From Symmachiella dynata (GTDB taxonomy: Bacteria > Planctomycetota > Planctomycetia > Planctomycetales > Planctomycetaceae): a DNA stretch of 64,000 nucleotides. The notes beneath the pieces were generated by a model. That model did not search any database and was not told the origin of the DNA. It was given only the letters and a program-made list of their open reading frames with translations. Positions 1 through 64,000 of the stretch are shown piece after piece. A program made the position numbers and the translations under genes. The stretch is from NCBI RefSeq assembly GCF_007747995.1, contig NZ_CP036276.1, positions 2,595,001 to 2,659,000 of the forward strand, in the 5' to 3' direction. Each line of letters opens with the position of its first letter. Position 1 is the first letter of the stretch.

Positions 1-403
1 TGTCGACATCGCTCAGGCCGTCCCCATAAGTGACCATAAAGGTGTCGTCGTCCAGATATTTTCGCAACCGCGCCAGTCGCCCCCCAGTCATCGTCTCCGC
101 TCCGGTGTCGACAATGCCGACTTCCCAATCCGGCGGCGACTCCCGCACGACGCGATGCGTTCCCTGGCTCAGATTGACGAATAGATCGTTTTGACGCACG
201 TCAAAGTTATAAAAATAATCCTTGATGACTTCCGATTTGTATCCGGCTGCGATCAAAAATTCGCGATGACCATACGCCGCATAATAGCGCAGCAAATGCC
301 AGAGGATCGGCTGTCCGCCAATTTCTACCATCGGCTTGGGAATCCGCGCGGTCTCCTCCGCTAAGCGTGTTCCTAACCCGCCGGCCAATACAACCACCTT
401 CAT
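1..403 (-). CDS. rfbF: Glucose-1-phosphate cytidylyltransferase, C-terminal part missing (window edge)
   Basis: Nucleotidyltransferase that would make CDP-glucose from glucose 1-phosphate and CTP in the cytosol, the first step towards CDP-linked dideoxysugars for surface polysaccharide. The first 134 residues are visible. They begin MKVVVLAGGLGTRL, the phosphate-binding loop of sugar nucleotidyltransferases, followed by the IPKPMVEIGGQPILWH segment and a YGDGLSD acid motif that fit the RfbF group better than RfbA/RmlA. The ATG at 401-403 is the natural start because the loop begins directly at the N-terminus. The rest lies beyond the left edge. A glucose-1-phosphate thymidylyl- or uridylyltransferase is the alternative; the family level is certain, the exact nucleotide less so. 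Confidence 0.85.
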   Translation of the reverse strand, partial: MKVVVLAGGLGTRLAEETARIPKPMVEIGGQPILWHLLRYYAAYGHREFLIAAGYKSEVIKDYFYNFDVRQNDLFVNLSQGTHRVVRESPPDWEVGIVDTGAETMTGGRLARLRKYLDDDTFMVTYGDGLSDVD

Positions 404-568
404 ATTCCGTCCTTATATGCGCTGCATGCGTGTTGGGGGCGGTTTTCTAAGTGATTTGAGATAATCGGTCAACTGCAATTCGGCCGTCGATCTTGCTACA
501 CTGATGACAGGGCTGAGCTATCTTAAAACGACACTGACAACGATACTTTCAACTCAAGGGATCAGGCC

Positions 569-2902
569 ATGTTTCAGGGATTGCGTTTATTGCTGGTGCG
601 GGCATGTGCGGCGGTTGCCGTGATTGCAATTTGGACGTCCTCGGTCGTCTATGCCGATTCGTATGTCTATCTCTCCGTAGGTGGCGAAAAGCGGATTGCG
701 ATTTATAAGGTGAACGACAAGACCGGCGAACTGACGCATCAAGCCGATGTCGACGTGGCCGGCGCTCCCGGAGCGATGGATGTCGATCCACAAGGACGGT
801 TCCTTTTCGTCAGTCTGCGGTCGAACAAAGAATTAGCGGCATTCGCCATCGATCCCGCCAATGGCAATTTAACGCCCATCAATTCCACCGCGGTTGGCGA
901 AAACGCCGCCTATGTCAAAGCCGACAAGACCGGCAAGTATCTGCTCTCAGCCTACTATGGCGCCGGCAAAGCGGCCGTGCACAAGATCAACGACGATGGG
1001 TCCCTCGGCGAGAAACCGCTGCAAATGGTCGAGACAGCTCCCAAGGCACACGCGATTGTTCCCGATCCCACAAACCGTTTTGTGTTCGTTCCGCACACAG
1101 GACCGAACAAAATCTTTCAATTCGCATTCAACGAGCGACGTGGCATGCTGGTCCCGAACTCGGTGCCCACGGTGACAACACCCGACGCAGACGAGCCAAG
1201 ACACATCGCCTTTCATCCCAAGTTGGATATGGCCTACGTCGACAATGAAAAAGGGAACAGCGTCACCGCTTTTGCTTTTGATCCGGCCAAGGGAACTCTC
1301 ACCGCTAAGCAAACCGTATCAACCGTTCCGGAAGATTTCACCGAACGAAGCCACTGTGCTGACATCGAAGTCGCGCCCTCGGGCCGATTTGTGTATGCCT
1401 CAAACCGCGGGCACGACAGCATTGCCGGGTTTGCGATTGATCCCGAGTCGGGACTGCTGACATCGATTGGTCAGACCCCCACAGAAAAAACGCCTCGTTC
1501 GTTCAACATCGATCCGTCCGGTCGCTTTATGTACGCCGGAGGGCAAGGGAATGGCAAGTTGGCTGCGTTTCGTATCGATGAAAATACTGGCGGCTTAACC
1601 CGATTCGCCACATACGACGTCGGCCCCGGCATCGGCTGGGTCCAGGTAGTTCGTTTGCCTGAAAAGACAGTTCGCAAATTTGAAGCGAATTACGATGAAT
1701 CCAAGATCCCCGACTACGAACTCCCCGACCCGTTGGTCACGGCCGACGGCGAAAAAGTCACCGATGCCAAGACGTGGTTTGAAAAACGGCGGCCGGAAAT
1801 CATGGAATTGTTCGAAACCCACGTGTACGGTCGTTCTCCCGGTCCGCCGGCTGAGATGACCTTCGAGGTTGTCAGCGTCGATGACAAGGCGATGGAGGGC
1901 AAGGCGACCCGGAAAGAAATCGTCGTGCGGTTTTCGAAAGACGAAAAGGGGCCGAGCATGCGGATCTTGCTGTACGTGCCCAACAATGTCAAAGGCCCGG
2001 TGCCCACATTTCTGGGGCTGAATTTTTACGGCAACCATTCAATTGACGACGACCCCAAAATTTCTCTGTCGGTGGCGTGGATGCGGCCGAATCAGTCAAA
2101 AGGCATCGTCGATAATCGAGCGACGGAAAAATCACGCGGCACGAGCGCCCAGCGCTGGTCGGTCGATAAGATTATCTCGCGCGGATACGGCATTGCCACG
2201 ATCTACAACGGCGATATCGATCCTGACGTCGACGACGGATTTCAAAACGGCGTGCATCCTTTGTTTTACAAACCGGGACAAACCCGACCCGCCGACGATG
2301 AATGGGGCACAATCGCCGCATGGGCCTGGGGCCTCAGCCGGGCACTCGATTATTTTGAAACCGACGACGACGTTGATGAAACCAAGGTCGCCGTAATGGG
2401 GCATTCGCGGCTAGGAAAAACAGCCCTTTGGGCCGGTGCGCAGGATCCACGGTTCGCCTTGGTGATCTCCAACGATTCGGGCTGCGGCGGAGCCGCGTTG
2501 AGCCGGCGGGGGATCGGCGAAAACGTCTGGCGGATCAACACCGCCTTTCCCCACTGGTTCTGCGGGAACTTCAAAAAATACAACGACAACGAATTAGCAC
2601 TGCCAGTCGATCAACATCAACTGATCGCCTTAATCGCCCCGCGCCCCGTTTATATCGCCAGTGCCGAAGAAGATAAGTGGGCCGACCCCCACGGTGAATT
2701 CCTCTCCGCCAAGTACGGCAGCCCAGTGTACGAGCTGCTCGGCACCAATGGTTTAGGGGCATCGGAAATGCCGGAGGTCAACGAACCAATCGCCAACACC
2801 ATCGGCTACCACATCCGCAGCGGCAAGCACGACGTGACCGATTACGACTGGGAACAATACGTACGCTTCGCCGACAAACACCTACGCAACAAAAACAATT
2901 AA
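569..2902 (+). CDS. Secreted fusion: 6-phosphogluconolactonase-like beta-propeller plus CE15 glucuronoyl esterase
   Basis: A 777-residue protein with an N-terminal signal peptide (hydrophobic stretch about 10-28, cut near VYA-DS). Residues about 30-360 are a seven-bladed propeller of the YbhE/lactonase-10 type, with repeated phrases such as [20 protein letters not shown] and [10 protein letters not shown]. Residues about 370-777 match bacterial carbohydrate esterase family 15: the nucleophile motif GHSRLGK places Ser613, and the C-terminal [10 protein letters not shown] gives His754. CE15 enzymes cut the ester between lignin and 4-O-methyl-glucuronic acid on xylan. The propeller may act as a binding or lactonase module, which is inference. 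No operon partner: the gene stands alone ahead of a repeat and an IS. Confidence 0.85.
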
Positions 2903-2997
2903 CCCCAGCGTAGGCTGCATCGCGACGCACCTTTCTCACGTAAGACGTGTTGATGAACCTAACCAACAAATACGTCGCACACGCATTGACAAAAAAA

Positions 2998-3086
2998 ATA
3001 GCCACAGAGTTCACAGAGAACACCGAGAAAAGCTGTCCTCAGCGTTCATCGTGGTTTAGAGAACTTCTCTGTGAACTCTGTGCTCT
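2998..3086. repeat. Palindromic intergenic repeat, family A, copy 1 (left portion, split by the IS110 element)
   Basis: The left arm (2998-3032) and right arm (3064-3086) are inverted copies built of 9-nt units ending in CACAGAG. The right arm stops abruptly at 3086; its remainder (CTGTAGCTAAT) reappears at 4303-4313 on the other side of the insertion sequence, followed by a conserved tail at 4320-4345. An intact copy is at 50388-50521. Confidence 0.8.
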
Positions 3087-3326
3087 TGTATGTTGGATTT
3101 AACTGAAACAATTGATGTAATGGACATTGCCGTGGAAAAGGCTGCGCAGCGTAGCGAAGCAGGCTTTTCCACGGCGGCCGGCGGCAGATCGATCGTGCCC
3201 AGGTCCCCAGAGACCGTCACAGAGCGAGGTCGTCGTCGGCCTGTGGATTTTAGCCCGAACAGCCGCAAGAGCCGATCGCAACCTCGCGTCGCATCGAGCT
3301 CGCATTTGCAAGACAGGGACCGCTCC
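3087..3326 (+). ncRNA. Candidate IS110 bridge RNA in the left end of the element
   Basis: Folding by eye gives three modules in the order known for IS621-type bridge RNAs. (1) A 5' hairpin with a 12-bp stem, 3129-3140 with 3164-3175. (2) A 10-bp stem, 3176-3185 with 3232-3241, enclosing an internal loop and an apical hairpin (3202-3205 with 3212-3215). The 5' loop side holds GTGC (3195-3198), like the left target. The 3' side holds CACAGAG (3218-3224), complementary to the core and right target. (3) A hairpin, 3269-3279 with 3291-3301, flanked on the 5' side by ACAGCCGC (3259-3266), identical to the right end plus the core C at 4294-4301. On its 3' side TGCAAG (3307-3312) can pair with CTTGTA at 3085-3090 with one G-T wobble. 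The guide assignments are inference. Confidence 0.6.
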
Positions 3327-4274
3327 ATGGACAGCTCTATTACTTCCTTTGTCGGCATCGACGTCGCCAAAAACTCTTTCGATCTGTGTCTCCTTCCGCA
3401 GGAAACACAACACTCCCTCACCTATGACACGCAGGACCTTGAGCATTTGCATCAACTCCTGCCCCAACCGGAAACCTGTTTGATCGTCCTCGAAGCCACC
3501 GGCGGATATCAGCAACGGCTCGTCGCCGAACTGGCTGCCGCCGGACATCTCGTCGCCGTCGTCAACCCCCGTCAGGTTCGCGACTTCGCCAAAGGTCTCG
3601 GCATCCTGGCCAAGACCGACCGCATCGACGCTCGCGTCATCGCCCGCTTTGGGCAGCACGTCCGCCCCAGAACGATTGCCGAAAACCACGAAAAACAAGA
3701 GGAATTGCAGCAACTCGTCACTCGACGACGACAACTGATCGACCTCAGAACGGCCGAAACAAACCGGCAGGAATTTCCCGTCGCGAAGATCGTTCAAAAA
3801 AGCATGCAACAGATGATTACGTTGCTCAACAAACAAATCAAAACCCTCGACAAGCAGATCGCCGAACTGCTCGAATCCGACGACCATTGGAAAGACAAAG
3901 GCAACATCCTCGCTTCCGTTCCGGGCGTCGGCACGGTCACAGTCTGCTCGCTCTTGGCCGAACTCCCGGAACTGGGGCTGCTCAACCGCAAGGAAATTTC
4001 CGCCTTGGCTGGCTTGGCACCGTTCAATCGTGATAGCGGACGCTTTCATGGCAAACGCTCCATCCGCGGCGGACGCGCCTCGGTACGCAACGCCCTGTAC
4101 ATGGCCGCTTTCAATGCTAAACGCTGCAATCCCATCATTGCAGACTTTGCAAAACGGCTTACAGACCAGGGCAAGCCGTTCAAAATCATGATGACCGCCT
4201 GCATGAGAAAACTCCTCGTCATCCTCAATACGCTCGTCAAAAACAATTCGATGTGGAACCCCAAATATGCCTAA
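3327..4274 (+). CDS. IS110-family transposase/recombinase (DEDD type)
   Basis: A 315-residue recombinase. The N-terminal DEDD RuvC-like domain has VGIDVAKNSFDL, an LEATGGY glutamate motif and KTDRIDARVIARF with two further aspartates. A coiled-coil linker follows at about residues 155-200. The C-terminal Tnp domain has LASVPGVGTVT and GLAPFNRDSGRFHGKRSIRGG, whose serine is the expected second catalytic residue. The length fits the family (about 310-350). The ATG at 3327 is preferred: reading further upstream would run through the non-coding left end, and the family motif begins about 12 residues after this start. All key residues are present, so the element may be active. Confidence 0.92.
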   Translation: MDSSITSFVGIDVAKNSFDLCLLPQETQHSLTYDTQDLEHLHQLLPQPETCLIVLEATGGYQQRLVAELAAAGHLVAVVNPRQVRDFAKGLGILAKTDRIDARVIARFGQHVRPRTIAENHEKQEELQQLVTRRRQLIDLRTAETNRQEFPVAKIVQKSMQQMITLLNKQIKTLDKQIAELLESDDHWKDKGNILASVPGVGTVTVCSLLAELPELGLLNRKEISALAGLAPFNRDSGRFHGKRSIRGGRASVRNALYMAAFNAKRCNPIIADFAKRLTDQGKPFKIMMTACMRKLLVILNTLVKNNSMWNPKYA

Positions 4275-4300
4275 AAAACAATTGACAACAAACACAGCCG

Positions 4301-4345
4301 CTCTGTAGCTAATCCCCTGTCTGCAAGACCAAGTCGTCACGAAAA
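4301..4345. repeat. Family A repeat, copy 1, right remainder and conserved tail
   Basis: CTCTGTAGCTAAT (4301-4313) completes the right arm of the palindrome begun at 2998. The tail from 4320, TCTGC followed by CCAAGT and GTCACGAAAAA, matches the tail after the intact copy at 50494-50521 with few differences, which independently confirms the IS right boundary. Confidence 0.75.
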
Positions 4346-4617
4346 ACGGGCAGCCCAAATCCCCAAACCGACGGCTTGCCGTCGTGCACGGCGCTCCTCG
4401 TCCAGCACAGTGACCGAATGATTTGCGAGGTAATCAACCTGCAAGATGGTTCAACAGCGGTTTCTCTTTTTTCTTCGCGGCACTGCGCCTTTGCGTGAGA
4501 TTTTTTTCTGGAAGTCGTTCACCACTGGCATAACATCGAAACGAAAACAGCCCGCGGCGGATTGCGCCGAGGGCTGTTGTTTTTATAGGAAACCTGCTTT
4601 GTGTTTCCGCTGCATCC
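4346..4617. other. Intergenic, no gene seen
   Basis: Between the split repeat and the DUF5684 gene. It holds a short perfect hairpin, GACGGC-TT-GCCGTC (4370-4383), and the terminator at 4546-4585. No convincing coding frame on either strand. Confidence 0.6.
4546..4585. terminator. Probable bidirectional intrinsic terminator
   Basis: AACAGCCC (4546-4553) pairs with GGGCTGTT (4571-4578), with an inner GCGGCG/CGCCG stem. On the plus strand it is followed by GTTTTTAT, on the minus strand by TTTTCGTTT. It lies about 40 bp past the stop of the minus-strand DUF5684 gene. Confidence 0.6.
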
Positions 4618-5013
4618 TTAGGCGGCTGCGCGTTGGTAACGGGCGTCTCCGAAGCCCAGTATGGGGACGAAGATCGCACCCAAAAAGGCGATGCCCACGC
4701 CGTATCCGGCCCCTTTGCCATAAGCCTTTGCAAAATCAATCGCAGCGATAATTCCCACGACCATGCCGACCACCGGAATCAGCAACAGAATGAACCACCA
4801 TGCCGGTTTGCCGGCAATTTTCAAAAATACGATCGCATTGTAGATCGGGACCAGCACCGCCCAACCCGGTTCCCCCGCCTTCTCAAACGCCTTCCAAACA
4901 CCGGCAATCACTGCGACACCGATCGCCAACATCACGAATAGGGGAATCAGCCCCAATAATCCGCCGCTGCTACTTTCGCTTTGTGCCAACAATGCTTGTC
5001 CGAAATCAGCCAT
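4618..5013 (-). CDS. DUF5684-type small membrane protein
   Basis: A 131-residue integral membrane protein with four hydrophobic segments at about 18-40, 53-63, 70-92 and 103-120. The phrases KAGEPGWAVLVPIYNAIVFLKIAGKP and FAKAYGKG followed by ILGFGDARY mark the DUF5684 family, whose function is unknown; some members precede signal-peptidase-like proteins. The gene is monocistronic, with a terminator hairpin just downstream. GAGGAG lies upstream of the ATG at 5011-5013. Confidence 0.8.
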   Translation of the reverse strand: MADFGQALLAQSESSSGGLLGLIPLFVMLAIGVAVIAGVWKAFEKAGEPGWAVLVPIYNAIVFLKIAGKPAWWFILLLIPVVGMVVGIIAAIDFAKAYGKGAGYGVGIAFLGAIFVPILGFGDARYQRAAA

Positions 5014-5432
5014 ATTGAGTTCTCCTCGTGTTAAAAAAAGGTTAGTCTGGTGCCTCGTCTGCGCATCTCTATCGGCGTTACCAATGTGTGAGTCTGCGAA
5101 ACTAAGCGATAAGCTTGCCCCAACGCCCGCCTGTATTCACAACGAAAAAGAGAGAGCCGTGGATCAAAAAAAATGAACGGTTTTGATGCTGTTGTCAAAA
5201 AACATCATGCCGTTGCGGCCATCATTCCCCTTTGCGACATCACCGAAAAATACGATTCCTGTGGACTTCGGTGTGCCCTGGAATGCTGTTTGGTCGGAGA
5301 TTGACTTTGTCTCTCTACCAGGTTGATTCCATTTGCGTCCCCAAACCGGACAGCCAATTTGGCCTTTGTTTCAATTTTTACGCAATACAGCGGCTGGCCC
5401 GGATTATGCGGCAGCTGCGAGTCGAGGAGCCT
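5014..5432. other. Intergenic, no gene seen
   Basis: Upstream of the DUF5684 gene and downstream of the TPR gene, both on the minus strand. The segment is relatively AT-rich near 5150-5180. Open frames here are short and show no family motif or ribosome site, so I read it as the promoter region of the DUF5684 gene plus filler. Confidence 0.5.
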
Positions 5433-6992
5433 TTATTCGTCCGCCTCGACTTCAAGTTCAATGGCACGTTGGATGTCGTCGTCGGCTTGTTGAGGGCGTC
5501 CCAGTTGTCGGCGGGCTTCGGCGCGGCTGCGATAGGCAAATGCGATACCCATGAGCTGCGTACGTCGCATGATCGCGTCGGTCGTGCGCGGTTGTTTCTC
5601 CAGCAGTTCGACCGCTTTAGTAAAATCTCGTTCTGCCTCCTGGGCATAATGGCCGGCGTCTAGGTACGCCTGTCCCCGTTGGCTATAGGAGTAAAATGAA
5701 TCCGGATCCACCGCGACCCCTCGGGAGAAATCAGCAATCGCTTCATCAAAGCGGTCTGCTGTCAACAACACTCTCGCGCGTTCGATGCGATAGGTCGAAT
5801 TTTCGCCTCCCAGTTCAATCGCACGATCAAAATCGGCCAATGCTTGTTTAAGCAGATCATCATCCCGAGCATCCTTATACCAATCGGCCAAGCATTCTCC
5901 GCGTTTGCTATAATTGTCGGCGTCTTGCGGATCCAGCTCGATGGCCTTGCTGAAATCGGCATGGGCCTCTCGATATCGCTCCAATAACAAATAGGACTGA
6001 CCGCGAGCGTGAAACGTGGTGACTGACGGTTCCTTTTCGACCGCTTGCGAAAGGGCGGCAAACCCTTCCTCTTCTAGCCCTTCCATTAATAGGCTGCGTC
6101 CCTGTTCGATCAGCGCGGGAATACTGTCCGGATTGAGCTGCAGCGCTGCTTGGACGGCCATCTCTCGGTGCGCCTCGTCCGGCGACAACCGGCCGATAGC
6201 CAACAACGGCTCTGTTAACGTCGGGTCGAGCTTATTCGCCTGCATGTAGTAAAAAATCGCTTCTTCGCGGTGCTCAGCCGCTTCGTCTGACTGACCTCGA
6301 TAGTCGGCCGACATCGCGCTTCCACTGGCCAAGCTACCTAACGTCATATATTTCTGAGCAATCTCCTCCGGCGAGCGACCGCGGCCCTCGAGTTCCTGCT
6401 CTTCCAACCGTTTTCCTAGAACGTACACCTCACAAGGAACCGACCACGCATCGGCCAATCGCCGCGCAACGTCAAGCAGAATATCGACTGGTTGACTGGG
6501 ATCTTCAGTTGACGACAAGATTTCAAACAGTGGAAGTTGGTTGCCAGCGACTTCAATCTCCACGATTCCATCATACGTGGGTGTCTCGTTGCCGATCTGT
6601 TTCGTCTGCACGCAGATGCGTTGAATTTCGGCGAACGGAAATGTCTGCCAGCGCAGACCGTGCCGAAACCGAATCGTTTCATCACTCCAGTCAATCACCG
6701 TTTCACGAGAGCGGTTCGAGCGACTAAAGGGGATGACAACCAGCGCAAACAGCCCGGCACCAATCAGAGCAGCGATGAAAAAGGCCTGATAGAAGTTTTC
6801 CGAGTAGCCCATCACAAAGCCGGCAATGACCAAACCGATGAGCGGCACCGCGAGCAACATACCGCATCCCAGAGCAATTGAAAGTTTGGGGCGCTGAATC
6901 ACAACCCGCTTGCCGATCCGCCAATCGGAGACGTTTTCCGTAACCGACATAAAGTCGACTTCGGGAACGTCAATCATCTGGTGCTCGGGCAT
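5433..6992 (-). CDS. Membrane-anchored TPR-repeat protein
   Basis: A 519-residue protein with two membrane helices near the N-terminus (about 38-60 and 70-90), then a PH-like beta region (about 95-180) and a chain of tetratricopeptide repeats from about residue 235 to the end. The repeats are clear in phrases such as YREAHADFSKAIELDPQD and FDEAIADFSRGVAVDPDS. TPR arrays bind protein partners; the partner here is unknown. The ATG at 6990-6992 is chosen because AAGGGAA precedes it and the upstream in-frame extension has no homology-like features. The gene ends in an acidic tail. No enzyme motif is seen. Confidence 0.8.
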   Translation of the reverse strand: MPEHQMIDVPEVDFMSVTENVSDWRIGKRVVIQRPKLSIALGCGMLLAVPLIGLVIAGFVMGYSENFYQAFFIAALIGAGLFALVVIPFSRSNRSRETVIDWSDETIRFRHGLRWQTFPFAEIQRICVQTKQIGNETPTYDGIVEIEVAGNQLPLFEILSSTEDPSQPVDILLDVARRLADAWSVPCEVYVLGKRLEEQELEGRGRSPEEIAQKYMTLGSLASGSAMSADYRGQSDEAAEHREEAIFYYMQANKLDPTLTEPLLAIGRLSPDEAHREMAVQAALQLNPDSIPALIEQGRSLLMEGLEEEGFAALSQAVEKEPSVTTFHARGQSYLLLERYREAHADFSKAIELDPQDADNYSKRGECLADWYKDARDDDLLKQALADFDRAIELGGENSTYRIERARVLLTADRFDEAIADFSRGVAVDPDSFYSYSQRGQAYLDAGHYAQEAERDFTKAVELLEKQPRTTDAIMRRTQLMGIAFAYRSRAEARRQLGRPQQADDDIQRAIELEVEADE

Positions 6993-7256
6993 CAATAATT
7001 CCCTTTTCAAGAAATGCTGATTTTTGGCCTCCCCCTCAAGCTGGGACGGAGGGGTAGCGTCAACCCCTAGTACGAGGTTATCCGATCTTTGTGACACTTC
7101 GGAGGGAAAAAAATGGAGATCTGCACCTGGGAAACCAAAAATCCTGTTTGTGCCCACTGTCAGTCTGCACCGTGGCGCAAAGAAATAGCCATCGGGGTTC
7201 TCACACCGATGGCTAGAAGGTTGCGGATTTGCTGTGCAGTTCAATCGCCGCGGGTA

Positions 7257-7670
7257 CTAAGAATAGGTGACGAACCAGAACAGAATAAGTTGCCCCAAAC
7301 TCAGCGTCGTGGCGACGCACATGGCCATGGCTTCGCGGTAGAGATAGAGAAACGCAATCGCCGTCAGGACAACGATTGTCCCGATGAACTTGCAGCCCAC
7401 GAACAGGGCGACCGATCCGTTGTCGAGATCCATCAGCCAGCAGCCGATGGGGTTGAGTTCATGGATCGTTTCTTGAAAGCGGACGAGCATATATGTGTCG
7501 TACGCCGAAATCATGCTGATCAGCAAACACATCCCAAACAAGATTACGACCTCTGTCCGTCGTTTTCCGAGCGGTGAGGATGCAGTCTGCGGAACGGCGG
7601 CCAGCGCGCGCTCAAGAGGTAAAAACAAATAACGATATTGCCGTGCGTACGGTGTGCGATTGGTTTTCAT
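7257..7670 (-). CDS. Small membrane protein of unknown function (DUF5658-like)
   Basis: A 137-residue protein with a basic N-terminal 40 residues and three hydrophobic helices at about 42-62, 83-110 and 112-135. The central ELNPIGCWLMDLDNG segment followed by a helix resembles the NP motif of small planctomycete membrane proteins annotated DUF5658; this is recognition by pattern only. It is transcribed with, or next to, the TPR gene, whose preferred start lies 264 bp further along. Confidence 0.6.
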   Translation of the reverse strand: MKTNRTPYARQYRYLFLPLERALAAVPQTASSPLGKRRTEVVILFGMCLLISMISAYDTYMLVRFQETIHELNPIGCWLMDLDNGSVALFVGCKFIGTIVVLTAIAFLYLYREAMAMCVATTLSLGQLILFWFVTYS

Positions 7671-8335
7671 AACAATGACCTCCTTGCCTCAACTCTCCGT
7701 CTGCGCCGTTATTCCGGATAGCAGTTTTCAAGTATTTCAAAAAAACGCCTGTCACTAAGTCTAAGGCGCACTGTCGGCCCTTGGCCGACGAATCCTAGTT
7801 CGCGCCGGGTGCTGTTCATGCATTTGCCGTGCCCTTTGCGTTCGTAAACAGGGAAGAAATTTTTTCCCAAAATAGTTGCCGATTTTTGGTCACAATCTGT
7901 GATCCCTAAGTACAAGATTGTGAGACGAAGGAATTGCAACAGAAAAAACATGAGAGCATTCTTCGTAACTTGTTTCTGCGATAAGCAGTTAGGAGCACGA
8001 AATTAGCCTCTCTCAAAATTTGTCATCTTTCGCAGGGCAAGGCGGTTTGATCCAACATGTTACATTTCGCAGTTTTTTTCGCTGAACGAAATCGAAATCC
8101 ATCGTGCAACAGAGACAGGCGAAGCCTGCCTATTAATGTCGCGACAAGGTGCGCCGCATCGCATTTCGAGTCCGCAGGGCCAATCCCAACAATTTTGGCC
8201 GCAATTGATCCTTGCTCACTGACTCCCATCCCGCTTGAGCGGCAACAGGGAATTCAGTGCATGACTGAGTCACTGCGACGACCGCACCGATGACCACAGA
8301 CAACACAGAATCCAAAACACCTCAGAGATAATTCT
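7671..8335. other. Gene-poor 665-bp region with inverted repeats
   Basis: Lies between two divergent genes. Visible structures are an AT-rich palindrome (GGGAAGAAATTTTTTCCC, 7851-7868), a perfect 9-bp inverted repeat TCACAATCT/AGATTGTGA (7890-7898 and 7915-7923), and a small hairpin CAGGC-GAA-GCCTG near 8115-8127. An 80-codon minus-strand frame at 7709-7951 has low-complexity content and is not called. Probably regulatory for the sigma-factor gene and the membrane-protein gene. Confidence 0.45.
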
Positions 8336-9010
8336 ATGATGAGATTTGTTCATATTGCGTATGACCTCAATCTGTCACAAATGGCCGACGAACCACTTGT
8401 GGTACTGGCCAAGGAATGCCAATTCCAACCGGCAGAGCAGGAGTTGCTGTTGCGGTATCGCATGTGGTCCAATCGGTTGATCGTACAACTGGGACGCAAA
8501 CGCGGGCTAAACTTGCATGAGATTGAGGATGCGGCGCAGGATGCCGTGTTTTCCATTCTCAAAGCCGTACAGCGTTATGACACGCGGCAGATGGGCAGAA
8601 TTCAAGGCTGTTCTTTTCAAGCATTTGTCGGACGTGTCGCGACGGATCGCTTTAAGGACTTCGTCAAAAAATTGTACCGCATCAAAACTCGCTTTGGACG
8701 GTCATTGCAGAGTTACGAGCACAAGGAAACGGAGGGCACGTCCAAAGTGGATGCGAACAGCCGACTCGCTTGTCCCAAGAAAAGCAACGACCCGGTCCAT
8801 ATGTCGCAGCGACGCGAGATGGATGCGGCATTACGCCGTTTCTTAGATAGCCTCGACACGGCCGCTTGCCAGTTCATGGAGCACCTACTCGCCGGAGATT
8901 CCTTGCGAGACGCGTCCGAGCATGCGGGCTACTCCTACGACAAGGGCAAACGCATGCGGCGCAAACTCCGGGGAAAAATTGCCCGTCGTCTGGGCGTGAC
9001 TGTGGGGTGA
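8336..9010 (+). CDS. RNA polymerase sigma factor, sigma-70/ECF type
   Basis: A 224-residue protein. Region 2 spans about 40-110: LLLRYRMWSNRLIVQLGRK, then DAAQDAVFSILKAVQRYDT and CSFQAFVGRVATDRFKDFVKK, the helix pattern that contacts core polymerase and the -10 element. Region 4-like helices follow at about 165-220 (LAGDSLRDASEHAGYSYDKGKRMRRKL). A long, poorly conserved linker of about 50 residues separates them, as in many planctomycete ECF factors. No anti-sigma gene is adjacent, and the next gene is convergent. Two ATGs, at 8336 and 8339, are both possible starts. Confidence 0.75.
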   Translation: MMRFVHIAYDLNLSQMADEPLVVLAKECQFQPAEQELLLRYRMWSNRLIVQLGRKRGLNLHEIEDAAQDAVFSILKAVQRYDTRQMGRIQGCSFQAFVGRVATDRFKDFVKKLYRIKTRFGRSLQSYEHKETEGTSKVDANSRLACPKKSNDPVHMSQRREMDAALRRFLDSLDTAACQFMEHLLAGDSLRDASEHAGYSYDKGKRMRRKLRGKIARRLGVTVG

Positions 9011-9100
9011 ATAGCAAGAGGCAGGGACCACGGGCCAACTCCTCCCACGCGAGCGGATGTTCGCGCGGGGCAGGGGGAGGATTGGTCCTGGGGCATGTCG

Positions 9101-12100
9101 TCACACAGAATCGACAACCGCTGGAATTTGTGAGTCCTCACTTACCGGTGCCTGTAAGGCGGGATCCTCATATTCGAGGGACGTGCTGGGAGGCCGTTTG
9201 TGACGCCGTCCTGAGCCCATCGCTAGCACGTAGGCCGAGGGAATAAAGTACAACGCCAAGATCGTGGCGCCGCCTACCCCTCCGGAAATTGCAATCGCCA
9301 TGGGAGGCCAAAATCCTCCACCGGCGATCACCAACGGTGCAAATCCCGCCATCGTCGTCAGCGACGTCGCGACCACGTGTCTGGTGGAGTGGGTCACGAC
9401 ATTTCGTACAGCAATAGGGTCTCCTCGACGTGCATCCGGATCTTCACGCAGTCCGGCCAGCACGACAATCGCATCGTTGATCGCGACACCGGCCAGTCCC
9501 ATGGAGCCGATGATTGCCATAAAACCGAACGGGTGTCCAAACACCGAGAGTGCGCCCAATCCCAAGCCCACCGATAGCATGCCCACCATTCCGACTAAGG
9601 CTGCGACGCGGAACGACCCAAAGGACAACACCAATGTCGCGATCATCAGTACCAGCAACACACCGACGCTGGCCATGAGATTACCAATCGCGTCGTCCCG
9701 TTTTTCGGTTTCTCCACCAAACTCATACGTGTAACCGGGTGGCATTTCGAAATTGGCCTCTTTCAACCGTTGTTGAAATGCCTCCAAAACCGTGGCCGGC
9801 AGAACGCCAGCGGAGATGAAGCCTTGCACTTCGTTCATCCGTCGGCCATTAAAACGGGGGATGGCGGAGATCTCCGCAGTGACTTCGACATCGGCAATCG
9901 CCGACAGCGGCACGCGCGGTCGCTCCCCGTCCGCATTGGCTGTCGTAGGCAGGAGTTCCAATGAATTGATCAAGCTGAGGTCCGCACGGGTCTCATTGGC
10001 AACGCGTACGCGCACCGGGATCTCCTCCGTGGCTTCCATGATCGATCCCCCGGTCGTACCCTCGAGAGTCGATTGCAGTTGGTCGGCAATGGCTTGATGA
10101 TCCAAGCCCGCCAATCGTGCTTGTTCTTCATCCACCGTCAACGACAACTTTGGCAAAGCTTCTGCGAGTTCCGAACGCGTGTGAATGACATCGGGAACGG
10201 CCGCCAAATAGGTGCGGAGTTCCTCACCCAATTCGCTCAGTGTTAACAAGTCGGGACCGTAGATTCGAACTTCAACCGGAGCACTAAACGGGGGGCCTTG
10301 TTCCAATTGTCGCACCAGGATCCGCGCGGAGGCAAAAGATTCGTCCAACTCCGCCTGCAATTGGTGGATCAATTCCCGTGCCCCTTCCGCCGATTTCAAC
10401 TGCACCATCGCTTGTGCATAGTGCGACGAGTTTTTTTGTTTGGGCATCAGGTTGTAATAAAAAGCCGGCGCACTTTCGCCGATGAACCAATCGGCCGAAA
10501 TGACCGAATCACGTGCCAAGAGATGGGTTTGGACTTGCTTGACCATCTCCACCGTTTGTTCCATCGATGTGTGTGAAGGCAATTCCATTTCCACGTGAAA
10601 TTGATCACGGTCGGCGGGCGGGAAAAACTGTTCCGAGAGCGTCCGCGATTGCACGAAACCGGCAACCGGTAAAATGAGACCCAATAGAATGCCCAAAAGT
10701 GGGTGTGCGAAAAGTAGGTCCAAGGAACGGCGATACAGCGCGCCCAGTCCCGCATGGGAAAATCCATCACGCCACCAACGCCATTCTCGCTGCGCATGAC
10801 TCAAACGATGGCCGATGACCGTCAATGCGGGAATCACGGTCATTGCCAGGACAAACGAACTGGAGATGGCCAAGATGACGCTGACCGCAATGGAACCGAC
10901 AAATTCTCCCGCCGGTCCCGGCATCAAGGCAATCGGCGCAAATGCAAATGCTGTGGTCAATGTCGATCCCAGCAACGGAATCGCCAAATGTTTGACGCTC
11001 GCGGAAACCGCTTCCCCCGGCGGCATCTGTGCGCGCAAATTCGACGTGACATCATCGACAATCACAATCGCATTATCAATCAGCAGTCCCAAGGCGATGA
11101 TCAAGCCGGTGACCGACATTTGATGAATGGGAATGCCCAGGATCCGCATCCCCGTGAGCACGATCAACGACGACAGCGGCAAGGCAATGCCCACGATCAG
11201 CGCGTTGCGCCAACCCATGAGCAAGAAGATCACCACAATGACCGCTGCCCCTCCCAGCAGTAAGTTGTTAAACAACGAACTGAGTCGCGCTTCGACGTAT
11301 TGACTTTGTTCGAAAGCCGTATTCAGGACGATCCCCGCCGGCAATTGTTTGGAGAATGCGTCCAATGTCGCACGGGAACGCTGTGTCCAATGATCGATAC
11401 GTTGTGATTCACGTATGAGGACGCTCAATGCGATGGCCGGATAGCCATCGATGAGCACTAAACTCTCGGGCGGTTCGGCGATCCCCTTATGGATTTCGGC
11501 AATATCACCCAGCCGGACGAATTGGCCGTCGGCAGCGTAGTGAATTGGCATCTGGGCGATGCGAGCCAACGAATCCAATTCGCCGTTCACTTCCAACAAC
11601 AAGTCCGATCCATGTCCGCGAAATTGTCCCGAAGCAACCTTGGCGTCGCTGGCCTCAATTTGTCGTGCGATATCGGCGGTCGTCAGCCCCAGCATTGCGA
11701 GTTGCTGCAGATCAATGGCAACGGTGATTTCTTCCGTGGGATCGCCAAAGGTTTCGACATCTTCGGTGCCGGGGATCGCCCGAATCTGGTCCTCCAGATC
11801 CTCGGAGAGTCGTCGTAGAATCGCGTAGTTGGGTTGCGAATCCTGCTGCCAGGTGAGCGCCACGATCTGAGCGTATGCCTTCATCGGCACGTCTTCAAAT
11901 TTCGGAGCCGTCGCACCGGCCGGTAGCAGCGGTGTCGCATCTCCTAATTTATCCCGCACGCGTGACCAAATGGGATCCGATTCGTAGACGTCGTCGCGAA
12001 GTTCGATGGTTACGACCGAAATTCCTGAGCGGGAGATGGAACGCAGTTCCTTGATTTCGTCGATGTCTTGGAGTTCTTCCTCCAGTTTTTCCGTCACGAG

Positions 12101-12277
12101 CGTCTCGACGCGTTCGGGATCGGCGCCGGGAAAAACAGTATGCACCTGCGCCACCCGCTCGACGAGGATCGGGTCCTCCATGCGAGGCAATACGGCATAC
12201 GACGACAGTCCCGACACCAAGATCAATACGATCGTCAGTGCCAGCAAGCGTCGATTGCGGTGAAACAGATTGGACAT
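9101..12277 (-). CDS. RND efflux pump, inner-membrane transporter (HAE1/AcrB family)
   Basis: A proton-driven drug or solute exporter of about 1058 residues, normal size for AcrB-type pumps. It has the N-terminal helix, a large periplasmic loop, TM helices 2-6 with the proton-relay phrase LGLLIDNAIVIVDDV, a second periplasmic loop, and a C-terminal helix bundle ending about 50 residues before the stop. The ATG at 12275-12277 gives the usual MSNLFHRNRR start; a TTG seven codons earlier is less likely. It is the last gene of a TetR-adaptor-pump operon, 37 bp after the adaptor. No TolC-like outer membrane gene follows. The substrate cannot be inferred. Confidence 0.93.
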   Translation of the reverse strand: MSNLFHRNRRLLALTIVLILVSGLSSYAVLPRMEDPILVERVAQVHTVFPGADPERVETLVTEKLEEELQDIDEIKELRSISRSGISVVTIELRDDVYESDPIWSRVRDKLGDATPLLPAGATAPKFEDVPMKAYAQIVALTWQQDSQPNYAILRRLSEDLEDQIRAIPGTEDVETFGDPTEEITVAIDLQQLAMLGLTTADIARQIEASDAKVASGQFRGHGSDLLLEVNGELDSLARIAQMPIHYAADGQFVRLGDIAEIHKGIAEPPESLVLIDGYPAIALSVLIRESQRIDHWTQRSRATLDAFSKQLPAGIVLNTAFEQSQYVEARLSSLFNNLLLGGAAVIVVIFLLMGWRNALIVGIALPLSSLIVLTGMRILGIPIHQMSVTGLIIALGLLIDNAIVIVDDVTSNLRAQMPPGEAVSASVKHLAIPLLGSTLTTAFAFAPIALMPGPAGEFVGSIAVSVILAISSSFVLAMTVIPALTVIGHRLSHAQREWRWWRDGFSHAGLGALYRRSLDLLFAHPLLGILLGLILPVAGFVQSRTLSEQFFPPADRDQFHVEMELPSHTSMEQTVEMVKQVQTHLLARDSVISADWFIGESAPAFYYNLMPKQKNSSHYAQAMVQLKSAEGARELIHQLQAELDESFASARILVRQLEQGPPFSAPVEVRIYGPDLLTLSELGEELRTYLAAVPDVIHTRSELAEALPKLSLTVDEEQARLAGLDHQAIADQLQSTLEGTTGGSIMEATEEIPVRVRVANETRADLSLINSLELLPTTANADGERPRVPLSAIADVEVTAEISAIPRFNGRRMNEVQGFISAGVLPATVLEAFQQRLKEANFEMPPGYTYEFGGETEKRDDAIGNLMASVGVLLVLMIATLVLSFGSFRVAALVGMVGMLSVGLGLGALSVFGHPFGFMAIIGSMGLAGVAINDAIVVLAGLREDPDARRGDPIAVRNVVTHSTRHVVATSLTTMAGFAPLVIAGGGFWPPMAIAISGGVGGATILALYFIPSAYVLAMGSGRRHKRPPSTSLEYEDPALQAPVSEDSQIPAVVDSV

Positions 12278-12314
12278 GTTGAAAGTTCGCTGGAGCAAAA
12301 ACAGTCGAAAAGAC

Positions 12315-13604
12315 TTATTGAATCATGCCGCGGACTTTCTGGCCCGCTACGACGCGATGCGTACCCCCGGTGATGACGTGATCGCCGGGTTGCAAGGTGC
12401 CGCGCACCAACACACGTTCTCCTTGTACGTGTAGAATCTCGATGTCACGCCGCGCAGCTATGCCTGTCGCGGTGTCGTCCAGCTTGTCGATGACCAAGAC
12501 CGACCACAGACCGCGACTGCTACGACTGAGTGCCGCCGTCGGTAACCAATACCCGGCCGTACGAACCGTTTCGGGAATAGAAATACGCGCGACCTCACCT
12601 GGAACGACTGTCTCAGCCGCATCGGCATCCAACGCCAGGACCACGGTGCGCGTACGGGTCGTGCTGTCCAATTCGGGCAACACGGTTTTCACTTTTGCCG
12701 AATAAGTCCGGTCACCAATCAACACGTCTTGTTGCATGCCAGTATGGATCGTTCGCGCAATATCGACCGGTAGACCGATTCTGGCTTCCAAACTGGTGAT
12801 CTCTACATAGCGGAAGACCGGCGTCGTGGGCGAAACATACGTCCCTTCGTCTATGTGCCGTATGGCGATTCGTCCCTCAAACGGAGCAATCAGATGAGCG
12901 TCGTCGACATCAACCGCCAAGTCCTTCAAAGCTGCATCCAATCGCGAAACCGCGGCGCGCTGTGCGGTGATTTTTTCTTTCCGCGTACCGGCCAACAATT
13001 CGTCCAGTTTTCGCTGAGTGGAATCAAACTTGGCCTTGGCGGAACGTACCCCGAAATTCGAGCGATCATATTCTTCTTTAGAGATCACCTTGCGGCGGTA
13101 CAAATCTTCGTTGCGCTGATGCGAGGCTTGTGCATGTTCGAATTGCGAACGCATGTCAGTGACATCGGCCCGCGCTGCTGAAATGGTTTCCTTGCGAGGG
13201 CCGGCGAGGTACTCCTCCAACAACGCCACCGCTTGTGCACGTTGTGCTTGCAGTTCCGAACGTCTTGCCTCTAAGTGTCTGACATCGAGTTGTGCCAGGC
13301 ATTTTCCTTGATAGACGTCTTCTCCTTCGTCGACGAAAACCTTGGTCACACGTCCGGCTCGCGCAAATGCGAGCTCACTCACCCGCGCCGCTGTGATCGT
13401 TCCCGTATATGTCTTCACATCCTCGAATTCTGTCACTTGTTGTGCCACGACACAATTCACCGGGATGCTCTTTTGTTCAGCCGCTCCTTGTTCCGACTGT
13501 GGATTGTTGGCAGCGGCTGCAATCCCCACAGCCACAGCTGCAATGACGATCACACTAGCACTCCAGGCGACAGTGCGTCGGGTTGGTTTTTGACGGTTCG
13601 TCAT
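12315..13604 (-). CDS. RND efflux periplasmic adaptor (membrane fusion protein)
   Basis: A 429-residue HlyD/AcrA-type adaptor that would join the inner-membrane pump to an outer-membrane channel. An N-terminal signal/anchor helix (about 12-32) is followed by a lipoyl half (ARAGRVTKVFVDEGEDVYQG), a long alpha-hairpin at about 105-215, a second lipoyl half (LIAPFEGRIAIRHIDEGTYV), a beta-barrel and the membrane-proximal domain ending GQKVRGMIQ. It starts 21 bp after the TetR stop and ends 37 bp before the pump, so the three genes are almost certainly cotranscribed. Confidence 0.92.
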   Translation of the reverse strand: MTNRQKPTRRTVAWSASVIVIAAVAVGIAAAANNPQSEQGAAEQKSIPVNCVVAQQVTEFEDVKTYTGTITAARVSELAFARAGRVTKVFVDEGEDVYQGKCLAQLDVRHLEARRSELQAQRAQAVALLEEYLAGPRKETISAARADVTDMRSQFEHAQASHQRNEDLYRRKVISKEEYDRSNFGVRSAKAKFDSTQRKLDELLAGTRKEKITAQRAAVSRLDAALKDLAVDVDDAHLIAPFEGRIAIRHIDEGTYVSPTTPVFRYVEITSLEARIGLPVDIARTIHTGMQQDVLIGDRTYSAKVKTVLPELDSTTRTRTVVLALDADAAETVVPGEVARISIPETVRTAGYWLPTAALSRSSRGLWSVLVIDKLDDTATGIAARRDIEILHVQGERVLVRGTLQPGDHVITGGTHRVVAGQKVRGMIQ

Positions 13605-13625
13605 TACAGTCCCCAGGGAAGCGGG

Positions 13626-14354
13626 CTATCCCAATACCGATTGGAATTCTTCGGCAAAGATTTCGTGGGTAATTTTTTCGGCGACAGCATCGTAATCATG
13701 TTCGCTGGAAAGCGGTCGCCACCCGATTCCATTGAGAATGTGGTGCACGTTCGTCCGCACCGACCGAAATGGATCTTCGACACCCAAGTTGGTTAACGAT
13801 TCACCGGTGCTCAATATCGAGTACGCCCCAAAGGTCAGCGACCATAGACCAAACACCAGCTCCTCAGGCGTCGTTTTCGCTGGGAGTACAACGTCTCCGC
13901 AATCGACTCCATCACGGACAATCCCGGAAACCAAGTGCATACATTTACCTTCGGCAACTTGCATCAGTTCCCGCCGGTTATGAGATGTTTTTTCCCAAAT
14001 AGAGCGGGAATTGATGATTTGTTCGACAGCAAAATGGTCAGGGAACAGACGGACAAACAATTCACCGGCCACTCCGATTGCTGTAAGCCGTTCCCGCGAA
14101 CGCCCCTGGAACGCTGCGGCCCGTGAAAAAAACTCCGAGCGTTTTTCTTGCGTTTCAATCGCCAAAGCGATGATGATTTCTTCCTTGCAGGAAAAATGCT
14201 TGTAGATCGTCCCTTTGGAGTACTCCAACTCCGTCGCAATACGATCCATGTTCAGACCGTGGTATCCCCCCTCAATAAGCATAGGTCGGGAAAGAGAAAG
14301 GATATCGGCTTCGCGTTTTTGAATTTCTCGTTGTTTGCGTGTGAGGATCTCCAT
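13626..14354 (-). CDS. TetR/AcrR-family transcriptional regulator
   Basis: A 242-residue regulator. The N-terminal helix-turn-helix (about 12-60) reads ...IEGGYHGLNMDRIATELEYS followed by KGTIYKHFSCKEE, the standard TetR recognition helix. The C-terminal all-helical half is the ligand/dimer domain and is not recognisable. It is the first gene of the efflux operon, so it most likely represses itself and the pump until a substrate binds. A TGACG-CTT-CGTCA palindrome 12 bp upstream of the start is a candidate operator. Confidence 0.9.
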   Translation of the reverse strand: MEILTRKQREIQKREADILSLSRPMLIEGGYHGLNMDRIATELEYSKGTIYKHFSCKEEIIIALAIETQEKRSEFFSRAAAFQGRSRERLTAIGVAGELFVRLFPDHFAVEQIINSRSIWEKTSHNRRELMQVAEGKCMHLVSGIVRDGVDCGDVVLPAKTTPEELVFGLWSLTFGAYSILSTGESLTNLGVEDPFRSVRTNVHHILNGIGWRPLSSEHDYDAVAEKITHEIFAEEFQSVLG

Positions 14355-14365
14355 ACCACTATTAT

Positions 14366-14378
14366 TGACGCTTCGTCA
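14366..14378. promoter_or_regulatory. Candidate TetR operator
   Basis: The perfect inverted repeat TGACG-CTT-CGTCA lies 12 bp before the TetR start codon. TetR/AcrR operators often contain a TGAC...GTCA core, and position and symmetry fit autorepression. Not shown beyond that. Confidence 0.45.
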
Positions 14379-14399
14379 CATTTTGACAAGAGGTCAGTT

Positions 14400-14637
14400 T
14401 GCGGGCCATTGTATGTTGACTACAGCACAGTGTCGTGGGGGAATACCCGCATGTTTCCGCTAGCAACGCAGAGTCAAATACGGAAAAAACTATAAAATTG
14501 GGTGAAAACCCTTAGCGGTTGGGGCGTTCGACCTTGAGGTCACGCCGCGGATTTGCTAGCGTACGGTCGGTCCGGTTTGAGCGAATAGCCCTGCTTCGGC
14601 AGGGGCGAGCGCCTATTCGTTCGCCGGGCCATTTTTT
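14400..14637 (+). ncRNA. Candidate structured small RNA with intrinsic terminator
   Basis: A gene-less stretch between two minus-strand genes carries three successive hairpins on the plus strand: GGGT-GAAA-ACCC (14500-14511), GGCGT/ACGCC with GACCT/AGGTC (14523-14546), and a large nested stem (14569-14630) ending in seven Ts. As there is no plus-strand reading frame upstream, the terminator should end a non-coding transcript. A TATAAA sits at 14491-14496 but no good -35 is visible, so the 5' end is uncertain. Confidence 0.4.
14569..14637 (+). terminator. Strong intrinsic terminator-like nested hairpin
   Basis: Outer stem GGTCCGG (14569-14575) with CCGGGCC (14624-14630); middle stem GCGAATAG (14581-14588) with CTATTCGT (14613-14620); inner stem CCCTGC-TTCG-GCAGGG (14589-14604) with a stable UUCG loop. 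ATTTTTTT follows. The T-run exists only on the plus strand. Confidence 0.6.
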
Positions 14638-14682
14638 TATGCGCTGTGTGCGAAGGAGATGTAAGTCGCCGGCCTGACGGAA

Positions 14683-15852
14683 TTATTTATTTCCGTCCAC
14701 CGCTTTGACGGCCAAGTCCTGAAAACCGGCGCGGATATCCGAAGCATCGCCATTGCCAAAACCGGTCCGTTGAATCATCAACACGTAGATCGTTTGCCGA
14801 GCCGGATCAGCCCAGCCTTGTGTGCCAAACGCGCCGCCATGACCAAACGTGCCGGGTGATAGCATCCTGGTCACTCCTTGAGGGGTGCGAACCACGCCCC
14901 ACCCATAGCCCCAACCGCAACCGGGGGTAAATCCTGCCTCAAGTTCGCCGGTTTGTACTGTGGTCATTTCGCGCACGCTCTTTTCGGATACGATCCGGAC
15001 GTCGCCGTATCGACCGCCGTCAAGAACCATTTGATAAAACCGGGCCACATCTTTGGCTGTCGAAAAAAGACCACCGGATGGGTTGGGCGAGCGACCCGCT
15101 TTTAAGTTACACCACCAATTGGGTTCTGTGACGAGCGCGGATTTATTTTTGCTTGGCTTATACAGCGTGACGATCCTCGTCTGTTGTTCGGCATTGGGAG
15201 AAAACGTGGTGTCCGTCATTTGCAGCGGATCGAAGATGCGTTGCTGCAAGAACTTTTCATAAGGTTGTCCAGAGACGATCTCGATGATGCGGCCACAGAT
15301 GGACAACCCAGGGCTATAGGCCCATTGCGTGCCCGGCTGAAATTTTAAGGTCCGTTTCGAAAACTGTTCGACGGTCGCTTCGAGCGTGCCTTGGTTCTGC
15401 TGATTCCCAGAGACTCCCGAGGTATGCGTCATCAAATCACCGATGGTCAGGGGCCGTGCGGGTGGACCGGATCTGAGCTCGATGTCTGCAAAGTCGGGGA
15501 GGTATTTTGAAACGGGATCGTCGACAGACAGTTTGCCCTCATCGCACAAAATCATCACCGCCGTCGCCGTCATCGGTTTGGTCATCGAGGCGATGCAAAA
15601 CAGCGAGTCGGTTTGCATGGGGCGCTGCTGGGCCATATCGGCTAACCCAACCGCTTTCAAATGAACCACCTTGCCTTGATGTGCAACGAGCGTTACGACC
15701 CCCGAAACCTGTTGCCCTTCAACGAACGCATGCATCTGCTGCCCGATTTTTTTCAGCGCTGCCGTGTTGGGCAGTTTCGGGTCAGCCGCATGGCTGATTA
15801 CTGGCAGTGAGGAAATGGTCAGCAAAACTAAAATGAAGAGAATCCGTAGCAC
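14683..15852 (-). CDS. Secreted serine hydrolase, class C beta-lactamase/esterase family
   Basis: A 389-residue protein with a signal peptide (about 1-22, cut near SHA-AD). The SxxK catalytic motif is SMTK at residues 89-92, the second motif is the tyrosine of WAYSPG, and the third box reads GHGGAFGTQG. These are typical of the beta-lactamase (PF00144) family, which includes esterases and D-aminopeptidases; the substrate is unknown, and antibiotic resistance should not be assumed. The start is a GTG at 15850-15852 with AGGA ahead. The gene is monocistronic, and a terminator-like hairpin on the opposite strand lies past its stop. Confidence 0.85.
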   Translation of the reverse strand: MLRILFILVLLTISSLPVISHAADPKLPNTAALKKIGQQMHAFVEGQQVSGVVTLVAHQGKVVHLKAVGLADMAQQRPMQTDSLFCIASMTKPMTATAVMILCDEGKLSVDDPVSKYLPDFADIELRSGPPARPLTIGDLMTHTSGVSGNQQNQGTLEATVEQFSKRTLKFQPGTQWAYSPGLSICGRIIEIVSGQPYEKFLQQRIFDPLQMTDTTFSPNAEQQTRIVTLYKPSKNKSALVTEPNWWCNLKAGRSPNPSGGLFSTAKDVARFYQMVLDGGRYGDVRIVSEKSVREMTTVQTGELEAGFTPGCGWGYGWGVVRTPQGVTRMLSPGTFGHGGAFGTQGWADPARQTIYVLMIQRTGFGNGDASDIRAGFQDLAVKAVDGNK

Positions 15853-15984
15853 AGAGAATCGTCCTGAAAGAGATTGATCAAGTGAGATGATTTAGAGGTG
15901 AAGGTGGCGAGCGCCAAGAAGTGTTACAAGTAGTATTCACGATTCTGACTGAAATTGCCAACCAGCGGCTACTTGGTCCCGTCG

Positions 15985-16464
15985 TTACTGGGCGGCAAAC
16001 GCAAAGTTTTTGGTAGGCCGGGCAATCCGCAAGTAGTCCGCAGTGGCCAGGATGATTGAATCGGTGAGCGAGCCTGCGTTGAAGGCAATCTTGTCGTTTC
16101 GCTCGATACCCGTGTCGATATACAGGTCGAAGGGGAGTATCGGGTGTCCAAAGGGAGGGACACAACCGGGGACCAATCCCGTCAATTCGAGCAGTTCGTC
16201 CCGTGTGGCGAATCGGGTTTTTCGTACGCCCAGTTCATTGCGAATGGCGGCGGAATCGGCTTTGCAATTTGCCGGCAGTACGAACAGGCGAAAGTTCTCC
16301 CCAACTTTTAACAGCAGTGCTTTGCCCCCGATACGTATCTCTTCACCCCGTGCTTGAGCCGATTCTTCCGATGTGTACGTCGGTTGATGATGCACTTCGC
16401 GATAAGCGACCTGCTCGGCTGTGAGGAACTCACGAATTTTTTCAAGAACGGGCAGCTGGGGCAT
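15985..16464 (-). CDS. YbaK/EbsC-type aminoacyl-tRNA deacylase
   Basis: A 159-residue single-domain protein of the YbaK/ProX fold, which hydrolyses mischarged tRNAs such as Cys-tRNA-Pro. Landmarks are KALLLKVGENFRLFVLPANCKAD (with the conserved lysine), a GLVPGCVPPFGHP loop and the C-terminal NAGSLTDSIILATADY. Length matches the freestanding family. It ends 131 bp from the serine hydrolase and starts 28 bp before the stop of the epimerase fusion upstream, so it could share that transcript. Confidence 0.85.
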   Translation of the reverse strand: MPQLPVLEKIREFLTAEQVAYREVHHQPTYTSEESAQARGEEIRIGGKALLLKVGENFRLFVLPANCKADSAAIRNELGVRKTRFATRDELLELTGLVPGCVPPFGHPILPFDLYIDTGIERNDKIAFNAGSLTDSIILATADYLRIARPTKNFAFAAQ

Positions 16465-16491
16465 GTAAGATAAATTGCAGGCTAGGGTGAT

Positions 16492-18108
16492 TCAATTCGC
16501 ACGTGGTAACAGCGGTTCGATCACCGACGTCCACAATTCGTAACCAGCGGGGCTGAGGTGTAAACCGTCTTTGATGAACAGTTCCGGTTTAGGCGTGCCT
16601 TGCTCATTGAGCATCGGCGTGGCGATGTCGGCGTAGGTGATTCGCTCGTCAGTCTCGGCGAATGCGGCAATCAGATCATTCGCCTTTGCCATTTGTTCGT
16701 ACAAGTTCCACCGCCGCAAGCTCGGTTTGATTGCGATGTAGACAATTTTCGTCTCCGGCAACGCTGCATGGATCTTGCGGGCGAAACGTTGGAAATCCTT
16801 GGCGACTGTTTCCGGCGATTGTCCACCGGCAATGTCGTTATCGCCCGCATAGACGACGATCGTGCGCGGTTGATAGGGGAGTACGATTCGATCGGCGAAA
16901 TACAAACTGTCGATCATTTGCGAGCCGCCGAAGCCGTGATTGACCACTGGGCGGTCGGGGAAATATTTGGGCAAGTCCCAAAAGCGGATGCTGGAACTCC
17001 CGACAAATAAAGTCCCGCCTGCTGCCGGCGGGTGTTGGCGGTCTTGGGCTTCAAACTTTCGAATGGCCTTTTCCCAACGGCTGAATTTGTGTCCGCGGGC
17101 ATCGCGAATGCGATAGTTCACCGTTCCACTTAACGTTTCACCCGGTTCGGCGACGAGCAAATGTGACTCCGCTTTCAACCCCTGTTGGTAGAGATTGTGT
17201 GCATCGGTCGAGCAGGTTTGGTTTTCCACGCAGAACCAGTTTTTGTTCTCCGGTGTATAGACCACCAAGTGTGTGAAATCGTCGCTGGCATCTAGGGAGA
17301 GCTGAATTCCCTCGTCGCGGAAATCGGCCACTGTGGGGTGATCCGATTGCATCCCCGAATAGACGTCGTCGATGACAAACCCCTCTAACGACTTCGCCGC
17401 GCGGGCATCGAAGGGCGTCCCTTCTAGGTCAACCAGTTTTCCCGTGGGCAGTAGGTTTTCGGCTTCCATCCACTGCGTAGCTGGGATTGTGAGGAATGTA
17501 TTTTTGCGCTCGCCTTGATAGAGAATCCAAGGGTGCAGCGCAAAGCCGAACGGTACCTTGGATTTGCCGTGCGTGTTGTCGACTTCATATTTCCAGCTCA
17601 CGCCTTCCGGGCGGACGGTCACTGTCACACGAAGCGTGTGCTCAAGCGGAAATGCTGCGTAATGTTTGGTCCCGGGGGCGAAGACCAGTTCCGCTTCGAT
17701 CACAGCCTGGTGGGCGTCGACTTCCGTTCGGCGAACCGTCCAGGGGACATTGTGAACCAGACCGTGAATAAAGTTCGTCCCGTCATTGGCATCGAAGTGA
17801 TATGTTTTGCCATCGAAGGTAAATTGGGCATTGCGGACGCGATTGGGGCTGGGATACAGCAGGGGAACGCCATAGGAAACCCCAGGCAAGTCGGCGAGTG
17901 CGGGGGGCGTTTTGAGTAATTCCCGCCCGGCATGTTCGATGGAGAAAACGTTGAACCCCGCAGCGGGGACCACCCGGATTTTCGTTTGCCCGGCCTGCGC
18001 CGTAATCACTTGCCATCCGGTATCGGCGTCGATGTCGTCATGAATCTCAGCTGCTGATAGCGGCGCGGCGGTGGCAAATAGGAGAAGGAAACCAAACAAC
18101 TGTCTCAT
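16492..18108 (-). CDS. Secreted fusion: aldose 1-epimerase domain plus SGNH/GDSL hydrolase
   Basis: A 538-residue protein with a signal peptide (MRQLFGFLLLFATAAPLSA). Residues about 25-325 are a galactose-mutarotase-like domain: NRVRNAQFTFDGKTY, the conserved GTNFIHGLVHN histidine loop and FGFALHPWI. Residues about 345-538 are an SGNH esterase/acetylhydrolase domain: block I FVGSSSIRFW, block II GFGGSQ, block III VYAGDNDI, and block V KDGLHLSPAGY with the catalytic Asp/His. The pair suggests carbohydrate deacetylation with anomer handling outside the cytoplasm (inference). The ATG at 18106-18108 with AAGGAACGA upstream is preferred over a longer frame lacking a signal peptide. Confidence 0.85.
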   Translation of the reverse strand: MRQLFGFLLLFATAAPLSAAEIHDDIDADTGWQVITAQAGQTKIRVVPAAGFNVFSIEHAGRELLKTPPALADLPGVSYGVPLLYPSPNRVRNAQFTFDGKTYHFDANDGTNFIHGLVHNVPWTVRRTEVDAHQAVIEAELVFAPGTKHYAAFPLEHTLRVTVTVRPEGVSWKYEVDNTHGKSKVPFGFALHPWILYQGERKNTFLTIPATQWMEAENLLPTGKLVDLEGTPFDARAAKSLEGFVIDDVYSGMQSDHPTVADFRDEGIQLSLDASDDFTHLVVYTPENKNWFCVENQTCSTDAHNLYQQGLKAESHLLVAEPGETLSGTVNYRIRDARGHKFSRWEKAIRKFEAQDRQHPPAAGGTLFVGSSSIRFWDLPKYFPDRPVVNHGFGGSQMIDSLYFADRIVLPYQPRTIVVYAGDNDIAGGQSPETVAKDFQRFARKIHAALPETKIVYIAIKPSLRRWNLYEQMAKANDLIAAFAETDERITYADIATPMLNEQGTPKPELFIKDGLHLSPAGYELWTSVIEPLLPRAN

Positions 18109-18253
18109 CGGGTCGTTCCTTTTTGGGGGAGAGGCCGTTTGGCAATGAGAGCGAGGTCGATCAGCGGCCCGCCGCATCTCCCCAGGATTGAATTTTTGAT
18201 GTTGTGAATCGAAGCTGCGGCAATTGCAGACAAACGACATTCGGACAGACCGT

Positions 18254-19288
18254 TTAAATGCGTTTGCCGAGGCCGATGCTTTTCAAAATGCGGCGGAAGA
18301 TCGGTGCGGCGCTTTCGAATTGTGCAGGGCTGCAACTACATTTCACAAAGAAGGTGAACCTGCCCGCCATAAGAGTCGCACGAAAGCCAACGGTTGTGGA
18401 AAACGTTCCTTTCTCCTCGAATTTGGAGAGCCGTGAATCTCCCAAACCACTTTCAAAAATTTCAACGCCTGTTTCTTGATAACCCTCGTCCGATCTCATC
18501 AACATCATTTGACGCTGCATGTGTGCACCATGCACCGGTTGTAGTTCTGGATCATTTTCATTCGGGTCGTTATTGGCCATCGCCTGTGCAGCTTCACCCA
18601 AAGCGGAAGCTGCTTGGTTTTCTTTGATGCTAATGGAGATATTGTCATGCTTGATGCGAGCCCATTTCGGTTGACCGCCAGTGCCGCCGCCATGGCTTGT
18701 CTCCCACCCTTCTGGGTATTCAAATTTAACGCCACTATCATCAGGGTCATAGAGGACGTAGTTCTTGGGAGGCTCGAGCTTACCGGCTTCTGAGATTCGC
18801 TTGGCGATCGTGGGACCAAAGACTGCACCGACGATGATCGTTGTCAGTAGGAACACACCCCCTACGACGGCAATAATTTTTTGCTGTGTTGTCGTTTGAG
18901 ATTTCTTTTTCTTTTTGCCCGTGTCCGCCGCCTTTGCTTTGACTTTTTTGCGCGGCTTGCGTCTGATCGGGGCGGAGGTTGGTTGGCCAAATTCTTCGGT
19001 GTCGTCTTCTTCTTCCGGTTCTACGGTCTCGGCCACCTTTTGGATCTTTTTAATCTTCCGTCCGCTGACCGGCAATTCCCCGGTCTTCGAGAAGGAGATC
19101 TCTCGTCCATAGGGATCAACGCTGCTGCTGGTTTTGCGCCGAGCGCCCCCACCGCCGCTGGACTTAATCGGCTGAACCACGAACGGTGCCTGGCATTTCC
19201 GGCATTTGATTTTTTTGCCCGCTAGACTGGCGTCTTTGAGCCGAAATACGGACTTACACTTGGGGCATCGAGCAGCAATGGTCGACAC
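18254..19288 (-). CDS. MJ0042-type zinc-finger membrane protein
   Basis: A 344-residue protein. A zinc ribbon of the MJ0042 family is at 8-35 (CPKCKS, then CRKCQAPF). A long charged linker with KKKKKS runs over 40-137, one membrane helix is at about 139-160, and a C-terminal domain (about 185-344) resembles PsbP/DUF1795-like folds. The finger should face the cytosol and the C-terminal domain the other side. Function unknown; this architecture is frequent in planctomycetes. Confidence 0.75.
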   Translation of the reverse strand: MSTIAARCPKCKSVFRLKDASLAGKKIKCRKCQAPFVVQPIKSSGGGGARRKTSSSVDPYGREISFSKTGELPVSGRKIKKIQKVAETVEPEEEDDTEEFGQPTSAPIRRKPRKKVKAKAADTGKKKKKSQTTTQQKIIAVVGGVFLLTTIIVGAVFGPTIAKRISEAGKLEPPKNYVLYDPDDSGVKFEYPEGWETSHGGGTGGQPKWARIKHDNISISIKENQAASALGEAAQAMANNDPNENDPELQPVHGAHMQRQMMLMRSDEGYQETGVEIFESGLGDSRLSKFEEKGTFSTTVGFRATLMAGRFTFFVKCSCSPAQFESAAPIFRRILKSIGLGKRI

Positions 19289-19692
19289 GAGTCACCTCAG
19301 TTTTGAATGACGCAAATTGGGCAGGACACACCCGTTCACAATAAGTTTAATCGGATTGGTGTGGTGAATTCAAATTCTAGCATGCGAAAGACGGGGACAG
19401 CCTTGTTGACTGCATGACCTGATTCGATGATCAACTGTCCACAGAAACAGTATCCCCGTTTTTGCACCGCAATAACAGGCGCCGCAAGCGATTTTTCAAC
19501 CATCTGACGTGCTTACGGTCAATTTCGACCTGAAAACCCGGTGCCGACGCCCCTTCTTTGATTGTGGCTACGACCGAGATATTTTCAATGATCCGGCCCG
19601 TCGCGATTCACGAATCACGCAGAATTCTCTATGCTGGATGTTCGGGATTGCCGTTGCTCCTACTGAAGACCTAGGAAACTTGAGAGCCGATC
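19289..19692. other. Intergenic, divergent promoters, one degenerate palindrome
   Basis: Separates two divergent genes. An imperfect inverted repeat, ACGGGGA (19391-19397) with TCCCCGT (19453-19459) and nested GTTGA/TCAAC, is followed by TTTT. It resembles the GGGGAC-type palindromes found near REP-associated transposases and may be a remnant. No gene is seen. Confidence 0.45.
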
Positions 19693-20913
19693 ATGCTACG
19701 AAATACCATGCCACTAAAAGCTTTTACCATTGTTTGTCTCGCTGCATGTGGGCAATTCGTCACACCCGGGGCGGACGCGGTTGCTGCGGAACAGTCCTCG
19801 GTGACATTTCAAAAAATCCCATTGGGTGTCAGTCCCAACGAAGGATGCGCGGTCGCTGATGTCGACCAAGATGGGAAGTTGGACGTGATTGCCGGCCGCA
19901 ATTGGTTTGCAGCTCCGGACTTTGCGGCGCGCCCTCTGCGTAATATTGAGGAGTTTGGTGAAGATTACTTGAAGAACAACGGCGACCACGTCTACGACGT
20001 CAACGGTGACGGTTGGATCGATGTGATTTCCGGCGATTGGCACGGCGAAGAAATTTTCTGGTACGAAAACCCAGGCAAAGTGGGCCTAACCAAGGGGCTG
20101 CTCTGGAAGCCTCATCTACTGAAGAAAACCCGTAGTCGTAATGAGGCGTACTTTCTCCAGGATCTGGATGGAGACGATGTGCCCGAAATCGTTGTTGATT
20201 GTTGGGAAACCGAAGCGCCGCTCGTTGCTTGGAAGTTGATCTCTTCTGAGGAGGGGCCGACACTTGAACAACATGTGTTGGGCAATAACGGTTGTGGACA
20301 CGGTATGGCGTTCGGCGATGTCAACGGCGATGGTCACGATGATATTTTGACGCTTGTCGGCTGGTACGAACATCCGGGTAGCGATCCGCTCTCGAAGGAG
20401 TGGAAACATCACGCGAGTTGGAATCGTCCGCACGGCAGTTGCCCATTTCTAGTCGTGGACCTCACGGGAGACGGACGGAACGACGTGATTTGGGGCAATG
20501 GCCATGACTACGGCCTGTATTGGCTGGAGCAATTGGATACCGACGAAGACGACACCGCCTGGAAAGAACACCTCATCGATCGTTCCTATTCGCAAACGCA
20601 TTGTTTGCACTGGGCGGATATCGATGGCGACGGAGCAGGGGAGTTGATCACGGGCAAGCGGGTGCGCGGTCATGCCGGTCGCGATCCGGGAGGCGTCGAA
20701 CCGGAATGTCTGTATTACTACGAATGGAATCAGGCCAACCAAAAATTTGAGCGGCATCTCATCAGTGCCGGAGAAGGCATCGGCACCGGCATGCAGATTC
20801 GCACGGCCGACTTGAATAACGATGGCAAGCTCGACATCGCCGTCTCGGGAAAATCAGGCACCTGGGTCTTGCTCAACCGTGGTGTCGAAAAATCGCCCGC
20901 GACAGCAAAATGA
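19693..20913 (+). CDS. Secreted FG-GAP/VCBS repeat protein
   Basis: A 406-residue protein with an N-terminal signal peptide (cut near AVA-AE) and at least five beta-propeller repeats with calcium-binding loops: DVDQDGKLDV, DVNGDGWIDV, DVNGDGHDDI, DIDGDGAGEL and DLNNDGKLDI. This fold binds ligands or partners outside the cell; no catalytic residues are recognisable. In planctomycetes such proteins often sit beside sulfatases or carbohydrate enzymes, but none is adjacent here. The DinB-like gene follows after 16 bp and is probably cotranscribed. Confidence 0.85.
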   Translation: MLRNTMPLKAFTIVCLAACGQFVTPGADAVAAEQSSVTFQKIPLGVSPNEGCAVADVDQDGKLDVIAGRNWFAAPDFAARPLRNIEEFGEDYLKNNGDHVYDVNGDGWIDVISGDWHGEEIFWYENPGKVGLTKGLLWKPHLLKKTRSRNEAYFLQDLDGDDVPEIVVDCWETEAPLVAWKLISSEEGPTLEQHVLGNNGCGHGMAFGDVNGDGHDDILTLVGWYEHPGSDPLSKEWKHHASWNRPHGSCPFLVVDLTGDGRNDVIWGNGHDYGLYWLEQLDTDEDDTAWKEHLIDRSYSQTHCLHWADIDGDGAGELITGKRVRGHAGRDPGGVEPECLYYYEWNQANQKFERHLISAGEGIGTGMQIRTADLNNDGKLDIAVSGKSGTWVLLNRGVEKSPATAK

Positions 20914-20929
20914 ACAAAAGGTCTCACCG

Positions 20930-21430
20930 ATGATTCGTTTAAAGCTTGCCGTCGATCAATTGTTGTTCGCCCGCAATTATACGCTGGACCTGTTGGATAC
21001 GATCGACACTGTTGATTGGTATCAAACACCGGCGCAGCACACCACGCACGTAGGGTGGCAAGTGGGACATTTGGCGGTCGCTGAATACCGCCTAGCGTTG
21101 GCGCGGATCCGTGGTGCGCAGCCGGGTGACGAAAAGCTGATCCCGCCGGATTATTTGCGACTGTTTGGTAAGAATTCGATTCCATCGAGTAAGCCGGGCG
21201 ACTATCCCGGGCCCGATGAATTGCGGGCAACGTTAGACCGGGTGCATGTGGCGGCTCTGAATTGCATGCAAAATCTGCCGGTCGAGGAATTGGACATGCC
21301 GTTAACCGAGCCGCACCGGTTCGCTAAGACAAAGCTCGAAGCGCTGCTGTTCTGCGGGCAGCACGAGATGGTGCACGCCGGGCAAATCGGACTATTGCGG
21401 CGAATGTCGGGATACGCTCCCGTGTGGTAG
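20930..21430 (+). CDS. DinB-family four-helix metal-binding protein
   Basis: A 166-residue protein of the DinB/YfiT-like superfamily. Expected metal-site histidines are in HVGWQVGHLAVAEY (helix 2) and CGQHEMVHAGQIGLLRR (helix 4). Members use mycothiol, bacillithiol or other thiols, or have unknown activity. The ATG at 20930, with a short ribosome-site-like AAAGG upstream, is chosen; a longer frame overlaps the FG-GAP gene and adds no recognisable sequence. Confidence 0.8.
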   Translation: MIRLKLAVDQLLFARNYTLDLLDTIDTVDWYQTPAQHTTHVGWQVGHLAVAEYRLALARIRGAQPGDEKLIPPDYLRLFGKNSIPSSKPGDYPGPDELRATLDRVHVAALNCMQNLPVEELDMPLTEPHRFAKTKLEALLFCGQHEMVHAGQIGLLRRMSGYAPVW

Positions 21431-21468
21431 CGTCCATTCGAACGAATGCAGCCCCTGGGACTGGGACG

Positions 21469-21948
21469 TTAGATGTTCGCAAAAACCGATTCAAACGCCG
21501 CCGGGTCTTCGTCGGCGGTCAGTCGGTCAGCCATGTCACCCAGAAGCGTGAGAACGCGGTATTCGCCGCGGGGAATCACTTCACGCAACTGCAAGCCGAA
21601 TTGCCAATAACCCCCTTCGACCGGTTTGCGGTAGCGAATTTCGCCTTGGATGAAGTCGCAGTAATCCTCGTTCCAGAAGCCAACTGCGATAAGATCGCTG
21701 GTCACCGGCCGTTGCGTGAGAATGGCAGCTCCGAGGCTGGAGAGGTTCTTCGTCACACCAAATGCAGTGAGTTCGACGTTTGGTCTTTCGTCGATGAACG
21801 GAATCAATAAGACGGGCAATGAACGATTGACCCGTAACTCCTGTCGCGTTTCAGAGTCATTGCGTAGCGAGGGCGTCGTGCGGTCGGCAAGTCGCCGCAT
21901 AAAGGCGTTGACTTCGTTGCGTTTTCGGCGGTTTTTGAAGAAGAACAT
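21469..21948 (-). CDS. PilZ-domain protein
   Basis: A 159-residue protein with a PilZ-like domain over about 35-130. The RxxxR-type arginines lie in RQELRVNRSLPV, and the NxSxxG box reads NLSSLGAAI. These are the cyclic-di-GMP contact sites, so ligand binding is plausible. The N-terminal helix is basic. No signal peptide or effector domain. Convergent with the DinB gene. Confidence 0.65.
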   Translation of the reverse strand: MFFFKNRRKRNEVNAFMRRLADRTTPSLRNDSETRQELRVNRSLPVLLIPFIDERPNVELTAFGVTKNLSSLGAAILTQRPVTSDLIAVGFWNEDYCDFIQGEIRYRKPVEGGYWQFGLQLREVIPRGEYRVLTLLGDMADRLTADEDPAAFESVFANI

Positions 21949-22151
21949 GATCCCAGTCTTAGTCGGCGCAGTTCGAGGGTTGCCTAAATGTAGCCCGCAG
22001 TGCGCACTTAAACAGGGGAAATGACTAAGAAATGGTGCGTTTCTTCAACAGCCTCGGGATGCTTGATGTGGTTGTGCGGATTCTAACGGCGGGACTGTAG
22101 ATGAACCGGATATGGTATCCCGATGTCCACAGCCCCGCTTGCTGGAATTCA

Positions 22152-22979
22152 TTAAGCTTTAGGGTCACTGAAGTCGTCAAAGTCATCGAATTCGTCGGGG
22201 GCTCGCCGTTGGTCGTCCCGAGGTTTGGGGGCGATGTATTTGTCCGCGTCCTGGATGGCGAGGCTTTCTAATGGGAATTTGATGATCAGTTGTTTTGACT
22301 GCATCTCTTCAAACAAACCGGCCGTTGATCCGGTCTGCTGGATGGTGACATCGTCCAGCGTCAGTGCGCCTTCGGCATAATGCAGATTGCTGGCATGGAT
22401 CTTCGTTGTGCCGTTCTCCAGCGTCACTGGACCGGTGCACTGGACGGTGTAACTCACCGCCTTTTCCGGAGCAGCACTGCCGGATAATTTGACATCCGCA
22501 CAGAGCACACGCAACGTTTCCTGTGAGCTGGAAGGTTTGACGGGACGTTTCGAGGACCGTTTGGGCTCCGGCTTATACGATGAAATGCCCGGCTCCGGGA
22601 CCGCTTCGATGTAGTATTCGTCTTCGTTTTTTTTCGATCGAGTAGCGGGATGTTTCGAGGAGCGTCTCGGTTCCGACTTAGCTGGTGAAACTAGCCGTTT
22701 CGGAATCACTTGGGTTGGGGCAAAGTCATCGCCATAGTCTGGGGATGCAGTGCGATCGACCGGCGCGTGGTCCGTAGCGACTTGCCGCGTTAACAGCAGC
22801 ACAAAACGAGGAACCGCTGGTTCCTTTTCAGCGGCAACTTGGGTCGGCGGTTGAGAGGCGGGCGCCTCGCTTGCAGTTGCTGGCGGATTCAGTGTGGCAT
22901 CATCGGCCCGAGACTCGGTGAGACAAAACCAGCACAGACCCATCAAGGGCAGGACGGAAAATGGAATGCAGCGGCGCAT
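22152..22979 (-). CDS. Secreted protein of unknown function, weak LptA/OstA-like C-terminal region
   Basis: A 275-residue protein with a signal peptide (about 1-27, ending SRADD). A low-complexity Pro/Ser/Lys linker contains a twice-repeated motif (KSEPRRSSKHP and KPEPKRSSKRP). A beta-rich segment at about 165-250 (VLCADVKLSGS, TVQCTGPVTLENG, ADDVTIQQ-like) is reminiscent of LptA repeats, but this is weak. The tail is acidic (DEFDDFDDF). The ATG at 22977-22979 has AAGGA upstream and starts the signal peptide. Confidence 0.55.
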   Translation of the reverse strand: MRRCIPFSVLPLMGLCWFCLTESRADDATLNPPATASEAPASQPPTQVAAEKEPAVPRFVLLLTRQVATDHAPVDRTASPDYGDDFAPTQVIPKRLVSPAKSEPRRSSKHPATRSKKNEDEYYIEAVPEPGISSYKPEPKRSSKRPVKPSSSQETLRVLCADVKLSGSAAPEKAVSYTVQCTGPVTLENGTTKIHASNLHYAEGALTLDDVTIQQTGSTAGLFEEMQSKQLIIKFPLESLAIQDADKYIAPKPRDDQRRAPDEFDDFDDFSDPKA

Positions 22980-23291
22980 GGAGAATCCTTTCACGAACGG
23001 GGGAGCGGAGCCCCAGCGGGGCCTGATACCGGGAATCATGCCGGAATTCTCGTTGCAGCGTCAAGAGGAATCGTCCTTAGCAGCGCTCATACCGGTAGCT
23101 CCGGCCAGTTCATCACAGCAGCGAATCGCTGCCCGACCCCTGATTTAAGGTGTCGCAGTTGTGGAAACCAGCTTTGCTCGGCCGCTGAGCGAACTTCTTG
23201 ACTTTGCTGCGGGGGGCGACATAGACTCAAGTCTCTGCGGCTTCCGAAATGGGGAGCTGATTCCCTCATGCATTAAGCGAAGTCGCAATCG

Positions 23292-23765
23292 ATGGACCTC
23301 TACATCATCCGGCACGGAATCGCCGCCGATCTGGCCCCCAGTGACCGCGAGCGCCCCCTCACCCCGCCCGGCAAAGAGCAAATGCGGCAGATGGCCGCTT
23401 GGCTAGCGAAACAGGGGACCATCCCACAGAAAATCATCTCCAGCCCGCTCGTGCGTGCCGTACAAACTGCAGAAATTCTGCGCGATGGTGTCGGTCTGGA
23501 CGCTGAGGATATGCTCATCAGCAATATTATGGCCCCCGGAGCCGACCCGCAAAAACTGTGCGAACTGCTCCAAGAGACGCCGGCCCAATCTGTGGCGATT
23601 GTGGGCCATGCGCCGGACGTGCAAGTCTACACATCTTTTTTCGCCGGTGGCGGTTGGCTATCCTTCGGACGCGCAAACATCGCCAGCCTAGAAATCCACG
23701 GTTCCCCCTGTGCGGAACACGGCCTCCTACGCTGGTTCGTCAGCCCCCGCATGCTGGGATTTTGA
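23292..23765 (+). CDS. sixA: Phosphohistidine phosphatase SixA
   Basis: A 157-residue histidine-phosphatase domain protein that removes phosphate from phosphohistidine, for example on phosphorelay HPt domains. The RHG motif puts the nucleophile at His8 (MDLYIIRHG). LTPPGKEQ and SSPLVRAVQTAEIL follow, and the second histidine is in VGHAPD. Length and layout match SixA. No histidine-kinase gene is adjacent, so its target here is unknown. Confidence 0.88.
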   Translation: MDLYIIRHGIAADLAPSDRERPLTPPGKEQMRQMAAWLAKQGTIPQKIISSPLVRAVQTAEILRDGVGLDAEDMLISNIMAPGADPQKLCELLQETPAQSVAIVGHAPDVQVYTSFFAGGGWLSFGRANIASLEIHGSPCAEHGLLRWFVSPRMLGF

Positions 23766-23794
23766 CCGTCGGACAATGACCAACGTTGTTAGTA

Positions 23795-23938
23795 TTCACC
23801 ACGGAGGCACGGAGATCACGGAGACTAAAAAAGACTGTAGGCTTTAGACCTTAGACTATAGGAAATGATCATTTACACGTTCCCTATAGCCAACAGTCTA
23901 AAGCCTACAGCCTATTCCCTCCGTGCCTCCGTGGTGAA
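23795..23938. repeat. Palindromic intergenic repeat, family B, copy 1
   Basis: The outer arms TTCACCACGGAGGCACGGAG and its inverse, and the inner arms around CTGTAGGCTTTAGAC, make a nearly complete 144-bp inverted repeat between the converging sixA and leuD genes. A second copy is at 33441-33576. Confidence 0.8.
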
Positions 23939-23953
23939 CCTTTTTTCGCGCAC

Positions 23954-24544
23954 TCACGCGAAGTTCGTCACATACGGCAACTGGCTCGCTGTTTCGCGGA
24001 TTTGTGGTTCGCCTTCGAGCAGTTCGCCAAGGTAATCCCATTGTCCGCTGACCAGTGCGGTGCGTGTGCCTTCGTGCACGTGGCAATCGTGTTTGGTGTC
24101 GCCGTGCGTGACGGTCGATGTTTCCAGACAGACGGTCAGGTGCAAGGTGGGATCGGCTTCGACAGCGGCATTGATTTGCTTCAATTGCTCCGGCGTCGCA
24201 TGCACACAGGGGATACCCAGTGCAGTGCAATTGCCGTGGAAAATCTCGGCGAACGATTCGGCAATGATTGCTTCAATCCCCCAACGCAGCAACGCTTGCG
24301 GGGCATGCTCTCGGGAGGAGCCACAGCCGAAGTTCCGACCGGCGACGAGCACCTTGGCGTCTTGATGGTGATCGCGGTCAAAAACATGATCGCCATGTTG
24401 TTCGCGGTCATCCTTAAAGACGTGATCGCCCAAACCATCGAAGGTGACGCAGCGCAAATAGCGGGCGGGGATGATGCGGTCGGTGTCGATATCATCCAAC
24501 AACAGCGGCATGCCGGGGCCGGTGACTTTTACAATTTTTTTCAT
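23954..24544 (-). CDS. leuD: 3-isopropylmalate dehydratase, small subunit
   Basis: A 196-residue small subunit of isopropylmalate isomerase, which with LeuC converts 2- to 3-isopropylmalate in leucine synthesis. Landmarks are [36 protein letters not shown] (swivel-domain signature) and [10 protein letters not shown]. It is encoded 132 bp after leuC in the same direction. The ATG at 24542-24544 is preferred to an upstream TTG. The C-terminus carries a short extra His/Asp-containing loop ([13 protein letters not shown]) that could bind metal, which is inference. Confidence 0.93.
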
Positions 24545-24591
24545 GATCAAAACCAAAATCTAGTGGAATGCCAAACGTATTGATTCGGGTG

Positions 24592-24610
24592 GCACTGGCT
24601 CCGCCAGTGC
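24592..24610. repeat. Short perfect palindrome in the leuC-leuD spacer
   Basis: GCACTGGC-TCC-GCCAGTGC, an 8-bp stem with a 3-nt loop. Its hairpin-with-trinucleotide-loop design matches other palindromes in the window, and it lies between two genes of one probable operon. Confidence 0.6.
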
Positions 24611-24676
24611 TTTGCAGAAAACCGGTGTATTCGAACGGGCACCGGCTGGGTCAGTGGTAACCGTTTCCCTTGTGCG

Positions 24677-26098
24677 CTAAACACCGACCGGGGCGGCGAC
24701 TTCGCGGACGTCAACCACTTCACCGGCAATTGCCGCAGCGGCAACCATGGCGGGGCTCATCAACAACGTTCGTCCGGTTGGGCTGCCTTGCCGACCTTTG
24801 AAGTTGCGGTTGCTGGAGGAGGCACAAAGTTCGCGACCGGAGAGTTTGTCGGGATTCATCGCCAGGCACATCGAGCACCCCGCCGCCCGCCATTGAAAAC
24901 CAGCCTCTTCGAAGATCTTGTCCAAACCTTCTTCTTCAGCCTGTTTGCGGACTTGTTGCGAACCAGGCACGATCAACGCGCGGACGTGGTCGGCCACCTT
25001 ATGACCTTCAGCAACACGAGCCGCCTCACGCAAGTCCGAAATGCGGCCATTGGTGCACGATCCAACAAAGGCGACATCGATTTTCAAGCCCTTGATCGGT
25101 TGATGTTCTTCCAACTCCATGAACGTTAATGCTTCGCGGACGCCGGCCTGTTCCTGTTCCGGGAAACTATCGACGGAGCCGATTTCTTCGCTAACGCCGA
25201 TCGACTGACCGGGATTGATACCCCAAGTGACCGTCGGTTCGATGTCGGCCGCGTCATAAACGACAACATCGTCGTATTGGGCGTCGGGGCCGGATGCCAA
25301 ACTCAGCCAATACTCAGCCGCCTTTTCAAACGCAGCACCTTGGGGAGCAAACGGACGGCCGCGGATGTAATCGACGGTCGTTTGGTCCGGATTAATGTAA
25401 CCGCAACGAGCACCCCCTTCGATGCTCATGTTGCAGACCGTCATCCGTTCTTCCATCGTCATCGCATCGAAGACCGTGCCGGCGAATTCATAGGCATAAC
25501 CCACGCCGCCTTGCACGCCCAATTTGCGAATGATGTACAAAGCGACATCTTTGGCATACACCCCCGGTCCCAACTCGCCGTTCACTTCGACGCGACGTAC
25601 TTTAGGACGGCTCATGGGCAATGTCTGCGAAGCCAACACAGCGGCAACTTGGCTGGTGCCGATGCCCATGGCGATCGAGCCGAACGCCCCGTGCGTGCTC
25701 GTGTGGCTGTCGCCGCAGGCGATGGTCATCCCCGGTTGCGTGACACCCAATTCCGGGCCGACGATGTGCACCACCCCTTGGCGATCGTCGTTTAGATCGA
25801 GCAGCGTGATGCCGAATTCGTCGCAGTTTTTTTCGATGGCGGTCATCATCTCTTCGGCCAACCCGTCGGCAAACGGCCGGGATTGGATTTCGGTGGGGAT
25901 GATGTGGTCGACTGTCGCCAAAGTCCGTTCGGGATACATGACCTTCAAGCCCCGATCGCGGAGCATTTGGAACGCTTGGGGACTGGTCACTTCATGAATC
26001 AGGTGTTGCCCGATGAAAATTTGCGACTGGCCCGATGCCAATTCCCGGACAACATGGTTGTCCCAAACGCGATTGAACAGGTTTCGTGTATCACTCAT
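24677..26098 (-). CDS. leuC: 3-isopropylmalate dehydratase, large subunit
   Basis: A 473-residue aconitase-family subunit carrying the [4Fe-4S] cluster for leucine biosynthesis. Motifs are [33 protein letters not shown] with one cluster cysteine, and [13 protein letters not shown] with the other two. The start [17 protein letters not shown] is standard for LeuC, and length matches. It is the promoter-proximal gene of a leuCD pair. Confidence 0.95.
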
Positions 26099-26440
26099 AA
26101 CAGGCTCGAATCAGTTGTTCAGCAAAATGAAGGTCAGGCAGCCGCCTGACGGGTTCGTATATTTGACGCGGATAGGTCCATTCTGTCAGGCGGCTGCCTG
26201 ACCTACGGATCGGCGATGCGGTCCATTTCTCCAGGAGGGCGAAGCTCCCGCTGAGCCGCGCGCGACCCATTCAGCATGGCCAAGCCAATCAAGATCGCAT
26301 GTGCAAGATAATTATCATAATAGCCAAGAAGCAGGGCAACTCAAGTGAGGGTCGTGGATTACGGTTTCTCAGGGAGGCCATTTTGTCCTGGTGTTCCGCT
26401 TCCCATATCAGCAGGACAAGCGGCACATCGCACAGGTTCC
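26099..26440. other. Intergenic with two palindromic repeats and a dispersed GC-rich repeat
   Basis: Holds GTCAGGC-AGCC-GCCTGAC (26133-26150) and GTCAGGC-GGCT-GCCTGAC (26185-26202). Near 26251-26267 is CTGAGCCGCGCGCGACC, which recurs at 40974-40990. The remainder to 26440 shows no coding signal. Confidence 0.6.
26133..26202. repeat. REP-like pair of hairpins
   Basis: Two 18-nt hairpins with identical stems (GTCAGGC/GCCTGAC) and complementary loops (AGCC and GGCT), 34 bp apart, so the unit as a whole is also an inverted repeat. Confidence 0.75.
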
Positions 26441-27334
26441 TTATGGCCCTAAAGGCAATAACAGCCAAAGGATATATGCCACCGGACCGGCGTAGAGAAT
26501 GCTGTCCAGAATGTCCAACACGCCCCCGAATCCGGGGAGTAACACGGCGGAATCTTTGCGGCCGACATCCCGCTTGATCAGCGATTCGCACAGGTCCCCA
26601 ATCAATCCCACCACCCCCAGAACCACCCCAAACAAAATCGCCCATTGAGGGGCGCACGGCTTGGTGCCGGGGATCAGCAGCGGCGTTGCAAAGGTAAACC
26701 AAGCCCAGGAGGCAGCTCCCGCGCCGAGAACCGCGCCATAGGCACCAGCCCACGTCTTGCCGGGACTGAGGCGAGGAATCATCTTACGCTTGCCGAACAA
26801 CCGTCCCAGGGTATAAGCCCCAATGTCACCTGATTTGGTGGCGATGATCAAAGAACCCAACGCCAAATAACCGGCCTCGGCTCCAGCCACCCACCGCAAT
26901 TGTGCGGTCACGCTCAACAAGATGCCGACATAGGCGACCGTCAGGACTTCGGCACCGAGTGACTCCATGCTGTTGCCCGGTTCGCGATACCGCAGGGCGG
27001 CATGCAAGAAGAGCGCTAATAGCGCGATGGTGAATGCTAATAGACACGGCCCCAATGCCCCCACGCCGGTTGGTGCGGACGATTCACTCCCGGACCAACG
27101 CTGAATCCAGTTCGCGGCAACGACGATCACCGCACAAGCGATCACGATCCGTGCATCAGGCCGAAAGCTGCGAGTCTTCAACAGGTCGACCATTTCCCAC
27201 GATGATCGCGCCGCCAAGGCAATAGCCAATACACACAAAAACGGCGCGGTCGGGCCGAATTGGGCATCGAAGTAAAACCCACCAATAAAGGCGGGGATCA
27301 TGATCGCCGAGAGGAACAATCGCCAACCAAGCAT
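26441..27334 (-). CDS. cdsA: Phosphatidate cytidylyltransferase
   Basis: A 297-residue integral membrane enzyme that makes CDP-diacylglycerol from phosphatidate and CTP. About eight hydrophobic helices. The C-terminal signature reads GDLCESLIKRDVGRKDS followed by LLPGFGGVLDILDS, a good match to the family pattern; the usual PGHGG is PGFGG here. The ATG at 27332-27334 is taken over an upstream TTG because the latter would run through a palindromic repeat. It follows uppS in the same direction, the usual bacterial order. Confidence 0.92.
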   Translation of the reverse strand: MLGWRLFLSAIMIPAFIGGFYFDAQFGPTAPFLCVLAIALAARSSWEMVDLLKTRSFRPDARIVIACAVIVVAANWIQRWSGSESSAPTGVGALGPCLLAFTIALLALFLHAALRYREPGNSMESLGAEVLTVAYVGILLSVTAQLRWVAGAEAGYLALGSLIIATKSGDIGAYTLGRLFGKRKMIPRLSPGKTWAGAYGAVLGAGAASWAWFTFATPLLIPGTKPCAPQWAILFGVVLGVVGLIGDLCESLIKRDVGRKDSAVLLPGFGGVLDILDSILYAGPVAYILWLLLPLGP

Positions 27335-27370
27335 GGATGAAATTCTTTGCGTGTGCGGTGAAAAAACAAC

Positions 27371-27445
27371 CCCCCAGCGGAGCTGGGGGCTGAGAGGTGG
27401 AATCAACAAGAGCGTTTTTCCATCAGCCCCCGGCTTTGCCGGGGG
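27371..27445. repeat. Paired GC-rich hairpin element, family C, copy 1
   Basis: CCCCCAGC-GGA-GCTGGGGG (27371-27389) and CCCCCGGC-TTT-GCCGGGGG (27427-27445), joined by a spacer ending CATCAG. The same two-hairpin unit, with GGA and TTT loops and CATCAG, is at 56165-56230. It lies between uppS and cdsA. Confidence 0.8.
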
Positions 27446-27454
27446 ATCGCGCCG

Positions 27455-28228
27455 TTATGGTGATGTGGTCGGCTCGTTCAACCCGCCGTAGCGGCGGTCG
27501 CGGCTGGCGAAATCGCGGATCGCCGTATGCAGATCCGGTTCGCGGAAGTCGGGCCAACACTTTTGTGTGACCCAAAATTCAGCATAGCTGATTTGCCAGA
27601 GCAGAAAATTGCTGACCCGCATTTCCCCAGCGGTACGAATCACCAAGTCGGGATCGTCGCTACCAGCCGTGTAGAGATGTTCGTCGATGGTCGCTTCAGA
27701 GATGTCTTCGACCGCAATTTTTCCCGCTTGCGCGTCGGCGGCGATCTGTTTGACAGCATCGACAATTTCGCCTCGGCTGCCGTAATTCAGCGCCAGGCAA
27801 AGTTTCATGCCGTCGTTGCTGCTGCTGAGGTCGATTGTTTTTTGAATCTCCGCCAGCACACTGTCGGTCAGCCCGTCGCGGCGGCCGATGGTGCTGAAGC
27901 GAATGTTCTGCCGCATGATTTCGGCCCGCTCTTCGATCACAAATTGTTCCAGCAGCGTCATCAGCATGCTCAATTCGTGTTTGGGCCGTTTCCAGTTTTC
28001 GCTACTCAGGCAATACAGCGTCAACTGCCCGATTCCCAATCGGGTACATTCCTCGACGATTTTGCGGACACTGGTCACGCCGCGGCGATGCCCTTCGATA
28101 CGAGGCAACCCTTTCCCTTGCGCCCAACGTCCGTTGCCATCCATAATGACGGCAATATGCTTGGGCAGCAGTTCAGCGGGAACCGGAGGGGAATCCGTCG
28201 TGGTGGGATGAGGGGATGCAACAGTCAC
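27455..28228 (-). CDS. uppS: Isoprenyl transferase (undecaprenyl diphosphate synthase)
   Basis: A 257-residue cis-prenyltransferase that extends farnesyl diphosphate to the C55 carrier for cell-envelope synthesis. Signature HIAVIMDGNGRWA with catalytic Asp30, then RGVTSVRKIVEEC, YCLSSENWKRP and the C-terminal DPDLVIRTAGEMRVSNFLLWQ box. The start is a GTG at 28226-28228. It is upstream of cdsA and downstream of the formylmethanofuran dehydrogenase A gene, 205 bp away. Confidence 0.94.
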   Translation of the reverse strand: MTVASPHPTTTDSPPVPAELLPKHIAVIMDGNGRWAQGKGLPRIEGHRRGVTSVRKIVEECTRLGIGQLTLYCLSSENWKRPKHELSMLMTLLEQFVIEERAEIMRQNIRFSTIGRRDGLTDSVLAEIQKTIDLSSSNDGMKLCLALNYGSRGEIVDAVKQIAADAQAGKIAVEDISEATIDEHLYTAGSDDPDLVIRTAGEMRVSNFLLWQISYAEFWVTQKCWPDFREPDLHTAIRDFASRDRRYGGLNEPTTSP

Positions 28229-28433
28229 AGGGATTCGCTTTGGTTAGTTGCGCTGCGGAACGGCGAAGTTTCCGCTGAACACGATTCAGGCAGGTAGGTT
28301 TTGCGACGCCACACGACTCACCAGGAGCTTCACCCTCCCGATCAAGGTGCCGTACGTCTCAAGAGTACATTTTCCTCTTTGCGTTGCAAAGTATCAATGC
28401 CGATTTCGTGAATTTTTCCCGTAAAAGTGACGT

Positions 28434-30086
28434 TTACTCTGTCGGGATAGCCCGTAAATGTTCGACAGTGTCCTCTTGGACCGGGTAATTTGCGAATTGG
28501 ATTGTGTAATGTTGTTCGAACCAGTTTTGAATGTCGTCCACGGCATCCGGGTCGAATGACGGTGCCACGTGCAGGGTTTCGCCGTTGACGTTTTCGCGGA
28601 TTTCTCCCTGTTCAACAATCACCCGGCCACGACGAATGACGAAGCGGGGCAATTCGAACATCAATTGAATGTCGTTGTCGGGCGTGTAAATCGTGATGTC
28701 GGCATCGGCGCCTGGTCCCAGATGGCCTTTTTGTGTCAGCCCCAACATCTTGGCCGGTGCCGCTCGCGTGACGATGGCGATTTCGTTGAGCGTGTATTCC
28801 CGATCCAAATCAGCCAGCGAACATCGCTCCTTCACACCGGACGGGACACGGTCCAACACCGCGCGACGACGTTCGCGATCCATCAGCAGGGCGATGATTT
28901 CGGGATACGCCATGAATGAAGCGCCGTTGGGATGGTCGGTGCTCATCGCCACCCGCCAGGGGTCATTGACCAGCAGATACCATTCCAAGCCAATAGCCCA
29001 TTGCAGCGCGTGCACCATCGATTTGTCTTTGTAGACGATCGGCACAATTCCACAACCGGCTTCCATTTCGGTATCGCCGGAAAACCATTTGCGACCGGTC
29101 ACCTTGTGCAGGAAGTAACCCAACGGACCGTCGCCCGTCATGGAGGTTGTTTCGGCAAACATGACTTGGCCGACGTCCACGGTGAGGTTTTCGTGGCTGT
29201 TCACATAATCGGCCAATTGGGGGACTTGCGAACAGAACGTGCTTTGCTCGTCCGGATTGCCGCCGTAACTGTGAAACTGGATGTGGGTGATATGCGCTTT
29301 GCGGCCTTCGAGCGCTTTCATCGTTTCTAGCGTCGTCAACCAATTGCCGGGCATACCAAGATTGTTGCAATGGATATGCACCGGGTGCGGCAGTCCTAAT
29401 TCACCGGCTGCGTGGGCCACGCCGGTAATGATTTGTCGCGGCGTGACATCAAAATAATCGATCGGATCGTCCAACCCGGTGGCATTGCCGCCGGTCGATT
29501 TCCAAACCTCAACTCCGCCTGGATTGACCAGCTTGCAGGAGTAACCTTTGGTCGCATTGAGCAGCCAAGCGAGATAGTTTTTCAGCCGCTCCGGTTCCTT
29601 CTCCTGAATCTGCCGCATGACGTAATGGTTGTTGCCAACGAGGATGTAGAATCCCTTGTCCAGAATCGGCGTGTCGTGGAATTCCTCGTGCGCGTGCCGA
29701 GCTCCGAGCGGAGGAATGGCGGCGTCGAAGGCGGTCGTGTAGCCCAGACCGGCGTATTTGTATCCCGTGGCAAATGTGCTGGGGACGCTGCCCATTGTGC
29801 CGGAACGCGTGAGCGGCGTGCGCGTCACCTTGTCGGCAAGCCGTTTTTCCTCAGGCCGCATTTTACGAGCCACATTCACCTTCGGCCCAGCGATGTGGCA
29901 ATGCATGTCGACCCCACCGGGCATCACGACCAGTCCCGAGGCATCGAGTGTGCGGTCGGGGATGATACTGGAGTCGGTGGGCGGCTCGATAAATCGACCG
30001 TCATCAATCCATAAATCACGGACTTCGCCGTCGATGTTGTTTAAAGGATCGTAAACCGTGCCGCCGCTGATTTTGAAAAGTGACAT
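28434..30086 (-). CDS. fhcA: Formylmethanofuran dehydrogenase/hydrolase subunit A
   Basis: A 550-residue amidohydrolase-fold subunit (FwdA/FmdA/FhcA) that makes or cleaves the N-formyl bond of the formyl carrier (methanofuran or a bacterial analogue) in tetrahydromethanopterin-linked C1 metabolism. Metal-site landmarks are GGVDMHCHIAGPKVNVARK near residue 60, the KLVNPGGVEVW segment, HIHCNNLG, and a late aspartate in MSTDHPNG. Length and sequence are close to the archaeal and methylotroph proteins. It is the last of the fwd-type genes on this strand, separated from subunit B by three Uma2 genes. Confidence 0.93.
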   Translation of the reverse strand: MSLFKISGGTVYDPLNNIDGEVRDLWIDDGRFIEPPTDSSIIPDRTLDASGLVVMPGGVDMHCHIAGPKVNVARKMRPEEKRLADKVTRTPLTRSGTMGSVPSTFATGYKYAGLGYTTAFDAAIPPLGARHAHEEFHDTPILDKGFYILVGNNHYVMRQIQEKEPERLKNYLAWLLNATKGYSCKLVNPGGVEVWKSTGGNATGLDDPIDYFDVTPRQIITGVAHAAGELGLPHPVHIHCNNLGMPGNWLTTLETMKALEGRKAHITHIQFHSYGGNPDEQSTFCSQVPQLADYVNSHENLTVDVGQVMFAETTSMTGDGPLGYFLHKVTGRKWFSGDTEMEAGCGIVPIVYKDKSMVHALQWAIGLEWYLLVNDPWRVAMSTDHPNGASFMAYPEIIALLMDRERRRAVLDRVPSGVKERCSLADLDREYTLNEIAIVTRAAPAKMLGLTQKGHLGPGADADITIYTPDNDIQLMFELPRFVIRRGRVIVEQGEIRENVNGETLHVAPSFDPDAVDDIQNWFEQHYTIQFANYPVQEDTVEHLRAIPTE

Positions 30087-30157
30087 AGAGGGACATCTGG
30101 TGTTAAAGGAGCTGTGTCAAACGAATGGGTAGGGCAGGGCAGCAGCGCAACAGTGTG

Positions 30158-30733
30158 TTAGAGAATCCCTTTAAGTGGAATTCGCAGTTCGGGCAACAAC
30201 GGACTGGTATACTCATCGCTATCTTGCAGCGTCGATTCGACAAACGTTTCATCGTCGCGCCGCAAGACCGTCACACGATGTTCGAAGCGGTCGACGATAA
30301 CATATTCCTGCACGCCGGCCGTTTCGTAGTCGTTGCGTTTGGCGATGTAATCGCGATCATGCGCCGGGCGACCGGGGCTAACCACTTCAAAAATGATGTC
30401 CGGGACACGAGCAGGAATCTCTTCGCCCGGCGAATCCGCTTGCAGATAGACGGTGATATCTGGATGACGATCGGTATCTTCATCGACACGCAGCCACGAT
30501 TCTTGGAATACGTGTTCGACAACATTCGGGTGAGCGAGACGGTAGGCGCCAAGATGATCACGAAGAATTCCCGCGATCACATGATGGTCATGTCCGGGCG
30601 GCGGCAGCACGATGATTCTCCGTTGAGCGCGTTCGTATTTGCACGGAGGTTGAAAATCCGCTTCGGCGTATTCGTCGGCGGAGAGTTCCAGGCCCTCGTC
30701 GTCACCGGTGATTAATAATTGCGGTTTGCTCAT
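30158..30733 (-). CDS. Uma2-family (DUF820) PD-(D/E)XK nuclease-like protein, copy 1
   Basis: A 191-residue protein with a restriction-endonuclease-like fold. Probable catalytic residues are in RHPDITVYL, IFEVVSPG and the lysine of DYIAKRNDYE. Function in bacteria is unknown; the family is multicopy in planctomycetes and cyanobacteria. It is the third-transcribed and fhcA-proximal member of three tandem paralogues, all exactly 191 codons. The start at 30731-30733 (MSKPQLLITGDDEG) matches the start of both sisters. Confidence 0.85.
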   Translation of the reverse strand: MSKPQLLITGDDEGLELSADEYAEADFQPPCKYERAQRRIIVLPPPGHDHHVIAGILRDHLGAYRLAHPNVVEHVFQESWLRVDEDTDRHPDITVYLQADSPGEEIPARVPDIIFEVVSPGRPAHDRDYIAKRNDYETAGVQEYVIVDRFEHRVTVLRRDDETFVESTLQDSDEYTSPLLPELRIPLKGIL

Positions 30734-30770
30734 ATTTCGGGTCCCATCAATCGGAACACTTATCGCCGTT

Positions 30771-31346
30771 TCAAACAATCCCTTGTAGGGGAATCTGCAG
30801 TCCAGGTAGTAAGAGGCTTGTATAGTCATCGGTCTCTCGCAGCGTCGATTCGACAAACTTTTCACCGTCGCGCCGCAAGACCGTCACACGATGTTCGAAA
30901 CGGTCGACGATGACGTATTCCTGCACGCCGGCTGTTTCGTAGTCATTGCGTTTGGCGATGTAGTCGCGATCATGCGCCGGGCGACCGGGACTAACAACTT
31001 CAAAAATGATGTCCGGAACGCGAGCAGGAATCTCTTCGCCCGGCGAATTCGCTAGTAGATAGACGGTAATGTCAGGATGACGATCCGTATCGTCGCCGAC
31101 GCGTAACCAAGATTCTTGAAAGACGAACTCGACCACATCCGGCCGAGTGAGTTCATAAGCCCCGAGATACTTGCGAAAATGGTTGGTAATCACGTGATGA
31201 TAATGTCCGGGCGGCGGCAGCACGATGATTCTCCGTTGAGCGCGTTCGTATTTGCACGGAGGTTGAAAATCCGCTTCGGCGTATTCCTCGGCGGAGAGTT
31301 TCAGGCCCTCGTCGTCACCGGTGATCAATAATTGTGGTTTGCTCAT
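30771..31346 (-). CDS. Uma2-family (DUF820) PD-(D/E)XK nuclease-like protein, copy 2
   Basis: A 191-residue paralogue, nearly identical to copy 1 over its N-terminal 50 and most of the central residues, with the same RHPDITVYL and IFEVVSPG motifs. It starts at 31344-31346, and the 37-bp gap to copy 1 resembles the 38-bp gap to copy 3, so the duplicated unit included the spacer. Differences from copy 1 cluster in residues about 55-95. Confidence 0.85.
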   Translation of the reverse strand: MSKPQLLITGDDEGLKLSAEEYAEADFQPPCKYERAQRRIIVLPPPGHYHHVITNHFRKYLGAYELTRPDVVEFVFQESWLRVGDDTDRHPDITVYLLANSPGEEIPARVPDIIFEVVSPGRPAHDRDYIAKRNDYETAGVQEYVIVDRFEHRVTVLRRDGEKFVESTLRETDDYTSLLLPGLQIPLQGIV

Positions 31347-31384
31347 AATTCGGGTCCCATTGATCGGAACTCTCATCGCAGTTT

Positions 31385-31960
31385 TTAAATAATCCCTTTT
31401 AGGGGTATCTGTAATCCAGGCAATAGGGGGCTCGTGTAATCGTCGCCATCCTGCAGCGTCGATTCGACAAACGTTTCATCGTCGCGCCGCAAGACCGTCA
31501 CGCGATGTTCGAAGCGGTCGACAATGACGTATTCCTGCACGCCGGCCTGCTCATAGTCGTTTCGTTTTTCCACGTAATCACGATCGTGTGCGTCGCTGCC
31601 AGGACTGACGATTTCGAAAACAATCTCGGGGATGCGTTGCGGGATCTGTTGTTGTGCGTCTTGGTTGTGGAGATACACCGCGAGATCCGGGCGTCGATCC
31701 GTTTTCTTGTTAATAGCGATCCATGACTCTTGAATGACGTGTTGTATGACGTGCTTGTGAGCAAACTTATATGTCACCAGTAATTCATGGATTCGTTCGA
31801 CGATCAAAAAATGATAATGACCGGGCGGTGGCAGCACGGTGATTCTCCGTTGAGCGCGTTCGTATTTGCACGGAGGTTGAAAATCCGCTTCGGCGTATTC
31901 CTCGGCGGAGAGTTCCAGACCTGCGTCCGCATCGGTGATGAACAATTGTGGTTTGCTCAT
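31385..31960 (-). CDS. Uma2-family (DUF820) PD-(D/E)XK nuclease-like protein, copy 3
   Basis: A 191-residue paralogue, first transcribed of the three. Its first 50 and last 40 residues are almost identical to copies 1 and 2. The middle (about 55-125: VERIHELLVTYKFAHKHV, RRPDLAVYLHNQDAQQQIP, VFEIVSPGSDAHDRDY) is clearly diverged, giving a mosaic pattern that suggests gene conversion between ends. Nuclease motif positions are kept. It starts 23 bp after the stop of subunit B, so it is likely in the same transcript. Confidence 0.85.
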   Translation of the reverse strand: MSKPQLFITDADAGLELSAEEYAEADFQPPCKYERAQRRITVLPPPGHYHFLIVERIHELLVTYKFAHKHVIQHVIQESWIAINKKTDRRPDLAVYLHNQDAQQQIPQRIPEIVFEIVSPGSDAHDRDYVEKRNDYEQAGVQEYVIVDRFEHRVTVLRRDDETFVESTLQDGDDYTSPLLPGLQIPLKGII

Positions 31961-31983
31961 GGGATGACCTCCACAGGCGGGGC

Positions 31984-33318
31984 TTAGAGGGCCGCCAATT
32001 GCTTTTCGCGAATCCGCGTCTCGATCGCCGTTAGAATCGTCTGGTCGCTGCGATAGGGAGATTCGAATGCTGGTCGCAGGGGGATCGGGACATCGTCCAT
32101 GCGGTAGACCGTGCCGGGCGTGTTGATACCGTACGTCGCCGAAGTGAATGCCACCGTGGCGATTTTCGCCGTCTCGCTCAGCTTCGGGTCTAAGACCACG
32201 GTGGGGATTTTCGAGAGGTGTTCCCGTGCCGGATTGCTGAAATTCGACATCGGGTCCGAAGCGATAATCAACGCCGCATCGGCTTCGCCGCGAGCGAGTG
32301 TGTCGGACGTTGTAAACTCACCCGGGTTAAAGCGTGGGTAACCGCGGTTGAGATTCACGCCGAAGGGATAGCCGGTCGACCAGGCGACGATGTTGTCTGC
32401 TCCGGTCACATTGCCATGTCCGCGCAACGGCTTGGCGGCGAATCGGGTGTACTTGTTCATATCGCGGGCCAGGGCCAGGACCGCTTCGGTGTTGATGTGT
32501 TTGCCGCGTGTCATGGTCAGCCCCATGCCAAACATAATAACACCGAATTTCGCCTCTTTCATTTTGGAGACCAGATCCTCCAGCATGTCCAACGGAATGC
32601 CGGTGATCTGTTCGATGTCCGGATCGACTTCCACGCCGGCGGCGATTCCCCGCAGTGCCCAGGCCAGTTCAAAATCGCTCCGCGGCTTGAGCTGCAGATA
32701 GTAATCCATTGCTCTAGCGGTTTTTGTCTTGCGGACATCAATCAACACAGCTGTGCGGTCTTTGCGGCCGTTGGGAAGGAATTGTCCCTTGGGCATCAAG
32801 CTATAACGCGTGAAGTGTCGCGGGTGCCCCTCGGCCGGATTGCAGCCCCAGAACAATACAAAATCGGCGCGGTTTTTGATCTCGCCCAGCGAGCAGGTGA
32901 CTTCGCCGACTCCCTGAAAGGCCATTCCCGATGGCCCGTGGCAGACCGATGTTGTCGTGTCAATCGTGCCGCCGATCCAGTCGGTGATGGCGATAGCCAC
33001 GCGCTGCGCTTCGCTGGTCGTATCCGACAGGCCGTAGGTGATCGGATAGGTGGCGGCCAACAAAATGTCGGCGGCTTTTTCAACGGCTTCTTCGAAGGGG
33101 ACCGGTTGGCCTGCGATCGTCGCTTCGGGGCGGTCTTCGATGTGGTGGTTGAAAAACCAAGACTTGCCGAGCACGCAGGCATTTTTGGCCTTGGTGATCT
33201 TGTTGCCTTGAACCGTCAATTCCATGTCGTCGCAGACACAGCCGCAAAACGTACAAGTGGCATCCTTAACAATCTTCAACTCATCGGTCTTGTCGACCGG
33301 TAATTCGGCAATACTCAT
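31984..33318 (-). CDS. fhcB: Formylmethanofuran dehydrogenase subunit B, with intact cofactor motifs
   Basis: A 444-residue molybdopterin-oxidoreductase-fold subunit (FwdB/FmdB). The N-terminal cluster motif is CTFCGCVCDD with Cys22, Cys25 and Cys29, and Cys48 in NAC. The segment TTSVCHGPSGMAFQ places Cys126 at the position that ligates tungsten or molybdenum in archaeal FwdB. GCNPAEGHPRHFTRYS, FGMGLTMTRGKH and RGHGNVTGADN follow the archaeal pattern. The methylotroph FhcB is reported to have lost the cluster and metal site; this one keeps them. The ATG at 33316-33318 is preferred over a longer frame. Confidence 0.92.
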   Translation of the reverse strand: MSIAELPVDKTDELKIVKDATCTFCGCVCDDMELTVQGNKITKAKNACVLGKSWFFNHHIEDRPEATIAGQPVPFEEAVEKAADILLAATYPITYGLSDTTSEAQRVAIAITDWIGGTIDTTTSVCHGPSGMAFQGVGEVTCSLGEIKNRADFVLFWGCNPAEGHPRHFTRYSLMPKGQFLPNGRKDRTAVLIDVRKTKTARAMDYYLQLKPRSDFELAWALRGIAAGVEVDPDIEQITGIPLDMLEDLVSKMKEAKFGVIMFGMGLTMTRGKHINTEAVLALARDMNKYTRFAAKPLRGHGNVTGADNIVAWSTGYPFGVNLNRGYPRFNPGEFTTSDTLARGEADAALIIASDPMSNFSNPAREHLSKIPTVVLDPKLSETAKIATVAFTSATYGINTPGTVYRMDDVPIPLRPAFESPYRSDQTILTAIETRIREKQLAAL

Positions 33319-33440
33319 GGGGATCGGTTCCCCCTTCAACAGGGCCGGAGCTATGCAGAAACCCCGGCAAACGAACATCCGCCCTCCTGAGGGCGCGGCC
33401 TTACGGCGGTGAATCGATATTTTACGTGTTTTTGTGTTAT

Positions 33441-33576
33441 TTCACCACGGAGGCACGGAGGACACGAAGGAAAAAGGCTGTAGGCTTTAGACTGTAGGCA
33501 ATAGGGATGTTCGATCACTTATTTTCCTAAGGTCTACGGACTATAGCCTAAAGCCTCTTTTTCCCTCCGTGGTGAA
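33441..33576. repeat. Palindromic intergenic repeat, family B, copy 2
   Basis: Starts TTCACCACGGAGGCACGGAG and ends with the inverse CTCCGTGGTGAA. Inner arms carry TAGGCTTTAGACTGTAGGC against CTATAGCCTAAAGCC. It shares arms and layout with 23795-23938. It sits between the subunit D and subunit B genes, inside the likely operon. Confidence 0.8.
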
Positions 33577-33606
33577 TTTCGTTTTCTTCCCCTGATGTTA
33601 ACTATC

Positions 33607-33948
33607 TCAAGCCGGTTCTAAAAAGACATCCAGTCCTTTACTGTCCGGCATGCCGCTGCCTTGGGTGTCGCCTCCCATCAGTGCGCTGGACCACATGCCG
33701 TAGCTGATGAACAGCAGTCCCGGCGGCAGTTCGTCCCCTTTGCTGGTTTTGCAGGGGACGGTGACTTCGCCGACGTCGTTCCACATACGGACCTGATCGC
33801 CGTCGCTGAGTCCTAAACGCTGCATGTCCTGATCACAAATCTGCAGCGTACTGATTTCTTCTAAATAGCCGTCGGTATATTTGCCCTCGTTGAGCGTTGT
33901 CCCTTGTTTGCTGGTGCGTCCGGGGATCAAGATGAATTCTTCAGCCAT
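33607..33948 (-). CDS. Formylmethanofuran dehydrogenase subunit D-like, molybdopterin dinucleotide-binding domain
   Basis: A 113-residue protein with a single MopB C-terminal-type domain: an early FILIPGRTSKQGTTLNEGKY, then LGLSDGDQVRMWNDVGEVTVPC, and LLFISYGMWSSALMGGDTQGSGMPDSKG with the dinucleotide-contact Gly/Ser/Pro pattern of FwdD/FmdD. In archaea FwdD completes the bis-pterin site of FwdB. It lies upstream of subunit B in the same direction, with a family-B palindrome between them. Its presence supports a redox-active complex. Confidence 0.8.
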   Translation of the reverse strand: MAEEFILIPGRTSKQGTTLNEGKYTDGYLEEISTLQICDQDMQRLGLSDGDQVRMWNDVGEVTVPCKTSKGDELPPGLLFISYGMWSSALMGGDTQGSGMPDSKGLDVFLEPA

Positions 33949-34207
33949 AGGTTTTGCGGTATTCCGACCCTGATTCGTTGTGCTTACATCGTCTGGATTT
34001 GATTTTCGCAGCCACGCTCGTCGAAATCAATCCCCGTCTTCGTGCGATAGCAGCAATGACGTCAAAAGTTCTTAGAACTTAGCAGCTTACGCCGTACTTT
34101 ACCGGCATTTGATTGCTTCGACCGTTTGCCACCGGTATCATCAATTCTCATACCAACGTCCGCAAACTCCGGCAAATTTTAGGACCGGACTGACTCAGGA
34201 GATCGGA

Positions 34208-35736
<1,529 letters not shown>

Positions 35737-35779
35737 AAAAGAGTGGCCGGTGGCTAGAATAATATCGGGGGAGGTGGTT

Positions 35780-37987
35780 ATGCGAAGTTGTTGGGTTTCG
35801 GGGATCGTGGCTGCGTGTTTGTTGTTGTGCGGGGGCTCTTCGTTGGCTGTGGCGGGGCCGGCGGTGGAGGTGGTTGTGGGGGCGGATGCTCCGCCGTTGG
35901 AACGATTGGCTGCGACGGAATGGGTGGCGCAGGTCCGTTCGCTGTTTGATGTTGAGGCCGCAATTGTTGAGAGTCCCACGGGTGACAATCCTGTCGTGTT
36001 GATCGGCAGCCCGAAAACGAATTCCGCTGTGGCGGATGCCATGGGCGCCGATTGGCCCGAACTCAGCGATCAAGGGCATTTGCTCCGCAGCCGGAAACTG
36101 AAAGGGCAGGAGGCACTGGTGGTCGGCGGCGGCAGCCCGGTGGCGACGTTGTGGGCCGTCTATGAACTGGGGCGGCATTTCGGCATGCGATATACGGCGC
36201 ACGGCGACAAAATTCCGGCGGTCAAACCAAAACTTGATTTCACCGGCATCGACAAAACATTGGAGCCGCAACAACAGCAGCGGATTTGGCGGACGGTCAA
36301 TGACTTTCCCGTCGGTCCCGAATCGTGGGGCTTGGCGGAGCAAAAAACGATGCTCCAACAACTGGCCAAGCTGAAATACAACCGCATCATGATCAGCCTC
36401 TGGCCTTGGCAACCGTTTGTTGATTACGAATTCCGTGGCACGCGCAAACAGACGGCGACGCTGTTTTTCGATGAGACGTTTCCGATCGATAGCGATACAC
36501 CGGGACGGACAGCTCTGGACCGGGCGCCGGTTTTTACCAATCCCGATTTCGCTGCTGCGAAAACCTATGACGAAAAAACCGCCGCCGGCAAAAAGCTGCT
36601 GACGGGAATCATTGATGAAGCGCATCGTTTGGGCATGACGGTCGGGCTGAGCATTTCGCCGCTGGAATTCCCCAAAGAATTTGCCGCTGTCCTACCCGAT
36701 GCGCCCAAGCCGCACGGTATAGGGAATCTGGTGATCGGTCCGGGCCCGAAACAAACGCCCGATGATCCGCTGTTCCGCGAATTGGTCCGCACCAAGATTC
36801 GCGCCTATGTCGAGACGTATCCCACGATCGATCACATGTATTTCACCATGCCCGAGTTTCCGAATTGGAACGCGCCGGCGAAAACGTCGTGGCAACGGTT
36901 GGATGAAAAATTGGGCCTGGAAAGCGTGATTGACTACGACGCTGTGGTTCAAGCGGCCCGTGAACGTCAGACGGTGGCGAATGGCGACCGTGGCGAATCA
37001 GCAGTGCAGGGCAATATCACGACGCTCGACTTTCTACACAACCTCGATCCCGACGGCACCATGCTGAAAGCGCCTGATGGACGGCAAATCGGCGGCGTGC
37101 TCACGGCGCTCGATCCGGCGCTGTTTCCCATCGCCGACAAGTTGGTGCCGGAATACATCGAGCTACTGCATTTCGTGGATTACACCGCTCGCCGTGTGGT
37201 GCAGAACAAAGAGTTGTTGGCTGGGCTTCCCGAATCGGCGGCGAAGCGGAGCATGATCATTCTCACGTTGGCTGATGACAACGTCGGCGTTTTGCCGCAA
37301 TTGGCGACCTCCGACATTCATGCTCTGCTCAATGAAACGCAAAAACTCGGCTGGGCCGGTTTTTCCACGCGGTATTGGATGGTGGGCGACTTGGACCCCA
37401 CGCTCAACTACCTGGCGCTGGCCGCGTTTGATTCCAGCGTGACTCCCCAGCAAGCCAACGTCGAATTGATTGACGGGATTTGTGGCCCCGGGGTTGCGCA
37501 ACGGATGACGTTGGCCTTTGATGCCATCGAAAAGGCGACGGCGATCATCGATGAGCATGATCTTGGTTTTGCTTTTCCCGTGCCCGGCATGGTCATGAAG
37601 CATTACGCGTCCGGCCCGGTTCCCGCTTGGTGGGAGGAAGCGAACGCGGCATATAACGAGGCGATGGTCGAAATGTATCGCAGCCAAACCCGCGCAGGCA
37701 AAGCAGGTCGAAATTACATTTTGTATCACGCCAAACGCCACGAGTTCGCCGTCACCTACTTTGCCGCCATCACCGCACTTCGCGCCGCCGCGCAGGCTAA
37801 AAAAGATGGGGATAACGAATTGGCGATCGAAGAACTCGAAAAGGCGCTCGAAGCCATCTACAACGCCACACATTGCATCAGCGAAGTCGCGGCTTCGAAT
37901 AGTGATCGTGGCTTGATCGCCGTGATGGCTGCGTATGGCTTTCGGCCGGTCTCCCAGGAATACGAACGCGTTGAGGCGGACGAATGA
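35780..37987 (+). CDS. Secreted glycoside-hydrolase-like protein (alpha-glucuronidase N-terminal-like plus TIM-barrel-like region)
   Basis: A 735-residue protein with a signal peptide (about 1-26). Residues about 30-140 look like the alpha/beta domain that precedes GH67/GH20-type barrels ([44 protein letters not shown]). A barrel-like region follows with [43 protein letters not shown] and [12 protein letters not shown]. The C-terminus is helical. Catalytic acids cannot be assigned, and no exact family is claimed. GGGGGAGG precedes the ATG. Its stop overlaps the pdxA start (ATGA), so the two are translationally coupled. Confidence 0.65.
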
Positions 37988-39009
37988 CGGCGGATCGGCC
38001 GCGCGTGGCGCTCACCATGGGGGACGTTGCCGGCATTGGACCGGAGGTCTGCGCACGTGCCTGTGTCGACCCCCAAATCCTTGCAGCCGTCAACCCAATC
38101 GTGTTCGGTCATCCTGACGTGCTCGAACGCGCAGTGCAGTTGTTGCAATTGCGGCGTTCGGTCCAACCCATCGATCACGTCGGTGATGCCGAGACCTCCG
38201 ACGATACGATTACCTGCTACAATCCCGGCAGCGACGACGTAGTTGATGTCGCGCCGGCCACCGTCGATGCCCGCGCTGGCCGCGCAGCGTATGACTACTT
38301 GGTCGCGGCAACCCATGCGGCCTTGGATCACCAGATCGATGCGATCGTCACCGCACCACTGAACAAGGCAGCCCTTCGCGCCGCTGGGCTCAATTATCCC
38401 GGACACACGGAGATTCTTGCTCAAGAGTGCGGTGTGAGCGATTTTGGCATGATGCTCTACATGCCGCCGGGCGAAAATGTGTTATCGCCTCACGGTTTGG
38501 GGGTCGTGCATGTCACGCTGCATACGTCGATCCGCAGTGTGCCCGACTTATTGACCACGACAGCGATCCGCGAAAAAATCGGTCTAATGCAGCAGTTCAT
38601 GCAGACGATGGGCTGCGATCCCCCCCGCTTGGCCGTCTGTGCCCTCAATCCTCATGCCGGGGAGGAAGGACTGTTCGGGAATGAAGAAGCCGGCATCATC
38701 GCCCCAGCTGTCGTGGCGGCTGTTGCAGACGGGCTGAACGTCACCGGTCCGCTGCCAGCCGATACGTTGATGCAGCGCGCCTGTCGCGGAGAATTCGACG
38801 GTGTGATCGCCATGTATCACGATCAAGGGCACATCGCGCTCAAACTGCTCGGCTTTGAAAGTGCGGTCAATGTCACGCTGGGTCTACCGATCATCCGCAC
38901 GAGTCCCAGCCACGGCACCGCATTCGATATTGCCTGGCAAGGGACAGCCCGCATGGACGGCATGCAACAGGCGGTTCGCGTCGCAGCAATGCTAGCGCGC
39001 GGCAGCTAA
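37984..39009 (+). CDS. pdxA: 4-hydroxythreonine-4-phosphate dehydrogenase (PdxA family)
   Basis: A 341-residue NAD-dependent, metal-requiring dehydrogenase/decarboxylase. In vitamin B6 synthesis it oxidises 4-phosphohydroxy-L-threonine. Landmarks are LTMGDVAGIGPEV, APLNKAALRAAGLNYPGHTE, metal histidines in HVTLHTSI and MYHDQGHIALK, and TSPSHGTAFDIA. Relatives (PdxA2/DtnE-like) act on 4-phospho-threonate or -erythronate in sugar-acid catabolism. Coupling to a glycoside-hydrolase-like gene leaves that role open. Confidence 0.9.
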   Translation: MTADRPRVALTMGDVAGIGPEVCARACVDPQILAAVNPIVFGHPDVLERAVQLLQLRRSVQPIDHVGDAETSDDTITCYNPGSDDVVDVAPATVDARAGRAAYDYLVAATHAALDHQIDAIVTAPLNKAALRAAGLNYPGHTEILAQECGVSDFGMMLYMPPGENVLSPHGLGVVHVTLHTSIRSVPDLLTTTAIREKIGLMQQFMQTMGCDPPRLAVCALNPHAGEEGLFGNEEAGIIAPAVVAAVADGLNVTGPLPADTLMQRACRGEFDGVIAMYHDQGHIALKLLGFESAVNVTLGLPIIRTSPSHGTAFDIAWQGTARMDGMQQAVRVAAMLARGS

Positions 39010-39177
39010 TGGCGACCGCTGGCAAGAATTCTTTGCATTCGCCTGCTCAACAGCGGTAGAATCGAATTGGCAACCGGCCGGACGTCCAGTCCGTTGTCGA
39101 ATGCTGGCAAGGTCGAAACGATTCGGCCCCCCTGCGCTGCGGGCTATCTCAACTATCATTTCACTCAGGAACGCGCT

Positions 39178-40872
39178 ATGTCCATTCGATCCCTGTTACG
39201 TTGCTGTGGCATCTGCCTCCTCTTGGGCCTGTCTGCTCATTGGGTTCAAGCCGCCGAGGACAAACCGGCTGCTGCAGCGACGGAAAAGAAAATCCCCGAG
39301 ATTTCCGACGAACCAAAAACCGTCGATCCCGCGACACTGATGCCCAAAAAATTAGCGGCGCGGGCCACGGTCGATTTTTCTGATTCGTCATTGCGCGAGG
39401 TCCTGGATTGGCTGCGAGACGAACAAGGGCTAGTGGTATTGTTGGAGAAAAACGCACTCGCGGAAAAAGGGATTTCACTCAGCGAACCGCTGTCCGACCA
39501 CTTGAATGATGCCCCGATTTACTTGCTGCTCAATCGCTTAAGGTCACTGGGGCTGGACTGGTATTTCGAAAATGAGATTCTGCACATTACAACTGCGGAA
39601 ATTGCTGAGGAACAGTTGCAATTGCAGTCGTACAATATCGGCGATTTGTTGGATGCCGGTTATGATGAGGACAGCATAAACGAAACCATAACGACTTCGG
39701 TGAAACCCGAGAGTTGGGAGGAAGTTGGCGGCCCAGGAGTCTATCGAACTTTGGGCGATGTGGTTTTCGTACGTCAAACGAACGATATTCAACGTCAAGT
39801 CCAAGGGCTACTTGCCGGTCTCCGCAAGCACGGCCGACAAACCTTCACCTACGATCCTCCCGCTAATCTGGAACTGCAGCAAAAACTAACGGAGAATGTC
39901 AGCGTCAATTTCGAAGACACACCGCTGGTGGTCGCCGTAGAAAAATTAGCAGCTGACGCAAAGGTCGATTTGCGGCTCGATAAAGCGGAATTGCGCGAAA
40001 AACGCATTCGCGACCGGGAGCCAGTGACGCTGTCGCTGACCGATCGCGATTTGGCAACAGTCTTGCGGGCCATGTTGTTGGATTTGAAATTGACCTGGGT
40101 GCTTGAAGACGGCGTGCTGTGGATCACTAGTACCGAAAAAGCGGAAAGCATCTCCAAGACGGCCATTTATGACGTGCGAGATTTATGCCGTGACGGCAGC
40201 GAGTCCGATTCCTTGGCCGATGCGATTACATCGCAAGCACAGCCCGATGCGTGGGCCGAAGTCGGTGGACCGGGACAGTTGAGCTTTCCACAGCCGGGAA
40301 CCATGGTGATCTACGCCCAGGACCAGTTGCATCAGGATGCGCTTCGATTACTAGAAACATACCGGACAGCTTTACGATCCTCGAAACCGCGTGCGGTCGA
40401 AGCGGTTGATCCGCAGGAAGTCGTCACGGTCTACTACCGGTTGCACGCCAATGTGGCACGTAGCCTCTCTCTCCATCTCCATTATTTGGTCGAACCCGAC
40501 TCCTGGGAAAACGAAGACCACCCCGACGCGCCTGGTGAGATTTCATTGGTCGAATCCGTGCCCGACATCCAGGGGACGGAAGGCAAATTGTCGCTTGCTG
40601 TTGCTGGACCGGCTGCCGATGCAGCGCGAACCGCGGTGATTTCACGGGCCGTGTTAGTGATCCGTCAGACGCGGGAGAACCATAAAAAAATCGCTGAAGT
40701 CATCAATCGAGTTCGCACCGGTGATCCAATCGGAGTCGATACGCAGCAGACCGGGTTTGGCGGTGGTGGTGGTGGCGGTTTCGGCGGCGGATATTTCTCA
40801 CCGGCCCTCGATGCGACATCAAACGTGGTACCCAAGTCATTGCCGCAACAATCGCAACCGCCCAAAGAGTAG
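39178..40872 (+). CDS. Secreted protein with duplicated STN/secretin-N-like domains, no secretin pore
   Basis: A 564-residue protein with a signal peptide (about 1-24). Two copies of a unit follow, each a STN-like fold plus an IYNIGDLL/YDVRDL-type segment. The first is about 50-215 (VDFSDSSLREVLDWLRDEQGLVVLLE), the second about 265-420 (VNFEDTPLVVAVEKLAADAKVDLRLD). Both end with a DAWAEVGGPG / ESWEEVGGPG phrase. A Gly-rich tail follows. No C-terminal secretin pore domain is visible. The ATG at 39178 has AGGA upstream. Confidence 0.75.
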   Translation: MSIRSLLRCCGICLLLGLSAHWVQAAEDKPAAAATEKKIPEISDEPKTVDPATLMPKKLAARATVDFSDSSLREVLDWLRDEQGLVVLLEKNALAEKGISLSEPLSDHLNDAPIYLLLNRLRSLGLDWYFENEILHITTAEIAEEQLQLQSYNIGDLLDAGYDEDSINETITTSVKPESWEEVGGPGVYRTLGDVVFVRQTNDIQRQVQGLLAGLRKHGRQTFTYDPPANLELQQKLTENVSVNFEDTPLVVAVEKLAADAKVDLRLDKAELREKRIRDREPVTLSLTDRDLATVLRAMLLDLKLTWVLEDGVLWITSTEKAESISKTAIYDVRDLCRDGSESDSLADAITSQAQPDAWAEVGGPGQLSFPQPGTMVIYAQDQLHQDALRLLETYRTALRSSKPRAVEAVDPQEVVTVYYRLHANVARSLSLHLHYLVEPDSWENEDHPDAPGEISLVESVPDIQGTEGKLSLAVAGPAADAARTAVISRAVLVIRQTRENHKKIAEVINRVRTGDPIGVDTQQTGFGGGGGGGFGGGYFSPALDATSNVVPKSLPQQSQPPKE

Positions 40873-40893
40873 TTTGGTTCAGTAAGGTGCAAT

Positions 40894-40940
40894 GCACTCG
40901 CGTGCGGACGGGATAGCCGGGGAACGTCCGCACTGAGTGC
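40894..40940 (+). terminator. Hairpin after the STN-domain gene, possible terminator
   Basis: GCACTC...GAGTGC outside and GTGCGGACG...CGTCCGCAC inside give a long stem starting 22 bp past the stop at 40872. Only four Ts follow (40943-40946), so the terminator role is uncertain. Confidence 0.4.
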
Positions 40941-40970
40941 GTGTTTTCAAAATGGGAGGGCAGCGGCTGA

Positions 40971-41053
40971 TGCTGAGCCGCGCGCGACCAGAACACGTGA
41001 TCAGGTAACTCGATTCTTGCTATCTACGCACCGCTTGGCAGCGCGGCTCAGCA
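40971..41053. repeat. Inverted repeat, TGCTGAGCCGCGC type (family D)
   Basis: TGCTGAGCCGCGC (40971-40983) and its perfect inverse GCGCGGCTCAGCA (41041-41053). Flanking GGAGGGC- and GCTTCGCCCTTCC-like ends recur: GGAGGGCGAAGCTCC at 26234 and AGGAGCTTCACCCTCCC near 28323. A dispersed GC-rich element present at least three times. Confidence 0.65.
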
Positions 41054-41114
41054 GGAGCTTCGCCCTTCCGGGACGCTGATTGGCAGTTGCAAAACGTAAT
41101 TTCTACGTCCGCTG

Positions 41115-41552
41115 TTAGGTGGAAAATTCGCCATGCTCCGCTGGCAGTTTTCCGCCATTCTCAAACAATTCCCGGACTGAGGGGCGGTTGAGTACGATCA
41201 GCGCGAAGACGCCCAGGACTGTGCCAAAGGGCATGAACATACAGGCGACTCCTGAGACCACCACGCAGAACATCCAGTGCGTTCGTTTGGAAATGAATCG
41301 GCCCGTAACAAATATGCAAATCGTCGCCGCCCAGCCCAACGTGAAAAATAATCCACCGATGCCTGCGAATAAATACCCTAGAAATGCCGGCGTTTCTTCG
41401 CCTTGAGGTTCGGGAAAGCCTTCGGGATTTACGATCAGCATGATCCCGATCACCAAGTGGATGAGCGGCATACAGGCAAAAAGTCCCGACATCGCTGCGA
41501 CGATATAGAAAAAGATGGCCAGCAGGTTGAGATGTTCTTCGTCCTGTTGCAT
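41115..41552 (-). CDS. Small membrane protein of unknown function
   Basis: A 145-residue protein with four hydrophobic helices at about 9-32, 50-80, 85-105 and 108-125. It opens MQQDEEHLNLLAIFFYIVA, a start shared with a common planctomycete family of unknown role, which is pattern recognition only. The ATG at 41550-41552 is preferred because the longer N-terminus adds a polar stretch without a ribosome site. Confidence 0.6.
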   Translation of the reverse strand: MQQDEEHLNLLAIFFYIVAAMSGLFACMPLIHLVIGIMLIVNPEGFPEPQGEETPAFLGYLFAGIGGLFFTLGWAATICIFVTGRFISKRTHWMFCVVVSGVACMFMPFGTVLGVFALIVLNRPSVRELFENGGKLPAEHGEFST

Positions 41553-41793
41553 GAGGGCTCCGGCACGGTGGTCGTTCTGGGATGAGAAAGGGATCGTCAC
41601 CAAGTCGCGTGACCCATTCTAAGACAGAATTACTTTGGATCCTAATGGAAAATCTTGCCGAGGTGGTGAAATCACAAGTCCGTCTCGCTTTCCGAGTGGC
41701 AGATTCCCATCTTGACCGTCAATTGAGTTCGTCATAAAGTCCCGCCTCTCTCTTCTATAGTTCCACGCCTCTCTCTCTTCGGAATTTCTGGCC

Positions 41794-43200
41794 ATGCGTG
41801 CACGCTCCTATGCGAGTGCGATCACGGCATTCGCGTGTTCGTGCGCTTTACTATGCGACGCGGCCGAGCCCGATGGACTGGTTACAACTAACCCGGGCAC
41901 AGTTCTCCCAGTGGCCTATGAAAGCAGCGAAGAGTCGTGGTCGGCAGAAGGCCAGGGGAATGGAGAGTTCAATGAACACCACCGTACATTGGTGGCCGAA
42001 TTTGGAGATGGCGTCGTTCTCAAAACAGACGACGACGAATTTGAGTTGGCGATCCGTATTTTAGAGCAGACCGACTTCAAATACTTTTCGCCGCGCGATC
42101 AAATGCCCGCGCGACCCGGCGTCTATATCCCCCGCTTCCGCGCCTACTTCGAAGGACATGTCACAAGCAGCTATGGCTACGAGTTGTCCCTGCAACGCAG
42201 CGTCGAAGGGGCGTTTGACATCTTAGACGCGAATATCAATTTCCAGCCGTCTGAAGAATTTCAAATCAAGGTCGGCCGGTTCATCGTGCCGTATAGTTAC
42301 GACTGGTACGACCATCTGGAGCAGTTTTTTATCGCACCCGAGCGGGGCCTGTATCCGTTGAACTTTGGTTTGTCGCGCGAAGCAGGCGTGATGTTCTGGG
42401 GGCGGCTTAACGAAGGAGAAATGCAATACGCACTGGGTGGTTTTTCCGGCCAATTGTCCGGACTGGCTGATACGAACACCACCCGCGACTTGGTCGGCTA
42501 TTTGAATTTCCGACCGCTGCGCAACACCGGTTCAACGATGTGGGAAAACCTGAACCTCGGTGGGTCCGCAGCCTATGGGGATCAGGCCTTCGCCGGCGAA
42601 CCGTTGCCGCTACGAACGTCGCTGCAGTCCTCGGAGAACGACGATGCCGCCCAAGCCGCTTCGTCCGTGTTTCTAGAATATGAAGAGGATGTCGAAGTCT
42701 TAGGAAAACGCGAACAGGCAGCGCTGCATTTGGCTTGGTACTACGAGCAACTTTCCTTCGAATCCGAATTTCAAGTCGGGCGATTCGGATATAAAAAAGA
42801 GGATGTTGCCACGAAAGTGCCTGTTGTTGGATATAACATTGCCCTGAGTTATTTCATCACCGGCGAGGAAGTCACCGGTCGCAAAATCGTCATCCCCGAC
42901 CGTCCGTTCAATCCGGGGTCCGGGCAAACTGGACCGGGAGCGATTGAACCCTATGTCCGTTACAGCTATCTGCAATTGGGCGAGCAAATCTTCGAAGAGC
43001 AACTCGCCGACGGAGACGATTGGACGCGACAAATCTCAATGGTCGACCTGGGCTGGAACTGGTACCCCAACCGGTACGTGAAGTTCTACTTCGATTGGCA
43101 AATCTCGATGTACGGCTCCCCGGTGGTGCTCAACGAAGAAAAAGACGAGCGCTCAAAAACCAATCAACTCTTCTGGCTACGAGCACAGGTTTTCTTTTAG
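41794..43200 (+). CDS. Outer-membrane porin (OprP/OprO-like)
   Basis: A 468-residue protein with a signal peptide (cut near CDA-AE) followed by an amphipathic beta-strand series and a C-terminal phenylalanine (ending LRAQVFF), the outer-membrane insertion signal. Phrases such as IKVGRFIVPYSYDWY, LSREAGVMFWGRL and DLGWNWYPNRYVKFYFDWQIS are typical of phosphate-selective porin O/P. The transported solute is not known. It implies an outer membrane with porins, as in planctomycetes. No cotranscribed gene is obvious. Confidence 0.85.
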   Translation: MRARSYASAITAFACSCALLCDAAEPDGLVTTNPGTVLPVAYESSEESWSAEGQGNGEFNEHHRTLVAEFGDGVVLKTDDDEFELAIRILEQTDFKYFSPRDQMPARPGVYIPRFRAYFEGHVTSSYGYELSLQRSVEGAFDILDANINFQPSEEFQIKVGRFIVPYSYDWYDHLEQFFIAPERGLYPLNFGLSREAGVMFWGRLNEGEMQYALGGFSGQLSGLADTNTTRDLVGYLNFRPLRNTGSTMWENLNLGGSAAYGDQAFAGEPLPLRTSLQSSENDDAAQAASSVFLEYEEDVEVLGKREQAALHLAWYYEQLSFESEFQVGRFGYKKEDVATKVPVVGYNIALSYFITGEEVTGRKIVIPDRPFNPGSGQTGPGAIEPYVRYSYLQLGEQIFEEQLADGDDWTRQISMVDLGWNWYPNRYVKFYFDWQISMYGSPVVLNEEKDERSKTNQLFWLRAQVFF

Positions 43201-43270
43201 AAGCAAGGAAGCTCTGAAGGCAGACGACACCCCGACGGGAAAAAACACAGCCTAGAAGCGCCGAGGGAAA

Positions 43271-43293
43271 CGTCAGCGCTGACGACACTTTTT
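43271..43293 (+). terminator. Palindrome followed by T-run after the porin gene
   Basis: GTCAGCGCTGAC (43271-43282), followed by GACAC and seven Ts. It is 70 bp past the porin stop. The stem is short, so this is a weak call. Confidence 0.4.
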
Positions 43294-43429
43294 TTCTCTG
43301 TGACCTCGCTGGCTAATTCTTTTCGTCAATGCGTGTGCAGCGGATTGAGTGGTTGGGACGATCTGTTGTTCTACGTGAGAAAGGTGCCTCGTGACGCACC
43401 TTACATTCTCTCATGCACTTGACTGGCGA

Positions 43430-43714
43430 TTATTTCATTGGCTTGCCATCTCGTCGCCAACCAAATCGTTCGCGCCAGGCATAACGTGCAAACGCCCAGA
43501 GACCGGCGTAGCGGTATTCAGCGTCGACATAGTGCTGGATTACATAAAACGTGAAATAATAAAACCGGCAGGCGCACCAGACGCAGACCGCGAGCAGGGC
43601 GGCGGTTTGCAGAGTGGGGTTGAAGGCCAGCAGCAACCCGGCTGAGAGGACTGCGCCGACTAAAAACAGCAGGCCCTTCAGGTAGATTAAGCGTGGATTT
43701 TTGAGGTCGCCCAT
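43430..43714 (-). CDS. Small membrane protein of unknown function
   Basis: A 94-residue protein with two hydrophobic helices (about 10-30 and 34-54) and a basic, aromatic C-terminus (YAWRERFGWRRDGKPMK). No family recognised. The ORF is clean, with an ATG start and no competing longer frame. Confidence 0.55.
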   Translation of the reverse strand: MGDLKNPRLIYLKGLLFLVGAVLSAGLLLAFNPTLQTAALLAVCVWCACRFYYFTFYVIQHYVDAEYRYAGLWAFARYAWRERFGWRRDGKPMK

Positions 43715-43960
43715 GTTGTGGTCCCTGTTTGGGGCTGTACTACGGGTTTGCCGACAATATCCCCATTCTACGGCGGTTTGGCGGCGGTGTGCATCCCCAG
43801 TTATTCTCCGCAGGAAATTCGTCTGTCGAATCGAACTTGCCAGGGGTTCAGCGCCCGGTTACGGTGGCAGAGACGGTCACGCTGATGGTGGGGCCAAAAC
43901 GGCGACTGAGAAACTTCGATAGGATGCTGCCCGCAAGGTGGCGCAGGAAGAGAGAACGCA

Positions 43961-44182
43961 ATGCATTTTGATGGCAACGACGCTCCGTTGCGACTGGCGG
44001 ATGAAATCCGCAAAGAGATCAAGCGGAGCCATAAGAACCTATACCGTTTGGCACACGAAGCCAGAATGGACTACGCCAAACTCCGGGACTTTATGAAAGA
44101 CGAGATCACCGTCCCGCGTTCGGTGCTTCTAAAATTAGCCAGCAAGATCGGACTCTCGTTGCAGCAAATCGGCAAAGGCTGA
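43961..44182 (+). CDS. Small helix-turn-helix protein
   Basis: A 73-residue protein resembling a Cro/XRE-type helix-turn-helix: RLADEIRKEIKRSHKNLYRLAHEARMDYAKLRDFM, then LLKLASKIGLSLQQIGKG. Probably a DNA-binding regulator; the target is unknown. It ends 2 bp before the stop of the convergent kinase gene. Confidence 0.65.
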   Translation: MHFDGNDAPLRLADEIRKEIKRSHKNLYRLAHEARMDYAKLRDFMKDEITVPRSVLLKLASKIGLSLQQIGKG

Positions 44183-44184
44183 GC

Positions 44185-45627
44185 TTAGTTTCGCATCGTG
44201 CGGGCGATGCGCGAGAAGACCACAGCACCAATTCCAGCCAGCGCGACCAGAATCCCCGCCAGATAAAACGGCCATGCTCCCAGGCTCTTGTCTTCCTTCT
44301 TGCTATTGCGGATCGCATTGCTAGCTGCTTCAGCTTCTTGACGGACTTGCGGTTCGGCGTCGGTCTGGTAGACCTTGTCAAGTTCTCGCATAGCTGACGC
44401 CGCGGGAGCACCAATTTGTCCCAGGGATTCCGCAGCAGCACGGCGCACTTCCCGATTGGAATCTTCAGAGAGTGCGAGAGTCAACGCCTCGACGCTTCCC
44501 TCGGCAGAGGGACCAATTTCTCCCAGCGCTTTGGCCGCGGCAATGCGTACATCACTGTTAGAATTTTTAAGCGCTTCGACCCACAGCTCACCCCCTTTGC
44601 CGGCAGTTTGTGGCCTGTTGCTGGAATAGCCATTCCAGAAGAGCAATGCCATCAGCATCACTGCAACGACCGCCAGCACCATGCTCCAGGACTTGGGCGT
44701 GACTGCTCGTCCGCTAAAACTGCGCTCGGATGTCCCCATCGCTTCTTGGACGGCCTGAGCGGCCTGCGTGTTGCGGATGGTGATGTCCCGTGTCGTCGCA
44801 TCCAACGAGGTCGTTTGTGTCACTTGTTTCAACCGCCGAGCAACATCAATGGCGCTCAGCGGACGATCCTCGACCCGTTTCTCCAACAGGTCAAGAATGA
44901 TCTGCTCCAGTGCAGCCGGGCAATCCATGGCATTGGTGGAAACCGGCGGCGCGGGTTTCTCGAGGTGTTTTTGCAAAATTTCAGCGGGGGAATGTCCGCG
45001 AAACGGCGGCCGACCGGCCATCATCTCGTACATCACGCAACCCATCGCATACAAATCCGCACTGCCGGTGAGCGGCGGTTTGCCACGGATTTGCTCCGGC
45101 GACATATAGTGGAACGTGCCCATGGTCTTGCCATGTTCCGTCAGACCGACGTCCGAACGGGCCCGTGCCAAGCCAAAGTCGCTGAGTTTGAGTTTCCCCG
45201 TGTTCGTCAACAACAGGTTGCCCGGCTTGACGTCACGATGGATGAACCCATGTTCGTGTGCAAAATACAAAGCAGAGCACAATTGCAAGGTGTATTCGAT
45301 CACCTGCTCCCAAGGGAGTCGGCCCCGTTTTTTGAGCAATCGTTCCAGCGACCCGCCTTCGACAAGTTCCATGGCATAAAAGTGCTGGTCCCCTTCGCAC
45401 TTTCCACCAAAGCAATACACGATATTTGGGTGCTTGAGTTTTTTGAGCACCTCCAATTCGCGCTCGAAGCGGGTGGCGATTTTTTTGTCGGCGGCAATCT
45501 CGGCCGGCAAGATTTTCACTGCCACTTCGCGGTCGTTCTTGACGTACCGCGCCCGGTAGACGACACCCATGCCGCCTTGTCCGATTTTTTCTTTGAGTTC
45601 AAACGGCCACAGCCAGCGATTGTCCAT
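44185..45627 (-). CDS. Membrane Ser/Thr protein kinase with HEAT repeats
   Basis: A 480-residue PknB-type kinase. The kinase domain is residues about 10-270: IGQGGMGVVYRA phosphate loop, VAVKIL lysine, HRDVKPGN catalytic loop, DFG in LSDFGLARA, and GTFHYMSPEQI. A membrane helix lies at about 320-338. Two or three HEAT repeats follow (SNSDVRIAAAKALGEIGP, DSNREVRRAAAESLGQIG), then a second helix at about 450-470. Domain order and two helices suggest the HEAT part is extracytoplasmic. Substrates unknown. Confidence 0.9.
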   Translation of the reverse strand: MDNRWLWPFELKEKIGQGGMGVVYRARYVKNDREVAVKILPAEIAADKKIATRFERELEVLKKLKHPNIVYCFGGKCEGDQHFYAMELVEGGSLERLLKKRGRLPWEQVIEYTLQLCSALYFAHEHGFIHRDVKPGNLLLTNTGKLKLSDFGLARARSDVGLTEHGKTMGTFHYMSPEQIRGKPPLTGSADLYAMGCVMYEMMAGRPPFRGHSPAEILQKHLEKPAPPVSTNAMDCPAALEQIILDLLEKRVEDRPLSAIDVARRLKQVTQTTSLDATTRDITIRNTQAAQAVQEAMGTSERSFSGRAVTPKSWSMVLAVVAVMLMALLFWNGYSSNRPQTAGKGGELWVEALKNSNSDVRIAAAKALGEIGPSAEGSVEALTLALSEDSNREVRRAAAESLGQIGAPAASAMRELDKVYQTDAEPQVRQEAEAASNAIRNSKKEDKSLGAWPFYLAGILVALAGIGAVVFSRIARTMRN

Positions 45628-45979
45628 CGCACCCGCTCAAAATTGCAATCAAATTGATGTCGTTCTTCGCACGAACCGAAGCGAGCACGCACGAAAGTCG
45701 GGAGCCGCAACGCATGTGAGAGCCTGCTACTAGTCTACTTCACAGTACTCGTACCGTGACATCATAATCAATGTCTAAGCCCGACATAAAATACATTCTG
45801 CAGGTTTCAGCCGCTGCCGATTGCCGAAAGGCATAGGGGCCGTTGCAAAATCGTACGTCGAGTCAATCGCATTTGAATACATTGATGTGTTGGCGGTTTT
45901 ACCTGACACTTCTGATCACGGACCCTGCAAACCATACGGCCGGTGACTCAGTCGCGTTTGGTCGTGGCAAGGATGCCGG
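45628..45979. other. Intergenic, no gene seen
   Basis: Lies between two minus-strand genes. It would hold the kinase promoter. No convincing frame, palindrome or known motif is visible. Confidence 0.5.
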
Positions 45980-46738
45980 TTATGCCGATTCTTGAATCGC
46001 TGCAAAACGCAGGCGGACATAGTCCACCGTCCATTGTCCCTGCTCGTCGCACAGGGAGGCTTGGGCCGCGTCCTGAATTTCCTGAAAGAAGTTGGCATGC
46101 TCCTCTGTGGGGATGGGCGGCAAGAAACTTTCGGCGAATGTTTCCAGCCAATCGGTCAGTGCTCCAGGCAGCGGAGTGGGACGCGGAATCAGTTCGATGG
46201 ACTGGACCCCAAACCCGGCCGCTTGCAATTCGGCCTGATATTCTTCCGGTGTGGGAAAATACCAGGGCCAGAGCGTCTCCATATCAATCTCGCGACGGGT
46301 CAGTGCGGCGGAAAGTGCCACCTGCACTTGGTGGATATTTCCCGCGCCGCCAAACTCTCCGACAAAACGTCCTTGCGGTTTTAAGGCGCGGCGGACTCCG
46401 GCAATGACCTCGGCAGGACGCTTCATCCAATGCAGCGCCGCATTACTGAAGACGGCGTCGAATTCCTTATCGAATTCTAAGTTGTGGCAGTCGACCACGT
46501 GAGCGTCCAAGTCGCGTTCGCGCGCCGCCTCGATTTGATCCGCACTCGCATCGACACCCACGACGTCGCAACCCATCTCGGCGAGTTTTTGTGTCAACAC
46601 GCCATCGCCACACCCGAGATCTAAAATCCGTTCTCCCGGCTGAGGGGCTAGCAGTTCCACGACCGGCATTCCGAGCGTTGCTACAAACCCGGCGTTGCGC
46701 GCGTAACGTTGCGGGTCCCATTTCTGTTGTTGTGTCAT
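45980..46738 (-). CDS. Class I SAM-dependent methyltransferase (Tam-like)
   Basis: A 252-residue methyltransferase. SAM motif I is ILDLGCGDGVLT, motif II acid VVGVDASADQIEAA, and the trans-aconitate-methyltransferase-like FSNAALHWMKRPAEVIAG follows. The last third (about 160-252) is the substrate part with PWYFPTPEEYQAEL. Substrate unknown; it could methylate a small acid. It starts 7 bp before the stop of the Reg_prop gene upstream, which suggests cotranscription. Confidence 0.8.
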   Translation of the reverse strand: MTQQQKWDPQRYARNAGFVATLGMPVVELLAPQPGERILDLGCGDGVLTQKLAEMGCDVVGVDASADQIEAARERDLDAHVVDCHNLEFDKEFDAVFSNAALHWMKRPAEVIAGVRRALKPQGRFVGEFGGAGNIHQVQVALSAALTRREIDMETLWPWYFPTPEEYQAELQAAGFGVQSIELIPRPTPLPGALTDWLETFAESFLPPIPTEEHANFFQEIQDAAQASLCDEQGQWTVDYVRLRFAAIQESA

Positions 46739-46744
46739 CGTGTT

Positions 46745-49114
46745 CTATTCAGCATCTTCGAGAATGTAGCCGTGATAAAGTCCCATGTAGTAGGGCAACA
46801 AATAGACAGCGCCGTCGGCCAAGATTCGACCGCCGCTTCCGCCGTCCAATTCAAAGGGATTGTGATTCCAATGTTCTACGCGCCGTTCGTCGATCGGCAG
46901 GCATTTGCCGTTGCGCAAATGTCCGGTGCCGCGCGAGCGGAGAATATGTTTGCCCAGCGGCACAATATCGATCCGGTGGCTGTTTTTGTAGCTCCAATCG
47001 ATGCGGTCGAGCGGGATCTGCTTCAGGGTGGTGATCGAATCAGTGATGACACTTTGTGGCGGCGACCAGAACCGTCGCCAACGCTCCGGGACATCGAAAC
47101 GGGCGGCAAAGATGAAATTAAACAACGGGTTGTTCTCGGGTTCTTCCAAACGCCAATAGTCCCACATGGATCGCAGATATTTACGCCGCAACGTTTCGTC
47201 GGTTTCGTAATTCAGCAGCGTGTAGTAGCACATGAAGGCCATCTCATCGTCCGACTGGTTGCCCGATCCCGGACCGTTTTGCCATTTGGGAAATTCAACG
47301 TTCGTCGCATACCCATGTTTCTCAATCAGGTCGTTGTAAGCTTTGCGATATTTTTCGTCGCCGCCGCTGATGTGTTCAGCGACTTTGAGGTAGGACAGAA
47401 TGCTCAATGAGTTGAGTCCGCGGCCCATTGTCTGTTCGTGGTTTAATGTCTGCGGATCGAAAAATGCCCAGCGGGTTGGTTTGCCATCGTGGTCGATCAT
47501 ACGGAAACCGTTGTCGATCAGGTGATCGGTCATCGGCAACACGATGTCACGGACGCGCGCCTTTTCCTCGTCTGTCTCGGCGACCAAATCGTAATAGCAG
47601 GCGTTAAAGAAATAATGGCCGTCCAATTCATCGGAACTGGTGTCGCATTTCCAATACCATTTGCCATCCGCACTGGTGGGCCAACGGGGGCTGATGATTT
47701 TCCAATAGGGATCTTCGCGTTGTTTCCTGCGGTCCTTCTCCGGCGTGTAGTGTTCGGCATTCGGATCCTCACCGGAGGTCGGCAGAATCGTTCGTGCGAC
47801 GAAACCGGCCGGCGGCGGGTGCGAACTGTCCCGCGTGACCACGGTCAAAAATCGCAATGCCTCAAAGGTGTCCTTAGCCCGTTGTTTTGCTTGGGGATCT
47901 TTCGTCGCAGCGTAGGCAAAGCATTCTCCCGCCCCATACATCGCCGTCCACAGGCCATCGTTGTCGCTATCCAGATTGCGGAAACTGCTTTTGTCCCCAG
48001 CGACATCCAAGCCGGCGCGGTCCACAAATCCGTAGGGGGTGCGGCGGTTGTATTTGTCGATTTCCTCTTCGAAGTACTTTGCTTTTTCAGCCAAGGTCAC
48101 CGGACGTCGCTGAATCACGCCGGCCCCAGCGGAGGTGGCAAACCACGCATCGCCTTGCTTGTTCACCGCAATGCCGCGAATCAGATCATCGGGCACCCAG
48201 CGTAAGCCTTGCCGGTAGGACCAATGCTCGCCATCAAAACGAATGGCACCGATTTTGGTACCAAACCAAACCACACCTTCCTCGCCGGCTGCCGCCGTAG
48301 TGAAATCGTTATACGGCAACCCATCTTTACCGGTGTAGAGCGTCCATGCCTCTCCATCCAGCACGCCCACGCCTTGCGGGCTAGCGAACCACAACCGGTC
48401 CTGGCGATCGAACGCGACTCCGCGCACGTCGTGCGGCGCCCAACTGCGATTGCCCGCACGGGGAAAAAGTTGCACCCAGGGGGAGTCCTCACCCCCCAGA
48501 AACAATCCCGCCTGGGCCGCCAAGGCGATCCGTCCGTCGGTTGCTCGGACGATTTGACGAACGTCGGCTTCATCGCCCAGTAGCTTTTGCAATACGTCAT
48601 CGCGTACGAATTTGCCGTCCCGCAAGCGGAACAATCCATCCGGTGTGCCGATACCAATCGAAGCTCCGCCGAGCAGTGCCGGCGCCGCGTCCTCCGCCAC
48701 AGCTTCCGCCGGAGCGTCGGCCAAGCGGTTGGCTTTTGTGCCGGTGACTTCAAACACTCCACCGCCGGCAATCGCTATGACTCCTTCGCCATGAGTGGCC
48801 ACCTGCAAAGCGGGACCTTTCAGACCGGAAACCGGTGCCCAGCTATCGTCGTTCCATCGCGCCAGCCCTGCGGCCGTCGCCGCATAGACACTGCCATCTC
48901 CAGCAATCGCGACACCGCGCACGTCCTCATCCGGGAGCCCCGTCTCCTTGTTAAAGAATTCTTGCTGTTCGGCATCAAAGGCGCCAACTTTGACCCCTTC
49001 AATTGGTTTCACTTCGCGCATTCGGCGGCGTTGTGCATGGACCTCGCCGCTGTCGAATAAAAAACTAACTCCCGCAAGAATGATGCTGAGCAAAATCTGT
49101 TGACGAATGTGCAT
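46745..49114 (-). CDS. Secreted Reg_prop beta-propeller protein with a C-terminal helical-barrel-like domain
   Basis: A 789-residue protein with a signal peptide (cut near VHA-QR). Residues about 45-340 hold repeated two-component-regulator-propeller blades (GLPDEDVRGVAIAGDGSVYAAT, VRGVAFDRQDRLWFASPQGVGVL, IRGIAVNKQGDAWFATSAGAG). Residues about 350-789 look like an alpha/alpha barrel of a glycoside-hydrolase or lyase type (GLWTAMYGAGECFAYAATKD, FFNACYYDLVAETDEEK). No histidine-kinase part follows the propeller. Catalytic residues cannot be named. The methyltransferase gene follows after 6 bp. Confidence 0.75.
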   Translation of the reverse strand: MHIRQQILLSIILAGVSFLFDSGEVHAQRRRMREVKPIEGVKVGAFDAEQQEFFNKETGLPDEDVRGVAIAGDGSVYAATAAGLARWNDDSWAPVSGLKGPALQVATHGEGVIAIAGGGVFEVTGTKANRLADAPAEAVAEDAAPALLGGASIGIGTPDGLFRLRDGKFVRDDVLQKLLGDEADVRQIVRATDGRIALAAQAGLFLGGEDSPWVQLFPRAGNRSWAPHDVRGVAFDRQDRLWFASPQGVGVLDGEAWTLYTGKDGLPYNDFTTAAAGEEGVVWFGTKIGAIRFDGEHWSYRQGLRWVPDDLIRGIAVNKQGDAWFATSAGAGVIQRRPVTLAEKAKYFEEEIDKYNRRTPYGFVDRAGLDVAGDKSSFRNLDSDNDGLWTAMYGAGECFAYAATKDPQAKQRAKDTFEALRFLTVVTRDSSHPPPAGFVARTILPTSGEDPNAEHYTPEKDRRKQREDPYWKIISPRWPTSADGKWYWKCDTSSDELDGHYFFNACYYDLVAETDEEKARVRDIVLPMTDHLIDNGFRMIDHDGKPTRWAFFDPQTLNHEQTMGRGLNSLSILSYLKVAEHISGGDEKYRKAYNDLIEKHGYATNVEFPKWQNGPGSGNQSDDEMAFMCYYTLLNYETDETLRRKYLRSMWDYWRLEEPENNPLFNFIFAARFDVPERWRRFWSPPQSVITDSITTLKQIPLDRIDWSYKNSHRIDIVPLGKHILRSRGTGHLRNGKCLPIDERRVEHWNHNPFELDGGSGGRILADGAVYLLPYYMGLYHGYILEDAE

Positions 49115-49290
49115 TGCGATATTTCTCTCTGGCGACGAATACGAATCGGCGGTAGGGATACGGGCGAAGCCGCTGACTCTTTGACTTCAGCAGTCCAAAC
49201 GACTATCGTTGTGGTCCAATTCACTATCATTGTTTCCCGCGTTCGCCGCAACCGTCGCGACGCAAATTTCATCTCCTGCACGAGGGCATT

Positions 49291-50304
49291 ATGTCACGTA
49301 TCAACCGTCAAATTACCCTCGCAGCGCGCCCCGTTGGCCGACCTCAGGAGTCCGATTTTGCACTTGTCGAGACTCCGATTCCGGAACTGGAAGAGGGACA
49401 ATTCCTGATTCATACGACCTATCTGTCAGTCGATCCCTACATGCGGGGGCGGATGAACGATCGCAAGTCGTATGCCGAACCGGTCAAGTTGGGTGACGTA
49501 ATGGTCGGCGAAGCGGTCGGCAAGGTCGTTGAGTCCAAGCATCCCAAATTCGACGTGGGAGACATCGTCGCTGGAAGCATCGGCTGGCAGGAATATTGCG
49601 TCACCGACGGCACAGACATCCGCAAAGTCCGTACTGGAAATCAACCGGTTTCCGCAGCACTGGGCGTGTTGGGTATGCCCGGTCTGACTGCCTATTTTGG
49701 GTTGTTGGAAATCGCCGACCCCGCTGCGGGGGAAACCGTCGTCGTTTCCGGCGCCGCCGGGGCCGTGGGATCCACAGTGGGGCAAATCGCCAAAATCCGC
49801 GGCTGCCGCGTCGTAGGCATTGCTGGAACGGATGAAAAGGTCGCCTATCTCACCGACGAACTCGGTTTCGATGCGGCATTCAACTACAAAACGACCAAGG
49901 ACTACGTCGCCAAACTGGCCGAACTTTGTCCCGAGGGAATCGATGTCTATTTTGACAACGTCGGCGGCCCAATCACCGATGCTGTCTTTCCGCTGCTCAA
50001 CAAACACGCACGGGTTTCCGTCTGCGGACAGATCTCGCAGTACAACGCCACCAAGCTGGAACAAGGTCCGCGGCTGTTGTGGAAACTGATCGAAAAACAG
50101 GCCCGCGTCGAAGGCTTTTTGGTCTTTCAATTCATCGACAAATTCCGCACCGCCATGGTGGACTTAGCGCATTGGGTCGAAGAAGGCCAATTGAAGTACC
50201 GCGAAAACATCGAGGAAGGTTTGGAAAACGCTCCCAAAATTTTCCTGGGCCTGTTCGACGGCGAGAACATCGGCAAACAACTCGTCCGCGTCAGCCCCGA
50301 GTGA
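49291..50304 (+). CDS. NADP-dependent oxidoreductase of the zinc-independent MDR family
   Basis: A 337-residue medium-chain reductase, CurA/leukotriene-B4-dehydrogenase type. The start MSRINRQITLAARPVGRP is typical. The nucleotide loop AAGAVGSTVGQIAKIRGCRVVGI and a VDVYFDNVGG phrase (here GIDVYFDNVGGPIT) match. These enzymes reduce enone double bonds with NADPH. No catalytic zinc site is present, as expected. Monocistronic. Confidence 0.88.
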   Translation: MSRINRQITLAARPVGRPQESDFALVETPIPELEEGQFLIHTTYLSVDPYMRGRMNDRKSYAEPVKLGDVMVGEAVGKVVESKHPKFDVGDIVAGSIGWQEYCVTDGTDIRKVRTGNQPVSAALGVLGMPGLTAYFGLLEIADPAAGETVVVSGAAGAVGSTVGQIAKIRGCRVVGIAGTDEKVAYLTDELGFDAAFNYKTTKDYVAKLAELCPEGIDVYFDNVGGPITDAVFPLLNKHARVSVCGQISQYNATKLEQGPRLLWKLIEKQARVEGFLVFQFIDKFRTAMVDLAHWVEEGQLKYRENIEEGLENAPKIFLGLFDGENIGKQLVRVSPE

Positions 50305-50669
50305 GTCTCTGCGGCGCAGCGAATGTCGATTTTCGCAGCCACAGATTTACCCAGCGCGGCTAGGCTGCAGCCAAGATTTTGAAAACAATTAGCCACAGAG
50401 GCCACAGAGTTCACAGAGAAAAAACTAAAACTGCGATGACCGCTCATTACAGTTTTCTCTGTGTCCTCTGTGCTCTCTGTGGCTAATGCTTAATCTGCGA
50501 ATGCCAAGTGGTCACGAAAAAGGCCCGCGGCGCATAGTCCATGTCTGTCAACTCGGAATGTCAGAACACCGGGGGGTAAGGCGAAATATGCATTATCAGC
50601 TTGACGGCAGAAAGAAAATTGCAGATGTTGCAGATGTTTGAGAGGAAGTGAATTCTGGATACGGTCCTC
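50305..50669. other. Intergenic holding the intact family-A repeat
   Basis: Apart from the palindrome at 50388-50521, the stretch shows no gene. Confidence 0.55.
50388..50521. repeat. Palindromic intergenic repeat, family A, copy 2 (intact)
   Basis: Arms ATTAGCCACAGAG...CTCTGTGGCTAAT span 50388-50487. Each arm holds three 9-nt units ending in CACAGAG. The conserved tail 50494-50521 (TCTGC, CCAAGTGGTCACGAAAAA) also follows copy 1. It serves as the empty-site reference for the IS110 insertion. Confidence 0.85.
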
Positions 50670-51017
50670 ATGGAATATAGATCGCGAATTATGTATCTGC
50701 TGAAGACGAACAACCCCATTTCACTGTATCAACTGGCAGAGTCGCTCGACGCAATTCAAGACTTCACGCACTGCGACCTCGGAAGTCTCAACTCGCTCCA
50801 ACTGATTGAATTGTGTGACGAAGCGGCCGCTTGGATTGCCAATGAACCAATTGTCTTTGACGAAGAGAACGGCTTGGCGATCTTCGAGTTTTCACCGTCG
50901 GGTGTCGCGTGGCTTCGAAACAACTCTGCCGCTTTAAAAGATATTGGTCCTGATGCTGCTGCATTATCTGCATTGGATGGGGCCGACGGCACCCTCTACG
51001 CAGTTGATACCTTTTGA
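50670..51017 (+). CDS. Hypothetical small protein
   Basis: A 115-residue acidic protein with no family recognised. The N-terminal helical segment (IMYLLKTNNPISLYQLAESLD) could be part of a winged-helix fold, which is speculative. Called because the frame is clean and no other gene competes. Confidence 0.4.
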   Translation: MEYRSRIMYLLKTNNPISLYQLAESLDAIQDFTHCDLGSLNSLQLIELCDEAAAWIANEPIVFDEENGLAIFEFSPSGVAWLRNNSAALKDIGPDAAALSALDGADGTLYAVDTF

Positions 51018-51179
51018 TGCCCTTGTCAGTGAGGAAATCGCATTGGCTGGTTACGATTTGCGTCGTTGGTGGCGCGCCGCCGACTCGCGGTCACCCACCG
51101 CAACTTCGAATTGCCGTGGCAACTGTTTATACTGTCCTAAGCTGATCACCGAAATTTGGTTTTCCTAAGGACAACACAC

Positions 51180-51887
51180 ATGCTACGGTTTTTCGCGACG
51201 CTCGTTGCACTCCTGGCACTTGCACAATGCACCGACGCTGCTGAACCGGTGCGGGAACGCATCGAATGGGCGGATTATTGGGTCACCGATGCGGAAAAAG
51301 ACGACCTGCCGCGCGTGCTGTTTATCGGCGATTCGATTGTGAAGGGATATTTTTCCGCTGCGGAAAAGCAACTCGCAGGAAAGGTACGCTGTGCCCGGTT
51401 GGCGACCTCCAAATGTGTCGCTGATCCGCTGTTTCTCGACGAAGTCCGGTTGCTGCTCAAGCAATACCGGTTCGACGTGATTCATTTCAACAACGGACTG
51501 CATGGCTGGGGCTATAGCGAAGACCAGTACCGCGATGGTCTGCAAAAATTCCTGACGGCCCTCCCCAAAGAAGCGGGCGACGCCAAAATCGTCTGGGCCA
51601 CCTCGACTCCCATGCGCGCCTCAAGCGACCTGAAGAAATTCCACGAAAAAAACCAGCGCGTCGTTGCCAGAAACCGCCTTGCCGCTGAGGTCATGAAACA
51701 ACGAGGACTTCCCACCAACGATCTCTACGGATTGGTGGAGCCGCACCCCGATTGGCATTCCAAAGACGGCGTGCACTTTAACGACCGCGGCAAAACCGCA
51801 CAGGGGGCCGCCGTCGCTGAGAGTGTGATCAAGCAGCTGCGTGATGGGGTGACGCCGGGAAAACGGGACGATGTCAACGACCGGTAG
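51180..51887 (+). CDS. Secreted SGNH/GDSL hydrolase
   Basis: A 235-residue esterase with a signal peptide (cut near TDA-AE). Block I LFIGDSIVKGYF gives the nucleophile serine, NNGLHGW the Asn block, and HPDWHSKDGVHFNDRGK the Asp-His pair. The substrate is likely an acyl or acetyl ester, perhaps on polysaccharide (inference). The ATG at 51180 with AAGGA ahead is preferred. Confidence 0.85.
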   Translation: MLRFFATLVALLALAQCTDAAEPVRERIEWADYWVTDAEKDDLPRVLFIGDSIVKGYFSAAEKQLAGKVRCARLATSKCVADPLFLDEVRLLLKQYRFDVIHFNNGLHGWGYSEDQYRDGLQKFLTALPKEAGDAKIVWATSTPMRASSDLKKFHEKNQRVVARNRLAAEVMKQRGLPTNDLYGLVEPHPDWHSKDGVHFNDRGKTAQGAAVAESVIKQLRDGVTPGKRDDVNDR

Positions 51888-51950
51888 GCCGTTGCTCAAG
51901 CCGCTGTGGCCTGTTGTGGTGCAGTTGAGTTGAAGCCGGAGAACGGAACC

Positions 51951-52556
51951 ATGGGACTGTGGGACATGTTGTTTGGCGGGGGATGTCCCGCTTCGGTCGA
52001 CGTCTCGGGCGACCACATCTGGATGTCGCACGCAGCAAAGTTTCATGGGATTGGTCGGCAGCTTACAGAAACCGGCGACTCGGCGGGGGTGCTGCTCATC
52101 GCGCATTTCGACGAGACACTGGCGCAGCTGGATGCCATCACGGCGGCAGATCATTTTAACGTCCCGGTGCATGCGATCCTCGCACAAGACCTCTCGACCG
52201 ATATCGCCATTCGTTGGAGAATGGAACAGACAGCAACGATCGACCTGATCGTGGCGGACCGGCATCCGCTGTGGTCCGTTGACGGCGAACTCCTGCAATT
52301 CGCCGGGGAACTACCCTGCCGCTGCCGCGTAGCTTATCATCAATCCCTGCAGGACCCACTGGTCAAACGTTTCACCGGCGCCTGGCTGGAGCCGATGCTG
52401 GAACAGATGGGAATGAAAGCAGACGAGGCGATCAGCAGTCCGTTGGTCAGTAAACGCATCAAGGCGATGCAAAAGAGGATCGAAGCGAAGGCGTTCGGAA
52501 ACCACCGCGCCGCATCGGCCACCGAGTGGTTTGAATTGAACTTCCCGGAGTCGTGA
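51951..52556 (+). CDS. SecA-like fragment protein without ATPase motifs
   Basis: A 201-residue protein. The C-terminal half reads SLQDPLVKRFTGAWLEPMLE, then MGMKADEAISSPLVSKRIKAMQKRIEAKAF. This lines up with the SecA segment SLEDDLMRIF...LGMEEGEPIE...AIENAQKKVEGRNFDIR at the NBD2-helical scaffold junction. The N-terminal half is a small alpha/beta domain (GVLLIAHFDETLAQLDAI). No Walker A, DEAD box or zinc tail is present, so it cannot be a working translocase motor; it may be a partner or a domesticated part. The ATG at 51951 has GGAGAACGGA upstream. Confidence 0.6.
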   Translation: MGLWDMLFGGGCPASVDVSGDHIWMSHAAKFHGIGRQLTETGDSAGVLLIAHFDETLAQLDAITAADHFNVPVHAILAQDLSTDIAIRWRMEQTATIDLIVADRHPLWSVDGELLQFAGELPCRCRVAYHQSLQDPLVKRFTGAWLEPMLEQMGMKADEAISSPLVSKRIKAMQKRIEAKAFGNHRAASATEWFELNFPES

Positions 52557-52582
52557 TCGCGGCGAAGAATTGAGCCTTCAGC

Positions 52583-54001
52583 ATGACCGAACCCACCCCA
52601 AAAAGCCGACTACCGCGCACGGGCGTTGTTCTGCTCGTTGGTGTCGTGCTACTGCTCGGCGGTGGCGTGCTGATGGTGTGGTTGCCGTACTATCACAATC
52701 AAGCGGCAATTGCCGAGGTCGAACGACTTGGAGGAGCGAAAGAGTCAGAGATCGTTCGTCCTGGCTGGATCCCAGATGCGGTGGAGAATGAGTATTTATG
52801 GGCGTTTAAAAGAGTGACCACAATTTGGTTGTTTGATAGTCAGTTCGATGATGCCGGACTTGAGCATCTCCGAAAACTGACCAACCTACGGGAGCTGTTG
52901 CTCGACAACACCCAGATCAGTGATGTTGGGCTGGAACATCTTAGAGAGCTAACCAACCTTGAAGATCTAAGGTTCGACAACACTCAAGTCAGTAATGCGG
53001 GGCTTGAGCACCTCCGAGGATTGAACAACCTTGAGTCCCTATCGCTCGACAGCACTCAAGTCAGTGATGCGGGGCTTGAGCATCTCCGAGGGCTGACCAA
53101 GCTTTCTGCACTAAATCTCAACGGCACTCAAGTCAGTGATGCGGGTCTTGAACACCTCCGAGGATTGAACAACCTTGAGTACCTATCTCTCAATAACACC
53201 AATGTCAGCAATGCAGGGCTAGAGCATCTCAAAGGGTTGACCAATCTTTATTCCCTGCTTCTCGGAAACACCTGGGTCAATGATGCTGGACTAGAAGATC
53301 TCCGTGGTTTGACCGAACTTTCTGATCTTATACTCGACGGCACCAAAGTCGGTGACACTGGGCTTGAGCATCTCCGAAGACTGACCAACCTGTGGTCCCT
53401 GTCACTCACCAACACCCAGGTTAGTGATGCTGGACTCTTGCATCTCCGAGGATTGTCCAACCTTGAGTATCTATCGCTCGACAACACTCAAGTCAGTGAT
53501 GCGGGGCTTGAGCATCTCCGAGGACTAACCAACCTGCGGTCCCTGTCACTCACCAACACCCGGGTCAGTGATGCTGGGCTTGAGAATCTCCGGGGGCTGG
53601 CTGACCTTGAACAGCTATATCTCAATAACACCCAAGTCAGTGATGCTGGGCTTGAGCATCTCCGAGGATTGACCAAAATATACAACCTATCGCTCGGATA
53701 CACCGATGTTGGAGATGCCGGACTCAAGCATCTCCGAGGATTGCCCGAACTTATATTGCTGGAGCTCGAAGGTACCCGAGTCAGTGATGCTGGACTTGAG
53801 AACCTTCGTGGGCTGAGTAACATTCAGTCCCTACATCTCAACAACACTCAAATTGGTGATGCAGGGCTTCAGCGTCTCCGGGGATTGACCAAACTTCAGA
53901 TCCTATTGATCAAGAACACCCAAGTCAGTGATGATGGGGTCAAGAAACTCCAGAAAGCTCTACCCGATTGCGAAATTGATTGGACTTCGCCGTCGGATTA
54001 A
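52583..54001 (+). CDS. Membrane-anchored leucine-rich repeat protein
   Basis: A 472-residue protein with one N-terminal helix (about 14-36) and then fifteen 24-residue leucine-rich repeats of the form DAGLEHLRGLTNLxxLxLxxTQVS, closed by a cap (DDGVKKLQKALPDC). The 72-bp repeats are similar at DNA level as well, so the array arose by recent tandem duplication. Leucine-rich repeats of this cysteine-free, 24-residue type bind proteins. The partner is unknown, and the repeats should face outwards. Confidence 0.85.
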   Translation: MTEPTPKSRLPRTGVVLLVGVVLLLGGGVLMVWLPYYHNQAAIAEVERLGGAKESEIVRPGWIPDAVENEYLWAFKRVTTIWLFDSQFDDAGLEHLRKLTNLRELLLDNTQISDVGLEHLRELTNLEDLRFDNTQVSNAGLEHLRGLNNLESLSLDSTQVSDAGLEHLRGLTKLSALNLNGTQVSDAGLEHLRGLNNLEYLSLNNTNVSNAGLEHLKGLTNLYSLLLGNTWVNDAGLEDLRGLTELSDLILDGTKVGDTGLEHLRRLTNLWSLSLTNTQVSDAGLLHLRGLSNLEYLSLDNTQVSDAGLEHLRGLTNLRSLSLTNTRVSDAGLENLRGLADLEQLYLNNTQVSDAGLEHLRGLTKIYNLSLGYTDVGDAGLKHLRGLPELILLELEGTRVSDAGLENLRGLSNIQSLHLNNTQIGDAGLQRLRGLTKLQILLIKNTQVSDDGVKKLQKALPDCEIDWTSPSD

Positions 54002-54087
54002 CGCCAGATTTTTACAATTCCCCCGACCTTTTCCGTTGGGCTTCGAGCAAAACAAAACAACTTACTCACAACGGACACGCACAAACC

Positions 54088-54573
54088 GTGATCACCCCAG
54101 AAGACCTCCAACCGCTCCCCATCACCGGCAACAAAACCATTCCCGAGGACTACCTCGACGAGATGGGGCATATGAACGTGATGTGGTATACGCATCTGTT
54201 CAGCAATGCCACCGGCAAGATGTTTGACCTGTTCGGGCTGTCGGATGACTATTGCGTTCGCACCAATTCCGGGGCGTTTGCGCTGGAATGCCATTTGCGG
54301 TATCTGGCTGAGGTGCGGGTCGGCAAGACGGTGCGGATTCATAGCCGGCTGGTCGGCCGCTCCGAAAAACGGTGGCATTTCATGCATTTTATGGTGATCG
54401 AAGAAGACGACCGCATCGCCGCCACGGCCGAATTCGTCGGCGCGCACATCGACATGACCCGCCGTCGAACTTCCCCCATTCCCCCGATCGTAACGGAACC
54501 CTTCGACGCCATATTAGCCCAGCACGACCAACTTGATTGGGATCCCCCCCTGTGTGGTATCATGCGGCCATGA
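54088..54573 (+). CDS. Acyl-CoA thioesterase, hotdog fold
   Basis: A 161-residue 4HBT-type thioesterase. The catalytic region reads YLDEMGHMNVMWYTHLFSNAT, and the beta-strand YLAEVRVGKTVRIHSRL followed by HFMHFMV is usual. It would hydrolyse acyl-CoA. The start is uncertain: a GTG at 54088 leaves room for the first strand and avoids overlap with the repeat gene. A longer TTG-initiated frame from 53980 would overlap it by 22 bp. Confidence 0.75.
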   Translation: MITPEDLQPLPITGNKTIPEDYLDEMGHMNVMWYTHLFSNATGKMFDLFGLSDDYCVRTNSGAFALECHLRYLAEVRVGKTVRIHSRLVGRSEKRWHFMHFMVIEEDDRIAATAEFVGAHIDMTRRRTSPIPPIVTEPFDAILAQHDQLDWDPPLCGIMRP

Positions 54574-54581
54574 ATCGCACT

Positions 54582-54696
54582 CGTTCCCAAACTCCGTTTG
54601 GGAACGGACATTCGCGAAGCCCTGCTTCGCTGGCCCAATGCTACCGGCCGAAGCAGAGCTTCGGAGAAGTGGGTTCCCAAACGGAGTTTGGGAACC
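54582..54696. repeat. Four-hairpin mirror-symmetric palindromic element
   Basis: Hairpins at 54582-54606 (CGTTCCCAAAC-TCC-GTTTGGGAACG), GCGAAGC-CCT-GCTTCGC, CCGAAGC-AGA-GCTTCGG and 54672-54696 (GGTTCCCAAAC-GGA-GTTTGGGAACC). The outer two have complementary loops, so the whole unit is also an inverted repeat. A planctomycete-style REP element. Confidence 0.8.
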
Positions 54697-54805
54697 AGGG
54701 AAAGGCAGAATCTGTACCTCTTTGCGTCTTCGCGTCTCTGCGCGAGGCTTCTTTTAATTTTCTAGTTCGATTGATTTTTTGCTGAGAACGCCGAAGATTG
54801 CCTGC

Positions 54806-56146
54806 ATGGATAACAACGTGACAACAACAACGACGACCGGAACCCTCGGGTCCAATATCGAATACGGCAAGTACCTCGACTGCGTGCATTGCGGCTTGTG
54901 TACGGCGGCCTGTCCGACTTATTTGGAAACCGGGGATGAAAACAAAAGTCCCCGCGGACGCATTTACCTCATGCGGGCCGTCACCGACGGGCGTTTGGAA
55001 CTGACCGACGACGTTCGGGAAAACCTCGATACTTGCCTCGATTGCCGCTCCTGCGAAACCGCCTGTCCCTCGGGTGTGCAATACGGCCGCTTGATCGAAC
55101 CGTTTCGCATGGACATGGAGCATGCCGACGCTGCTGCGGGAGCGGATGCGTCGCAATCCTGGTTTCACAAATATGTGCTCTACGGCTTGCTGACCAGTCG
55201 CAGCAAAACCCGCATCGCACTCTTTCCCGCACGGATCATGCAAGCCTTGCGGCTCGATAGGGCCATGGAAGCTGTCGGCCTGACCAAATTGTTGCCGGGC
55301 AAATTGCAGCGGATGTTCAAACAATTGCCCCGACTCCAGTCCAACCTGCCCGCTCTTCCGGAGCATCTGCCGGCGATCGGTCCGCCGCGGGCCAAAGTGG
55401 GACTGTTTCTGGGGTGCGTGGCGGATGCCATGTTTCGGCAAACGCATTGGGCGACCGCGCGAGTTCTGCAACACAACGGCTGCGAGGTCTTCATACCCCG
55501 CAGTCAGGGCTGTTGCGGCGCGATGCACTATCACAGTGGCGCCGGTGAACCGGCCATGGAAATGGCGTCGCAAAACGCGGCGGCGTTTGATCTCGATCAA
55601 CTTGATGCGGTGATTGTGAACGTCGCCGGCTGCGGAGCGATGCTGAAGGATTATCCAGAGATCGCCCACGAAGTCGCATCCGAGGACCATGCCTTGCGGG
55701 CGACGTTGGAAAAACTGACGGCGAAGATCAAAGACATCTCTGAATTCCTCGCGGAATTAGGCCCGATTGCTCCCCAGGGTGAAATCAAAATGCGGGCGAC
55801 CTACCACGACGCTTGCCATCTCTGCCACGCACAACAGATCCGTGCGCAGCCTCGCGACTTGTTGGGCCTGATTCCCGGTTTGGAATTAGTACCGCTACCC
55901 GAGTCAGAAATTTGCTGCGGCGCCGCCGGAAGTTACAATCTCACGCAGCCGGAAATGTCCGACCGGCTCGCCAAACGCAAATATGAAAACATCATGTCCA
56001 CACAGCCCGACGCCGTGATCACCGGCAATGCGGGGTGTCTGTTGCAGATCCAATCCGAGATGCGGCAAGCAGGACATGAAATCGCCGTGGTGCATCCGAT
56101 GGACCTGTTGGATTGCAGTTACCGCGGTGTTACGCCGCCCGGATGA
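54806..56146 (+). CDS. glcF: Glycolate oxidase iron-sulfur subunit
   Basis: A 446-residue electron-transfer subunit of glycolate dehydrogenase (GlcDEF) or a related lactate oxidase. Two [4Fe-4S] motifs: CVHCGLCTAACP at about residue 36 and CLDCRSCETACPSG near 85. Two cysteine-rich CCG domains follow (GCCGAMHYHSGAGEP, CCGAAGSYNLTQPEMS). The ATG at 54806 is preferred to an upstream TTG. GlcD and GlcE are not in the window, so the partners are elsewhere. Confidence 0.9.
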   Translation: MDNNVTTTTTTGTLGSNIEYGKYLDCVHCGLCTAACPTYLETGDENKSPRGRIYLMRAVTDGRLELTDDVRENLDTCLDCRSCETACPSGVQYGRLIEPFRMDMEHADAAAGADASQSWFHKYVLYGLLTSRSKTRIALFPARIMQALRLDRAMEAVGLTKLLPGKLQRMFKQLPRLQSNLPALPEHLPAIGPPRAKVGLFLGCVADAMFRQTHWATARVLQHNGCEVFIPRSQGCCGAMHYHSGAGEPAMEMASQNAAAFDLDQLDAVIVNVAGCGAMLKDYPEIAHEVASEDHALRATLEKLTAKIKDISEFLAELGPIAPQGEIKMRATYHDACHLCHAQQIRAQPRDLLGLIPGLELVPLPESEICCGAAGSYNLTQPEMSDRLAKRKYENIMSTQPDAVITGNAGCLLQIQSEMRQAGHEIAVVHPMDLLDCSYRGVTPPG

Positions 56147-56164
56147 ATGATCACCCCGAGTGCC

Positions 56165-56230
56165 CCCCCGGCGGAGCCGGGGGCTGGTTCGAAAATTTCA
56201 TCGTCCATCAGCCCCCGGCTTTGCCGGGGG
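56165..56230. repeat. Paired GC-rich hairpin element, family C, copy 2
   Basis: CCCCCGGC-GGA-GCCGGGGG (56165-56183) and CCCCCGGC-TTT-GCCGGGGG (56212-56230), with CATCAG before the second hairpin as in copy 1 at 27371-27445. Confidence 0.8.
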
Positions 56231-56279
56231 GCCGCCTGCCAAACCGCCCCCCAAATTATTCTCACAACGTTCAAAAAAC

Positions 56280-56942
56280 ATGTCCCAAACACAACCCCCC
56301 ATCAAGGCCGTTGTTTTCGACTTCGACGGGCTGATGTTCAACACTGAAGACATTTTCGAAGCGGCCGGGCGGGAGTTGCTCCAGCGGCGCGGGCTGGAAA
56401 TGACGCCGCAACTTTTGAGCACCATGATGGGCCGCCGTCCGCTGGAAGCCTTTCAGTTCATGGTCGATATGCATGGATTAACCGAGCCGATTCCCGACCT
56501 GCTGGAAGAATCTCGCGTCATTTTTACGGACTTGATTCCCGGCATGCTGCAGCCGATGCCTGGATTGCACGAATTGCTCGAGCACCTCGAATCGCGGGAT
56601 TTGCCCAAAGGGGTGGCGACTTCGTCATCGCGGTCCTATTTGGAGGACTTACTGTCGCGGCACGACTTGCTGGAGCGGTTTCACGTCACGTTGACTGCCG
56701 AGGATGTCACGCACGGCAAACCCCATCCGGAGATCTATTTATCAGCCGCCCAGAGATTGGGCATTCATCCGTCGGAAATGCTGGTTTTAGAGGATTCCGA
56801 AGCGGGGACAAATGCCGCTGCCAGCGCCGAGGCGGTGATTGTCTCCGTTCCGCATCAGCACAGCCGCAGCCACGATTTCAGCCGTGCGCACTACGTTGCC
56901 GAGCGATTAGACGATCCGTGGGTTCTTGACCGCCTGGGGTAG
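56280..56942 (+). CDS. HAD-superfamily hydrolase (beta-phosphoglucomutase/phosphatase-like)
   Basis: A 220-residue HAD enzyme. Nucleophile loop VVFDFDGLMFNTED with the catalytic Asp pair, motif II serine in KGVATSSSRSYLEDLL, lysine in HGKPHPEIYL, and motif III VLEDSEAGTNAA. A helical cap at about residues 20-85 makes it a C1-cap member. Substrate likely a sugar phosphate, not determinable. The start at 56280 avoids reading through the GC-rich hairpin pair upstream. Confidence 0.87.
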   Translation: MSQTQPPIKAVVFDFDGLMFNTEDIFEAAGRELLQRRGLEMTPQLLSTMMGRRPLEAFQFMVDMHGLTEPIPDLLEESRVIFTDLIPGMLQPMPGLHELLEHLESRDLPKGVATSSSRSYLEDLLSRHDLLERFHVTLTAEDVTHGKPHPEIYLSAAQRLGIHPSEMLVLEDSEAGTNAAASAEAVIVSVPHQHSRSHDFSRAHYVAERLDDPWVLDRLG

Positions 56943-57093
56943 AGACCGGCCGCTTCCCTGTGTGTTGTAGCGGACAAATTGCGGCAATCTTGTTTGCCTA
57001 CGACAAATGTCCTATCCTACGCGGCACTGCTGTCTACAAATCGAATACCGAAACAACTCACCCATACTTTTTGCGTCACCTCAGGAGAGACAA

Positions 57094-58404
57094 ATGTCGA
57101 CCGCTGCGGCACTGCCATACAAAGTTGCGGACATGGAATTGGCCGATTGGGGCCGTAAGGAAATCGAACTCGCCGAAACCGAAATGCCCGGTTTGATGGC
57201 GTTGCGGGAGAAATACGGCGCTGCACAACCGCTCAAAGGGGCACGCATCGCCGGTTGTCTGCACATGACCATTCAGACCGCCGTGCTGATCGAAACCTTG
57301 ACCGCACTGGGAGCCGAAGTTCGTTGGTCCAGTTGCAACATCTTCTCGACCCAAGACCACGCCGCCGCGGCCATCGCCGCAACCGGCGTCGCGGTTTTTG
57401 CCTGGAAAGGCATGAGTGAAGAAGAGTTCGATTGGTGCATCGAGCAAACCATCTTCTGGCCCGATGGACAACCGCTGAACATCATTCTTGACGATGGCGG
57501 CGACTTGACCGCCATGGTCCTGGAGCGGTTCCCGGAATTGGTCAAAGACATTCGCGGCATCAGCGAAGAGACCACCACCGGCGTGCGTCGTCTGGAGCGG
57601 ATGCACGAAGAAGGCAAATTGCCAATTCCCGCGATCAACGTCAACGACTCGGTGACCAAAAGCAAATTCGACAACCTCTACGGCTGTCGCGAATCGCTGG
57701 CCGATGGCATCAAACGCGCCACCGACATCATGATTGCCGGCAAGGTGGTTGTTGTCGGCGGTTACGGCGACGTCGGCAAAGGCTGTGCCGCTGCGATGAA
57801 GGGACTCGGTGCCCGCGTGATCGTCACCGAAATCGATCCCATCATCGCCCTGCAAGCTGCCATGGAAGGTTATCAGGTCGTCACGATGGAAGAAGCTGCT
57901 CCGCTGGGAGACATCTTCGTGACCACCACCGGCTGCTGCGATATTATTCGCGGCGAACACCTGGATGCGATGAAGCACGAAGCGATTGTCTGCAACATCG
58001 GTCACTTCGATTCAGAAATCGAGATCGCCTACCTCGAAGGCCGCGACGATATTGAAGAAGTCAATATCAAGCCACAGGTCGACAAGTTCGTCTATCCCGA
58101 CGGCAAAGCGATCATTGTGCTGGCACGCGGACGGTTGGTGAATCTCGGATGCGCAACCGGCCACCCGTCGTTTGTCATGTCCGCCAGCTTCACAAACCAA
58201 GTCTTGGCCCAAATGGCGCTGTGGGACGAGAAAGCCGACTTCGAAGTTGGCGTGCACATGCTGCCCAAGGAACTCGACGAAGAGGTCGCCCGGCTGCACC
58301 TCGACAAGTTGGGTGTCAAACTCACCAAGCTGTCTCAAAAACAGGCCGACTACCTCGGCATTCCGGTCGACGGACCGTACAAGCCCGATTACTACCGGTA
58401 TTAA
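57094..58404 (+). CDS. ahcY: Adenosylhomocysteinase
   Basis: A 436-residue NAD-dependent hydrolase of S-adenosylhomocysteine to adenosine and homocysteine, keeping methyltransferases free of product inhibition. NAD loop [16 protein letters not shown]; substrate motifs [47 protein letters not shown]-terminal PDYYRY. AGGAGAG lies just before the ATG at 57094. No SAH riboswitch consensus is visible in the leader. Confidence 0.96.
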
Positions 58405-58577
58405 GATGCCAGCCAGTCAAATTCCGTGAAACAACGTGCTCAGGCCTATGGCTTGGGGTGTAGTTGTTTCACCCATTGCGACGATATCAATCGAGCCGTG
58501 ACGGTGTTCCGCGTGACCCGCCACGGCTCGAATTTTCTTGCGCGGACCGAAATCGCGAGCAGGAAAGCACGTCGGCA

Positions 58578-59648
58578 ATGCGGATTCTTTATGGCGCGTT
58601 CTCCCAGGGAAACGGGCATCTCTCAAAAGCGTCGGTCTTGGTTCCCTTGCTGGAAGCCCGCGGGCACGAGGTCCGCGTGATCACCTCCGGTCCGCCCCCC
58701 ACGAGCTGTTACCAGTTCAATTGGCACCGACATTTTCCCGGAATCTCCTACGTCGCAAAAAACGGCCGGACCGATTACCTGGCCTCCTTCCAACAATGGA
58801 GCCGCCGCCTGCCCACATTGTTCAAAGGGATTTGGGCGATCCGTGGGATTGCCCGCGAATTTCAGCCCGAACTGGTGATCAGCGATTTTGAACCGATGAC
58901 CGCCAGCCCGCTTGTCGAACCGGGGTGCGAAGTCGTTTCCATCAGCCGACAAGTTTCGTTGCTCGATCCCGATGTGCCGATGCCCCCGGCGGGTGGATTT
59001 GACCGTAAGATGACCCGTTCGGTGATTCGCGTGTTCACCTGCGGAGCCGATCGCAAATATGGTTACCACTACGAGCCGGCATCGTTTCGCTGCGTGCCGC
59101 CATTGATTCGCGCCGCAGCCAAACAACGCCGACCGGAAATGGGCGAGCATGTTTTGCTCTATAGCGGACTACCCTCCTTCCAACCACAGCCGGCCGATGT
59201 CGTCGCCTGGGCACGCAAAAACCGGCAACGCGTGATCGCCTACGGTTTCGCTCCCGAATGCGCTATCGAAGGGGAACGGTTCGTGTCGTTCCGCCGCCCC
59301 AATCCCGGCCAGTTTTTGGAGGACATGGCCACATCGCGGGGCGTGATCACGACCGCCGGTCTGTCGACACCGATCGAGGCCTTTTTACTCCGCAAACCGC
59401 TCGTCGTTGTACCGATCCCTCGTCAATGGGAACAAACCGTCAACGCGTTCCAACTGCACGAAGCCAAGATCGCCTGTTCGGTACCCGATTGGAATTTCGA
59501 CAAGCTTCTCGAAACCCCCGCACCGGCCGCCGATCACCCGCTGCTCTCCTGGATGCACACCGGCAGCGATTACGTCCTCAATCGTATTCTCGACCAGCCC
59601 ATAACGACCACCCTCCCACCCCAAGAAACCGCCCGCCCCGCTGCTTAG
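58578..59648 (+). CDS. Glycosyltransferase family 28/MurG-like, unknown acceptor
   Basis: A 356-residue GT-B enzyme. N-terminal MRILYGAFSQGNGHLSKA, the usual nucleotide-donor loop, and C-terminal GVITTAGLSTPIEAFLLRKP with PLVVVPIPRQWEQTVNAFQL, the donor-sugar region of MurG/MGDG-synthase types. The acceptor is not determinable. The ATG at 58578 is chosen because the longer frame adds a basic stretch with no motif. Confidence 0.75.
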   Translation: MRILYGAFSQGNGHLSKASVLVPLLEARGHEVRVITSGPPPTSCYQFNWHRHFPGISYVAKNGRTDYLASFQQWSRRLPTLFKGIWAIRGIAREFQPELVISDFEPMTASPLVEPGCEVVSISRQVSLLDPDVPMPPAGGFDRKMTRSVIRVFTCGADRKYGYHYEPASFRCVPPLIRAAAKQRRPEMGEHVLLYSGLPSFQPQPADVVAWARKNRQRVIAYGFAPECAIEGERFVSFRRPNPGQFLEDMATSRGVITTAGLSTPIEAFLLRKPLVVVPIPRQWEQTVNAFQLHEAKIACSVPDWNFDKLLETPAPAADHPLLSWMHTGSDYVLNRILDQPITTTLPPQETARPAA

Positions 59649-60244
59649 GGTTAAGATAAGAGGCAACGCCGAAAGGTGTGTATGAATTAGGGCCATAACG
59701 CGAACTCCGAAATCAATGAAGGTAGCGAAATCCAATTGACCGAAACGCTTTGCGACCTGGAACATTGGGATTTGTTGCGGATTGTAATAATCGGATTTCA
59801 AATTTGCGGACAATCAAGCCCGGTTTACCGGGCGCTCCGCGCAGCGGTATTAGCCCCATCGTTTACGGCGGGGTGTGGCGTTGGCTCTCCTTATAAATCT
59901 ACCCCCGTTTCACGGGGGTTCTCGCTGCCGAGGCTTTAGCCGACTGTCTTAAGGCTCAAGCCGGTCCAGCGAGAAGCCTCGTAAACGAGGCTCAATGTCT
60001 GAATTGTGCTTACCTGCGACCCCGCCGTAAACGACGGGGCTATGACACGCTTTTCGCGTGAAAAGTCCCGTAAACGGGACTAACGAAATTAGTACATCTC
60101 GGGTCGGCGGTGTGCAGGTGCGGGAGACGCAGGCACTGCATAAACCGGATCTACCTACCCCATCCCCCCTTGGCGTGGGCTCGTCTTTCCCGATATGATT
60201 TGCTGCGGACATTTATCACCGCAAACCATTCGGGACAAACGCTG
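59649..60244. other. Intergenic, mostly a hairpin array
   Basis: About 600 bp before apbE. The hairpin array at 59818-60081 fills the middle; the flanks show no gene. Confidence 0.6.
59818..60081. repeat. Array of short hairpins with TTTA/TAAA loops
   Basis: At least six hairpins: GCCCGG-TTTA-CCGGGC (59818-59833), one at 59851-59874 around GTTTAC, ACCCCCGT-TTC-ACGGGGGT (59901-59919), AGCCTCGT-AA-ACGAGGCT (59975-59992), one at 60018-60042 around GTAAAC, and AGTCCCGT-AA-ACGGGACT (60064-60081). The copies at 59851 and 60018 are near-perfect inverse copies. The first three have loops in the TTT direction, the last three in the AAA direction. Confidence 0.8.
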
Positions 60245-61345
60245 ATGTCAGATGAGGCTGCTGGAAGTTCTCGACGCGATTTTCTCACCGGCCGCGCCGT
60301 TCAACGCTCGGTGGAACAGGTCGGGGAACGTATCGCCGACGAGTTGGTCGATGCTGCTGCGCGGCAAGCCCCCGTCGCGAGCGAGACCGTGCAGTTGGGC
60401 AAGCAGGCGATGGCCTGTGACTTTGATGTGATCCTCAACCCCGGCCAACCGGGCGCAATCCGTCCCGCTTCCGATGCTCTGGATGTCATCGATCTTCTCG
60501 AAGATCAAATGAGCGTTTATCGTGACCACAGTGAATTGTCGCAGCTCAATCGCCGCGCTGCCGACGAACCGGTCGAGGTCGAAGCGGAGTTGTATGCCTT
60601 GTTGCGGCGCGCGGAAACCATTTCTCGTCAAACCGAAGGCGGGTTCGACCCGACGGCCGGTCCGATTGTCGATTTGTGGCGGCGGTGTAAAGCCGCAGGC
60701 CGCGCACCGACGGAGGCTGAAGTTCAGGTGGCGCTCGATATTGTCGGATTGCAATATGTGCGCTTCGACGATGAGCAGCGAACGGTCCGCTTTTCCAAAC
60801 CGGGCGTGGAGTTGAATCTCAACTCAATCGGCAAAGGATATGCCCTCGATAAGGCGGCAGAAGTGCTCACGGAAAATGGAGTCGACGATTGGTTGTTCCA
60901 CGGCGGTCATAGCAGCCTGTTGGCCCGCGGATCTCATGGCGGGCTAGGGGGGTGGCCGGTGGGAATTCGCAATCCGCTGTTTCCTGATCAACGTTTGGGG
61001 ACAATTTTGCTCAAAGATTGCGGAATGTCGAGTAGTGGATCAGGTGTCCAGTATTTTCGGCACAGAGGGAAGCGCTACGGCCATATTCTGGACCCTCGGA
61101 GTGGGTGGCCGGTGGAATCTATGCTTTCTGTGACGGTTTTAGCCCCCACAGCGGCCCTGGCGGACGCACTTTCGACGGCATTTTTCGTTGTCGGACTCGA
61201 AAAGGCCGCCCAATATTGCCATAATGAGACTGGTGTCAGTGCTTTACTGATTCCCCCGCCGGCCCATGGCCGCCGTCTGGAGCCGGTCAATATCGGCATG
61301 GACGATGACATCCTGTTTCTCACCCCAGAAGATAATCCCGCCTGA
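60245..61345 (+). CDS. apbE: FAD:protein FMN transferase
   Basis: A 366-residue ApbE-family enzyme that attaches FMN covalently to threonine of flavoproteins (Nqr/Rnf type). The N-terminal SSRRDFLTG is a twin-arginine-like start. Motifs are MACDFDVILNPGQPGA, FDPTAGPIVDLWRRC, LNLNSIGKGYALDKAAEVL, WLFHGGHSSLLARG and a LDPRSGWPVESMLSVTVLAPTAALADALSTAFFV C-terminal pattern (in two parts: LDPRSGWPVE and APTAALADALSTAFFV). The partner flavoprotein is not here. The next gene begins about 140 bp on. Confidence 0.9.
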   Translation: MSDEAAGSSRRDFLTGRAVQRSVEQVGERIADELVDAAARQAPVASETVQLGKQAMACDFDVILNPGQPGAIRPASDALDVIDLLEDQMSVYRDHSELSQLNRRAADEPVEVEAELYALLRRAETISRQTEGGFDPTAGPIVDLWRRCKAAGRAPTEAEVQVALDIVGLQYVRFDDEQRTVRFSKPGVELNLNSIGKGYALDKAAEVLTENGVDDWLFHGGHSSLLARGSHGGLGGWPVGIRNPLFPDQRLGTILLKDCGMSSSGSGVQYFRHRGKRYGHILDPRSGWPVESMLSVTVLAPTAALADALSTAFFVVGLEKAAQYCHNETGVSALLIPPPAHGRRLEPVNIGMDDDILFLTPEDNPA

Positions 61346-61488
61346 CATCGTCCGAGACTACGGAGCGTTTCGCGTTCCGTCAGCTTCGTCCGCATAAATT
61401 GCATGGTGAATCACATGCCGGTGGCCGACCGAGGTCGCGAACTGAACCGGATTCCGAGCCGATTTTCATAGCAGAAGGTAAACTGAGC

Positions 61489-62754
61489 GTGTCCGCATCC
61501 CAAATCCGTAAAGTCACATTCTTCGCCTGCCTGTTCCTCGTGATATTGCGCGTCGCCATCGGTTGGCAATTCCTGTACGAGGGAATGTACAAGTACAAAT
61601 CGCAATTCACGGGAAAACCGTGGTCCGCCGCAGGCTATTTGAAAAACGCCAAAGGCCCGTTTCGCGACCACTATCGCAGTCTCGTCCACGATCCGGATGA
61701 CTTAGAAAAACTGGATTACGACAAAGTCGCCGCTATGTGGGACGATTGGGAAAAACGGTTCGTCGCCAAACATTCCGATCTGAGCGAAGGCGATAAGAAA
61801 AAACTACACGTGTTCCTCAACGGCCCCGAGCCGCAACAATGGACACGGAATTTGGCCGAATTGCCTCCCGGCGTCGATGTGACGGCGACTTACAAGTTCG
61901 TGACCTACGATCCCGAGAAAAAGCGGCTCGTCACCACGCGGCGGTTACTGCCCCGGGAAGTCAACAAACTGTTGGCCTTGGTGGAGGTCAAAGAGGATCC
62001 GACTGAAGAAGAAAAACCGGCAAACGATCTGGCGAAGGCTTACCAAAAATCGGTCAAAGAACTGGGGTTGGTCTGCAGTCGGTTGAGCCTGAAAGAACAA
62101 CTCGAGGTCTCGTTGCTGTGGGACAAAGACCGCGCCGGCGTGACCATTACCGAAGAGAATCAAAAGAAGCTTTATCCCGATGTGGTCGGCACACTCGACG
62201 AACATCGTCCGGGTGATATTGAACTCTACCGCCATGCCTTGGCGCGGTATGAAGAGAAACTCAAAAATGTGACCGAAAACGGGGCCCCGGATTTCGCGCA
62301 GGAGCACCTCTCCAAGCAGTGGACCGAACTCCAACAAAAACGGGGCGAACTGGTCGGCCCGGTCAATGCCTGGACGGCGGAACTGATGCGCTATGGGGAG
62401 GAAATGCTCACTCCGGAACAACTCACCAGTGGTGGCGTTCCCATGCAAGTCACAAAGACCGATGTGACCAATCAGCGCACCATCTGGGCGTTGTTGATCT
62501 TGGGCGCGTTGCTGATTTTGGGCCTATTTAGCCGTGTGTCGGCTTTCGGGGCTGCGTTGCTGTTGTTGTCGTTCTACTTCGCAATGCCGCCCCTACCGGG
62601 TGTCCCACCCGCTCCCGGGCCGGAACATAGTTTGATTGTCAATAAAAACCTAATCGAAGTCATCGCCTGTTTAGCTTTGGCTAGTCTACCAACGGGACGT
62701 TGGTTTGGTGTGGATGGGTTCTTTCGCCGCGTGATTCTCCGCAAGAAAGACTAA
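61489..62754 (+). CDS. DoxX-like membrane protein with a large soluble insert
   Basis: A 421-residue protein. An N-terminal helix (about 8-28) ends RVAIGWQFLYEGMYK, a DoxX-like signature. About 250 polar residues follow, then a C-terminal pair or trio of helices (about 335-400), the second DoxX part. The GTG at 61489 with AAGGTAAA upstream is the preferred start. The insert is unusual for DoxX and no function can be assigned; co-direction with apbE suggests a shared transcript. Confidence 0.7.
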   Translation: MSASQIRKVTFFACLFLVILRVAIGWQFLYEGMYKYKSQFTGKPWSAAGYLKNAKGPFRDHYRSLVHDPDDLEKLDYDKVAAMWDDWEKRFVAKHSDLSEGDKKKLHVFLNGPEPQQWTRNLAELPPGVDVTATYKFVTYDPEKKRLVTTRRLLPREVNKLLALVEVKEDPTEEEKPANDLAKAYQKSVKELGLVCSRLSLKEQLEVSLLWDKDRAGVTITEENQKKLYPDVVGTLDEHRPGDIELYRHALARYEEKLKNVTENGAPDFAQEHLSKQWTELQQKRGELVGPVNAWTAELMRYGEEMLTPEQLTSGGVPMQVTKTDVTNQRTIWALLILGALLILGLFSRVSAFGAALLLLSFYFAMPPLPGVPPAPGPEHSLIVNKNLIEVIACLALASLPTGRWFGVDGFFRRVILRKKD

Positions 62755-62850
62755 GTTTGCGCCGTCAATTTCCCTTTGTTTGACGTACGTACAGTAGTAC
62801 TCGAATCGCAATTTCCCGGTTGATACCGCTTTTTAATGTGAGGTTTAGTC

Positions 62851-64000
62851 ATGCAAATGACTCCTGAAGAGAAACAGATCGGCAAGGACAATTTTCACGA
62901 AGCCTCGGCCGACGTGCAGTTGTTGCAAAAAGAAAAAGCCAAAAAATCGGGCGATGACGCAGGACTCACACGTCGCGACGCCATCAAAGCGGCGGCCATC
63001 ACCGGCATGGGCCTCGGAGCGGCCGTCTACGGCTACGATGAACTCTCTGGCGCTGATCGGGTCAAAGTCGGATTCATCGGCACCGGTGACGAGGGGAGCG
63101 TACTGCTCACGCAACATCCCCCGGAATACATGGACATCGTCGCCATCGCCGACATTCGTCCCAGCAACCGCAAACGGGCCTTCACCGGTGACGGAAACGA
63201 TCACCGCGTCGGCCTGTACAAAAAACTGGGCCGCGAAAAATGCGAATCGATCAAGGTCTACAACGACCATACCGAATTGCTAGCCGATCCGGACGTCGAA
63301 GCGGTCGTGATTGCCGTTCCGCTGAACCAGCACGAGCCACTGGCCATCGCTGCACTCGAGGCCGGTAAGCACGTGCTCAGCGAAAAGCTGATGGCGCACA
63401 ACATTACCGAGTGCAAAAACCTGATTCGCAAAGCTAATGAAAAAGGTTTGCTCTACGCGGTCGGCCATCAACGGCATTACAACGTGCTCTATGAAAATGC
63501 CTATGAGCTGATCAAAGAAGGATTGTTGGGTGACATCAAATTCATCCGCGCCCAATGGCATCGCAACAACAGCTTTCCCAACAAAGATAGCTGGCACAAA
63601 CCGATTCCCAGCGAAGACGAAGTCGAGTTGAAGGAAACGGTAACCAAATATGGTTACGATTCGGTCGAAGAGCTGTGTCGTTGGCGGTTGTACAACAGCA
63701 CCGGTGGCGGTTTGATGGCCGAATTGGGCAGCCACCAGTTGGATGCTGCGAGCATTTTTCTGGGCAAGGTGCGACCGATCGCCGTGCAGGGTTATGGCGG
63801 ACGTAATTTCTACGGTGTCAAAGGGGTCGGTTCGAAGGATAAGCAGGAGGACAATCGCGAGATCGATGATCACGTCTACGTCACCTTCGAGTTCCCCGGA
63901 CCGAACTACGCCGAAGACCAAAACGACGTCGTGATTGTGACCTATTCCTCGATCAACACGAATCGCATGGAGCCGTATGGTGAAACCATCTTCGGCAGCC
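62851..64000 (+). CDS. Gfo/Idh/MocA-family oxidoreductase, C-terminal part missing (window edge)
   Basis: About 383 residues of a NAD(P)-dependent sugar or inositol dehydrogenase. A twin-arginine-like signal ([19 protein letters not shown]) follows a 40-residue charged N-terminus. The Rossmann loop reads [16 protein letters not shown], then [30 protein letters not shown] with the family EKP motif as EKL. The [20 protein letters not shown] box is the family active-site histidine helix. Substrate unknown; the gene runs off the right end. Confidence 0.85.

Follow-up and report, generated by a model that had tools for sequence, protein, structure and literature searches.

An IS110-group element at CTCTGTG repeats

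We analysed a 64,000-nt stretch of the Symmachiella dynata chromosome (hereafter the window), in which positions 3085–4302 constitute an IS110-group insertion sequence with a CT core at either end (3085–3086 and 4301–4302); its features are collected in Table 1. The genome (G000) holds three copies whose sequence inside the element is identical, and within 3080–4315 they differ at positions 3083, 3084 and 4307 alone, all three of them outside the element. Each copy sits within a CTCTGTGnn/CT/CTGTG repeat site (slashes set off the core), with left flanks CTCTGTGCT/CT, CTCTGTGTC/CT and CTCTGTGGC/CT, and right flanks CT/CTGTAGC in the window copy and CT/CTGTGGC in the other two. The CT core at both ends and the precision of insertion, both read from this three-copy comparison, are features of the IS110 group. 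In a sister genome of the same genus (G001), both flanks are kept (92.6% and 88.6% identity), and the element and the repeat array are absent between them.

The single recombinase carries a DEDD RuvC-like domain (PF01548) and a Tnp domain (PF02371), the domain pair of IS110 recombinases, and is assigned to the NCBIfam family NF033542, 'IS110 family RNA-guided transposase' (score 237 bits, cut-off 140). At E 0.001, its matches in the PDB are ISCro4 (9t56, E 4.9e-39) and IS621 (8wt6_A, E 3.1e-38), with no others. D12, E56, D98 and D101 are invariant in all nine aligned recombinases, and Ser237 is present in eight of the nine, the window's included; alignment with the IS621 chain 8wt6_A likewise has the acidic residues and the serine conserved, as in the IS110 group. 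We take these five to be the catalytic residues, in line with the literature. The non-coding left end upstream of the gene is long (240 nt) and the right one short (26 nt, 4275–4300), which is the IS110-group arrangement; in IS1111 elements the long non-coding end lies downstream of the gene. A 394-aa frame running through the RNA region (3090–4274) was considered as the recombinase gene and rejected, because homology starts at residue 7 of the 315-aa protein that begins at 3327. Among relatives, the recombinase of L024 (copy b of genome G076) has R (NRDRG) at the position of the catalytic serine, with S in the other eight aligned, and the frames of L007 (G076 copy a), L027 (G012) and L006 (G023) are interrupted, each appearing as two tblastn pieces.

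Table 1. Features of the element and its surroundings (window positions)
Feature	Positions	Strand	Remarks
Intergenic inverted CACAGAG / CTCTGTG array holding the target	3001..3084	.	
Left target, positions 1–7	3078..3084	+	CTGTGCT in window copy; CTGTGTC and CTGTGGC in the others; three-copy comparison
CT core, left junction	3085..3086	+	Copies identical inward from here, differ at 3083–3084
Non-coding left end, very probably encoding a bridge RNA	3087..3326	+	Covariance model R1, three genome matches
-10 box TATGTT (predicted), expected at joined RE-LE circle junction	3089..3094	+	
5' stem-loop	3129..3175	+	11/12 pairs changed on both sides; absent from RNAalifold prediction on the same alignment
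Target-binding hairpin	3176..3241	+	Stem 3176–3185/3232–3241, bulged A 3186, stem 3187–3190/3228–3231, inner hairpin 3202–3215
Left target guide GUGCCC	3195..3200	+	Target positions 3–8, register shifted one base; 5/6 identical to each of three targets
Right target guide CACAGAG	3218..3224	+	Complementary to CT+CTGTG; 7/7 in two copies, 6/7 in window copy
Target-loop handshake guide CG	3225..3226	+	Would pair with donor positions 7–6 (G, C)
Donor-binding hairpin	3254..3318	+	CCC/GGG outer stem; inner stem 3269–3276/3293–3301, bulged A 3297
Left donor guide ACAGCCGC	3259..3266	+	Identical to 4294–4301
Right donor guide AUUUGCAAG	3304..3312	+	Pairs with left-end positions 8–14
Donor-loop handshake guide AC	3313..3314	+	First base A pairs with target T7 (3084), window copy only
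AGGGA, 3' strand of donor-loop stem and probable Shine-Dalgarno of recombinase	3315..3319	+	GGG 8 nt before ATG
IS110 DEDD recombinase, 315 aa	3327..4274	+	PF01548, PF02371, NF033542; PDB matches IS621 and ISCro4
-35 box TTGACA of circle-junction promoter (predicted)	4282..4287	+	
Left donor (element's right end), ACAGCCG	4294..4300	+	Copy and family comparison
CT core, right junction	4301..4302	+	Three-copy comparison
Right target	4303..4309	+	CTGTAGC in window copy, CTGTGGC in other two

The left end encodes a conserved structured RNA

An original prediction, made from the letters of the window alone, had placed a candidate bridge RNA at 3087–3326. These positions are the whole of the non-coding left end, and the RNA itself is narrower: the body conserved under the covariance model spans 3129–3321, and transcription is predicted to start near 3101, given the junction -10 box at 3089–3094. 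The model (R1) was built on 13 aligned RNA sequences (alignment A1), which represent 13 of the 16 families described below; G116, G118 and G142 were omitted as too divergent when judged by eye. At E 0.1 it has exactly three matches in the window's genome, namely the three copies, and a search with Rfam at gathering thresholds gave zero matches in the window.

The RNA has the architecture of a bridge RNA, a 5' stem-loop and then two stem-loops with internal guide loops. This is the fold that had been proposed, and it holds by comparison and when the hairpins are folded singly, each of the three giving the expected structure, but not as the minimum-energy fold of the whole region. Folded as a whole, 3087–3327 is stabler than its shuffles (z -2.68, with 1 of 200 as good) but adopts a structure other than the two-loop fold; the bridge fold, at -84.8 against -89.1 kcal/mol for the minimum, is 4.3 kcal/mol less stable. 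Support for the predicted fold is comparative, not energetic. From the 13-sequence alignment, RNAalifold predicted both loops unprompted and did not predict the 5' hairpin. When the structure derived from the window is laid over the 13 sequences, 89.7% of cells pair (75.6% in shuffled alignments, 0/500 as good), a percentage biased towards the structure because the structure was read from one of the aligned sequences. Changes on both sides of a pair are seen at 24 of 41 pairs (14.7 when shuffled, 0/500), and there are 50 further pair types (42.2 when shuffled, 5/500); the stems are thus conserved in relatives through compensatory changes, as had been anticipated.

The spacing of the GGG of the donor-loop stem from the ATG of the recombinase varies among relatives: it is 6–8 nt in L134, L135, L136, L148, L161, L179 and L199, and ranges from 2 to 52 over 74 loci.

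Target guides change with the insertion site

To follow the guides across relatives, we used two collections. The first came from a protein search of 149 related genomes, 15 of which (the window's own among them) gave matches; 16 families from 14 genomes were retained with one representative each, without G017, whose recombinase is partial, and without the additional or partial copies of G012, G087 and G118. For G132, the automatic anchor fell on an AGC lying too early, and a structure-based anchor was put in its place before the covariation test. A single-protein scan of genome contigs for recombinase relatives found none, whereas an alignment query did find relatives. The second collection comprises 80 named loci, the best 80 of 426 recombinase relatives. 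The covariance model matches beside all 80 (partially at L150, L191 and L201; the weakest full match, at L205, has E 1.6e-4). In this collection the columns of the model gave the guides, and the donor guide served to position the right end, independently of the target guides.

Ten families of the first set have variable right targets. In these, the right target guide is paired with its target at 49 of the 50 positions outside the core (shuffles averaged 19.1 with a maximum of 43, and 0/100,000 were as good; this and the other tail counts of the guide tests are not probabilities, because the shuffles keep composition and not relatedness). Base 4307 of the window is the one position that fails to pair. 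In the remaining six families the right targets start with CTAC, and there is no right-guide signal past CTAC (16/30 against 16.3 expected). In the second collection, 6 of the 80 rows lacked a usable right end or guide and another 5 repeated a guide pair; across the 69 distinct guide pairs that were left, 307 of 345 non-core positions pair (mean 109.5, maximum 147, 0/20,000), with 44 scoring 5/5, 19 scoring 4/5 and 6 scoring 3/5 or fewer. Two loci are shared with the first set (L199 with G132, L202 with G031); dropping them leaves 67 distinct guide pairs, in which 298 of 335 positions are paired (mean 106.3, maximum 139, 0/20,000). In elements inserted elsewhere, then, the guide segments differ along with the target. 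It is the size of this effect, which lies beyond chance by the shuffles, that makes the argument for guide-target covariation.

The left target guide covaries with its target too. Over positions 1–7 in 14 families, identity in the commonest register (shift 0) amounts to 61 against a mean of 40.6 (1/100,000 shuffles as good); with a free one-base shift, it reaches 70 against a mean of 51.6 (0/100,000), the shuffles being given the same freedom to take the best of three shifts. At a fixed shift of +1 the score is 49 against 41.1 (2,054/100,000), and at -1 it is 33 against 29.4 (17,340/100,000). In the second collection, 189 of 266 positions match in 38 loci (mean 108.0, 0/20,000). The left guide matches the left target across the class, and in the window itself at only 5/6. 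Of 343 genomes from the phylum, 13 gave matches to the covariance model; these include the genome of the window and some that belong to the first set. In G374 (four copies), G320 and G434, the left guide equals left target plus core over nine positions, one G374 copy having 1 mismatch, and in G285 the right guide pairs 7/7 with its right target; in several other newly matched elements, one end was unplaceable or lay at a contig end.

In the window element, CACAGAG was found where it had been predicted, at 3218–3224, as the reverse complement of CTCTGTG and hence complementary to core plus right target. The predicted mismatch with the local copy at 4307 is real: the window copy carries A where the two further copies in the genome carry G. 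The left guide had been called the weakest match, and so it is, with 5 of 6 bases at positions 3–8 in each copy; the GTGC on which that reading was based is present, although it is part of the longer GUGCCC and not the whole guide. This guide is imperfect in all three copies and lies one base out of the commonest register, and a site fitting it perfectly, GTGCCCTCTGTG, has zero occurrences in the genome. The left guide of L134 fits best in the same shifted register (7/9 with core, on a by-eye reading). A similar misfit is tolerated by IS621, for which 129 of 173 insertion sites are described as ATCAGGCCTAC while the loop encodes ATCGGGCCTAC (PMC11208160).

Covariation extends to the donor-loop handshake guide, whose first base is complementary to target position 7 in 12 of 14 families (all but G023 and G076a) and in 37 of 42 loci; the A of the window element pairs in one of its three genomic copies. 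In the target loop, the first handshake base, C, faces donor G7 in 16/16 families, and since both are invariant there is no covariation to score. The arrangement in the window is consistent with the one described for IS621 in PMC11208158.

Donor guides and a predicted promoter at the circle junction

The donor guides match the element's own ends, as they do in bridge RNAs. The 5' segment of the second loop had been predicted to equal the right end plus the first core base, and ACAGCCGC at 3259–3266 is indeed identical to 4294–4301. Across the 16 families, the left donor guide equals right-end positions 1–8 at 8/8 in 14 and at 7/8 in two. Because the motif used to find the right ends already fixes most of these bases, the variable base alone is a free test; it follows the right end (C, T or G) in 16/16 families, and guides covarying with their own ends had been part of the original prediction. 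On the other side of the loop, TGCAAG (3307–3312) pairs with CTTGTA at 3085–3090 with one G.T wobble, again as proposed. The right donor guide changes with the left end: CTTG goes with CAAG in most elements, CTCG with the guide CGAG in G003, L140 and L146, and CTAG with CTAG in L179. The contacts listed for the IS621 right donor guide (A-U to T14-A13, G.T12, and CAAG to C8-G11; PMC11208158) agree with AUUUGCAAG of the window.

When the right and left ends are joined in silico, they form the promoter-like sequence TTGACA-N17-TATGTT. TTGA at the junction-promoter spacing occurs in 49 of 60 elements, a count that leans upward because the choice of right end for the named loci favoured a nearby TTGA. 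A sigma-70 scan of the integrated element found zero promoters, which fits a promoter existing at the joined ends only and is not evidence for it. A circle junction of this kind is the reported source of the IS621 RNA (PMC11208160).

Relation to known elements

The closest comparison is with IS621, as it is described in PMC11208160 and PMC11208158. Both elements have a 5' stem-loop, a target loop and a donor loop in this order in the left end, and both have a CT core; the loop order, target first and donor second, agrees with PMC11208160, as had been claimed for the window. The right donor guide contacts and the handshake bases are also shared, as is insertion into dispersed intergenic palindromes, which are REP sequences in IS621; a circle-junction promoter like that of IS621 is predicted for the window element. 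The window target differs in being a CTCTGTG tandem array and not REP; the window's right target guide is complementary over 7 nt where 4 (G77–G80) are reported for IS621; and the window's left target guide is weaker, the IS621 RNA being compared here through its published description. ISCro4 provides an IS110 recombinase with a solved structure (9t56), the best PDB match, and was compared by recombinase only.

ISEc21 and the seekRNAs of IS1111/IS110 elements, likened here by description only, share an NCR-derived RNA that matches both target strands, under another name; in the account of PMC11187229, a seekRNA of IS110 type lies upstream of the gene, as in the window element. Insertion of IS elements into dispersed palindromes was already known (PMC1525189), and ISPpu9 and other REP-inserting elements likewise enter one position of a dispersed intergenic palindrome (PMC8450116, PMC1525189). 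ISPpu9 also has a structured 5'-UTR over its ribosome-binding site, like the probable one of the window element, but what PMC8450116 describes for it are regulatory sRNAs and not guides, and the likeness again is by description only.

Target repeats in the genome

Across the genome there are 52 intact CTCTGTGnnCTCTGTG sites, 26 per strand, some of them in the arrays that hold the copies; the reversed control pattern occurs 0 times. Relaxed matches to a longer form of the site number 8 in the window against 0.09 expected. The genome has two related intergenic repeat families, CTCTGTGnnCTCTGTG with its 52 sites and CTCCGTGnnCTCYGTG with 16, all of the latter being CTCCGTG on both sides, and several of the repeats form inverted pairs some tens to fewer than 200 bases apart. 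Three copies of the element lie beside the 52 intact CTCTGTG sites and 0 in the CTCCGTG arrays (16 sites), numbers too small to test. The idea that occupied sites are those with the best left-guide fit was rejected: one of the two spacer bases is C at 29 of the 52 intact sites, so that its presence at 3/3 occupied sites lacks significance (about 0.17). At window positions 50392–50483 there is another inverted CTCTGTG array, unoccupied, which holds targets of the L002 type (CTCTGTGTCCTCTGTG) and of the window type (CTCTGTGCTCTCTGTG).

A bridge RNA and its alternatives

We conclude with high confidence that the left end encodes the bridge RNA (seekRNA) of an IS110-group insertion sequence, and it is well supported that the window element is a new example of a known mechanism. 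The element ends, the three precise insertions, the predicted RNA fold and the covariation of guides with targets and donors come from comparing sequences; by analogy with IS621, the RNA would be transcribed, would form an RNP with the recombinase and would direct catalysis. On this model the recombinase would excise the element as a circle, in which the joined right and left ends would create a sigma-70-like promoter (TTGACA-N17-TATGTT) driving transcription of the left-end RNA. The first loop would recognise a CTCTGTGnn-CT-CTGTG target, the left guide GUGCCC acting on the bottom strand and the right guide CACAGAG on the top strand, such that a target of the form CTCTGTGTCCTCTGTGGC would be expected to receive an insertion at CT. 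The second loop would recognise the element's own ends through ACAGCCGC and AUUUGCAAG, and the recombinase would exchange strands at the CT cores. Target, guides, ends and predicted junction promoter can all be read from the three copies.

The element might instead be a dead relic whose former bridge RNA no longer works at CTCTGTG sites, which the imperfect left-guide fit and the changed base (4307) in the right target of the window copy could suggest. We consider this unlikely: three identical copies with an intact 315-aa frame stand at different sites, pointing to recent movement, and two of these sites match the right guide 7/7. Less probable still is that the left end is merely a structured 5' untranslated region controlling translation of the recombinase, its resemblance to the target being coincidental. 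The donor-loop stem does contain a probable ribosome-binding site in the window and in several close relatives, and the 5'-UTR structure of ISPpu9, an element found in REP sequences, is described as likely including the ribosome-binding site and limiting translation (PMC8450116); loop bases that covary with the flanks of each element are unexpected of a pure untranslated region, however, and the two roles can coexist. That the guide matches are flanking repeat sequence captured into the element end, with no RNA guidance of insertion, is highly improbable even with a target that is a simple repeat with 52 intact genomic occurrences, since the right guide sits in reverse-complement sense within a conserved stem-loop, 132 nt away from the junction, and the pattern of guide matches recurs for unrelated targets in tens of elements.

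Guides and repeat families across the clade

The closest named element among the best 80 of 426 relatives is L134, from a Pirellulales MAG, with 69% recombinase identity. Its right guide and right target are CACGGAG/CTCCGTG, against CACAGAG/CTCTGTG in the window and CGCGGAG/CTCCGCG in G003; the one-base step in guide and target that separates near relatives has the appearance of natural reprogramming. In its left guide the window element has retained UCGUG, a sequence that would match a CCGTG unit. Where the target is a direct repeat, the two target guides are mutually complementary, and a perfect left guide would therefore close the loop, which may select for an imperfect one; and since the donor-loop stem doubles as the probable ribosome-binding site of the recombinase, RNA folding and enzyme synthesis would be mutually exclusive. 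One tentative reading, less likely than not, brings these points together: the guides of the clade may track intergenic repeat families by single-base steps with the left guide lagging, an imperfect left guide may be selected, and folding of the RNA and synthesis of the enzyme would exclude each other. Targets in repeat arrays also offer a natural graded-mismatch set for left-guide tolerance.

Related targets recur in other genomes. In G441, which has seven matches, the six analysed have right targets starting CTCTGTG (2), CTCCGTG (3) or CTTGTGT (1), with the right guide UACGGAG; in three of these six copies (L113, L123 and L128), the left end opens with its 13-base sequence CTTGTATGATTAA in tandem duplicate. 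In another family of the phylum, L115 (G283, positions 1501–1663) is a bridge RNA at a CTCTGTG site with left flank AATCTCTGTGTT/CT; its right target guide, CACAGAG, is that of the window and its donor loop is degenerate, and the 3.2-kb locus gave no match to a recombinase. L035 (G001, 1544–1696) is the relic of a bridge RNA, its donor loop truncated and its right guide a different one, CAAAGAG; no recombinase matched in its locus, nor in the G001 genome at E 1e-40. A third bridge-RNA copy with no recombinase match in its locus, L132 (G374, 1501–1679), has a donor loop that looks deleted and a left guide that still fits its own left flank.
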